Source: Pseudomonadota bacterium (GTDB lineage: Bacteria; Pseudomonadota; Gammaproteobacteria; Pseudomonadales; Halieaceae). Taken from it: DNA of 39,244 bases. A program made the position numbers and the translations under genes. The stretch spans positions 1 through 39,244 of the forward strand of contig PKCZ01000032.1 of NCBI GenBank assembly GCA_002862405.1. The letters are read 5' to 3'. This document shows, in pieces, positions 1 to 39,244 of this stretch. Below the pieces are notes generated by a model. The model had not been told where the DNA came from and made no database searches. It saw nothing but the letters and a program-made list of their open reading frames with translations. Numbering within the stretch: the stretch's first letter is position 1; each line of letters starts with the position of its first letter.

Positions 1-1776
1 GAGCAGCCTACCGAGAAGATTATTTACGACGTCGAGTTGCCAGAAAACATCAGCGTGGGTGATCTCGCGCAGCAGATGGCGGTGAAAGCGGGTGTGGTGA
101 TTAAAGAGCTGATGAAGCTCGGAGTCATGGCAACCATTAACCAGATGATTGATCAGGACACAGCGAGTCTCGTGGTAGAGGAACTCGGTCATCGCATAAA
201 GTTGAAGAGCGATGATGAGCTCGAGGAGCAGTTAGAGGAGTCTCTGGCAAGTCAAGAGGGCACACCTGAAGTTCGTGCACCTGTCGTCACTGTGATGGGC
301 CACGTCGATCACGGTAAGACATCGCTGCTCGACTACATTCGTAGCTCACGTGTCGCCGTCGGCGAGGCGGGTGGTATTACCCAGCATATTGGTGCTTACC
401 ACGTGAAGACTGATATGGGCATGATCACTTTCCTTGATACGCCCGGTCACGCGGCCTTTACGGCGATGCGCGCTCGTGGTGCTAAGTCCACGGACATCGT
501 TATTTTGGTGGTTGCCGCCGACGATGGCGTTATGCCGCAGACAGAAGAGGCGGTCCAGCATGCACGAGCGGCTGGCGTGCCATTGGTTGTTGCCATTAAC
601 AAGATGGACAAAGAGGGCGCTGACCCCGACCGAGTCAAAAACGAATTGGCTGCAAAAGAGGTGATTCCGGAGGATTGGGGTGGTGATACTCAGTTTATTC
701 CTGTGTCAGCGCATACAGGTGAAGGTATCGATACCTTGTTAGAAGCCCTTCTGTTGCAGTCGGAGTTACTTGAGCTGAAAGCACCGGCTGATGTTCCAGC
801 CAGCGGTCTTGTGATTGAGTCGCGGCTTGATCGAGGACGCGGCCCTGTCGCTTCGCTATTGGTACAGCAAGGCACTCTGAATCAGGGTGATATCGTTCTC
901 GCAGGCTTACAGTATGGTCGTGTTAGAGCCATGCTGGATGAAAACGGACAGCCGATTAAAGTCGCTGGTCCGAGCATCCCTGTTGGGATTCTGGGCCTTG
1001 ATGGAACGCCCGATGCAGGTGACCCGTTCGTGGCTGTTGAGAGTGAAAAGCGCGCTCGCGAAATTGCAGATTTCCGCCAAGAGAAGCAGCGATCCAGCAA
1101 GCTGGCTCGTCAGCAAGCCGCCAAGCTCGATAGTATGTTTGAGACGATGACGGCGGGTGAAGTGCAAACGCTGAATATTGTCATCAAGGCGGACGTTCGA
1201 GGTTCACTTGAGGCTCTCCAGTCTTCATTGTCGGACCTGGGTAACGAAGAGGTGAAAGTTAATGTGGTTGCTGGCGGTGTTGGTGGTATCACCGAGACCG
1301 ATATATCGCTGGCTATAACGAGTAATGCGGTTATCTTCGGTTTCAATACACGAGCCGACGCCAAGGCGCGTGGCCTCGCTGAAAATGAAGGCGTAGAAGT
1401 TCGCTACTACAATGTCATTTACGATCTCATTGACGACGTTAAGGCAGCCTTGTCGGGTATGTTGTCGCCAGAGTTACGCGAGGAGATTGTGGGCATCGCT
1501 GAAGTACGGGATGTCTTCCGCTCGCCCAAGTTTGGCCTTATCGCCGGTTGTATGGTGACGGAGGGCACAGTCTATCGCTCCAAGCCTATCCGTGTTTTGC
1601 GAGACAATATTGTTATTTACGAAGGTGAGCTCGAATCATTGCGCCGCTTCAAGGATGATGCGAATGAGGTTCGAAGTGGTACCGAGTGCGGTATCGGCGT
1701 GAAGAACTACACCGACGTAAGAGTGGGTGACCTTATCGAAGTATACGATGTCAACGAAGTTGCTCGGTCTCTGTAG
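1..1776 (+). CDS. infB: Translation initiation factor IF-2 (5' end outside window)
   Basis: IF-2 is the GTPase that brings initiator fMet-tRNA to the 30S subunit and promotes subunit joining. The reading frame is open from the first base, so the gene is cut by the window edge; 591 residues are visible, compared with about 890 in E. coli. The missing part is the variable N-terminal region. The fragment opens in the conserved N2 domain. The GTPase domain follows with G1 GHVDHGKT at visible residues 100-107 (nt 298-321), G3 DTPGH (nt 436-450) and G4 NKMD (nt 598-609). Beta-barrel and C1/C2 domains run to the TAG stop. No internal methionine or TTG near base 37 should be read as the start. It lies 10 bp before rbfA, in the usual nusA-infB-rbfA-truB order. 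Confidence 0.97.
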
Positions 1777-1786
1777 GTAAAACGCT

Positions 1787-2182
1787 TTGGGTCAAGAGTT
1801 CAGCCGAACTGAGAGAGTCGCCGATTTTCTGCAGCAGGAGCTAGCAAAGCTCCTGCTGCACAGTGTTCGCGATCCGAGAGCCGAGTTTGTCAGCATTACG
1901 GCGGTCGAGGTCAGTAGAGATTTACGTTACGCGAAGGTCTTCTTTACCAAGTTAGGGCTGGAGGACGCTAAATCGGCAGAGGAGGTGACTCGTGTACTCG
2001 ATAGAGCCGCTGGTTTTCTGCGTAGCGAAATCGCTCGTGAATCGACCTTGAGAACTGTGCCCAAACTAACGTTTAAATTTGACGAGAGCGTTGGCCGCGG
2101 TCGTCAGATGGAAGCGCTATTGGGCAAGTCCCGTGCATCGGACGCTCAAAACCGAGACCCCTCGGGCGAAGACGAGACCTAA
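1787..2182 (+). CDS. rbfA: 30S ribosome-binding factor A
   Basis: RbfA is a small KH-fold assembly factor that binds the 30S subunit and helps mature the 5' end of 16S rRNA, notably in the cold. The 131-residue product has the family pattern: an N-terminal EFSRTERVADFLQQELAKLL helix, then SVRDPR and the VEVSRDLRYAKVFFT strand. The start is a TTG at 1787, chosen because the protein then begins exactly where RbfA homologues begin (M-x-x-EF-x-R); a purine-rich AGGTAAA lies just upstream. It follows infB by 10 bp and precedes truB by one base, so the three genes are surely cotranscribed. Confidence 0.94.
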   Translation: MGQEFSRTERVADFLQQELAKLLLHSVRDPRAEFVSITAVEVSRDLRYAKVFFTKLGLEDAKSAEEVTRVLDRAAGFLRSEIARESTLRTVPKLTFKFDESVGRGRQMEALLGKSRASDAQNRDPSGEDET

Positions 2183-2183
2183 C

Positions 2184-3104
2184 ATGGCGGGACGGCGGAA
2201 AGGGCGGGCAGTCACAGGTATTCTCGTTCTCGATAAGCCTATCGGCCCCTCATCAAATCAAGCACTGCAACGCGTGCGTCACCTGTTTAATGCAGCCAAG
2301 GCGGGTCATACCGGTAATTTGGATCCGTTGGCGAGTGGCGTGCTACCCATTTGTCTGGGCGAGGCAACAAAGCTCTCTCAGTTTTTGCTGGACTCCGATA
2401 AAGCGTACAACGCGACGGTTAGTTTTGGCATCAAAACGACTACGGGTGATAGTGAAGGTGAGGTCCTAGCGGAGCAGACGGCTGAGGTACTGACAACCGA
2501 TCATGTCGTCGCGGCGCTCACCTCCTTTGTCGGCGAGTTTGACCAGACACCCCCCATGCACTCCGCATTGAAAGTAGATGGAGAGCCGCTTTATAAGCTG
2601 GCGAGACAAGGTAAGGAAGTAGAGAGAAACTCGCGTCGGATTGCCGTTCATTCGATTGAAATGACCTCGTTTGCACCGGGCGTCGTTGCAACATCGGATA
2701 TTCGAGTGTCCTGCAGTAAGGGGACCTATATACGAACGCTGTCAGAGGACATAGCGGAGGCAGTGGGACTGCCGGGCCATATGAGCGCCCTGCGAAGAAC
2801 AGCGACCGGCCTGTTTGATCTAAGCCAATCGATTGATCTGCAGACGCTGGTCGATGTGGCCGAAAAGGAAGGGCCCGACGCGCTTGACCAGTTTCTCATC
2901 GATCCCGAGATTGCTGTGGGTCACCTTGATAGGGTCGAACTCAGTGATTCTGCGGCTTTCTACCTAAAACAAGGACAACCGGTCCTAGTGCGAAATGCGC
3001 CGCTTAGTGGTATGGTGCGCATCGCTGAAGCGGGTGGGCTATTTTTGGGTATCGGAGTGATACTGGACGACGGCCGAGTCGCTCCGAAGCGACTGTTTGT
3101 ATAG
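2184..3104 (+). CDS. truB: tRNA pseudouridine-55 synthase
   Basis: TruB converts U55 of the tRNA T-loop to pseudouridine and also acts as a tRNA folding chaperone. The 306-residue protein carries the catalytic motif GHTGNLDPLASGVLP, whose aspartate is residue 47 (E. coli D48). It also has the later GTYIRTLSEDI and GHMSALRRT blocks typical of the family. The ATG at 2184 is chosen because it gives the normal TruB N-terminus; the frame stays open upstream into rbfA, but that extension is unlike any TruB. The start is one base after the rbfA stop, implying translational coupling. Confidence 0.95.
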   Translation: MAGRRKGRAVTGILVLDKPIGPSSNQALQRVRHLFNAAKAGHTGNLDPLASGVLPICLGEATKLSQFLLDSDKAYNATVSFGIKTTTGDSEGEVLAEQTAEVLTTDHVVAALTSFVGEFDQTPPMHSALKVDGEPLYKLARQGKEVERNSRRIAVHSIEMTSFAPGVVATSDIRVSCSKGTYIRTLSEDIAEAVGLPGHMSALRRTATGLFDLSQSIDLQTLVDVAEKEGPDALDQFLIDPEIAVGHLDRVELSDSAAFYLKQGQPVLVRNAPLSGMVRIAEAGGLFLGIGVILDDGRVAPKRLFV

Positions 3105-3116
3105 CAGTCATTAACC

Positions 3117-3162
3117 AGCCCCCCTGTAAACCTGCACGGGTGGGCTCAGAGTAACGCAGGTT
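3117..3162 (+). promoter_or_regulatory. rpsO leader pseudoknot, probable S15 autoregulatory element
   Basis: Two interleaved helices can form just before the rpsO ribosome-binding site. Stem 1 pairs 3117-3124 (AGCCCCCC) with 3138-3146 (GGGTGGGCT), with one bulged U. Stem 2 pairs 3129-3135 (AACCTGC) with 3156-3162 (GCAGGTT) perfectly. The order 5'S1-5'S2-3'S1-3'S2 is an H-type pseudoknot with loops of 4, 2 and 9 nt, and the Shine-Dalgarno GGAG (3163-3166) abuts stem 2. E. coli S15 represses its own mRNA through a pseudoknot at the same place. The pairing is seen in the sequence; S15 binding is inferred. Confidence 0.6.
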
Positions 3163-3173
3163 GGAGAAATATC

Positions 3174-3443
3174 ATGGCACTAGATGCAGCACGTAAAGCT
3201 CAAATCGTGGACGACTACAAGCAGTCTGACGGTGATACAGGATCACCCGAAGTTCAGGTCGCTCTGTTGACCGCAAATATTGAGCAGCTACAGCAGCACT
3301 TTAAAGAGCATGCGCAGGATCACCATTCACGTCGTGGTCTCATTCGCATGGTTAACCAGCGCCGTAAACTGTTGGATTACTTGAAGCGCAAGGACACATC
3401 TCGATACGCAACACTGATTAAGCGTCTTGGCTTGCGCCGATAA
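3174..3443 (+). CDS. rpsO: 30S ribosomal protein S15
   Basis: S15 is a primary 16S rRNA-binding protein of the 30S platform. The product is 89 residues, exactly the E. coli length, and contains the conserved stretches [20 protein letters not shown] and [16 protein letters not shown]. The ATG follows GGAG by 7 bases. It sits between truB and pnp, the standard gammaproteobacterial order, with a stem-loop terminator after its stop. The 69-bp leader is folded into a likely autoregulatory pseudoknot, described separately. Confidence 0.98.
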
Positions 3444-3454
3444 AAACGACTTAA

Positions 3455-3483
3455 GGCCGGCTTTATGCCGGCCAATTTATTTT
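3455..3483 (+). terminator. Intrinsic terminator between rpsO and pnp
   Basis: A perfect 7-bp stem, GGCCGGC (3455-3461) with GCCGGCC (3467-3473), closes a TTTAT loop and is followed by the T-rich AATTTATTTT. It begins 11 bases after the rpsO stop. In E. coli the same gap holds the partial terminator t1 and an RNase III site that controls pnp, so partial read-through into pnp is expected. Confidence 0.75.
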
Positions 3484-3495
3484 GGAGATAGTTAA

Positions 3496-5802
3496 GTGAA
3501 CGTTGTTACTAAAACTTTCCAGTACGGTGGCCAGGAGGTCACGCTGGAAACTGGACGCATAGCGCGTCAAGCCTCGGGAGCCGTTATGGTGACCATGGGC
3601 ACTACCTCTGTGCTTTGCACAGTGGTAGCTCAACAAAAAGCAAAGCCTGGACAAGATTTCTTCCCATTGTCCGTCCACTACATTGAGAAAGCCTATTCAG
3701 TGGGCAAAATCCCAGGCGGATTTTTCAAGCGCGAAGGGCGTCCTAGCGAAAAGGAAACTTTGACCTCGCGCCTGATTGACCGGCCTATCCGTCCGCTCTT
3801 CGCTGATGGTTTCATGAACGAGGTGCAGGTCGTCTGCACGGTCATGTCGGCTAACTTGGACACTGATCCCGATATCCCAGCCATGATTGGCACATCGGCG
3901 GCGCTCGCAATATCCGGCTGCCCCTTCAATGGCCCCATCGGTGGTGCTCGCGTTGGCTTCAGCGAGGCCGAGGGCTACGTACTAAACCCTGGCTACGTTG
4001 CGCTCAAAGAAAGCAAGCTGGACATGGTCGTAGCGGGTACTCGCGACGCAGTCCTGATGGTTGAGTCGGAGGCAAAAGAGCTTTCTGAAGACCAGATGTT
4101 GGGTGCGGTTCTCTACGCCCATCAAGAGATGCAAACGGTCATCAAGGCAATTGATGAGCTGGTTGAAGAGGCTGGTAAGCCACGCTGGGATTGGTCAGCA
4201 CCCGAGGTTGACGAGGCATTGCAAGCACAGGTTGAAGAAGCCGCAGGTGCTGACCTGGGTGAGGCATACCGCATCACCGAGAAAGCTGCGCGATACGAGT
4301 GTGTAGGTCAGATCAAAGATGCTGTCGTCGAGGCGCTTGCCGTTGAAGACGGGCCTTCTGCGGATGACGTCAAGGACGAATTCAAGTCGCTCGAAAAGCG
4401 CATCGTCCGTCAGCGTATTTTGGCAGGTGAGCCGCGTATCGATGGTCGTGATGGCCGAACGGTTCGTCAGATTGCTTGCGAAGTTGATGTACTGCCAAAC
4501 GCGCACGGTTCATCACTGTTCACGCGTGGCGAGACTCAGGCGATTGGTGCCGTGACACTCGGTTCAACCCGCGATGCGCAGATCATTGATGCGCTCGAAG
4601 GCGAGCGACGTGATCCTTTCATGTTGCATTACAACTTCCCCCCCTACTCTGTGGGCGAGGCGGGTCGTATTGGCGCAACTGGCCGTCGCGAAATCGGTCA
4701 TGGCCGTCTAGCGCGACGCGGTCTGGCAGCGGTACTGCCAACTGACGAAGAGTTTCCTTACACCATTCGTGTTGTATCCGAGATCACAGAGTCCAACGGT
4801 TCCAGCTCAATGGCATCGGTCTGTGTGGGATCACTCGCGATGATGGCGGCAGGCGTACCTCTGAAGGCTCCTGTCGCAGGTATCGCTATGGGTCTGGTGA
4901 AGGAAGGCAATCAGTTTGCGGTTCTTACCGATATTTTGGGTGATGAGGATCACCTGGGTGATATGGACTTTAAAGTCGCGGGTACCTCCGCCGGTGTCAC
5001 TGCCTTGCAGATGGACATCAAGATCGAAGGCATTAACGAGCAGATTATGGAAGTGGCGTTGGAGCAGGCATTGCACGCTCGTCTCCACATCCTCGGCCAG
5101 ATGAATGCGGTACTGGAGTGTGCGCGAGAGATCACATCCGAAAACGCACCGAGTATGGTGACCCTGAAGGTAGACTCGGACAAGATCCGCGACATTATTG
5201 GTAAGGGCGGCGCAACCATCCGTCAGATCACTGAGGAGTCCGGTGCTACGGTTGATATCAATGACGACGGTACTGTGAAGGTCTTTGGCCAAAATCAGTC
5301 GGCGCGTGATGCGGCGGTTGACATGATCATGGCTATTACGGCTGAGGCCGAGGTTGGTGCGGTTTACACCGGCAAGGTCGCTCGTATCGTTGATTTCGGT
5401 GCATTCATCACAATTCTGCCTGGCAAGGATGGCTTGCTCCATATTTCTCAAATTGCCAATGAGCGGGTTGAGAACGTCAGTGATTATCTGACCGAGGGAC
5501 AGGAAGTCACGGTTAAGTGTCTCGATGTTGATCAGCGCGGACGCATTAAGCTCTCTATCAAAGAGTTGCTGGAAGATGAGGCGGCTGACGAAGCCCCATC
5601 AGCTGATGCTGCAGAAGTTGAAGACTCGGGTGCTGAAGAAGCAGTGAGCGAAGAAGTAATCGAGGCATCGTATGCGGATTCAGGTGCTGTGGAAGAGTCA
5701 GTGGAAGAGGCAGCAGTCGAGGAAGCCACTGACGATGCGGCGGATGCCGAGGAGGCATCAGAAGACGCGTCTAATGAAGCAGATGAGGATGAGGCTAAGT
5801 AA
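3496..5802 (+). CDS. pnp: Polyribonucleotide nucleotidyltransferase (PNPase)
   Basis: PNPase is the phosphorolytic 3'-5' exoribonuclease of the degradosome. The GTG start at 3496 follows GGAG and gives the expected N-terminus ([18 protein letters not shown]). The 768 residues comprise two RNase PH domains separated by the alpha-helical linker, a KH domain with GKGG in the GxxG loop (about residue 571), and an S1 domain from about residue 619 ([15 protein letters not shown]). From about residue 692 to the end comes a very acidic Glu/Asp/Ala/Ser tail of some 75 residues, longer than the E. coli tail (711 residues in total). The gene ends in a strong terminator. Confidence 0.97.
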
Positions 5803-5815
5803 TCACGCCTCGCAT

Positions 5816-5843
5816 AAAAAGGCCCGCAGAAGCGGGCCTTTTT
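5816..5843. terminator. Bidirectional intrinsic terminator after pnp
   Basis: AAAAA, GGCCCGC (5821-5827), loop AGAA, GCGGGCC (5832-5838), TTTTT: a perfect 7-bp GC stem flanked by an A-run and a T-run. It can therefore stop transcripts from pnp on the plus strand and from acs on the minus strand, 73 bp past the acs stop. Confidence 0.88.
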
Positions 5844-5915
5844 ATGCCTGAGCATTTTTCCCGAGCGACGGCTTGCATCGATGGAGGCTTTCCGCGCCTT
5901 GATCAACACAGACGA

Positions 5916-7850
5916 TTAGGCTGTCTCGCGACCCGCTACCAACTGCTCAACGACCGATGGGTCAGCGAGTGTGGAGGTGTCTCCTAGGCTATCAAGCTCG
6001 TTTTCAGCAATCTTGCGTAAAATGCGGCGCATGATTTTTCCCGATCGCGTTTTAGGCAGGCCGGGCGCCCACTGAATGACGTCAGGTTTTGCGATAGGAC
6101 CAATCTCCCTCACGCACAGTTGCACAAGTTCAGCGCGTAGCTCGGGTGAATCTTCTACGCCAGTCACCGGTGTGACATAGCAGTAGATTCCTTGTCCCTT
6201 GATTGGGTGTGGATAGCCGACCACAGCCGCTTCCGAAATGTCATTGTGCAGGACGAGTGCGCTTTCCACTTCTGCTGTTCCCATACGGTGCCCCGAGACA
6301 TTGAGTACGTCGTCCACGCGTCCGGTAATTCGGAGGTAGCCATCCGCATCGCGCAGCGCACCGTCGCCAGTGAAGTAGTAGCCATCGTAGGTCGAAAAGT
6401 AAGTGTCGATCAGTCGCTGATGGTCACCATAGACTGTTCTGATTTGCCCAGGCCACGAGCGCTTGATTACCAGATAACCCGCGCCCTCTCCTTCAATTTC
6501 ACTACCGTGCTCATCGAGGAGGGCAGGTTCGACACCAAAGTATGGGAAGCTCGCATAACCCGGCTTCATCGCGTGAGCCGAGGGCATTGGGGTGATCATC
6601 ATGGCCCCAGTTTCTGTTTGCCACCAGCTATCGACAATGGGGCAGCGGCTATTGCCGACGACTCGGTGATACCACTCCCAGGCTTCGGGATTAATGGGCT
6701 CTCCCACCGAGCCGATGATTCTCAGGCTCTTTCTCGAGTACCGAGTAACAAAATCGTCCCCCAGCGCATGCAATGCACGAATGGCCGTAGGCGCTGTAAA
6801 GAAGGTGTTGATTTGGTGTTTGTCGATAACCTCCCAGCAACGGCCTCCGTCGGGATAGGTGGGAATACCTTCAAACATTACGGTGGTAGCACCAGTTGCT
6901 AAGGGGCCATACACGATATAGGAGTGTCCAGTGACCCAGCCGACATCAGCGGTACACCAAAATACCTCGCCTTCACGATAGTCGAATACGTACTTGAAGG
7001 TGCTCGCTGCCTGTAACAAATAGCCTCCGGTGGTGTGGAGCACGCCCTTTGGTTTTCCCGTTGAGCCTGAGGTGTAAAGTATGAACAGCGGTGCCTCGCT
7101 ATCCATAGACACGGGCTCGAAGTCGGAACTCGCGGCGCGAGTGCTTGCTCCGTATGGGATATCCCTGCCAGCGGTCCAGTCAATCGCAGCGCCTGTGCGC
7201 TCGAGCACAATCACCGTATCGACCGACGGACAATCAGCTAATGCTGCGTCGACATTTGTTTTCAGTGGAACCTTCTTACCGCCCCTCAGGCCTTCGTCAG
7301 CCGTGATGACCATTCGACAACTAGCGTCCTTAATTCGATCTTTTAGGGCCTCAGGGGAGAATCCTCCGAAGACAACCGAGTGAATCGCACCAATCCGCGT
7401 GCAGGCCAACATCGCATAGGCGGCTTCGGGCACCATGGGCATGTAAATACAAACACGATCACCAGCGCGCACACCACGCTCATGCATAACATTTGCTAGA
7501 CGACAGACCTCGTCCTTGAGCATTTGATAGCTAATGTGCTGGCTTTCGCCAGGATCGTCGCCTTCCCACAGTATGGCGGTTTGCTCAGCACGAGCGGGCA
7601 GGTGCCGGTCAATACAATTGACTGAGGCGTTTAGTTTCCCGCCGTCGAACCAGCGTGCGTGGCCAATGGATAAATCGCTCTCGCACACCGAACCCCAGGT
7701 CTTGTCCCAAGAGAGAAACTCATTGGCTTGCTGGCTCCAAAACGTGTCTGGATCCTCCAGTGACTGACGATACATGTCGTGGTATTTCTCCGGCGTTATG
7801 TGCGCGTCAGAGAAATTAGGTGGGACGGGATATAGGGCCTCGTTAGACAT
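5916..7850 (-). CDS. acs: Acetyl-CoA synthetase (AMP-forming)
   Basis: Acs activates acetate to acetyl-AMP and then acetyl-CoA, the high-affinity route for using acetate. The 644-residue protein (E. coli 652) has the ANL-family phosphate loop [11 protein letters not shown] at 259-269, the [12 protein letters not shown] block near 158, and the C-terminal lysine motif PKTRSGK with Lys605. That lysine is the site controlled by acetylation in other bacteria. The start chosen is the ATG at 7850, preceded by AAGGA; an in-frame extension of 14 codons upstream has no ribosome site. The gene is divergent from a DUF4212/symporter pair likely to import acetate, so the two transcription units probably share regulation. 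Confidence 0.95.
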
Positions 7851-7906
7851 GCAATGGATCCTTGTGTTTCTATCACTGCGCGGACGCAACACTCGCGTCT
7901 TACCTC

Positions 7907-7918
7907 AAGAACAATAAT
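7907..7918 (+). promoter_or_regulatory. (AAN)4 motif in presumed symporter leader
   Basis: The plus strand reads AAG-AAC-AAT-AAT, four uninterrupted AAN triplets. This is the form of the Hfq distal-face/Crc target (CA motif) known from Pseudomonas. It lies about 58 bases before the DUF4212 start at 7977. Whether it is inside the transcript is unknown because no clear promoter was found, and one such 12-mer is expected by chance in a window of this size. Confidence 0.3.
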
Positions 7919-7926
7919 GCCGTATG

Positions 7927-7944
7927 TGTTTCTGTAGTGAAACA
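7927..7944. promoter_or_regulatory. Inverted repeat in acs/symporter divergent region
   Basis: TGTTTC (7927-7932), six bases, then GAAACA (7939-7944) form an 18-bp dyad between the divergent acs and DUF4212 genes. The half element TGTGTTTCT also occurs directly repeated at 7863-7871 and 7925-7933. This looks like an operator for a dimeric regulator. The regulator is not identified. Confidence 0.35.
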
Positions 7945-7976
7945 AAATGCGTTTGGAAAAGGGAGATATCCAGCGA

Positions 7977-8258
7977 ATGGTCGAGGATAAAAATGTAGAG
8001 AGACGGCAGCGATTTGCGGCCAGGGTGCGGAGCCTGATGTTACGCCTGCTGGTTGTCTGGTTCGTGGTCAGTTTCGGGTTCGGTATCCTATTGGTTGAAC
8101 CACTCAACGAGATAAGGCTCGGTGGATACAAGCTTGGGTTCTGGTTTGCACAGCAGGGATCTATCTTCATTTTTATCGCTTTGATCTTCGCGTTTTCCTC
8201 TGTCATGACGCGTCTGGAACGCGATTATGTAGACGGTGAGAAGGAGTCTGGAAAATGA
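7977..8258 (+). CDS. DUF4212 protein, small subunit of sodium/solute symporter
   Basis: This 93-residue protein has two predicted membrane spans (about LLVVWFVVSFGFGILLV and IFIFIALIFAFSSVM) with the conserved PLNEIRLGGYKLGFWFAQQGS loop between them. That is the pattern of the DUF4212 family found directly before a large sodium/solute symporter. It probably assembles with, or stabilises, the 582-residue transporter that follows. Its TGA overlaps the transporter ATG by four bases (ATGA), a sign of coupled translation. The ATG at 7977 is preferred because GGGAG precedes it; another in-frame ATG at 7947 has no visible ribosome site. It is divergent from acs. Confidence 0.85.
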   Translation: MVEDKNVERRQRFAARVRSLMLRLLVVWFVVSFGFGILLVEPLNEIRLGGYKLGFWFAQQGSIFIFIALIFAFSSVMTRLERDYVDGEKESGK

Positions 8259-10003
8259 GTCTGACGGTTCTCACCTATCTGGTTGTTGGTTTTACTTTCG
8301 CGCTTTATATCGGAATTGCGATCGCTACCCGCGCATCGTCGACAAAAGATTTTTATGTTGCTGATGGTGGCGTACATCCGGTCGCTAATGGCATGGCGAC
8401 AGCGGCTGACTGGATGTCCGCGGCATCGTTTATATCGATGGCCGGTCTAATCGCACTGTCCTACAACGGTTATGGTGGTTCGGTATTCTTGATGGGCTGG
8501 ACCGGTGGTTACGTATTACTCGCCCTGCTAATAGCGCCGTATCTGCGGAAGTATGGAAAGTACACAGTCCCTGACTTTATCGGAGAGCGTTATTACTCAG
8601 ATACGGCGCGGGTCGTGGCGGTTATTTGTCTGATCTTATGTTCTGTGACCTACGTCATTGGTCAGATGAAAGGCGTAGGTGTGGCCTTCTCACGGTTCCT
8701 AGAAACCGACTATGAGACCGGGCTTGGTATCGGCATGTTTATCGTCTTCTTCTACGCCGTCCTGGGTGGTATGAAGGGTATTACCTACACCCAGATTGCC
8801 CAATACGTCGTATTGATCACTGCTTACACCATTCCCGCGATCTTTATTAGCTTGCAACTGACAGGTAACCCACTGCCGCAACTAGGCTTAGGATCAACGC
8901 TCGCTGGTAGCGATGTCTATTTGCTCGATAAACTTGACATGATCTTGGTGGATCTTGGCTTCCAGGAATACACCACAACCCTCCGCGGCAGTACCTTGAA
9001 TATGATGGCGTTTACAGCCTCTCTCATGATCGGCACTGCCGGTTTGCCGCACGTCATTATTCGTTTCTTCACGGTACCCAGTGTGGCCGCTGCCCGGCGA
9101 TCCGCTGGATGGGCGCTGGTATTCATCGCCATCCTCTATGCGACGGCACCAGCAATTGCCGCGATGGCGCGGCTGAATATTATCGACACCATGCAGCAGT
9201 CTGACGGACAGACCCTCCTGATAGCGGAGAAGCCAGCTTGGTTTGAGAACTGGGAGCAGACTGGCTTACTCCAGGTTGAAGATCTCAATGGTGACGGTCG
9301 CATTGAATACACGGCTGACCCCAAGACGAATGAGTTAACTAAACTCGATAACGATATTTTGGTTCTAGCCAATCCGGAAATTGCACAGCTACCAAACTGG
9401 GTGATTGCGCTGGTGGCAGCGGGTGGTCTCGCAGCGGCATTGTCAACTGCCGCCGGTCTACTGTTAGCGATATCAAGTGCCATCTCACATGACCTTTTGA
9501 AAAGCACCTATATGCCGTCTATTTCCGAGAAGGCTGAGCTCAGGGCTTCACGAATCGCGATGGCGGCGGCGGTATTGGGAGCAGGTTACTTGGGACTGAA
9601 TCCGCCAGGGTTTGCGGCAGGTACAGTCGCTTTGGCATTCGGACTCGCCGCATCCTCGCTGTTCCCAGCGCTACTGATGGGCATCTTCGCGCGCAGGGTC
9701 AATCGCGAGGGTGCGGTGGCAGGGATGCTCGCCGGGATATCAGTGACCTTGCTCTATGTATTCCAGCATAAGGGCATTATGTTTATCCCCGGCACCTCAT
9801 TCCTTGGAAATATGCCCCCGAACTGGTTCTTTAGGATCGAGCCCAACGCCTTTGGCGTCGTGGGAGCGATCGTGAACTTTGTTGTCGCGCTTGCTGTGAG
9901 TCGCATATCTGCGCCGCCGCCCAGTGAAGTAGAGGAATTGCTGGAGTTTTTGCACGAGCCCAGCTCAGCGGCATCGCAGGCACCGCCCCGAGCTGCTCAC
10001 TAA
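8255..10003 (+). CDS. Sodium/solute symporter, acetate-type (SSS family, VC_2705-like)
   Basis: This is a 582-residue inner-membrane transporter of the solute:sodium symporter family. It has many hydrophobic spans and signature blocks such as ADWMSAASFISMAGLIA, GGMKGITYTQIAQYVVL and ALSTAAGLLLAISSAISHDL. A hydrophilic insert of roughly 80 residues carries an EF-hand-like loop, DLNGDGRIEY, from residue 343. The insert is typical of the branch of the family paired with DUF4212, which differs from E. coli ActP. The divergent acs supports acetate or another short carboxylate as substrate; this is inferred from position. The start overlaps the preceding gene. The stop lies 7 bp from the convergent panC stop with no obvious terminator between. 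Confidence 0.88.
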   Translation: MSLTVLTYLVVGFTFALYIGIAIATRASSTKDFYVADGGVHPVANGMATAADWMSAASFISMAGLIALSYNGYGGSVFLMGWTGGYVLLALLIAPYLRKYGKYTVPDFIGERYYSDTARVVAVICLILCSVTYVIGQMKGVGVAFSRFLETDYETGLGIGMFIVFFYAVLGGMKGITYTQIAQYVVLITAYTIPAIFISLQLTGNPLPQLGLGSTLAGSDVYLLDKLDMILVDLGFQEYTTTLRGSTLNMMAFTASLMIGTAGLPHVIIRFFTVPSVAAARRSAGWALVFIAILYATAPAIAAMARLNIIDTMQQSDGQTLLIAEKPAWFENWEQTGLLQVEDLNGDGRIEYTADPKTNELTKLDNDILVLANPEIAQLPNWVIALVAAGGLAAALSTAAGLLLAISSAISHDLLKSTYMPSISEKAELRASRIAMAAAVLGAGYLGLNPPGFAAGTVALAFGLAASSLFPALLMGIFARRVNREGAVAGMLAGISVTLLYVFQHKGIMFIPGTSFLGNMPPNWFFRIEPNAFGVVGAIVNFVVALAVSRISAPPPSEVEELLEFLHEPSSAASQAPPRAAH

Positions 10004-10010
10004 CTACGGG

Positions 10011-10850
10011 CTAGATGATCCGGTTATCGATGAGGCGGGTAGTGCCGAGAAACACTGCGCCGAAAATCGCGGTTTCCTGATTCAGTGACGAGGCCGCGGA
10101 AAGATCATGGGTACGGCGTGCTTCGAGGTAATCCACGATGAAACCGGCCTCAGTGAGTATGGCTTTGCTTTCTGCTATTGCCGTTTCGATGTCGGAGCCC
10201 GACTCTGCGACTCGTTTAGCAGTCTCCTCCAGCGTTAGTGAAAACAGTGGTGCCAGCGCACGGTCGTCGTGGCTCAAATAGCCATTGCGTGAGCTCATGG
10301 CGAGACCATCGGACTCGCGCACGGTAGGTACCACCTCGATCTCTGTATTCATTGAGAGGTCACGAACCATTTTCTTTATGACCAGCACCTGCTGAAGGTC
10401 TTTTGCCCCGAAGGCTGCGACATGGGGCCTCACAATACCCAAGAGCTTACTAACCACCGTTGTGACGCCACGAAAGTGACCGGGTCGTGACGCACCGCAG
10501 AGCACGTCAGTGAGTTTGGGGACATCGACGGCCGTATGCTGAGATACGCCGTCGGGGTAAATATCAGTCGTCGTGGGTGTAAATGCAGCGGCAGTTCCCG
10601 CCGCTTCGAGCTTTGCTAGGTCCGCCGCAAGTGTTCGGGGGTAGGCATCCAGGTCCTCATTGCCACCGAACTGCATGGGATTAACAAAGATAGAGGCGAC
10701 GACGACATCACTCTGCTGCTTTACGACATTAATGAGTTCAATGTGACCTGCGTGTAGGTTGCCCATGGTGGGTGCAAATCCGACACGTTGCTCAGTTGCC
10801 AGCGACGTGCGCCACTCGCGCATTGCGTTAAGGCTGCGCAGAATTTCCAT
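10011..10850 (-). CDS. panC: Pantothenate synthetase
   Basis: PanC joins pantoate and beta-alanine through a pantoyl-adenylate to make pantothenate (vitamin B5), the precursor of CoA. The 279-residue product has the nucleotidyltransferase signatures PTMGNLHAGH (HIGH-like), FVNPMQF, and the later MSSRNGYL (KMSKS-like). It is the last gene of a minus-strand run and starts 2 bp after the panB stop, so the two are cotranscribed. No separate ribosome site is obvious, suggesting coupling to panB. Confidence 0.95.
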   Translation of the reverse strand: MEILRSLNAMREWRTSLATEQRVGFAPTMGNLHAGHIELINVVKQQSDVVVASIFVNPMQFGGNEDLDAYPRTLAADLAKLEAAGTAAAFTPTTTDIYPDGVSQHTAVDVPKLTDVLCGASRPGHFRGVTTVVSKLLGIVRPHVAAFGAKDLQQVLVIKKMVRDLSMNTEIEVVPTVRESDGLAMSSRNGYLSHDDRALAPLFSLTLEETAKRVAESGSDIETAIAESKAILTEAGFIVDYLEARRTHDLSAASSLNQETAIFGAVFLGTTRLIDNRII

Positions 10851-10852
10851 CG

Positions 10853-11647
10853 TTACTGATACGTGTGCTGTGCTTTCGGATAGGAGCCGTCTTTAACCGC
10901 TCGAACGAACGCGGCAATTGCATCTTGAATAGAGTCGGCGCCTTCCATGAAGTTCTCCACGAACTTTGCCGGCTTTTCCGTCAGTCCTAGTAGGTCATGG
11001 AGCACAAGCACCTGTGCATCAGTACCTGCCCCTGCGCCGATACCGATAACAGGGATATCAAGTTTGGACGAGATGTCCGCGGCGAGTTCCTCTGGTACAC
11101 ATTCAAGCAGCAAGATACTGGCGCCGGCATCCTGAATCTCAACCGCATCGGCCAGAATCGACTTCGCTTCCTTGGGTGTTCTGCCCATCACTCGATAGCC
11201 ACCAAATACGTTGACCGACTGAGGCGTCAGACCTAAGTGAGCGCAAACGGGGATGCCGCGCTGTACCAGCTGATGAATGGTGTCACTGAGCCAGGTTCCA
11301 CCCTCGAGTTTCACCATTTGAGCGCCTTGTTGCATTAGCTCCATAGAGGCGGAAAGCGCAACGTCAGGTGATGAATAGGTCATGAATGGCAGGTCCGCAA
11401 CAATCATCGACTTTGGACGGGCACGGGCCACGCACTCGGTGTGATAGACCATGGCCTCCAGAGAGACGGGCACAGTTGTGTCATGGCCCTGTAGCACCAT
11501 ACCGAGCGAGTCTCCGACAAGAATACACTCCGCACCTGCATCGCTGACCAGCCTGGCGAAGGTAGAGTCATAGGCTGTGACCATCACAAACTTTTCACCA
11601 GAGGTTTTCATGGCTTCAAGCTTGCTCGTGGTTATTCGATCGGACAT
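10853..11647 (-). CDS. panB: 3-methyl-2-oxobutanoate hydroxymethyltransferase
   Basis: PanB makes ketopantoate from alpha-ketoisovalerate and methylene-tetrahydrofolate, the first committed step to pantothenate. The 264-residue protein shows the TIM-barrel family motifs VTAYDSTFARLVSDAG, VGDSLGMVLQGHDTT (Mg-binding aspartate), IPVCAHLGLTPQ and LLLECVPEELA. The ATG at 11647 is preceded by AAGGAG and a nearer AAGG. It lies 36 bp after the kinase gene in the folK-dNK-panB-panC run. Its folate cosubstrate links it to folK in the same operon. Confidence 0.95.
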   Translation of the reverse strand: MSDRITTSKLEAMKTSGEKFVMVTAYDSTFARLVSDAGAECILVGDSLGMVLQGHDTTVPVSLEAMVYHTECVARARPKSMIVADLPFMTYSSPDVALSASMELMQQGAQMVKLEGGTWLSDTIHQLVQRGIPVCAHLGLTPQSVNVFGGYRVMGRTPKEAKSILADAVEIQDAGASILLLECVPEELAADISSKLDIPVIGIGAGAGTDAQVLVLHDLLGLTEKPAKFVENFMEGADSIQDAIAAFVRAVKDGSYPKAQHTYQ

Positions 11648-11683
11648 CGACCTTGCTGCTCCTTGATGGTTCTCTTAGTTACG

Positions 11684-12364
11684 TTAATCGATGAATGTTG
11701 GGTTGAAATAGTGCCGCCCCGCTTTGATGTCGAGAGCGTAGTCGACTAGTTGAGCAAAATCTTCATGTCGATTCACTAAGTCAATCTGGTTGGCATTCAC
11801 GATTAACAACGGCGCCGAATCGTAGTAGAGAAAGAATTCGCTGTACACCTCGTTTAACTCTTCAAGGTACTGCCGACTAATTGTCCGTTCTGATGCAATC
11901 CCTCGGCGATCAATTCGCTCAAGCAGGCGATCTACCGATGCCTGCAGGTAAATAACCAAGTCGGGCGTTGGCGCGTCGACCGTCATTTGGTTGTAGACCT
12001 TGCCGTATAGCTCGTATTCATCGGCATCGAGATTGACCTGAGCGAATAGAGGGTCTTTATCGATGAGGAAATCAGCGATCCTCAGAGGTCTAAAGAGATC
12101 TTGCTGTTTGAGGTCGTCAATTTTCTGAACGCGTTGAAAGAGGAAAAATAACTGTGTTGCTAACGCGTTTTGTCGGCGGTTTTCATAAAACTTTAATAGG
12201 AATGGGTTTTCGTGCGCGTCTTCAAGCAGCAATTGGTAGTCAAATAGCTCCGCAAGCTGTTTAGCTAGCGTTGTTTTTCCTACGCCAATAGGCCCCTCAA
12301 TCGCGATGTAGGGCTGCGGCACTCGACCTCTAAGGTCAATTGGCTGTGTGGTTCCATCTGTCAA
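11684..12364 (-). CDS. Deoxynucleoside kinase family protein
   Basis: This protein of the deoxyadenosine/deoxyguanosine kinase fold would phosphorylate deoxynucleosides for salvage. It has a P-loop GPIGVGKT at residues 24-31, an acidic EDAHENPFL segment where the base and sugar bind, and the arginine-rich RIDRRGIASER lid. The start is uncertain. A TTG at 12364, 11 bp beyond the folK stop, is preceded by GCAGG and gives 226 residues. A GTG at 12415 inside folK would add 17 residues but has no ribosome site. The gene is inserted between folK and panB, which are adjacent in Pseudomonas. Substrate preference cannot be read from sequence. Confidence 0.85.
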   Translation of the reverse strand: MTDGTTQPIDLRGRVPQPYIAIEGPIGVGKTTLAKQLAELFDYQLLLEDAHENPFLLKFYENRRQNALATQLFFLFQRVQKIDDLKQQDLFRPLRIADFLIDKDPLFAQVNLDADEYELYGKVYNQMTVDAPTPDLVIYLQASVDRLLERIDRRGIASERTISRQYLEELNEVYSEFFLYYDSAPLLIVNANQIDLVNRHEDFAQLVDYALDIKAGRHYFNPTFID

Positions 12365-12375
12365 AACATACCTGC

Positions 12376-12888
12376 CTAGGCCACTGTCACATCGTTGATA
12401 TCGATGTCCTGACACAGCGAAATCGAGTGATGCTTGAGTTTACCGCGAAGCGTACCAAGATCATCCAGTCCTGGCACCTTGTGATCAGCCCCCAGTAGCT
12501 CAATCATCGGTTCCACGACAAAGAGGCGTTCACTAATGCCCGAATGCGGAATACGAAGGTCGATATCGTGAATTAGCTGCTCGCCCATTTGAATGATGTC
12601 TAGATCAATACAACGCTCGCCCCAATGCCGCACTTTTACGCGCCCCATGGCTTGCTCAATCGCCTGAAGCTCAACCAGAAGTTGTCGTGGTCTTTCAGTG
12701 TAGAGGCAAGTTGCGACCGCATTAAAAAACGGTGGTTGATCCTGGGGGCCCATTGGATGCGAGATAAAAACACTTGAGACACGTAATCCGGTCAGGCCCT
12801 GTAATCGCGACAATTTGAAACACGCCTCTTTAAGTTGCTGAGGTGGATTGTCGAGATTAGAACCCAGCGCGATGACCGTTAGTGTCAT
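12376..12888 (-). CDS. folK: Hydroxymethyldihydropterin pyrophosphokinase (HPPK)
   Basis: HPPK transfers pyrophosphate from ATP to 6-hydroxymethyl-7,8-dihydropterin in folate synthesis. The 170-residue protein has the N-terminal ALGSNL, the ISHPMGPQDQPPFFNAV loop, and the signature RHWGERCIDLDII that holds the magnesium-binding aspartates. Its ATG overlaps the pcnB TGA (ATGA), so the two are translationally coupled, as in many gammaproteobacteria. Confidence 0.95.
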   Translation of the reverse strand: MTLTVIALGSNLDNPPQQLKEACFKLSRLQGLTGLRVSSVFISHPMGPQDQPPFFNAVATCLYTERPRQLLVELQAIEQAMGRVKVRHWGERCIDLDIIQMGEQLIHDIDLRIPHSGISERLFVVEPMIELLGADHKVPGLDDLGTLRGKLKHHSISLCQDIDINDVTVA

Positions 12889-14183
12889 TGGCTACGCTTT
12901 CTCCGGCGGAGCCGTCGCTTGCGCTGCGGACTCTCAGTCGCCGGCAAACTGCCAACCACATCGGGAAACAGCTGTTGCTGTTCTTCCCAGAATGATACGG
13001 TCGACTTCAGTTCTTCCGAGGACTCGGATCTTAGCAATAACAGATCAAATGCAGCTCTGAAGCGTCGTTGCGACAAGACCGACTTCACTCGCTTTGAGGA
13101 GCATTTTTCGAGCCTGGGCTGAAGCTCCCAAATTTCCCTCACGGGAATCGAGAATCGTTTGGGGATGGACACTCGTTGCAACGTGACCGTGAGTACCTGT
13201 TGGCTAGCTGCATTGATGGGCGATCCCTGGTGGGCACCAGCGCTGGCAATATCACGACCTTTGGCAGCAACCGCGGGCCACAACAATGCACCGAGGAGGA
13301 AAGCCGGTGTCACCGGCTTTCCCCTAGCAATGCGTGCATCCGTGTTCGCCATCGCCTTAAGAATAAGGCTTCTCGATGACGGCTCATTCATCGCCCCGAT
13401 AGCCTCAGGGAAGAGAGGCTCCAGTAGCCCGTGCTTTGCTAGATGCTCTATCGTAGGTGCTGCAAATCCGGCCATAAAGAGCTTGAGCGTCTCGTCGAAC
13501 AGGCGCGTAGCGGGAATATCGGCTAACAGGTGCAAGCATTGGCTAATGGCCGCCTGGCTCGTTTCCTCTATGGTGAAACCGAGTTTTGCTGCGAATCTGA
13601 CGACCCGAAGCATCCGAACTGGATCTTCGCTATACCGAGTAGCCGGGTCGCCAATTACTCTAACGAGCCGCTGTCGGATGTCTTCTATTCCATCGAGGTC
13701 GTCAAGAATAAGTTTATTGACTGGATCCAGGTAGAGCGCGTTGATGGTGAGATCGCGCCGCGCCGCGTCTTGGTCAAGCGTTCCGTAGACATTATCGCGA
13801 AGTAACAGTCCTTTATGAGACTTAACGGCGGTTTGAGGGGCTCCATCACCGTGGTGACCACGGAAAGTCGTTACTTCGATGATCTCTCTATCCATGCGCA
13901 CGTGGACAATCTGAAACCGTCGCCCAATTATGCGCGACCCGCGAAATAGGGCAACGACCTGCTCCGGGGTGGCATTGGTTGCGACATCAAAGTCTTTTGG
14001 TCGCCTCCCCAAGAGCAAATCTCTAACGGCGCCACCAACGATGAATGCGCTGTAGCCATTGTCACAAAGTCGCTCGACGACAGAGACCGCAGCGCGCGAC
14101 AGCGCCGTGTGATCAATGAGCTTGCTGGAATCAATGGTTTGCAAAGTAGAGGACTCGAAAGCGACAAGCCGCGATCTTATCAA
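12885..14183 (-). CDS. pcnB: Poly(A) polymerase I
   Basis: PcnB adds 3' poly(A) tails that mark RNAs for decay. The 432-residue product has the class II nucleotidyltransferase head with VGGAVRDLLLGRRPKDFDVATNATPEQ near residues 49-73 (catalytic aspartates in DFD), the RRDLTINAL block, and a very basic tail (RKRRLRRRKRSQ). That basic tail and the PcnB-like body separate it from tRNA CCA-transferase. The only possible start before the conserved region is a TTG at 14183, with no Shine-Dalgarno; a stop lies in frame 40 bases upstream. E. coli pcnB is also limited by a rare weak start (AUU). A terminator ends 18 bases upstream of this start. Confidence 0.92.
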   Translation of the reverse strand: MIRSRLVAFESSTLQTIDSSKLIDHTALSRAAVSVVERLCDNGYSAFIVGGAVRDLLLGRRPKDFDVATNATPEQVVALFRGSRIIGRRFQIVHVRMDREIIEVTTFRGHHGDGAPQTAVKSHKGLLLRDNVYGTLDQDAARRDLTINALYLDPVNKLILDDLDGIEDIRQRLVRVIGDPATRYSEDPVRMLRVVRFAAKLGFTIEETSQAAISQCLHLLADIPATRLFDETLKLFMAGFAAPTIEHLAKHGLLEPLFPEAIGAMNEPSSRSLILKAMANTDARIARGKPVTPAFLLGALLWPAVAAKGRDIASAGAHQGSPINAASQQVLTVTLQRVSIPKRFSIPVREIWELQPRLEKCSSKRVKSVLSQRRFRAAFDLLLLRSESSEELKSTVSFWEEQQQLFPDVVGSLPATESPQRKRRLRRRKRSQ

Positions 14184-14201
14184 CTCAGGTGCTGTGAAGG
14201 G

Positions 14202-14240
14202 AAAAAAAGAAACTGGGGGAAGTTACCTTCCCCGCCCAGG
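14202..14240 (-). terminator. Intrinsic terminator of the predicted sRNA
   Basis: On the minus strand GGGGAAG (14233 to 14227), a GTAA tetraloop of the GNRA type, and CTTCCCC (14222 to 14216) form a perfect 7-bp stem. CTG (near 14239) and CAG (14215 to 14213) can extend it across a bulge. TTTCTTTTTTT follows at once. It lies about 210 bp after the cbrB-like stop and 18 bp before the pcnB start, so it ends the sRNA and may limit read-through into pcnB-folK. Confidence 0.82.
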
Positions 14241-14295
14241 TCCGTAGTGACACATATTATTTTTATTTGGCCGCTTATTCTTATTTTGGCTCTGT
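14202..14295 (-). ncRNA. Predicted CrcZ-like small RNA between cbrB-like gene and pcnB
   Basis: The predicted minus-strand transcript runs from about 14295 (12 bases after a sigma-54 -12 element) to the T-tract at 14202, about 94 nt. It contains two 12-nt runs of perfect AAN triplets: AAT-AAG-AAT-AAG (14285 to 14274) and AAT-AAA-AAT-AAT (14267 to 14256), 6 nt apart. It ends in an intrinsic terminator. In Pseudomonas the sRNA CrcZ lies exactly between cbrB and pcnB, is made from a CbrB-activated sigma-54 promoter, and soaks up Hfq/Crc through A-rich CA motifs. The position, promoter type and motifs all match. The RNA here is far shorter than CrcZ (about 400 nt), so it would be found by architecture rather than similarity. 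Expression and Hfq binding are inferred. Confidence 0.62.
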
Positions 14296-14304
14296 CTCCG
14301 TCAC

Positions 14305-14320
14305 TGCATTTGCTATGCCA
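14305..14320 (-). promoter_or_regulatory. Sigma-54 (RpoN) promoter for the predicted sRNA
   Basis: The minus strand reads TGGCATAGCAAATGCA. The invariant GG (-24) and GC (-12) are separated by exactly 10 bases. The rest fits TGGCAC-N5-TTGC(A/T) except for T in place of the last C and A in place of the first T. It points into the intergenic region toward pcnB. The sigma-54 activator gene lies immediately upstream. Confidence 0.65.
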
Positions 14321-14339
14321 CTCATATTTTTACTATGAA

Positions 14340-14352
14340 AAACAATATGTTA
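14340..14352 (+). promoter_or_regulatory. Candidate IHF site
   Basis: AAACAATATGTTA matches the IHF consensus WATCAANNNNTTR with one mismatch (A for T at position 3). It lies about 50 bases upstream of the predicted sRNA start, between the activator half-sites and the sigma-54 promoter, where DNA bending is normally needed. Confidence 0.45.
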
Positions 14353-14383
14353 ATTTTTTTTGGGCGTCCGATTACTAGGGGTT

Positions 14384-14423
14384 TATTACAAAAGTGTTAC
14401 CGAAGTAAACCCCCTGATGTTAC
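14384..14423. promoter_or_regulatory. Cluster of TGTTAC half-sites (candidate CbrB upstream activating sequence)
   Basis: TGTTAC occurs at 14395-14400 and 14418-14423, TATTAC at 14384-14389, and an inverted near-copy GTAAAC at 14405-14410, so one pair reads TGTTAC-N4-GTAAAC. The cluster is about 90-130 bases upstream of the predicted sRNA start. I recall TGTTAC/GTAACA as the half-site reported for Pseudomonas CbrB; the spacing here should be compared with that. A longer inverted repeat, GGGGTTTA (14378-14385) and TAAACCCC (14406-14413), overlaps it and could also fold at the 3' end of the cbrB-like mRNA. Confidence 0.5.
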
Positions 14424-14443
14424 TTATCGCACCATGTGGTGTG

Positions 14444-15826
14444 TCAGGCAGCGCCTCGCTTACGCTTTCTGGGTAGGTCGAATCTTTGTCTTCGCTCCCA
14501 AAGGCACTTTCTACTGATCCCGAGCTTCTGAGCTAGCTCTGTTTCGTTCATCGCATCTTGATTCTCTAAAACAAAACGCTGGAAGTAATCTTCGAGCGAC
14601 AATTCCTCTGCCTCGGTTTCGCGCTCGACTCTCGATTGAGAAGCTTCAAGCTTTGGCTTCTCAGAAGGTGGACTGCTAAATGCCGATACAACATAGGTGT
14701 GACTCGGAAGGTTGAGGTCGCTCATGGCAATGACATTGCCATCTGCCATAACAAGCGCTCGTTCGATCGTGTGTTCTAGCTCTCGTACATTACCGGGCCA
14801 GCCATAGTCTGACAGCGCCTTGTAGGCTTCGTCTGATAATGCCTTCGGCTCTACCCCAAGGCGTCCAGCCACGCGTTTCACCAGCCAGTTGGTAAGACCC
14901 TCGATATCATCGCCACGCTCTCGTAACGGCGGCAATTCAAGTCGCAACACATTGATGCGGTGAAACAGGTCACGTCGGAAGGCATCGGTATTTTCAAGTT
15001 CCATCAGGTTCCTGTGTGTTGCACAGATGAGCCTGACATTGACGCTGGCACTTTCAACTGAGCCAATACGTCGAATCTCTCCCTCTTGAATGAATCTCAG
15101 CAATCGGGCTTGGGCGGAAGCTGGAAGTTCCCCAATTTCGTCGAGAAACAGTGTTCCTCCATCGGCTGCTTCAATCAGTCCTACACGCTGTGCATTCGCG
15201 CCAGTAAACGCGCCTTTCTCGTACCCGAACAGCTCAGATTCAATCAATGTTTCGGGGATCGCAGCGCAATTGACCGAAATGATCGGTTTACTCGCGCGCT
15301 CACTGGTCTGATGAATGTGGCGGGCAACGAGCTCCTTTCCGGTCCCCGTCTCACCAATAATTAAAACGGTCGAGCTCGCTTTAGCTGCCTTGTTTGCCAT
15401 CGTCATCAATGCGCGCATGCCCATAGATTTACCAACAAAGGCTTCGACAGCAGGCGCCGCGTTCTCCGCGCTTTGCGATGTGGCAAGCGATGCGCGTCTA
15501 ATAGCGTCAAGGACATCTCTGATAGGGGCAGGCTTCGCCCAGTAATCACGCGCACCTGCCTTCATCAGCTCTACGGCTGATCTTAGCGATGCATGTTGGG
15601 CATGGATAAAGACGGGAACAGGATACAAATCGGTGATCAGCTGGTTCGCGGCGGCCTCATTGCGTCCGGGGTCTAGAATTGCAGCGTCAACACGCTCCGC
15701 GGTCTTAATCGCGCCCAGCGCCGAAAAGGGCGATGCTTTGATTACTTTCAGTCCCTCAGCCGCTAGATCGTCAGCTGTATGTGTGGCACTGATAGGGTCA
15801 TCGTCGAGCAAGAGAACCGTAAGCAT
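14444..15826 (-). CDS. cbrB: CbrB-like sigma-54-dependent response regulator
   Basis: This 460-residue NtrC-family activator has a receiver domain (1-115), an AAA+ domain and a Fis-type helix-turn-helix. The AAA+ domain has GETGTGKE (Walker A), GAFTGA (sigma-54 contact) and [10 protein letters not shown] (Walker B). The C-terminal [19 protein letters not shown] strongly resembles Pseudomonas CbrB, and the gene sits in the CbrB position before pcnB-folK-panBC. The receiver keeps D8, D9, D52 and K98 but has DPGRNE after D52 in place of the usual DLx[11 protein letters not shown] replaces the strand that should carry the conserved Thr/Ser. No sensor kinase is adjacent: gluQ ends 51 bp upstream, where cbrA stands in Pseudomonas. 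The ATG is preceded by GGGAGG. Confidence 0.82.
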
Positions 15827-15877
15827 TACAACTCTTTCCTCCCAGAAATCGCCGAAGAGGCTAACATGAACATTTAC

Positions 15878-16756
15878 TTAAATGTCACCTAGGTAACACT
15901 TATCGTGTTGAAAAGTTACATTTTTTAAGTTTAGCGAATCTCGCCGCCAGTTCACGGTCGCCAGCTGCAAAATATCCTCAACGCAATCCACGTCTTGTGG
16001 GGGAGTTGGCTGTCCTAGAAAGGCCAAGGCGCGGCGAAGATTGGCGTTCGGAGTATCGCTATCAATCGCCTGGGCCCCGGTTTGTTTACTGAGCTTATTA
16101 CCTGATTGATCGGTGACGATGGGTAAATGACCGTACTCGGGCGACAGGCGTCCGAGGGTTTGATGAAGCATCATTTGGCGGAGGCTCGATTCAAGCAGAT
16201 CGGCACCGCGAATCACGTGGGTGTAGCCCTCATCGAGGTCATCGATTGCCGTTGCCAACTGATACGCGATCAGTCCATCCCTACGTTTAACTATGAAGTT
16301 ACTGGGTATAGCCGACGCATGCTGTTCCCCAAGAAATAGGTCCTTGACTCGGTCGGGGGCAGCACTTGGTAAATGAAAACGTAGGCTGCCTTCAATATCT
16401 TGGCGATTCCTACAGTCTGAAACGCAGGCGCCAAGCTCACCCAAGGTGGCTCTGGTGCAAAGGCAGTCGAACAAATGACCCCTATTTCTGAGTTTGGACA
16501 ATGCCTCCTCATGCGCTTCACGACGCTGGCTTTGGAAAATAATAGGCCCATCCCAGGTCAGGCCATGGCTCTCTAAGCAGTGGGGAATGGATCCGAAGCT
16601 CACTTTATCGTGGCGCGGTGGATCAATGTCGTCGATACGAAGCCGCCACTCGCCCTCATGTGATCGAGCATCGAGAAAGCTACCTAAAGCTGTGACCAAG
16701 GAGCCCATGTGAAGTGGGCCCGTGGGAGATGGAGCAAATCGTCCTCGATAGATCAA
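15878..16756 (-). CDS. gluQ: Glutamyl-Q tRNA(Asp) synthetase
   Basis: GluQ-RS is a truncated glutamyl-tRNA synthetase that lacks the anticodon-binding part and attaches glutamate to queuosine-34 of tRNA-Asp. The 292-residue protein has RFAPSPTGPLHMGSL (HIGH-like) near its start and GNKLSKQTG (KMSKS-like) in the second half. Cysteines at CLC and CVSDC form the zinc-binding site. The start is a TTG at 16756; nothing better precedes the conserved N-terminus and an in-frame stop lies just upstream. It starts 19 bp after the dksA stop, the common dksA-gluQ arrangement. Confidence 0.93.
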   Translation of the reverse strand: MIYRGRFAPSPTGPLHMGSLVTALGSFLDARSHEGEWRLRIDDIDPPRHDKVSFGSIPHCLESHGLTWDGPIIFQSQRREAHEEALSKLRNRGHLFDCLCTRATLGELGACVSDCRNRQDIEGSLRFHLPSAAPDRVKDLFLGEQHASAIPSNFIVKRRDGLIAYQLATAIDDLDEGYTHVIRGADLLESSLRQMMLHQTLGRLSPEYGHLPIVTDQSGNKLSKQTGAQAIDSDTPNANLRRALAFLGQPTPPQDVDCVEDILQLATVNWRRDSLNLKNVTFQHDKCYLGDI

Positions 16757-16775
16757 GTCCGTAGCGCCCCGCGTA

Positions 16776-17582
16776 TTAACCTAGCTCTTGGCGTTCCTTG
16801 ATCTCTGCCAAGGTCTTGCAATCAATGCAAAGTGTCGCCGTGGGCCGTGCTTCTAACCGTTGAAAGCCGATTTCGATACCGCAGGCATCGCAGTAACCGT
16901 AATCGTCGATTGAAATTCGCTCTAGTGTGCCGTCAATCTTTTTGATCAGCTTGCGTTCACGATCGCGTGCGCGGAGCTCGAGGCTGAATTCTTCCTCTTG
17001 CGTTGCTCGGTCTGCTGGGTCAGGGAAGTTCGCGGCCTCGTCCTTCATATGACCAACGGTTTTGGTTACTTCATTTACGAGGTCGGCTCTCCAGCCCAAC
17101 AGAAGCTGACGAAAATGTTCCAGTTGCTCCTCGTTCATGTAGCTCTCACCGCGCGATGGCTTGTATGGCTTGAAGTTATCGAAGTTCTGAACCTCACCGA
17201 CAGCGCGAGCCACATTTGACGGTGCTTTTGCTTTTGACTTTGCTTTAGTCTTCGGCGCTGCCGTTGCCTTTGTCGCTGGCTTGGGTTTCGCTGCAGCTTT
17301 CTTAGCAGGCGCCGCTTTGGTTTTAGGTGGCGCCGTGGCTTTAGGCGTTGCCTTCGCAACTTTTGCCTTGGGAGCCGCTTTTGCTTTAGGAGCCGCTTTG
17401 GCTTTGGGCTCTGCCTTCGCAGCCTTCGCCTTTGGCGCTGCTTTTGCTTTCGGAGCCGCTTTGGCTTTGGGCTCTGCCTTCGCAGCCTTCGCCTTTGGCG
17501 CTGCTTTCGCTTTCGGAGCCGCTTTTGCCTTGGGAGCCGCTTTGGCTTTTGCCTTGGTTTCCGTTGTCTTCTTAGTTGCCAT
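16776..17582 (-). CDS. dksA: RNA polymerase-binding regulator DksA with basic N-terminal extension
   Basis: DksA enters the RNA polymerase secondary channel and, with ppGpp, adjusts transcription of rRNA and amino-acid genes. The last 120 residues (149-268) are a standard DksA: the coiled-coil tip DPADRA (188-193; E. coli D71, D74, A76), the EEEFSLELRARDRERKLIKKI helix, and a four-Cys zinc finger (C231, C234, C252, C255). Before it lie about 120 residues built almost only of Lys, Ala, Pro and Thr with tandem KAKAAPKAKAA units, resembling histone H1 or AlgP tails; E. coli DksA is 151 residues in total. The ATG at 17582 (MATKKTTETK) is chosen; the frame stays open further upstream but loses this composition. 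Confidence 0.9.
   Translation of the reverse strand: MATKKTTETKAKAKAAPKAKAAPKAKAAPKAKAAKAEPKAKAAPKAKAAPKAKAAKAEPKAKAAPKAKAAPKAKVAKATPKATAPPKTKAAPAKKAAAKPKPATKATAAPKTKAKSKAKAPSNVARAVGEVQNFDNFKPYKPSRGESYMNEEQLEHFRQLLLGWRADLVNEVTKTVGHMKDEAANFPDPADRATQEEEFSLELRARDRERKLIKKIDGTLERISIDDYGYCDACGIEIGFQRLEARPTATLCIDCKTLAEIKERQELG
17389..17514 (-). repeat. 63-bp tandem repeat in the dksA extension
   Basis: Two nearly identical 63-bp copies begin at 17389 and 17452, and the start of a third at 17515; the two full copies differ at about one base. Each encodes a 21-residue Lys/Ala/Pro/Glu unit inside the basic tail of DksA. Shorter AAPKAK-type units surround them. Near-identity at DNA level suggests recent duplication and a tendency to vary in length. 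Confidence 0.85.
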
Positions 17583-17690
17583 GTGGGTTTCCGTTGAAAC
17601 GCATGCGTAGTGGGGCGCAGTTGACCTGCGCGATTGGGCACGGGAAGCTATCAGAATTGAGGGCCGTTGACTAGCGGCTTTTGAGTGCGT

Positions 17691-17718
17691 TTGTAACATG
17701 GTGGCGAGAACGCATAAT
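17691..17718 (+). promoter_or_regulatory. Possible sigma-70 promoter for the M15 peptidase gene
   Basis: TTGTAA (17691-17696), a 16-bp spacer, then CATAAT (17713-17718). This would give a leader of about 25 bases. It lies in the 168-bp gap between the divergent dksA and M15 genes. It is a pattern match only. Confidence 0.35.
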
Positions 17719-17750
17719 TGCGGCTGTGTCGTGAGGTAGCAATAAGAAAC

Positions 17751-18428
17751 ATGACAGACCATTTGTTGGCATTAGGACTCTCGGAGCATGGACTGGTGGC
17801 CCATGACGAGCGCACCACGCTGGACTCCGAAGTATCACGACAGTTCGGGTTGCTTCAGCTTGACGCCAGAGCTGAAGGCTTTCAGCTAGTCGCTGCTTCC
17901 GGCTACCGCTCTTACGAATCGCAATTGACTATTTTCAATGCTAAGTGGCGGGGCGAACGTCCCGTGCTCGATGACGCTGACCGTCCGCTTAGCCGAGAGT
18001 TATATTCTGATGAGCAATGGTTGCATCGCATACTCCGGTTCTCAGCTTTGCCGGGTACATCTCGCCACCATTGGGGTACTGATCTCGATGTATTTGATCC
18101 AACGTTATTACCTGAGGATCAGAAACTCGCGTTAACGCCCAGCGAATATGGTGATAGCGGCTACTTTTCAGCACTGACTCAGTGGCTAAACCAGGCCATT
18201 GCTAGCGGACAATCTAGAGGCTTCGAGCGACCCTATGACGCTGACCGCGGGGGGGTATCCATAGAACCGTGGCACTTGAGTTACCTGCCGAGGGCGACCC
18301 AGCTGCGAGGTCATCAGTCTCCCGAGACGCTTCGTGAGTTATGGGATCAATCACCACACCTAAGACCAGAGGGGTTTGAGCTGCTCTCTCGGTGTTTGGA
18401 AGAGATCTTTGTTCGATACGTGCAGTAG
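17751..18428 (+). CDS. M15-family D-alanyl-D-alanine carboxypeptidase (VanY-like)
   Basis: This 225-residue zinc peptidase of the VanY/DacB type trims D-Ala from muropeptides. The visible signature comprises SGYRSYESQ (50-58), SRHHWGTDLD (104-113; zinc ligands H106 and D113) and EPWHLSY (172-178; catalytic E172, ligand H175). No signal peptide or membrane anchor is visible, so it appears cytoplasmic, unlike most relatives. That could suit recycling of cell-wall peptides; mpl lies 1.3 kb away. The ATG at 17751 is chosen; a TTG 33 bases upstream is possible. AATAAGAA, an AAN-type motif, fills the gap between the purine-rich GAGGT and the ATG. It ends 2 bp from the convergent pfp stop. Confidence 0.85.
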   Translation: MTDHLLALGLSEHGLVAHDERTTLDSEVSRQFGLLQLDARAEGFQLVAASGYRSYESQLTIFNAKWRGERPVLDDADRPLSRELYSDEQWLHRILRFSALPGTSRHHWGTDLDVFDPTLLPEDQKLALTPSEYGDSGYFSALTQWLNQAIASGQSRGFERPYDADRGGVSIEPWHLSYLPRATQLRGHQSPETLRELWDQSPHLRPEGFELLSRCLEEIFVRYVQ

Positions 18429-18430
18429 GT

Positions 18431-19702
18431 TTACCAGCGCTCGTCAGACGGGAGCTTTTTGTCCACAAGGTGTTTCTCGAGTTTTACGTAGGTCGGGAGA
18501 CCGTTGGAGTACTCCGGGTAGGCTTCCCCCGCGATGAGAGGGGCAAAGTAGCGACGAGCCTTCGCAGTGATACCAAAGCCGTCATCGCTGAAAAAGCTTT
18601 TAGGCATCATTTTTTCTTGATTTGCAACCTCGTCTAGTGGTGCGGTGCCTATTCGCCATTGATAAGGAGCATCACTTACACGCTCGATAGTGGGCATCAG
18701 CGCATTCTTTCCTTCCATCGCGAGGTCAACAGCGGCTTTGCCCAGCGCAAAGGCCTGATCGAGATCGGTCTGACTCGCAATGTGACGCGCTGCGCGCTGT
18801 AAATAATCGGCGACAGCCCAATGATGCTTGTAGCCATGAGCTTGCTTAATCAGATTGGCGAGCTTCGGCGCAAGACCTCCCAATTGAACATGGCCAAACG
18901 CGTCTCTGGATGTTGAGCCAGATAGCAACTGACCATCGGCTGTTTGGGTCCCTTCAGACGCTACGATCACACAGAAACCGTGTGTCTCAACGGTTTCTTT
19001 GACCTTCGTCAGGAACCGCGCTTCGTCGAAGGCTATCTCGGGAAACAAAATAATATGTGGTGCGGCGCCTTGTTCATTTGCCGCTAAGCCGGCGGCGCCT
19101 GCTATCCAACCGGCGTGCCGACCCATGACCTCCAGAATGAACACCTTCGTCGACGTGGCGCACATGCTCGCAATGTCCATGGCGGCCTCTTGGGTTGATA
19201 CGGCAACGTACTTGGCCACCGAGCCAAACCCAGGGCAGTTGTCGGTAACTGGCAGGTCGTTATCAATGGTTTTGGGGACGTGAATCGCCTGCAGAGGAAA
19301 GCCCATTTTCTCGCCAATCTCCGATACCTTTTGACAGGTATCGGCTGAGTCTCCGCCGCCGTTGTAAAAGAAGTAACGGATATTGTGCGCTCGGAAGACC
19401 TCGATCAAACGCTCGTATTCGGCTCGATTCTCATCGATGCCTTTGAGCTTGTAGCGGCAGGAACCAAAGGCGCCCGAAGGCGTCGTCATGAGACCTTGAA
19501 TAGCTTCTGAGGATTCTTGTGAAACATCGATTAGCTCTTCGCGAAGTGCGCCAAGAATACCGTTCTGCCCTGCATAGATTTTTCCAATCTTGTTGGGATA
19601 GGCCGCTGCTGCTTGGATGACCCCCAGTGCGCTGGCATTGATGACAGCCGTAACGCCACCGGATTGAGCATAAAAGGCGTTTGGGGCTTGATCTGCAGAC
19701 AT
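18431..19702 (-). CDS. pfp: Pyrophosphate-dependent 6-phosphofructokinase
   Basis: The enzyme interconverts fructose-6-phosphate and fructose-1,6-bisphosphate using PPi, and so can work in glycolysis or gluconeogenesis. In the 423-residue protein the donor-site motif reads GGGDS (115-119), with Asp where ATP enzymes have Gly. The following motif is PKTIDND (143-149), with Lys144 where ATP enzymes have Gly. Both are marks of PPi use. GRHAGW and the later SGSTSRDAFGHVQLGG are also family-like. The ATG at 19702 is preceded by AAGGAG; an upstream in-frame start adds 14 residues with no better signal. The gene is divergent from mpl and convergent with the M15 peptidase. Confidence 0.93.
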   Translation of the reverse strand: MSADQAPNAFYAQSGGVTAVINASALGVIQAAAAYPNKIGKIYAGQNGILGALREELIDVSQESSEAIQGLMTTPSGAFGSCRYKLKGIDENRAEYERLIEVFRAHNIRYFFYNGGGDSADTCQKVSEIGEKMGFPLQAIHVPKTIDNDLPVTDNCPGFGSVAKYVAVSTQEAAMDIASMCATSTKVFILEVMGRHAGWIAGAAGLAANEQGAAPHIILFPEIAFDEARFLTKVKETVETHGFCVIVASEGTQTADGQLLSGSTSRDAFGHVQLGGLAPKLANLIKQAHGYKHHWAVADYLQRAARHIASQTDLDQAFALGKAAVDLAMEGKNALMPTIERVSDAPYQWRIGTAPLDEVANQEKMMPKSFFSDDGFGITAKARRYFAPLIAGEAYPEYSNGLPTYVKLEKHLVDKKLPSDERW

Positions 19703-19776
19703 CGGTGGCTCCTTGTGCGGCTGACTTAAGATCATAGAGAACATGATACGCTTGTAGCTGCATTTTGGAGCGCTTG

Positions 19777-21132
19777 ATGTCTAAACGCGTACACATACTC
19801 GGTATTTGCGGCACCTTCATGGGTGGGGTGGCGCTTCTAGCGCGCGAGTTGGGGTACGAGGTAACAGGATCTGACGTCAATGTTTATCCCCCCATGAGCA
19901 CCATGCTCGACACCGAGGGTATCGCTGTTCAGGAGGGATATTCGTCTGAGTATTTGAAGCCTGCGCCCGATCTGGTCGTGATCGGTAACGCCCTGTCTCG
20001 GGGCAATGAAGCTGTTGAATATGTACTTGACCAGCAAATACCCTATTTGTCTGGCCCGCAATGGCTGGGTGAAAATTTATTGCAGGGCCGACACGTTGCG
20101 GCCATCTCCGGCACTCACGGTAAAACGACTACATCATCCATGCTGACCTGGATACTTGAACGCGAAGGTCTGAATCCTGGTTTCCTCATTGGGGGCGTGC
20201 CCTATGGGTTTGAGGGGTCTGCGAGACTGGGGCTGGGGCCGTTTGTCGTTGAAGCAGACGAATACGATTCGGCCTTTTTCGACAAGCGATCAAAGTTCGT
20301 TCATTACAAGCCTCAAACCTTGGTGGTGAACAACCTTGAGTTCGATCATGCTGACATTTTTACCGATCTCAATGCGATTCAGACACAGTTCCATCACTTA
20401 GTCCGCTGTATTCCCTCGAGTGGACACATTATCGCCAGCAAGGGTGATGCGATTGATGAAGTCCTGAATCGCGGGTGCTGGACACCAGTCAGCCGCCTTG
20501 ACACTGGCTCGCCAGATGATTGGTGGGTGCAGGCTCGAGATAACCATTTTGGCGAGTTCGAGATCGGCTCGCCCGCAGGCGATAGCGGATCAGTTATGTG
20601 GGGACTGATTGGCCGCCACAACGCTGAAAACGCCTTGGCAGCTGTTGCCGCCGCGCACGATATTGGCGTTAGTGTGAAGAATGCCTGCGAAGCCCTGTGT
20701 CGATTCGAAGGGGTTAAGCGACGGCTAGAGCTCTTGGGGAAACCCAATGAAATTGCTGTCTACGATGATTTTGCTCATCATCCGACAGCGGTAAAAACCA
20801 CGCTTGAAGGCCTTCGCAACGCTGCAGGTGAGAAGAGAGTGGTTGCAGTCATCGAGATTCGTTCAAACACAATGAAGCGCGGGACTCATAAAGAGGAGCT
20901 TGTGCCTGCGACGGAGCATGCAGATCTCGTATTTTGGTTCGAGCCGGGGGGGCTTGATTGGTCCATGACCGAAGCCGCATCGGAACTCAATGGGCATTTT
21001 GTGTTCAGAGATACGAATCAGCTGCATGACGCGTTAGTCCAGCAACTTCATAGCGGTGATCATGTTGTGATCATGAGTAATGGAAGCTTCTCCGGTATCC
21101 ACCGGCAGTTGCTACAATCGCTGTCATCGTAG
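19777..21132 (+). CDS. mpl: UDP-MurNAc:L-Ala-gamma-D-Glu-meso-DAP ligase (murein peptide ligase)
   Basis: Mpl reattaches the tripeptide recovered from old peptidoglycan to UDP-MurNAc, saving cell-wall precursors. The 451-residue protein is a Mur ligase: N-terminal HILGICGTFMGG, ATP-binding SGTHGKTTT (112-119), VEADEYDSAFFDKRSKFVHY, NNLEFDHADIF, and DDFAHHPTAV in the C-terminal domain. The GICGTFMGG start and the DEYDSAFFDKRSKF block are Mpl-like rather than MurC-like. The ATG at 19777 follows GGAG. It is 24 bp before the RND gene, probably in one operon. Confidence 0.94.
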   Translation: MSKRVHILGICGTFMGGVALLARELGYEVTGSDVNVYPPMSTMLDTEGIAVQEGYSSEYLKPAPDLVVIGNALSRGNEAVEYVLDQQIPYLSGPQWLGENLLQGRHVAAISGTHGKTTTSSMLTWILEREGLNPGFLIGGVPYGFEGSARLGLGPFVVEADEYDSAFFDKRSKFVHYKPQTLVVNNLEFDHADIFTDLNAIQTQFHHLVRCIPSSGHIIASKGDAIDEVLNRGCWTPVSRLDTGSPDDWWVQARDNHFGEFEIGSPAGDSGSVMWGLIGRHNAENALAAVAAAHDIGVSVKNACEALCRFEGVKRRLELLGKPNEIAVYDDFAHHPTAVKTTLEGLRNAAGEKRVVAVIEIRSNTMKRGTHKEELVPATEHADLVFWFEPGGLDWSMTEAASELNGHFVFRDTNQLHDALVQQLHSGDHVVIMSNGSFSGIHRQLLQSLSS

Positions 21133-21156
21133 GACAGCTTTCACGGAGTTTTCAGT

Positions 21157-23724
21157 TTGTCGATTTATGAGCGGGCGATCTCTCGTCACTTTAGTCTAGT
21201 TGTTCTCTTCATAATGGTTCTGGCCGGTCTTGCTGTGTCGCAACTGGACAAGGTTCGCTTGGATGCGTCATCGGATTCGCTACTACTTCAGGGCGACCCC
21301 GATTTGGCTTTTTTCAGAGAGGCAACCGATCGCTACGAGAGCTATGAGTTCCTAATCCTCACCTGGGAGCCTGCAACGCCTCTCTTGAGTGAGGAGTCGT
21401 TAGAGGGTCTTGCGGGTCTGGTTGATGATCTGGAGGCTGTGGAAGGGGTTAGAGCCGTGACCTCAGCTCTAGATGTGCCTTTGTTGGAAAGCCCTCCGAT
21501 TTCGCTTATCGATCTCTCAGATTTAGACGCAATCTCGACGCTTAGAAATCCCAATGTGAATCGTGGGCTCGCGCTGACGGAATTTACGACAAGCCAGCTT
21601 TATCGAAATTTGCTAGTGAGTGAGGGAGGGGATCTCACCGCTGTCCAAGTCACTCTAGAGCCGAACAAAGAAATTGAACGATTGGGTGATTTGCGGGATG
21701 AATTGCGACGTCAGGTGGTGTCTGGTGCATCACCCGCTGTGGAACAGGAGCTCGCGGGTGTGGAGTCGGCTTATGACCAGGCGACGCGCACCGTAAATGC
21801 TGAGCGTGCGGAGCTGGTGGCCAGCGTCCGCGCTGTGGCAGACACCTACCGGGGGCAAAGCCAAATTTTCGTCGGTGGTGTTCCTATGATCGCAGCCGAT
21901 ATGCTCGATTTTGTGCAGGATGACCTCGTGACCTTTGGGCTGGCCATTATTGGTGTCATGGTCGGCATGCTGGCACTGATCTTCCGGGACTACCGGTGGG
22001 TGATTGTACCTATTGTCAGTTGCTCGCTCTCGGCCCTAATTATGGTAGGAATCCTTGGATTCACAGACTGGCGGATGACCGTTATTTCTTCCAACTTTGT
22101 GGCTGTTCTTCTGGTAGTAGCCTTGGCACTCGCCATTCATCTGGTGGTGCGCTATCGCGAACTCGAAGTAAAAGAGCCTGATTTATCCCGAGCTGCAAGG
22201 GCCGTGCGTGCGGCACAACTCATGTTCGTGCCCTGCTTTTATACTGCTGTCACAACCATGGTGGCGTTCACCTCATTGGTGGTGGCCGGCATCAAGCCAG
22301 TGATTGATTTTGGTTGGATGATGACTGCAGGCATTGTTGTTGCCTTCCTTATTAGCTTTACCTTGGTGCCTGCCCTGATTGCTTTGCTACCCGAGCTCAA
22401 TGCAGCGGGCGCGACAGATGAGATGAGTATGACGCGACGATTTGCTGTTGCGGTCGAGCGATTCGGTAGCACGGTGATCGCGGTGACTGGCCTGTTGGTG
22501 ATTTTGGTGGCCATTGGTCTGTCGCGACTACAGGTTGAAAATCGATTCATTGACTACTTCAAAGACACTACTGAGATTTATCAAGGTATGGAGCTTTTGG
22601 ACTCTCGGCTCGGTGGCACCATACCGCTCGATATTATTTTGTACCCGCCCGCGGAAGAGGTAGCGGCGGCTGCGGCGTTTGCCAATGAGGGAGTGGATGA
22701 TGGATTTATCGATGAGGACTTTGATGACTTGGAAGCCGTCGACGCCGAGTCGGGTTTTGAGGGTAACGATGACCTTTGGGAAGATGACCCCTTTGGTGAG
22801 GATGTGTCGTTCGCCGATGAGAACTCGGCAGAGATTGGGTACTGGTTCTCTCTCGAGGGCCGTGACTTAATCGATCAAATCCACAGCATTGTTGAGTCTC
22901 GTGAAGAGTCAGGGAAAGTATTATCCCTATCGACAGGCTTCTCGGTTATGGATCGCCTGTACGATGACAAGCTGGGAAGTGTAGAGCTCGCGCTTGTTGA
23001 AAGGAGTTTGCCTGAGGAGGTTGCCGAGGTACTTATCGCGCCTTACTACGACCCGGTCGAGCAGCAGGCACGCATCACCGTGCGAGCGATGGAAACCAGT
23101 AAAACCCTCCGCAGAGCTGAGTATTTAGAATCGCTCTACGCACAAATACTGGCCGACACTGGTCTCGACGAGACGCGAGTTAAATTTACGGGTTTGTTGG
23201 TCCTCTATAACAACGTGTTACAAAGCCTCTACGCCTCTCAAATTCTTACTCTGGGTACTGTGTTTTTCGCCATCGGACTCATGTTTCTGGCGCTTTTCCG
23301 GTCGGTATCGCTTGCCTTTTTAGGGCTTGCACCGAATGTCCTTGCTGCGGGATTAGTCTTGGGCGTCATGGGCCTCGCGGGTATTCCCCTCGATATAATG
23401 ACCATTACCATTGCCGCGATCGTGGTCGGTATGGGCGTCGATAACTGCATCCACTATATCCACAGATTTCGCAACGAGTTTGCAGTCGATAAGAACTATC
23501 GCGAGGCCATGTATCGAAGCCACGGAAGCATTGGACGGGCTATGTATTACACAACCCTGACCGTCGTTGTTGGCTTTTCGATGCTGACCTTATCCAATTT
23601 CACACCGAGTATTTATTTTGGTGTCCTGACCGTGATGGCAATGCTTGCAGCAGTCATGGGTGCCCTACTCCTACTTCCCAAGTTAATGCTTACGTTTAAA
23701 CCCCTTGGACCCGAGGCTGCCTAA
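21157..23724 (+). CDS. RND/MMPL-superfamily exporter
   Basis: This 855-residue inner-membrane protein has the RND layout. One N-terminal span is followed by a periplasmic domain and a five-span block starting near LVTFGLAIIGVMVGMLALIF; the pattern then repeats in the second half. It is shorter than tripartite drug pumps and fits the COG1033/MMPL group of predicted lipid or hydrophobe exporters. The second periplasmic domain carries a strongly acidic insert (about residues 498-561) with almost no positive charge. The start is a TTG at 21157 preceded by CGGAG. Its stop overlaps the next ATG. Substrate unknown. Confidence 0.85.
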   Translation: MSIYERAISRHFSLVVLFIMVLAGLAVSQLDKVRLDASSDSLLLQGDPDLAFFREATDRYESYEFLILTWEPATPLLSEESLEGLAGLVDDLEAVEGVRAVTSALDVPLLESPPISLIDLSDLDAISTLRNPNVNRGLALTEFTTSQLYRNLLVSEGGDLTAVQVTLEPNKEIERLGDLRDELRRQVVSGASPAVEQELAGVESAYDQATRTVNAERAELVASVRAVADTYRGQSQIFVGGVPMIAADMLDFVQDDLVTFGLAIIGVMVGMLALIFRDYRWVIVPIVSCSLSALIMVGILGFTDWRMTVISSNFVAVLLVVALALAIHLVVRYRELEVKEPDLSRAARAVRAAQLMFVPCFYTAVTTMVAFTSLVVAGIKPVIDFGWMMTAGIVVAFLISFTLVPALIALLPELNAAGATDEMSMTRRFAVAVERFGSTVIAVTGLLVILVAIGLSRLQVENRFIDYFKDTTEIYQGMELLDSRLGGTIPLDIILYPPAEEVAAAAAFANEGVDDGFIDEDFDDLEAVDAESGFEGNDDLWEDDPFGEDVSFADENSAEIGYWFSLEGRDLIDQIHSIVESREESGKVLSLSTGFSVMDRLYDDKLGSVELALVERSLPEEVAEVLIAPYYDPVEQQARITVRAMETSKTLRRAEYLESLYAQILADTGLDETRVKFTGLLVLYNNVLQSLYASQILTLGTVFFAIGLMFLALFRSVSLAFLGLAPNVLAAGLVLGVMGLAGIPLDIMTITIAAIVVGMGVDNCIHYIHRFRNEFAVDKNYREAMYRSHGSIGRAMYYTTLTVVVGFSMLTLSNFTPSIYFGVLTVMAMLAAVMGALLLLPKLMLTFKPLGPEAA

Positions 23725-23987
23725 TGGAATGTCGAGTTGGGTGCGGTGCCTGCTGCATCGTGCCAGCGATATACACCCCCTTTCATGGCATGCCCAATGG
23801 GAAGGGGCAGGGGGAGCGATGTGTGCATCTTGATGACAACTGGCTCTGTGGATTGTTCGGCGACCCGCGACGCCCAGCGTGCTGTAGCCAATTTCAGGCG
23901 GAAGTCGCCGTTTGCGGTAGCTCGAGAGAAGACGCGCTACAGTTGTTGACTGAACTCGAAGTATTGAGCGATCCAAAAGGAGCCTGA
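23724..23987 (+). CDS. YkgJ-type cysteine-cluster protein
   Basis: This 87-residue protein has nine cysteines (residues 3, 7, 10, 11, 33, 42, 53, 54, 64) in the CxxxCGxCC...C...C...CC arrangement of the YkgJ/UPF0153 family, predicted to hold zinc or an iron-sulfur cluster. The exact role is unknown. The ATG overlaps the RND stop by one base (TAATG), and the LON-domain gene begins two bases after its stop, so all three are translationally linked. Confidence 0.82.
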   Translation: MECRVGCGACCIVPAIYTPFHGMPNGKGQGERCVHLDDNWLCGLFGDPRRPACCSQFQAEVAVCGSSREDALQLLTELEVLSDPKGA

Positions 23988-23988
23988 A

Positions 23989-24579
23989 TTGACCGATATC
24001 CCTTTATTTCCTCTTGGAACTGTCCTTTTCCCCTCGGGTCGCCTACCACTGCAGATCTTTGAGCGGCGTTATGTGGATATGATTTCCAAGTGCATGCGTG
24101 AGGGCGCCGGCTTTGGTGTTGTGTGGATCAGGCGCGGCTCGGAGGTTGCCGAGGCGTCGGTAACAAATCTTGACCTCGGTGACTACGGGACGATGGCGAC
24201 GATTGTTGACTGGGATCAGCTTCCCAATGGTTTGCTCGGGATTACGATTGAAGGCGCGGAGCGTTTCCATATCGAAGAGGTGTGGCGGGAAGATTCAGGT
24301 CTCAACATGGCGCGAGTCGATATAGAGCCCTCTCCTGACGTAGTTGAGATTCCGGAAGAGGGCCGTTCAATGATCGATGTGCTGGCTGGATTACAGCGTC
24401 ACCCAGAGGTGCGACGACTCGGTCTTACTGTTGATACGGGTAACGCATGGAACATCTGCCACGTACTGACCCAGCTTTTACCTATCGATAACTCAGTTAA
24501 ATATGAACTGCTGGGTATTACTGACATCAACGTTTATGTCGACGAATTGGATGAACTGTTAAGCGAACTCTCGGGCTAA
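23989..24579 (+). CDS. Stand-alone LON substrate-binding domain protein
   Basis: This 196-residue protein starts with IPLFPLGTVLFPSGRLPLQIFERRYVDM, the classic opening of the Lon N-terminal domain. It has no AAA+ ATPase or protease domain, so it may bind proteins or act as an adaptor. The TTG start at 23989 is preceded by AAAGGAG in the last codons of the YkgJ-type gene and is the only start giving the conserved N-terminus. The stop is one base from the convergent rnt stop. Confidence 0.88.
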   Translation: MTDIPLFPLGTVLFPSGRLPLQIFERRYVDMISKCMREGAGFGVVWIRRGSEVAEASVTNLDLGDYGTMATIVDWDQLPNGLLGITIEGAERFHIEEVWREDSGLNMARVDIEPSPDVVEIPEEGRSMIDVLAGLQRHPEVRRLGLTVDTGNAWNICHVLTQLLPIDNSVKYELLGITDINVYVDELDELLSELSG

Positions 24580-24580
24580 C

Positions 24581-25234
24581 TTATTCCTCGTCAATACTGT
24601 CGGCCTCGGGCCAGGACCACCCTCCGAGCGCCTGCCACCGATTAACGATCCCTGCGAACAATTCCGCGGTCTTTTGCGCGTCGTAGTCGGCTGAGTGTGC
24701 TTCGCTATTACTAAATTCTATGCCAGCTCTTTTACAGGCCTGCGCGAGCACCGTGTGTCCGTAGGCCAGACCCGCTAGTGTTGATGTATCGAAGTAAGAA
24801 AAGGGGTGAAAAGGATTTCGCTTGATTTGACACCGTTCGGTCGCCGCGTTCAAAAAGCCCGCGTCAAAATGCGCATTGTGTCCGACTAGGATCGCTCGGT
24901 TACAGCCTTTGTCTTTCACTTCGCGCCGAACCTCACCAAAGATATCGCCCAGCGCGATTTCCTCGGGTACTGCTTCGCGTAGTGGGTTTTCCGGATCTAT
25001 CCCCGTGAATTCAAGCGCTGAAGGCTCAAGATTGGCACCTTCGAAGGGGTCGACATTTCTTGCGATGGTGTGACTGACAGACAGTTGCCCTGTGTCATCC
25101 AGTTCGAAAAAGGTCGCAGCGATCTCAAGAATGCCGTCGGTACTTGCGTTGAACCCACCCGTTTCAAGATCCACGACGACCGGGAGGAAACCACGGAATC
25201 GGTGTTTAAAGAGAACGGAAGAGGCGTCGCTCAT
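24581..25234 (-). CDS. rnt: Ribonuclease T
   Basis: RNase T is a DEDD-family 3'-5' exonuclease that trims the ends of tRNA and other stable RNAs. The 217-residue protein has Exo I DLETGG (D22, E24), Exo II HNAHFDAGFL (D124) and Exo III HSADYD (H180, D185). This is the DEDDh set, and the length matches E. coli (215). The ATG at 25234 overlaps the pyrC TGA (ATGA) and is preferred; an in-frame ATG at 25255 would place seven more residues inside pyrC. The gene is cotranscribed with pyrC, a pairing common in gammaproteobacteria. Confidence 0.94.
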   Translation of the reverse strand: MSDASSVLFKHRFRGFLPVVVDLETGGFNASTDGILEIAATFFELDDTGQLSVSHTIARNVDPFEGANLEPSALEFTGIDPENPLREAVPEEIALGDIFGEVRREVKDKGCNRAILVGHNAHFDAGFLNAATERCQIKRNPFHPFSYFDTSTLAGLAYGHTVLAQACKRAGIEFSNSEAHSADYDAQKTAELFAGIVNRWQALGGWSWPEADSIDEE

Positions 25235-26271
25235 TGAGTCTTTTCCAGTCGCCATTTGAGGAGTTCACCGGCACGCAGCGGCACCACGGTGCTGGGCCCA
25301 AACTGGAGACTCTCAGGACTCAGATGATCGACTTTGACAAGATCGATGGTCTCTTCATTTCGCGCTCTTCCGTAGAAGTCGGCGCCAAAGTGACTGGTAA
25401 AGGCCTCCAATTTATCGAGACTGTTCTCCTCCTCGAAGACCTCGGCATACAGCGGAATCGCCGCGTGTGCGCTGTAGCAACCGGCACATCCGCAGGAGGA
25501 TTCCTTTGTTTCGACGGTGTGTGGCGCTGAGTCTGTGCCAATGAAGAACTTTGGATTACCTGAGGTTGCCGCTCGCCTTAACGCTTCTTTGTGTTGACGT
25601 CGTTTGAGGACAGGAAGGCAAAAAAGGTGCGGTCTAATACCGCCGACTAGCATGTCGTTTCGATCAAAGAGTAAGTGTTGCGGTGTAATCGTTGCCGCTA
25701 CTCCGGGTCTCGACTCCGTGACAAAATTCACCGAGTCCTCGGTGGTAATGTGCTCGAGAATGACCCGTAATTCCGGGAGTTCCTCAGTTAGAGGTGCCAG
25801 AGTCCGCTCGATAAATTTTGCCTCCCGATCGAAGATATCCACATCCGGATCGGTCACTTCCCCGTGAATAAGCAGGGGTACATTATGCGACTGCATGGCT
25901 TCAAGCGTGGGTTTCAGTGTCTCTAGGCCTGTTACACCGGCGGCTGAGTTTGTCGTCGCACCAGCGGGGTAGAGTTTTACACCGCAGACGAGATTAGACT
26001 GGGCGGCCGCTGCAATATCGTCGGGGGTGGTGCTGTCGGTCAGATACAAGGTCATAAGGGGTTCAAATTGAGGAAACCCCTCTAACGCTGCCATGATCCT
26101 GCTGTGGTAAGCGTTAGCGTCAGCGACATTTTTGACCGGGGGCGTCAGATTCGGCATCACGACTACACGATTTGCCCAGGCTGCAACGTCGTTAACCGTG
26201 CGCTCTAGCATGTCGCCATCGCGTAAATGTATATGCCAGTCATCGGGCTTAGTAATCGTAATGCGGGACAT
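25231..26271 (-). CDS. pyrC: Dihydroorotase (class II)
   Basis: PyrC closes carbamoyl-aspartate to dihydroorotate in pyrimidine synthesis. The 346-residue amidohydrolase has DDWHIHLRDG near the start (zinc ligands H13 and H15), GVKLYPAGATTNS with the carbamylated lysine at 99, then HGEVTD and IGTDSAPH. These are the E. coli-type (class II) signatures. The ATG at 26271 is preceded by GAAGGT. It is divergent from argG across 102 bp; I see no convincing operator there. Confidence 0.95.
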   Translation of the reverse strand: MSRITITKPDDWHIHLRDGDMLERTVNDVAAWANRVVVMPNLTPPVKNVADANAYHSRIMAALEGFPQFEPLMTLYLTDSTTPDDIAAAAQSNLVCGVKLYPAGATTNSAAGVTGLETLKPTLEAMQSHNVPLLIHGEVTDPDVDIFDREAKFIERTLAPLTEELPELRVILEHITTEDSVNFVTESRPGVAATITPQHLLFDRNDMLVGGIRPHLFCLPVLKRRQHKEALRRAATSGNPKFFIGTDSAPHTVETKESSCGCAGCYSAHAAIPLYAEVFEEENSLDKLEAFTSHFGADFYGRARNEETIDLVKVDHLSPESLQFGPSTVVPLRAGELLKWRLEKTQ

Positions 26272-26373
26272 TTTTCGACCTTCAGTGACGCGTGGGCATT
26301 AGTTTAACAGTGATCGACTGTCCATCGGGCGTCGCCCCGCGTAAACTTCTCGCCGAATTTACAGGAGTCGTCA

Positions 26374-27603
26374 ATGAGCAGCGTTAATAAAGTCGTTCTG
26401 GCCTATTCAGGAGGCCTGGATACCTCGGTGATCGTTCGATGGTTGCACGATACCTATGATTGCGAGGTTGTGACGTTTACGGCGGACATTGGTCAAGGTG
26501 AGGAAGTCGAGCCGGCGCGTGCTAAAGCTGAAGCCTTGGGTGTCAAAGAGATTTACATTGACGATTTGCGGGAAGAATTTGTCCGCGATTTTGTCTTTCC
26601 CATGTTCCGAGGTAATACGATTTACGAGGGCGAGTATCTACTTGGCACGTCGATTGCTCGACCCTTGATAGCAAAGCGACTCGTTGAAATTGCCAATGAA
26701 ACGGGCGCGGATGCGATATCGCATGGCGCTACTGGAAAGGGTAATGATCAAATTCGATTTGAATTGGGCGCCTATGCACTAAAGCCGGGCATTCAAGTGA
26801 TTGCTCCTTGGCGGGAGTGGGACTTGAACTCGCGTGAGTCCCTAATGGCCTATTGTACTGAACGCTCGATTCCAGTTGATTTCTCTTCTGCTTCGAAGAA
26901 GTCTCCGTATTCCATGGATGCAAATTTGCTCCACATTTCCTACGAGGGTGGTGTTCTTGAAGATCCCTGGTGTCCACCGGAGGAATCCATGTGGCGTTGG
27001 TCGGTGTCTCCCAAAGCCGCGCCTGACACAGGCGTCGAACTGACGCTCAGGTTTGAGGCGGGCGATGTTGTAGCGATTGATGGTGAGCCGATGTCCCCTG
27101 CTACGGTGCTTGCGCATTTAAACGAAGTGGGTGGCGCGCATGGTGTGGGTCGCTTAGATATTGTTGAAAACCGTTACGTAGGGATGAAGTCTCGCGGTTG
27201 TTATGAAACCCCGGGCGGTACCATTTTGTTGCGTGCGCACCGTGCTATTGAGTCTCTAACGCTCGATCGCGAGGTGGCTCATTTAAAGGACGAGTTGATG
27301 CCACGTTACGCAAAATTAATTTATAACGGGTACTGGTGGGCACCGGAGCGCCTTATGCTGCAGGCGGCCATCGATGACTCGCAAACGGTAGTTAATGGTG
27401 ATGTTCGCGTCCTGTTGTATAAAGGAAACGTTATAGTGACCGGACGCCGATCAGCCGATTCGTTGTTTGATGATGCAATCGCAACGTTTGAGGATGACGC
27501 GGGTAAATACGATCAGGCAGATGCCGAAGGCTTCATTAAACTGAACGCATTACGTCTGCGGATTGCTGCTGAGAAAGGGCGATCTGTACTAGGCGGCGAG
27601 TAG
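26374..27603 (+). CDS. argG: Argininosuccinate synthase
   Basis: ArgG joins citrulline and aspartate with ATP in arginine synthesis. The 409-residue protein has the N-type ATP pyrophosphatase P-loop AYSGGLDTS at 10-18, then [15 protein letters not shown] and [15 protein letters not shown]. Its length fits the widespread 400-residue form rather than the 447-residue E. coli type. The ATG follows ACAGGAG. It is 47 bp upstream of the monooxygenase gene, and no terminator is visible between them. Confidence 0.95.
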
Positions 27604-27650
27604 CGAGAGCCCTCGGCCGATAGCTTGCAACGAATAAAAAGGCATACGGT

Positions 27651-29165
27651 ATGAACAATACGCCAGAAACAGCGATCCATACGGACGTAATGATTGTGGG
27701 AGCTGGGCTCTCGGGCATCGGCTCTGCGGTTCATTTGCAGAAGAACTGCCCCAACCGTAATTACATGATCATCGAGCGACGCGAGGCTATCGGCGGTACC
27801 TGGGACCTTTTCAAGTACCCAGGGATTCGCTCCGATTCGGATATGCACACGCTGGGTTACAACTTCAAACCGTGGCGCGCTGCAAAGGCGATTGCTGATG
27901 GGCCTTCCATTTGGAACTACGTGAATGAGACCGCAGACGAATACGGTATCAGGGACCAGATTCGTTTTGGTCATAAACTGATTGCCTCCTCCTGGTCGAC
28001 AGAATCGGCCTCGTGGCTACTGACGGTTGAGACTGGCAATGGTGGAACTCAGTACTTCAGTTGTAATTTCCTCTTGATGTGTGCCGGCTATTACAACTAT
28101 GACGCAGGCCATCAACCCAAATTTCAGGGTCGTGATGACTTCCAAGGGATCTGGGTCCACCCCCAATTCTGGCCCGAGGATCTCGACTACACAGGTAAGA
28201 AGGTGGTTGTCATAGGAAGCGGTGCGACTGCAATGACCTTGGTTCCTAATATGTCGCAGCTTGCTGAAAAGGTCACCATGGTTCAGCGTTCGCCGACCTA
28301 TGTTGTGTCGAGACCGTCGGTGGACCGTGTTGCTAATTTCTTGCGCGCGATCATGCCGTCGAGTTGGGCTTACGGTCTGGTTCGTCTCCGCAACACACTA
28401 TGGCAGCAGATCATTTACAACCGGACGCGAACCAATCCGGATAGCGTGGCACAAGTCTTACTCGAAGACGTTGAAAAGGCCGTAGGTGACATCGTAGACG
28501 TCAAGAAACACTTCACACCGACCTACAACCCCTGGGATCAGCGTCTGTGCTTAGTACCAGATGATGATTTGTTTACTGCGCTGCGGACCGGTAAGGCCGA
28601 GGTAGTGACCGATACAATTTCGCATATTGATGCGACAGGACTGGTTACCGGCTCGGGCGAACACGTTGACGCGGATATTATTGTTTCCGCAACGGGCATC
28701 GAGCTTCTGAACTTGGGTGGCGCTGATTTCACGGTCGATGGCAAGCCAGTGAATTTCGCGGATGAATGGACCTACAAAGGGGTCATGTGTTCCAACATCC
28801 CTAACATGGTTCAAACCTTTGGTTACATCAACGCATCATGGACCTTACGCGCCGACCTCACTGCAGAGTGGGTTTGTCGGGTGCTTAACCATATGGAAGA
28901 GTTTGGGTTTGAGCAGGCAACTCCTCGAGTCCCCGAGTTGTTGGCGAAGACCATGGAGAAGCGTTACTGGATACATGATTTTTCCGCTGGGTACATGCAG
29001 CGAATGATGCCCAAGCTGCCTCGCCAGGGAACTCAGATGCCTTGGGTTAATCCGCAAAACTATCGGAAAGACAAGAAGATGTTTCGCGGCAGTGCCATCT
29101 CTGACGGCGCCTTGATTTTCACATCGCGTCACGCTGAAGCAGAGCCGCTGAAAGCAGCGAGCTAA
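27651..29165 (+). CDS. Flavin-containing Baeyer-Villiger-type monooxygenase
   Basis: This 504-residue class B flavoprotein would insert oxygen into ketones or oxidise sulfur or nitrogen atoms using NADPH and O2. The FAD site is VGAGLSGIG (GxGxxG, 17-22). The fingerprint FxGxxxHxxxWP is matched at 164-175 (FQGIWVHPQFWP), and the NADPH site is VVIGSGATA (189-194). The short N-terminal region and IGGTWDLFKYPGIRSDSDM place it near the EthA-type group. Substrate unknown. The start region is A-rich and contains AATAAAAA before the GG of a weak ribosome site. Confidence 0.88.
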   Translation: MNNTPETAIHTDVMIVGAGLSGIGSAVHLQKNCPNRNYMIIERREAIGGTWDLFKYPGIRSDSDMHTLGYNFKPWRAAKAIADGPSIWNYVNETADEYGIRDQIRFGHKLIASSWSTESASWLLTVETGNGGTQYFSCNFLLMCAGYYNYDAGHQPKFQGRDDFQGIWVHPQFWPEDLDYTGKKVVVIGSGATAMTLVPNMSQLAEKVTMVQRSPTYVVSRPSVDRVANFLRAIMPSSWAYGLVRLRNTLWQQIIYNRTRTNPDSVAQVLLEDVEKAVGDIVDVKKHFTPTYNPWDQRLCLVPDDDLFTALRTGKAEVVTDTISHIDATGLVTGSGEHVDADIIVSATGIELLNLGGADFTVDGKPVNFADEWTYKGVMCSNIPNMVQTFGYINASWTLRADLTAEWVCRVLNHMEEFGFEQATPRVPELLAKTMEKRYWIHDFSAGYMQRMMPKLPRQGTQMPWVNPQNYRKDKKMFRGSAISDGALIFTSRHAEAEPLKAAS

Positions 29166-29170
29166 GTGTC

Positions 29171-29365
29171 ATGGATAGGGCACTTCAAGAGTCATACATT
29201 GACTGTCCCTATTGCTGGGAGTCTATCTCTGTTTTGCTGAACCCAGAGGACTTGGGGGAGCAGTACATTGAAGATTGTCAGGTCTGTTGTCGGCCCATCG
29301 AGTTCCTGATTACACAAGGTGGCATGGGTGAGCTCATGGCCGTGGTATCGGCCGACTCGGAATAA
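29171..29365 (+). CDS. CPXCG-motif cysteine-rich small protein
   Basis: This 64-residue protein has a CPYC knuckle at 12-15 and a CQVCC knuckle at 36-40, the two metal-binding ends of the CPXCG family; the second is followed by RPIEF. It probably binds one zinc; the function is unknown. It starts 5 bp after the monooxygenase stop, so it is likely on the same mRNA. The ribosome site is weak. Confidence 0.82.
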   Translation: MDRALQESYIDCPYCWESISVLLNPEDLGEQYIEDCQVCCRPIEFLITQGGMGELMAVVSADSE

Positions 29366-29432
29366 TACGGCTACCTGTTGCTCTGCACGTAGCTGGCTCA
29401 TTCTTATGGATAGGTTGAACAGGCGGCCCTTT

Positions 29433-29894
29433 ATGATGATGCGAAAGACTCTGGTGACTTTTTCAAAAATGTTTGGCCCTAGTATCCTGGCACTGATGCT
29501 ATTGCTTTCTAATAGTTCCCTAGCCGCTGAACGGAAAATTGAAACTACTGTCTTAGCGAAGTCGACGCAAGACTGGGGTGGCTCGGTACTAGAGCACTAC
29601 GCTGAAGGTCAACCAGAAGTCACCATAGCGCGAGTGACAATTCCTGCCGGCATGGCATTGCCACTCCACGAGCATCCGTTTATGACTGCTGGTGTCGTTC
29701 TAAAAGGGATCATTGAAGTGAGAACCGACAGCGGGAAAACACATATTGCGCGAGCGGGCGATGCTGTTGTCGAATTGGTGAATCAGCCGCATGGTGGCGC
29801 CAATATCGGCGATGAAGATACGGTGATTTTAGTGGTGTATGCGGGGGTTGAAGGTCAGCCGGTAACGGTACCGATTACCCAGACAGCGCCTTAA
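29433..29894 (+). CDS. Secreted cupin-domain protein
   Basis: This 153-residue protein has an N-terminal signal peptide (MMMRKTLVTF, then the hydrophobic SILALMLLL, with likely cleavage after SLAA near residue 32). A single beta-barrel cupin follows. PLHEHPF supplies H79 and H81, and QPHGG supplies H120, as likely metal ligands. It is probably periplasmic; whether it is an enzyme or a sensor is unknown. The start is one of three consecutive ATGs (29433, 29436, 29439); upstream in-frame codons overlap the CPXCG gene and would spoil the signal peptide. Confidence 0.78.
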   Translation: MMMRKTLVTFSKMFGPSILALMLLLSNSSLAAERKIETTVLAKSTQDWGGSVLEHYAEGQPEVTIARVTIPAGMALPLHEHPFMTAGVVLKGIIEVRTDSGKTHIARAGDAVVELVNQPHGGANIGDEDTVILVVYAGVEGQPVTVPITQTAP

Positions 29895-29913
29895 AAGACG
29901 TTAACGCTTCAGT

Positions 29914-29936
29914 CCGAGCTCGTGCCGCGAGTTCGG
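29914..29936. terminator. Stem-loop between cupin gene and dnaE2 (weak terminator candidate)
   Basis: CCGAGCTCG (29914-29922) pairs with CGAGTTCGG (29928-29936) over 9 bp with one G-U pair and a 5-base loop. Only a short CATTT follows, so the T-tract is poor. It lies in the 117-bp gap between two convergent genes, where little else is visible. Confidence 0.4.
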
Positions 29937-30011
29937 CATTTGATGCTGTTGTCATCCGACGGTTAATTCGGCTGCCTTTACAGCTTTTATGCAGCTATCA
30001 ATGAAAGCTCT

Positions 30012-33000
30012 TTAATGAAAGTCCCTCGACTTAACTGCTAGACGACTTAGTGCATGACTGTGGTCGTATAAGGCGCTGGCGATAACATGTATGACGCCGT
30101 CACGTGACTCGACGGTGCCCTTGATCAGTAGGAGTTGTGCGGTCATTAGTGCGGCTCTGAACCGTTCTTGAACGCCAGGCCAGACCACCACATTGATGTT
30201 TCCTGTTTCGTCTTCGAGTGTAAGAAATACAACACCTGATGCAGTTCCCGGTCGCTGGCGGCAGGTGACAAGCCCCGCGGTTCTTATAAAGCGGCGATTA
30301 CCCATCGTGATGAGCTCGGACTGTTTCCGACATTGATCGAACGGCGATTGTTGTCGTAAGAGTGCCAGGGGATGCGTGCGCAGGGTTAGACCGGTACTTT
30401 GATAATCAAATAAAACATTTTCCGTCATTGAGGGAGGTGCAATGGCGAAAGTACCCTCATCGGCAGACGAGTGCTCGTCGATCAGTAGCGGTTGGGCCTC
30501 TTTAACAGCCATGACAGCCCAATGTGTTTTGTGGCGATGTCCCGAGAGTGATGACAAGGCATCAGCAGCAGAGAGCGCCTCTAAATCGTCCTTATCCAGC
30601 TTTGCACGTCTTTTAAGATCTTTGACCGACTGGAAAAGCCCTGTGCGTCGAGTATCTATCAGTTGCTCTGCGCCGCGTTTGCTAAGTCCTTTAACCAACC
30701 GCAACCCTAACCGGATGGTGTTCTGCTGTGACGGCGGCGTCGACAGCAACTGGTGATCCCAGTCGCTCGCGTTAATGTCTACAGATAGCGCGCTAATACC
30801 GTGTCGCTCTGCGTCTTGGATGAGCTGTGAGGGCGTATAAAACCCCATGGGTTGGCTGTTGAGTAGGCCGACATAGAAGGCGCCAGGATGATGGCGCTTA
30901 AACCACGCAGATACGTACGCTAGCAAGGCGAAGCTAGCCGAGTGTGATTCTGGAAACCCGTAACCACCAAAGCCTTTAATTTGGTTGAAGAGCTGGTCCG
31001 CAAATTCTGCGCTATACCCTCGATTTAACATGCCTGTTTTGAGCTTGTTCTCGAAGGTCAGCAATTTGCTGTTCTTCCCCCAGTTGGTGATAGCCCTCCT
31101 AAGTGAGTCAGCTTCTCCGCCACTAAATCCAGCAGCCACCATGGCGAGTCGAATGACTTGCTCCTGAAAAATTGGCACGCCAAGCGTACTTTCAAGCACG
31201 GATTGGATCGCTGGATCTGGATAAGTAATGGGTTCTAAGCCGGCACGTCGCCTAAGGTAGGGATGGACCATATCGCCCTGGATAGGTCCCGGCCGAACAA
31301 TGGCAATTTCGATGACAAGGTCATAAAAGCAGCTCGGTTTTAAACGCGGGAGCATCGACATCTGCGCTCTGGATTCAATCTGAAACACACCCAAAGAGTC
31401 TCCGGTTTGCAGCATGCGGAAGGTGGCCTGATCGTCTTTTGGGATGTCCTGAATACTTCGAATAGCGGGCGTATTTCGCTGAATCAGAGCCAGTGTCTTA
31501 CGAATAGCCGAGAGCATCCCCAGCGCCAGGACATCTACTTTCAGTAAACCCAAGGCTTCGATGTCTTCTTTATCCCACTGAATGACGGTTCGGTTTGGCA
31601 TGCTGGCATTTTCGATAGGTACCAAATTTGAAATAGGGCCACGACTAATAACAAAGCCGCCGACATGCTGGGATAAATGCCGTGGAAATCCGAGGATTTG
31701 CTGAGTCATTTTTAAGAAAAGATCAGCCTGTTGACTGCTCGCCTGAATGCCTTGTTCCTTGAATTTGGCCGTGAGCTCTCGTTCTCGATTCCACCACGCG
31801 AGTGATTTAGCCAGGTCTTCTACGAAGACAGCGTCCATTCCGAGAGCCTTACCGACATCTCTTACGGCGCTGCGCGAACGGTAGGTGATGACTGTTGCTG
31901 CGAGGGCAGCGCGCCGGCGGGTATATTTTTCGTAAATGTACTGAATGACTTCTTCGCGTCGCTCATGCTCGAAGTCGACATCGATATCAGGCGGTTCATC
32001 GCGCTCCCGCGATATGAAGCGTTCGAATAGCAGTGATACATGTTCGGGCGACACTTCGGTAATGTGCAGGCAGTAACAGACGACAGAGTTAGCTGCTGAG
32101 CCTCGACCCTGGCACAAGATGCCCCTTCGGCGTGCGAAGTTGACAACGTCATAAACGGTGAGGAAGTAATACTCGTAGTTGAGTTCTGTGATGAGTTCGA
32201 GCTCGTACTCGATACGTTTGTGTATGTCACTTGGGACGCCGTTAGGCCAGCGTTTATTCGCGCCTTCTGAAACACACTCGCGCAAAAAGCTATTGGCTGA
32301 GTGGCCGTTCGGAACCACTTCTTCTGGGTATTCGTACCGAAGCTCATCTAGGCTGAAATGGCATTGCTGTGCCAGTCGCAAGGTCTCGCCAATCAGTTCA
32401 GGGGGGTAGAGTGGCAGCAGTTTATCGAGGCGCCTGAGATGTTGTTGACTATTACTCGACCGTCGTTTCCCAAGTTCCTGCACTGAACTGTTGTGTCGTA
32501 TGGCCGTTACGACATCGTGCAACATCTTTCTGCTCGCAGAGTGCATCTCCACACTGCCACAGGCGATGAGCGGTGCCTTTAGTTCAGAGGCAATCTGCTG
32601 TAACTCGGTTAGGCGTGTGGTGTCGTCGTGGTGTAGGAGCTGCGTAACCCCAATCCAGAACCGGTCAGCGAATCGGCGTGACAGTATGTCAGCGTGGTGT
32701 TTCTCCTCGTCAATGTGTGTTGGCAGCCAAATGATGAAGCAGCGCTTGAGGTGGAAATAAATATCGCGCAGGTGGGTCAGGTACTGCCCTTTCTCGCTAC
32801 GTCGACGCGAGCGACTGATCAGATTCGATAATTCACCGTAAGCTGCCCGTGATGGCGCAATAGCGACGAGTTTTAACCCTTCACTGACATTAAATTCACT
32901 GCCAATGATGAGTTTGAAATCGAGCTCTTTTGCCACGACATGTGCTTTGACAATACCTGCAAGAGAGCATTCGTCTGTGATCGCCAAGGCGGAATAACCC

Positions 33001-33092
33001 AAATGTACCGCCTGCTCCACCAGTTCGGACGGATGCGATGCGCCTCTGAGGAAGCTGTAGTTACTAAGGCAGTGGAGCTCGGCGTAGGACAT
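30012..33092 (-). CDS. dnaE2: Error-prone DNA polymerase DnaE2 (ImuC)
   Basis: This C-family polymerase copies damaged DNA together with ImuB during the SOS response. The 1026-residue protein has a PHP domain at the start (ELHCLSNYSFLRGASHP). The palm holds catalytic PDIDVDF and LLKVDVLALGMLS, followed by the fingers and a C-terminal OB-fold (about TAGLVTCRQRPGTASG). It is shorter than replicative DnaE (about 1160) and lacks its tail. The ATG at 33092 gives the expected MSYAELHCLSNYSFL start; the in-frame extension to 33143 runs through the LexA box and is rejected. A LexA box is centred about 16 bp upstream. Confidence 0.94.
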   Translation of the reverse strand: MSYAELHCLSNYSFLRGASHPSELVEQAVHLGYSALAITDECSLAGIVKAHVVAKELDFKLIIGSEFNVSEGLKLVAIAPSRAAYGELSNLISRSRRRSEKGQYLTHLRDIYFHLKRCFIIWLPTHIDEEKHHADILSRRFADRFWIGVTQLLHHDDTTRLTELQQIASELKAPLIACGSVEMHSASRKMLHDVVTAIRHNSSVQELGKRRSSNSQQHLRRLDKLLPLYPPELIGETLRLAQQCHFSLDELRYEYPEEVVPNGHSANSFLRECVSEGANKRWPNGVPSDIHKRIEYELELITELNYEYYFLTVYDVVNFARRRGILCQGRGSAANSVVCYCLHITEVSPEHVSLLFERFISRERDEPPDIDVDFEHERREEVIQYIYEKYTRRRAALAATVITYRSRSAVRDVGKALGMDAVFVEDLAKSLAWWNRERELTAKFKEQGIQASSQQADLFLKMTQQILGFPRHLSQHVGGFVISRGPISNLVPIENASMPNRTVIQWDKEDIEALGLLKVDVLALGMLSAIRKTLALIQRNTPAIRSIQDIPKDDQATFRMLQTGDSLGVFQIESRAQMSMLPRLKPSCFYDLVIEIAIVRPGPIQGDMVHPYLRRRAGLEPITYPDPAIQSVLESTLGVPIFQEQVIRLAMVAAGFSGGEADSLRRAITNWGKNSKLLTFENKLKTGMLNRGYSAEFADQLFNQIKGFGGYGFPESHSASFALLAYVSAWFKRHHPGAFYVGLLNSQPMGFYTPSQLIQDAERHGISALSVDINASDWDHQLLSTPPSQQNTIRLGLRLVKGLSKRGAEQLIDTRRTGLFQSVKDLKRRAKLDKDDLEALSAADALSSLSGHRHKTHWAVMAVKEAQPLLIDEHSSADEGTFAIAPPSMTENVLFDYQSTGLTLRTHPLALLRQQSPFDQCRKQSELITMGNRRFIRTAGLVTCRQRPGTASGVVFLTLEDETGNINVVVWPGVQERFRAALMTAQLLLIKGTVESRDGVIHVIASALYDHSHALSRLAVKSRDFH

Positions 33093-33098
33093 ATCAAA

Positions 33099-33118
33099 TA
33101 CTGTATTTTTATACAGTA
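33099..33118. promoter_or_regulatory. LexA (SOS) box at dnaE2 / lipocalin divergent promoters
   Basis: TACTGTATTTTTATACAGTA is a near-perfect LexA operator (TACTGT-N8-ACAGTA). On the minus strand a -10-like TATACT overlaps it for dnaE2. On the plus strand a perfect TATAAT (33117-33122) overlaps its right end and points toward the lipocalin gene. One site could therefore repress both genes. A plus-strand -35 is not clear. Confidence 0.9.
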
Positions 33119-33150
33119 TAATGACTTTGGCAATAAACCCCACATCGATT

Positions 33151-33175
33151 CAGTTGTCAGTCATACTGACGACTG
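33151..33175 (+). other. Hairpin in lipocalin leader
   Basis: GTCAGT (33156-33161) pairs with ACTGAC (33165-33170) around a CAT loop, and CAGT (33151-33154) with ACTG (33172-33175) extends it past one mismatch. It lies between the LexA box and the lipocalin ribosome site. No T-run follows, so it is not a terminator. Role unknown. Confidence 0.35.
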
Positions 33176-33202
33176 AATCTTCAAGTGAAGGAAGTTCACG
33201 CC

Positions 33203-33718
33203 ATGTTTAAACGGATAGTTACTGCCTGTATTGCTGTATTGATCATGGGTTGTACTGGTCTGCCCGATGATGTCGAGCCTGTCGTTGGTTTTGATTCTGA
33301 GCGTTACCTCGGCACATGGCATGAAATAGCCCGTCTCGATCACAGCTTTGAGCGCAACTTAGAGCGCGTTACGGCAACTTATGGCCTCAATGAAGACGGT
33401 TCAATTTCTGTGTTGAATAAGGGTTTTAACACGCAGAAAGGGGAGTGGCGACAAGCTGAAGGTGTGGCTAAGCCGATGGGATCCCGGGACGTGGGGCACC
33501 TCAAGGTTTCTTTTTTTGGCCCTTTCTATGGTACCTATGCTGTGTTTGAGCTGGCGGACGACTATAGCTATGCCTTTGTCTCGGGGTACAACACGGACTA
33601 CTTATGGCTTCTAGCGCGTGAACCGCAAGTAAGCCTGGAGGTACGTGAGCGATTTATTGCACAAAGCCAGTCGCTTGGGTTCGAAACAGACGATTTGATA
33701 TGGGTGGTGACCGAGTAA
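33203..33718 (+). CDS. blc: Outer-membrane lipocalin (Blc-like lipoprotein)
   Basis: Bacterial lipocalins such as Blc are membrane-anchored carriers of lysophospholipids or fatty acids. The 171-residue protein starts with a lipoprotein signal whose lipobox is LIMG-C17. Lipocalin hallmarks follow: RYLGTWHEIARLDHSFERNL (GxW), NKGFNTQKGEWRQAEGVAK, and the terminal WLLAREPQVS strand. The ATG at 33203 follows GAAGGAA; a GTG at 33185 is less likely. It is divergent from dnaE2 and convergent with imuB. A LexA box lies 85 bp upstream, so damage-linked expression is plausible. Confidence 0.9.
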   Translation: MFKRIVTACIAVLIMGCTGLPDDVEPVVGFDSERYLGTWHEIARLDHSFERNLERVTATYGLNEDGSISVLNKGFNTQKGEWRQAEGVAKPMGSRDVGHLKVSFFGPFYGTYAVFELADDYSYAFVSGYNTDYLWLLAREPQVSLEVRERFIAQSQSLGFETDDLIWVVTE

Positions 33719-33760
33719 ACTCGTCAGGTGAGTGGAGATATTACCCCGAACCACGTCATA

Positions 33761-35212
33761 TCAATCGAATAAACCGTGCAAAAACCAACAGCGGCTGTGA
33801 CGATCTTGAAAGATCCAAACAGGCTGCCCACTGCCTGTCTTGGCGATGTAATAGTCGCGACTAGTGGGCTGACTCCACCAGTAGTCCTCGAGGCGCTCAG
33901 GCCCTTTGACAATTTTCAGGGCATCCATCCAGTACAGTTGATTGCCTCGTTGGCTGATGGGCTGAGGTGCGGTTAGCAACCAAAATGGACGGTTGCGTGT
34001 TGAAGCGCTGGCAGCTTCTGTTGTCAGTTGGTTGGGATCCGCATAAGAACAAAATTCTGGCAAATGTTCAGCACGCTCGTAGATATGAGTGACTGACTGA
34101 AAGCCTAGGCGGCTACGTAGACGATCAATCAACTGCGATAGGGGCTCCTGGTGTTTGGATTCTAAAAAGAGGTCCTGGGTCCGGTGCTGTGCTGGAGCCA
34201 GCTCACAGGCCTCGAGCTGTATGCCTTCAATCAAGTCTTCGAAGGTCATCTGATCGAGCTTAAGCTGCGACTGCTCCAGCCAGCGTTTAGGATTGTTATG
34301 GCATTCACTACTGCGGATGTCTAAGGCTGTGTGTTGCCCTTGGGTGGGTATGAATACCCAGCGCAGTTGCGGCGTTTCAAGTTGTGTATGTCGGAGGAAT
34401 AACGAGAGCTTTCCCAGTAGAGCCTCCATTGCCGGAATCAGCTCCTGATTATTTTTTGATCCGTAACCGAGCCAGGCAATATCGTTGTATTCCGGGTCGG
34501 GCTGAAAATCTTCCAGAGCGACTTCAACCCGGCATAAGAGCCGGTCAATCCACGAGGAAAACTCATGACTGCACCGTTGCTTAACGGAAGTGCTGGGTAG
34601 TGCCAGTAGTTCCTTAAAGGTACGAATGCCGGCTTTAGCCAGCGCCGCTGTGTCTTTTGGAAATTCATCAAGATAAGACAAAGGGATGGAGGATAACTGA
34701 GACTCCAATGACAGTCCCTGGTCAGCAATCGATGCGACAGAAGCGCGATTAAATTGACTCAGTAGCCACGCTGATTCGCGACTGGGTCCAACACCTGCAA
34801 ATACACTGAATCCGCGTTGATCGAATTCAATAGCTATTTTTTTCAGCAGAGCTTCGAGTCCACCATGAACCAAGAGGCAGCGACTGATTTCCAGCTGCAA
34901 GCAGTCATCTCGCCACAAGCTCAATGTCGGTGTGATGGAATATGTCCATTGCCTTAGACGTTTGAGTGTTTGGTATTCCTTCTCGCGATCTCGGCTGAGT
35001 AATTGCAGGGGATGTCCGCTAAGTAAACCACTGACGGTCGATTGCTTTAGGCCTGTAGTCACGCCTAATGCCTCGACCTCGTCATCGCAGGTTACAACTC
35101 GGCTCGCCTCAATAACGACGCGCAGGCTGGCATCACCAAAACTCGGTTTTGGTATCAGCGCCTCGAGAGGTAATTTAGCAAAATGTAAGCAAAGCCAGAG
35201 CACAGACTTCAT
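33761..35212 (-). CDS. imuB: ImuB, inactive Y-family polymerase-like SOS protein
   Basis: ImuB is a Y-family polymerase relative that has lost catalysis and bridges DnaE2 to the beta clamp. The 483-residue protein opens MKSVLWLCLHFAKLP where active Y polymerases have an aspartate-containing motif. It has LEIS where they have SxDE, so it should be inactive, as usual for ImuB. The C-terminal RPFWLLTAPQPI and RDYYIAKTGSGQPVWIFQD-like blocks, ending WFLHGLFD, are typical of the family. The ATG lies inside a long palindrome containing a LexA box. No imuA is adjacent, and dnaE2 is separated from it by the lipocalin gene. Confidence 0.92.
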   Translation of the reverse strand: MKSVLWLCLHFAKLPLEALIPKPSFGDASLRVVIEASRVVTCDDEVEALGVTTGLKQSTVSGLLSGHPLQLLSRDREKEYQTLKRLRQWTYSITPTLSLWRDDCLQLEISRCLLVHGGLEALLKKIAIEFDQRGFSVFAGVGPSRESAWLLSQFNRASVASIADQGLSLESQLSSIPLSYLDEFPKDTAALAKAGIRTFKELLALPSTSVKQRCSHEFSSWIDRLLCRVEVALEDFQPDPEYNDIAWLGYGSKNNQELIPAMEALLGKLSLFLRHTQLETPQLRWVFIPTQGQHTALDIRSSECHNNPKRWLEQSQLKLDQMTFEDLIEGIQLEACELAPAQHRTQDLFLESKHQEPLSQLIDRLRSRLGFQSVTHIYERAEHLPEFCSYADPNQLTTEAASASTRNRPFWLLTAPQPISQRGNQLYWMDALKIVKGPERLEDYWWSQPTSRDYYIAKTGSGQPVWIFQDRHSRCWFLHGLFD

Positions 35213-35246
35213 CCATATACTGTTTATTTATACAGTATATGGATGA
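35209..35246. promoter_or_regulatory. LexA (SOS) box within a 38-bp palindrome at imuB start
   Basis: The LexA box TACTGTTTATTTATACAGTA occupies 35218-35237. Flanking bases continue the symmetry with nine more matching pairs on each side (arms TCATCCATA and TATGGATGA), so 17 of 19 pairs over 35209-35246 are complementary. The imuB ATG (35212-35210) is inside the left arm. On the minus strand TTGTGA (35261-35256), a 16-bp spacer and TATACT (35239-35234) form a good sigma-70 promoter with its -10 in the box. It implies a leader of only about 15-20 bases with no Shine-Dalgarno. Confidence 0.88.
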
Positions 35247-35305
35247 TGGGCTAGTTCACAAGCGATAACCTCGCGATCTAGTAGCCTGCACAATCTATGA
35301 CCGTA

Positions 35306-36832
35306 TTAACCCTGTCTGATGCCCCGCAGGATGACTTTTCGACTTTCCGCGGGATCAATCACCATGTCGATTTCCAGATAGGCTGCGGCTTCGGTCGCAC
35401 GACCCTTCTCGTACATCTCTGCCACCAATTTCTCGTAGAGCGCATCACGCGCATCGCCTTCGGGCACCGCTTCCAGCTCTTTTTTAAAACCTAGCCTGAC
35501 GGCACCTTCAAGTCCCATACCGCCAAACTCGCCCTGCGGCCAACTAGCGGTGATGGTCGGAAACTCAAATGAGCCACCTACCAGCGCCATGGCACCCAAT
35601 CCGTACCCCCGTCTGAGGAACAAACCCACCCACGGCGTATCGACACTGGCCGCCATATTGAAGAGCTCGGGCATCACTTTCGCTGCGCCCATTGCCTCGC
35701 TATCGGGTCCCACCATAAATCCGGGAGTATCGACGAGGGATACGATGGGTAATCGCCATCGCTTGGCCAGCTCCATCATTTCACCGGCTTTTCTGGCAGC
35801 GTCGACATCCACCGCGCCACCCAAATGGCGGCAATCGCTGGCAATGACTGCAACGGGATGACCTTCAACGCGGGCTAAGGCCGTAACCACGGCACGTCCA
35901 TAGACGGGACGTAGTTCGAGTACCGACTGCTGATCGAATAACACGTCCATGACCCGTCGGACGTCATAGGCCATACGCCGATTCTCGGGCAGGATGGTTC
36001 TCAGAGCCGTTTGGTCAGCAACAGCGCCTGGCTGAACGGTACCTTGGGCGTGACTCAAAGCCCATTTAGCCAATGCGGTGGCATGGGCTTCGTCCTCGGC
36101 TAACAGATCGATTGCACCCGCATTACACAATGTATTGACCGGTCCGATTTCATTGGGATGAAAACTGCCGAGACCACCCCCTTCGATCATGGCAGGGCCC
36201 GCCATGCCGATCGATGATGATTTGGTTGCAATACGAATATCGCCCGCTCCAAAAAGAGCGGCATTGCCCGCGAAACAGTACCCATTATTCACAGTGACAC
36301 GGGGCACTTTGCCGGTAAGTCCCGCCCAGCGGCTGAAAGAGGTACTGTTCAACCCCGCAATATTCACCTTAACGTCGGTATCCCCCGGACGACCGCCACC
36401 ACCCTCGGTGTACATCACAAAGGGTAGGCGCTCTCTTTCAGCAACCTCGAAAATTCGGTCGAGTTTTTGGTGATGGAAGAAACCCTGGGTACCGGCTAAC
36501 ACACTGTAGTCGTAGATTGCGACGGCGACATCGCTTTCCCCGCCTGCAATGAGATCTTTATTGATCGTTGCTGTACCCGTGATCACGCCGTCGGCCGCAG
36601 TATCAATGCGCATTGACTCGGGATCTCGTCGTCCGCGCTGGGCTGCTACTGCCAACTGCCCGTATTCCACGAAGCTGTCGTCATCGACCAGATCTGCCAA
36701 GTTTTCACGTGCAGTTCGAAAGCCTTTTGCGTGACGTTTCTCTTGCGCCGATTTCCGCACCGCATCTGAGGTATCAGCGGTCACCTGATCTAAATATGCT
36801 TGTGCATCGATTTGAGTCGGTCCTTTTGACAC
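35306..36832 (-). CDS. Acyl-CoA carboxylase, carboxyltransferase (beta) subunit
   Basis: This 508-residue protein of the propionyl/methylcrotonyl-CoA carboxylase beta family would move CO2 from biotin to an acyl-CoA. It has two crotonase-like halves with the oxyanion-hole glycines in FVMYTEGGGGRPGD, CFAGNAALFGAGDIRIATKSSSIGMAGPAMIEGGG and VDTPGFMVGPDSE. No biotin carboxylase or biotin-carrier gene is adjacent, so the substrate and partner are unknown. The GTG start at 36832 is chosen for GGAG 6 bases upstream. It is divergent from the DUF885 gene and upstream of imuB on the same strand, with a 93-bp gap holding the imuB promoter. Confidence 0.88.
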   Translation of the reverse strand: MSKGPTQIDAQAYLDQVTADTSDAVRKSAQEKRHAKGFRTARENLADLVDDDSFVEYGQLAVAAQRGRRDPESMRIDTAADGVITGTATINKDLIAGGESDVAVAIYDYSVLAGTQGFFHHQKLDRIFEVAERERLPFVMYTEGGGGRPGDTDVKVNIAGLNSTSFSRWAGLTGKVPRVTVNNGYCFAGNAALFGAGDIRIATKSSSIGMAGPAMIEGGGLGSFHPNEIGPVNTLCNAGAIDLLAEDEAHATALAKWALSHAQGTVQPGAVADQTALRTILPENRRMAYDVRRVMDVLFDQQSVLELRPVYGRAVVTALARVEGHPVAVIASDCRHLGGAVDVDAARKAGEMMELAKRWRLPIVSLVDTPGFMVGPDSEAMGAAKVMPELFNMAASVDTPWVGLFLRRGYGLGAMALVGGSFEFPTITASWPQGEFGGMGLEGAVRLGFKKELEAVPEGDARDALYEKLVAEMYEKGRATEAAAYLEIDMVIDPAESRKVILRGIRQG

Positions 36833-36966
36833 AGTTCGCTCCTGCGATCGAATTGCTAGACGATAAGGTCCATGTCCTGCTCAGGCAAGTTTTCCCAAAG
36901 CTGAGGCTCGGTGTTTATCGCTGGGTTACCATACGCGTTTCACGGGTTGTTATCAGAGAAACACTT

Positions 36967-38817
36967 ATGCTAATTCTACGTACCTTCCTTGCTGCGACCT
37001 GCGCCGTCACACTCTTGCTAGCTGGCTGTGGCGACTCGCAGATTCAGTCCAGTGATAATCCGGTGGTTAACGACGCGCCAGTTGCAGAGTCTGAGCATGA
37101 ACGTTTGAACGCCTACTTGGCGGGAGTCTTCGCCGATAACCTCGCTCGGCAGCCCTTCACCGCAAGTTATCTTGGCATTAAAGATCGCCAAGATGAGTGG
37201 AACCCGCAATCGGAGGCGTTTCAGGATGAGGAACGGGCTCGGATGGAAGCGGGATTGGTTGAGCTCGACGGGTTCGATCGCTCAGCGCTACCTAAGGCGG
37301 GGCAACTATCCCTTGACCTCTATCGTATGTCGCTTGAGCGGTCGCTCATGCTCGATGACTTCCGGCACCACGCTTACGCGCTACATCAATTTCGTGGCGC
37401 TCATACCAGTATCCCTAGCTCGCTCATCAACATTCACCGGGTGGACTCAGTCGCAGATGCTGAGGCTTATGTAGGGCGGTTGAAGAACGTTGAGACCTAT
37501 TTGGGGGAGGTTGAGGAGCAGCTCATACTGCGAGCTGACAAAGGGTTTTATCTTGTCGACTGGATGTACCCCGCTATTTTGGAGTCCTCGAGTAATGTCA
37601 TTAGCGGTCAGCCCTTTGGTGATTCAGAGAACCTCTCGCCTGTGTGGTCTGACTTTCAGGCGAAAGTCGCCAAGCTCGAGCTTTCAGAGGACGAGGAGGC
37701 GCGCCTTCTCAATGCGGGACGCGATGCCTTGGTCTCCCAGTTTAAGCCTGCGTATAAGCGTTTTATGGCTACGGTCGAGCGCCTAGCGCAATCGGCAACG
37801 GGCGATGATGGAGTCTGGCGGTTTCCCGATGGGGAGGAGTACTACCAGCGCCTACTTAAGTGGTTCACGACAACCGACTTGACAGCCGATGAGGTTCACC
37901 AACTAGGCCTTGCCAATGTAATCCGTATTCATGATGAGATGCGTTCGATCATGCGACAGGTCGGTTTTTCGGGAACGCTACAAGAATTTTTTGTGTTTGT
38001 TCGGGAAAATCAGGAGTTGCGCTACCCCAATACCGATGAAGGTAGGGAGCAGTACCTTGAGGACGCGCGATCGGCTATTGCGCGCATGGAGGTAAAGTTA
38101 CCCGAGTATTTCGGCGTGCTTCCGAAAGCTGAATTGATTGTTAAACGTGTCGAACCTTTTCGCGAGCGAAGCGCGGGGAAAGCCTTTTATCAGAGCCCGC
38201 CCCCTGACGGATCTCGTCCGGGTATTTATTACGCTAACTTGTTCGATATGTCGGCGATGCCAAAGACTGATTTGGAAGCCTTGGCTTTCCATGAGGGCTT
38301 ACCCGGGCACCATCTTCAGCGCGCTATTACAGCCGAGTTGGAAGACGTTCCCGACTTACAGCGCTACCTCAGTTTTACCGCATTCTCCGAGGGTTGGGGC
38401 TTGTATACGGAGCAACTGGCTTACGAAATGGGATTTTACGAGGATCCGTATTCGCGATTTGGTCAGTTGGCAATGGAACTCTGGCGAGCCGCGCGATTGG
38501 TCGTGGATACCGGCATCCACAGCAAGCGTTGGAGTCGCGAGGAGGCCATTGCCTACTTGGTCAACAATACACCGAATGCGGAGTATGACTGCATCAAAGC
38601 CATTGAACGCTACATAGCCATGCCTGGGCAGGCGACGGCCTACATGATTGGGAAGCTCCGTATCGTTGAACTTCGCGAGAACGCGCGTGAAGCCTTGGGA
38701 GATAAGTTTGATATCCGGTTGTTCCACGACACGGTGCTTGGCAGCGGCCCGGTTCCACTTAACAAGTTGGCAGAAAACATCGATGCCATGGTTCGAGTAC
38801 AAAGTTCAGAAGGGTAA
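36967..38817 (+). CDS. DUF885 family lipoprotein
   Basis: This 616-residue exported protein starts MLILRTFLAATCAVTLLLAG-C21, a lipoprotein signal with lipobox LLAGC, so it is probably anchored in the outer membrane. The body matches the DUF885 family. It has HEGLPGHH (442-449), an HExxxGHH metal-binding pattern like zinc peptidases, and EGWGLYTEQLAYEMGFY further on. Peptidase activity is suspected for the family but not established here. The ATG at 36967 is chosen because it starts the signal peptide; the open frame upstream overlaps the divergent carboxylase. It ends 16 bp from the convergent permease gene. Confidence 0.88.
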   Translation: MLILRTFLAATCAVTLLLAGCGDSQIQSSDNPVVNDAPVAESEHERLNAYLAGVFADNLARQPFTASYLGIKDRQDEWNPQSEAFQDEERARMEAGLVELDGFDRSALPKAGQLSLDLYRMSLERSLMLDDFRHHAYALHQFRGAHTSIPSSLINIHRVDSVADAEAYVGRLKNVETYLGEVEEQLILRADKGFYLVDWMYPAILESSSNVISGQPFGDSENLSPVWSDFQAKVAKLELSEDEEARLLNAGRDALVSQFKPAYKRFMATVERLAQSATGDDGVWRFPDGEEYYQRLLKWFTTTDLTADEVHQLGLANVIRIHDEMRSIMRQVGFSGTLQEFFVFVRENQELRYPNTDEGREQYLEDARSAIARMEVKLPEYFGVLPKAELIVKRVEPFRERSAGKAFYQSPPPDGSRPGIYYANLFDMSAMPKTDLEALAFHEGLPGHHLQRAITAELEDVPDLQRYLSFTAFSEGWGLYTEQLAYEMGFYEDPYSRFGQLAMELWRAARLVVDTGIHSKRWSREEAIAYLVNNTPNAEYDCIKAIERYIAMPGQATAYMIGKLRIVELRENAREALGDKFDIRLFHDTVLGSGPVPLNKLAENIDAMVRVQSSEG

Positions 38818-38833
38818 GGAAAGCAAAGCCTGG

Positions 38834-39244
38834 TCACATGACTCTGATGATCATCAGAATGGCGAGTGTGGTGAGTAGCAGTTTGAGCAGTGTCTGAAAC
38901 AATTTTTCAGGCAATCGCCCTAGCAATTGCAGGCCAATGAGTGTCCCGCCAAAGCCAGCTGCAATCATGGCTAAGAGCGGGATAAGCCAGTCGTACCACA
39001 TGAAGCCAAGCCCGCTAAACAGCACGATGCGAAGAAAGTTCATTGTTGAAACGCTGGCTGCCATGGTGGCGACTAGCTCTTGCCGGTTTGCTGCTTGATG
39101 TCTGAGGTAGGCCGCAATCAAAGGGCCGGTTGCGCTAACAAATACCCCAATGAAGCTGATGCCAATGCTAAAGAGCAGATTTTGATTGCTTCGATGGGTT
39201 TTTATGGCTGGGATGGGTACCCAGGTGACCAGCAGCGTAAAACC
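38834..39244 (-). CDS. TauE/SafE-family permease (N-terminus outside window)
   Basis: The frame is open to the window edge, so the gene is truncated; 136 C-terminal residues are visible. They contain at least four hydrophobic spans and the blocks IGVFVSATGPLIAAYLRH, LIPLLAMIAAGFGGTLIGLQLLGRLP and a C-terminal LLKLLLTTLAILMIIR. This is the pattern of the TSUP (TauE/SafE) family of sulfonate/sulfite or organic-anion exporters. The substrate cannot be assigned. It converges on the DUF885 gene. Confidence 0.82.
   Translation of the reverse strand, partial: GFTLLVTWVPIPAIKTHRSNQNLLFSIGISFIGVFVSATGPLIAAYLRHQAANRQELVATMAASVSTMNFLRIVLFSGLGFMWYDWLIPLLAMIAAGFGGTLIGLQLLGRLPEKLFQTLLKLLLTTLAILMIIRVM

Follow-up and report, generated by a model that had tools for sequence, protein, structure and literature searches.

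A predicted 93-nt decoy RNA between cbrB and pcnB, a probable stripped-down counterpart of CrcZ in a genus in which no CbrA was found

Between the cbrB-like gene and pcnB of the window (the whole 39,244-nt stretch of DNA analyzed here) lies what is probably the gene for a CbrB-activated, sigma-54-dependent decoy RNA of Hfq and Crc. At 93 nt it would be a stripped-down counterpart of CrcZ, controlled in the window's genus by a CbrB which is free of its kinase. CbrB and sigma-54 would drive transcription of the RNA, and each of its two 12-nt A-R-N runs would occupy the distal face of one Hfq hexamer, with Crc docking on. Through this occupation the RNA would draw Hfq/Crc off the mRNAs for catabolism and uptake, whose ribosome binding sites are A-rich, and catabolite repression would be relieved, a phenotype which we infer along with the dependence on CbrB and RpoN. 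Besides the runs the molecule would have a short stem which presents run 1 and, toward its 3' end, a conserved module and an intrinsic terminator. The first-pass annotation had already proposed a CrcZ-like RNA, and the conserved unit of sigma-54 site and AAN runs behind cbrB supports that interpretation; what it overlooked is the apparent absence of CbrA and the altered receiver of CbrB throughout the genus.

The cbrB-like/pcnB intergenic gap is 260 nt long and is read on the minus strand, where two GTAACA sequences are followed in order by an IHF-like site, a GG-N10-GC element, two (AAN)4 runs separated by 6 nt, a GC-rich hairpin and a U-tract. The features of the locus are:

15878..16756, minus strand: gluQ, tRNA glutamyl-Q(34) synthetase [NF004314, 303.6 bits], directly upstream of cbrB, the expected place of cbrA
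14444..15826, minus strand: cbrB-like NtrC-class activator, 460 aa, from Pfam and alignment; retains Asp-52 and has Ala in place of the conserved receiver Thr
14418..14423, minus strand: CbrB half-site R1, GTAACA, exact string, the GTAACA pair being conserved across loci
14395..14400, minus strand: CbrB half-site R2, GTAACA, exact, 74 nt upstream of the sigma-54 site, R1-R2 spacer 17 nt
14340..14352, minus strand: IHF-like site TAACATATTGTTT by string match, one mismatch to the IHF consensus used for comparison, YAANNNNTTGATW
14305..14320, minus strand: sigma-54 promoter TGGCATAGCAAATGCA (GG-N10-GC), exact string
14202..14294, minus strand: predicted sRNA of 93 nt, CrcZ counterpart, running from the sigma-54 site to the U-tract, from covariance model R1, alignment and fold
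14270..14290, minus strand: short stem GCC (14290-14288) with GGC (14272-14270), run 1 in its loop, from pairing in genus rows
14274..14285, minus strand: A-R-N run 1 AATAAGAATAAG, predicted Hfq distal-face site, from string and genus conservation
14256..14267, minus strand: A-R-N run 2 AATAAAAATAAT, predicted Hfq distal-face site, on the same evidence
14227..14243, minus strand: conserved 3' module GGACCTGGGCGGGGAAG, a part of which lies 5' of the terminator stem, from the alignment
14213..14239, minus strand: terminator hairpin CTGGGCGGGGAAGGTAACTTCCCCCAG with GUAA loop, from string and fold
14202..14212, minus strand: terminator U-tract TTTCTTTTTTT, from the string
12885..14183, minus strand: pcnB, poly(A) polymerase [TIGR01942, 451.2 bits]

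By string position on the minus strand all feature coordinates of the first-pass annotation are exact, and the GUAA loop conforms to the GNRA cap which it had described. Its RNA of about 94 nt is computed here as 93 nt (14294-14202), the start being set by the rule that the C of GC in a sigma-54 site is -12. The TGTTAC/GTAACA half-sites survive in part: there are two exact GTAACA sequences in the same orientation, but the TGTTAC-type site F1 is weak (TGACAC, two mismatches, spacer 17). Measured against the order of CbrB sites given in an excerpt of PMC8871633, TGTTAC-N12-14-GTAACA-N15-19-GTAACA, the GG-N10-GC element and R1-N17-R2 are exact and F1 is the weak member.

In the predicted fold the RNA is open apart from the terminator and the 3-bp stem around run 1, and its overall folding stability is that of shuffles (z -0.08), as expected for an open decoy. 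RNAalifold, applied to an alignment of 59 RNAs (60 references minus L115, a duplicate of L002), returned the terminator stem only, with both-side changes in two of its seven pairs. A 10-codon mini-ORF in the predicted RNA was discarded, as by eye the alignment showed it not to be kept in relatives. Elsewhere the window carries an Rfam S15 leader (3116-3230, plus strand, 45.3 bits) and, at 16776-17762 on the minus strand, a protein whose N-terminus is a long tail of PKAKAA repeats; we take it to be DksA-like, with the tail resembling the basic tail of histone H1.

On its two strands together the window holds three (AAN)4 runs, two of them in the cbrB-pcnB gap, and two runs appeared in 9 of 5000 dinucleotide shuffles of the gap; the first-pass annotation had put the chance expectation at about one such run per window, a pair in one gap of this kind not being expected. 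A sigma-54 site with (AAN)3 arose in 7/5000 shuffles. Among the 15 sigma-54-like sites (at least 9/12) in the window, only that of the cbrB-pcnB gap has an AAN run close behind. The comparison of gaps between genomes is the stronger test against chance. Ninety-five loci were gathered as the stretch behind the best cbrB-like match (window, L001-L009, L081-L165); three were dropped, namely L081, which duplicates the window, and the pair L009/L159, which come from one contig ending inside cbrB, and L115, from the same genome as L002, was left among the 92 counted. Gaps behind other NtrC-family genes served as control, 65 of the 71 loci L010-L080 having at least 250 nt. Of the 92 cbrB gaps 84 have AAN runs behind a sigma-54 site, versus 2/65 control gaps, and with four AAN units required the figures are 79/92 versus 0/65; the eight loci in which the unit is absent behind cbrB are L006, L008, L143, L145, L146, L147, L160 and L162. 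Upstream of the unit we found GTAACA-N14-20-GTAACA (at most one mismatch) in 73 of the 84 loci versus 0/71 random control stretches, the full three-site CbrB order (at most two mismatches) in 38/84 versus 0/71, and the IHF-like site (at most one mismatch) in 48/84 versus 16/84 after one shuffle each. The first-pass annotation had staked its reading on relatives with cbrB-pcnB retaining the AAN runs and GG-N10-GC; both are kept, the runs behind the site, in each of the 52 family loci where cbrB and pcnB are neighbors (one of these being the window, which stands in for its copy L081).

Covariance model R1, derived from the 59-RNA alignment, finds one match each in 52 of the 57 genomes of the window's genus (E <= 0.01), in a scan with stricter filters by which weak extra copies could be lost. 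The genomes it misses (G012, G015, G026, G028 and G032) are 54-83% complete and have no cbrB match better than E 1e-83. In the order scan it matches 56/293 genomes from 25 of 118 genera, so the short form of the RNA is not universal in the order, and in the class scan 2/369 genomes, one being the window's own. Second units are present in the same gap in L002, L004, L007, L109 and L131, and second or third copies of the short RNA, either within that gap or on a different contig, also occur in G073 (C160, another contig) and G469, a situation like that of CrcY/CrcX.

All 49 aligned genus RNAs possess two A-R-N runs. Their A cells are A in 391/392 cases, the R cells comprise 384 A and 8 G among 392, and the N cells are not A in 317/392; as read from the alignment, the runs follow the A-R-N rule for the Hfq distal face set out in an excerpt of PMC6422490. 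The spacer GGCC is invariant in the 49 RNAs and can pair with the GCC ahead of run 1. The three pairs of this stem are standard in 49/49 genus rows, with 12 cells as U-G wobble, and the stem is not kept in 10 aligned rows outside the genus; variation by U-G wobble only hints weakly at a real helix. In cbrA-bearing loci the number of runs ranges from 2 to 12, the high values perhaps including later units, since runs were counted over 400 nt where the 3' module is lacking.

The strongly kept 3' module, CCTGG-N1-3-GGGG, has no role in a plain decoy model and counts against it. One might suppose that the molecule is mainly a base-pairing sRNA in which the A-R-N runs hold Hfq and the module (GGACCUGG-N-GGGG) is the mRNA seed, and a single RNA could do both jobs. 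The distribution of the module speaks for this: it occurs in 49/49 genus RNAs, in 14 of the 31 cbrA-bearing loci with the unit and in one of four other loci without cbrA, was not found in L149, a Pseudomonas-type locus which matches Rfam CrcZ, and retains bases before the stem which the terminator does not need. However, the A-R-N runs are, together with the module, the most tightly kept part of the RNA, and base-pairing Hfq sRNAs usually bind through U-rich 3' ends, A-R-N sequences being on the mRNA side. We consider predominant base-pairing unlikely, and worth keeping in view.

By position and, by all signs, by function the 93-nt RNA would be the counterpart of CrcZ, not a member of the Rfam CrcZ family. 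The Rfam search, run at the gathering threshold and at E 10, returned CrcZ only as a match of 10.1 bits (RF01675, E 1.2, model positions 275-380; gathering cut-off 95), and the CrcZ model had no match over the whole genome, just as had been foreseen for similarity searches. Because the 14 control genomes were also silent with this model, L149, with 306.8 bits the only match among 20 order-mate loci, was taken as the positive control. With CrcZ of P. aeruginosa and other Pseudomonas the RNA shares its place between cbrB and pcnB, the sigma-54 promoter, CbrB half-sites, IHF-like site and intrinsic terminator, more than one A-R-N run, and the presence of the partners Hfq and Crc. CrcZ is described in an excerpt of PMC4063720 as a 407-nt RNA with six A-rich stretches which titrates Hfq by its distal face, whereas here there are 93 nt and two runs; further differences are the 3' module, not seen in L149, and a genome in which no CbrA was found. 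CrcY and CrcX of P. putida, A. vinelandii and P. syringae are, in the excerpt of PMC8871633, further CbrB-driven A-rich decoys and resemble the second units in relatives; unlike these multiple decoys, one copy per genome was found in the window's genus (52 of 57 genomes). As for the regulator, the locus is that of CbrA-CbrB and the CbrB ortholog is 56% identical to the L149 CbrB outside the receiver, but no genus genome gave a match to the kinase, and the receiver residues Asp-52, Thr and Lys are not all kept.

RsmY and RsmZ, which are under GacA, differ from CrcZ-type decoys in motif and promoter type, as well as in protein and activator. The logic is shared, a repeated-motif RNA titrating an RNA-binding regulator, RsmA (excerpt of PMC8871633).

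The partner proteins are present. Over residues 1-68 Hfq hardly differs from that of P. aeruginosa, and the genome encodes RpoN. There are three Exo_endo_phos matches, of which L168 was compared with solved structures and has P. aeruginosa Crc as its best PDB match [4jg3, 173.5 bits]. Relative to the XthA-like L166, L168 has Glu replaced by Asp in CFQDTR and has lost Asp and Asn in CGGWELAW. These positions presumably correspond to the catalytic residues of ExoIII, and on these comparisons L168 is assigned as Crc with its nuclease residues replaced. The frames beside it we take to be RNase PH and PyrE. A Crc ortholog exists in 52/57 genus genomes, as a contig-edge fragment in G056, and was not found in G001, G007, G013, G025 and G041. 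Among the RNA-contacting residues of P. aeruginosa Crc (alignment, numbering shifted by 3), K135, K139 and R141 are kept and R138N, R140K, K155P, M156R and R196T are changed; such changes would count against the decoy model. So does the number of four A-R-N units per run, as six fill the Hfq hexamer in the case of amiE (excerpt of PMC6422490).

Over the genome (AAN)4AA is not enriched (24 matches versus 24 for the reversed pattern), and hence no Hfq/Crc target set was found. Follow-up covered the 11 of the 24 loci with the motif on the plus strand; a reading frame starts close to it in two of these 11, L189, whose frame is presumably catalase-peroxidase-like, and L198. The only other (AAN)4 of the window, at 7907-7918 on the plus strand, starts 40 nt ahead of the ATG of the gene before a sodium:solute symporter; we take this gene to be DUF4212-like. 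It is a candidate Hfq/Crc target, at a distance too great for a clear case. An A-R-N-rich short RNA-like stretch with a strong terminator lies at about 1450-1600 of L179 (G339, from another gammaproteobacterial family), before an argC-like frame. Lacking a cbrB match and having by eye a sigma-70-like promoter, it was put to one side as a different case, and may possibly be an independent Hfq decoy.

In eight of nine named loci a distance of 3.2-3.5 kb separates cbrB from the upstream gluQ, and the interval contains an open frame of about 1000 aa. The L002 protein in this place has HisKA and HATPase_c domains (an SLC5 domain is below the Pfam threshold). Along its length it shares 50% identity with the protein encoded upstream of cbrB in G080, whose locus matches Rfam CrcZ; for these reasons it was taken as CbrA. 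With it as query, an ortholog was found in 32/40 other genomes (E < 1e-170) and in none of the 57 genus genomes (best E 3e-38, 29% identity over part of the sequence), the single-contig genomes G006, G030 and G053 included. The eight SSF matches of G000 are all in open frames of less than 600 aa. In 48 of the 49 genus loci gluQ is directly before cbrB, and the remaining locus is cut by the contig end.

The window CbrB matches Pfam Sigma54_activat with 231.9 bits, Response_reg with 27.6 (cut-off 30.2) and HTH_8 with 21.1 (cut-off 22). It aligns over its full length to kinase-bearing CbrBs, and we assign it receiver, AAA+ and HTH domains on that basis. Compared with the CbrBs of four kinase-bearing relatives it has 30-32% identity in the receiver and 56-63% in the rest of the protein; the receivers of the relatives are 70-83% identical to each other (three comparisons). 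Asp-52, the phosphorylated CbrB residue according to the excerpt of PMC8871633, is intact along with Thr and Lys in 41/41 cbrA-bearing loci (39 genomes, given the pairs L002/L115 and L009/L159, with cbrA of L001-L009 recognized by the long upstream frame) versus 0/49 genus loci. The genus has three types: Asp-Ala-Lys (17, the window's), Glu-Thr-Lys (13) and Gly-Leu/Ser-Arg (19). Of four other loci without cbrA, L134 (Glu-Thr-Lys), L163 (Glu-Val-Lys) and L164 (Asp-Asp-Leu) are altered and L153, whose genome is 75% complete, has all three residues. Glu at residue 52 arose in two cbrA-less lineages outside the genus (L134, L163), apparently independently. At the phosphorylation site of an NtrC-like regulator Glu mimics phosphate (NmpR D54E; excerpt of PMC6211767). 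A quick tree of CbrB without the receiver (92 rows) gives at least five changes of cbrA status, four of receiver state and four of residue 52, counts which are rough because 30/88 inner branches are weak and there are long ones among the tips.

With no CbrA found and the receiver altered, the promoter architecture is kept and the usual input is not. The genus CbrB would most likely be active without a phosphorylation switch for the same reason, making the decoy a standing buffer, or one which answers another signal. The window CbrB retains Asp-52, which another kinase could phosphorylate, and together with Lys this residue is kept in 17/49 genus loci. One could accordingly picture a CbrB still switched by a non-cognate kinase or acetyl phosphate and a decoy which remains an on-off device. 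Set against this are residue 52 as Glu in 13/49 and Gly in 19/49 genus loci, the divergence of the window receiver relative to the rest of its CbrB, and the replacement of the conserved Thr by Ala; we think such switching improbable, if still a serious competitor to a CbrB working without phosphorylation.

That the stretch is a regulatory 5' UTR of pcnB and gives no free sRNA would fit its position directly ahead of pcnB on the same strand. However, the terminator and U-tract end it before pcnB, the gap to pcnB is as much as 1.1-1.6 kb in order mates (L128, L144, L150), the unit of promoter and runs is mostly found no more than a few hundred nucleotides from cbrB, and of 12 loci where pcnB was not matched behind cbrB, L148, L153, L154 and L155 have the unit; a leader is thus very improbable. 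A functionless relic or chance A-rich stretch, for which the loss of CbrA in the genus is the sole support found, can hardly be right, being contradicted by its conservation in 52/57 genus genomes under the A-R-N constraint and by the 2/65 control gaps with the unit.

To return to the decoy, the broader history may be as follows, although the case for it is evenly balanced. The CbrB-CrcZ-Hfq/Crc system would be an ancient, order-wide feature which in some lineages was repeatedly freed of its kinase, cbrA having been cleanly deleted between gluQ and cbrB. The receiver would then have decayed or, in the three lineages where Glu replaced Asp-52, come to mimic phosphate. In the window's genus, the largest such genus among those surveyed, the RNA would have shrunk to a two-site, single-copy 93-mer bearing a second, conserved functional module, and the switch would have become a constitutive Hfq/Crc rheostat.

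The excerpt of PMC8871633 states that the cbrA-cbrB-crcZ organization has been described in no genera other than Pseudomonas and Azotobacter, being unique to the Pseudomonadaceae, and that of PMC6296734 that CbrAB is exclusive to this family; no report of the unit outside these genera is among the literature matches listed, as judged by titles and abstract starts. What is new is that the unit occurs beyond the Pseudomonadaceae: within one order, 34 family codes were examined, 33 of them by a single genome each, and 27 show it, the code of G080 being that of the Pseudomonas-type locus; its bearers include the named genera Pseudohaliea, Spongiibacter and Dasania. Also new are the absence of a detectable CbrA in the 57 genus genomes and the altered CbrB receiver switch in all 49 genus loci. 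Across the order the loci with the unit form a natural series in which the decoys have two A-R-N runs or more, and by which the fewest Hfq sites sufficient for a decoy, and the action of CbrB without its kinase, can now be tested. The loss of cbrA together with the phospho-switch residues is a natural experiment in which a two-component system was dismantled and its output RNA kept.
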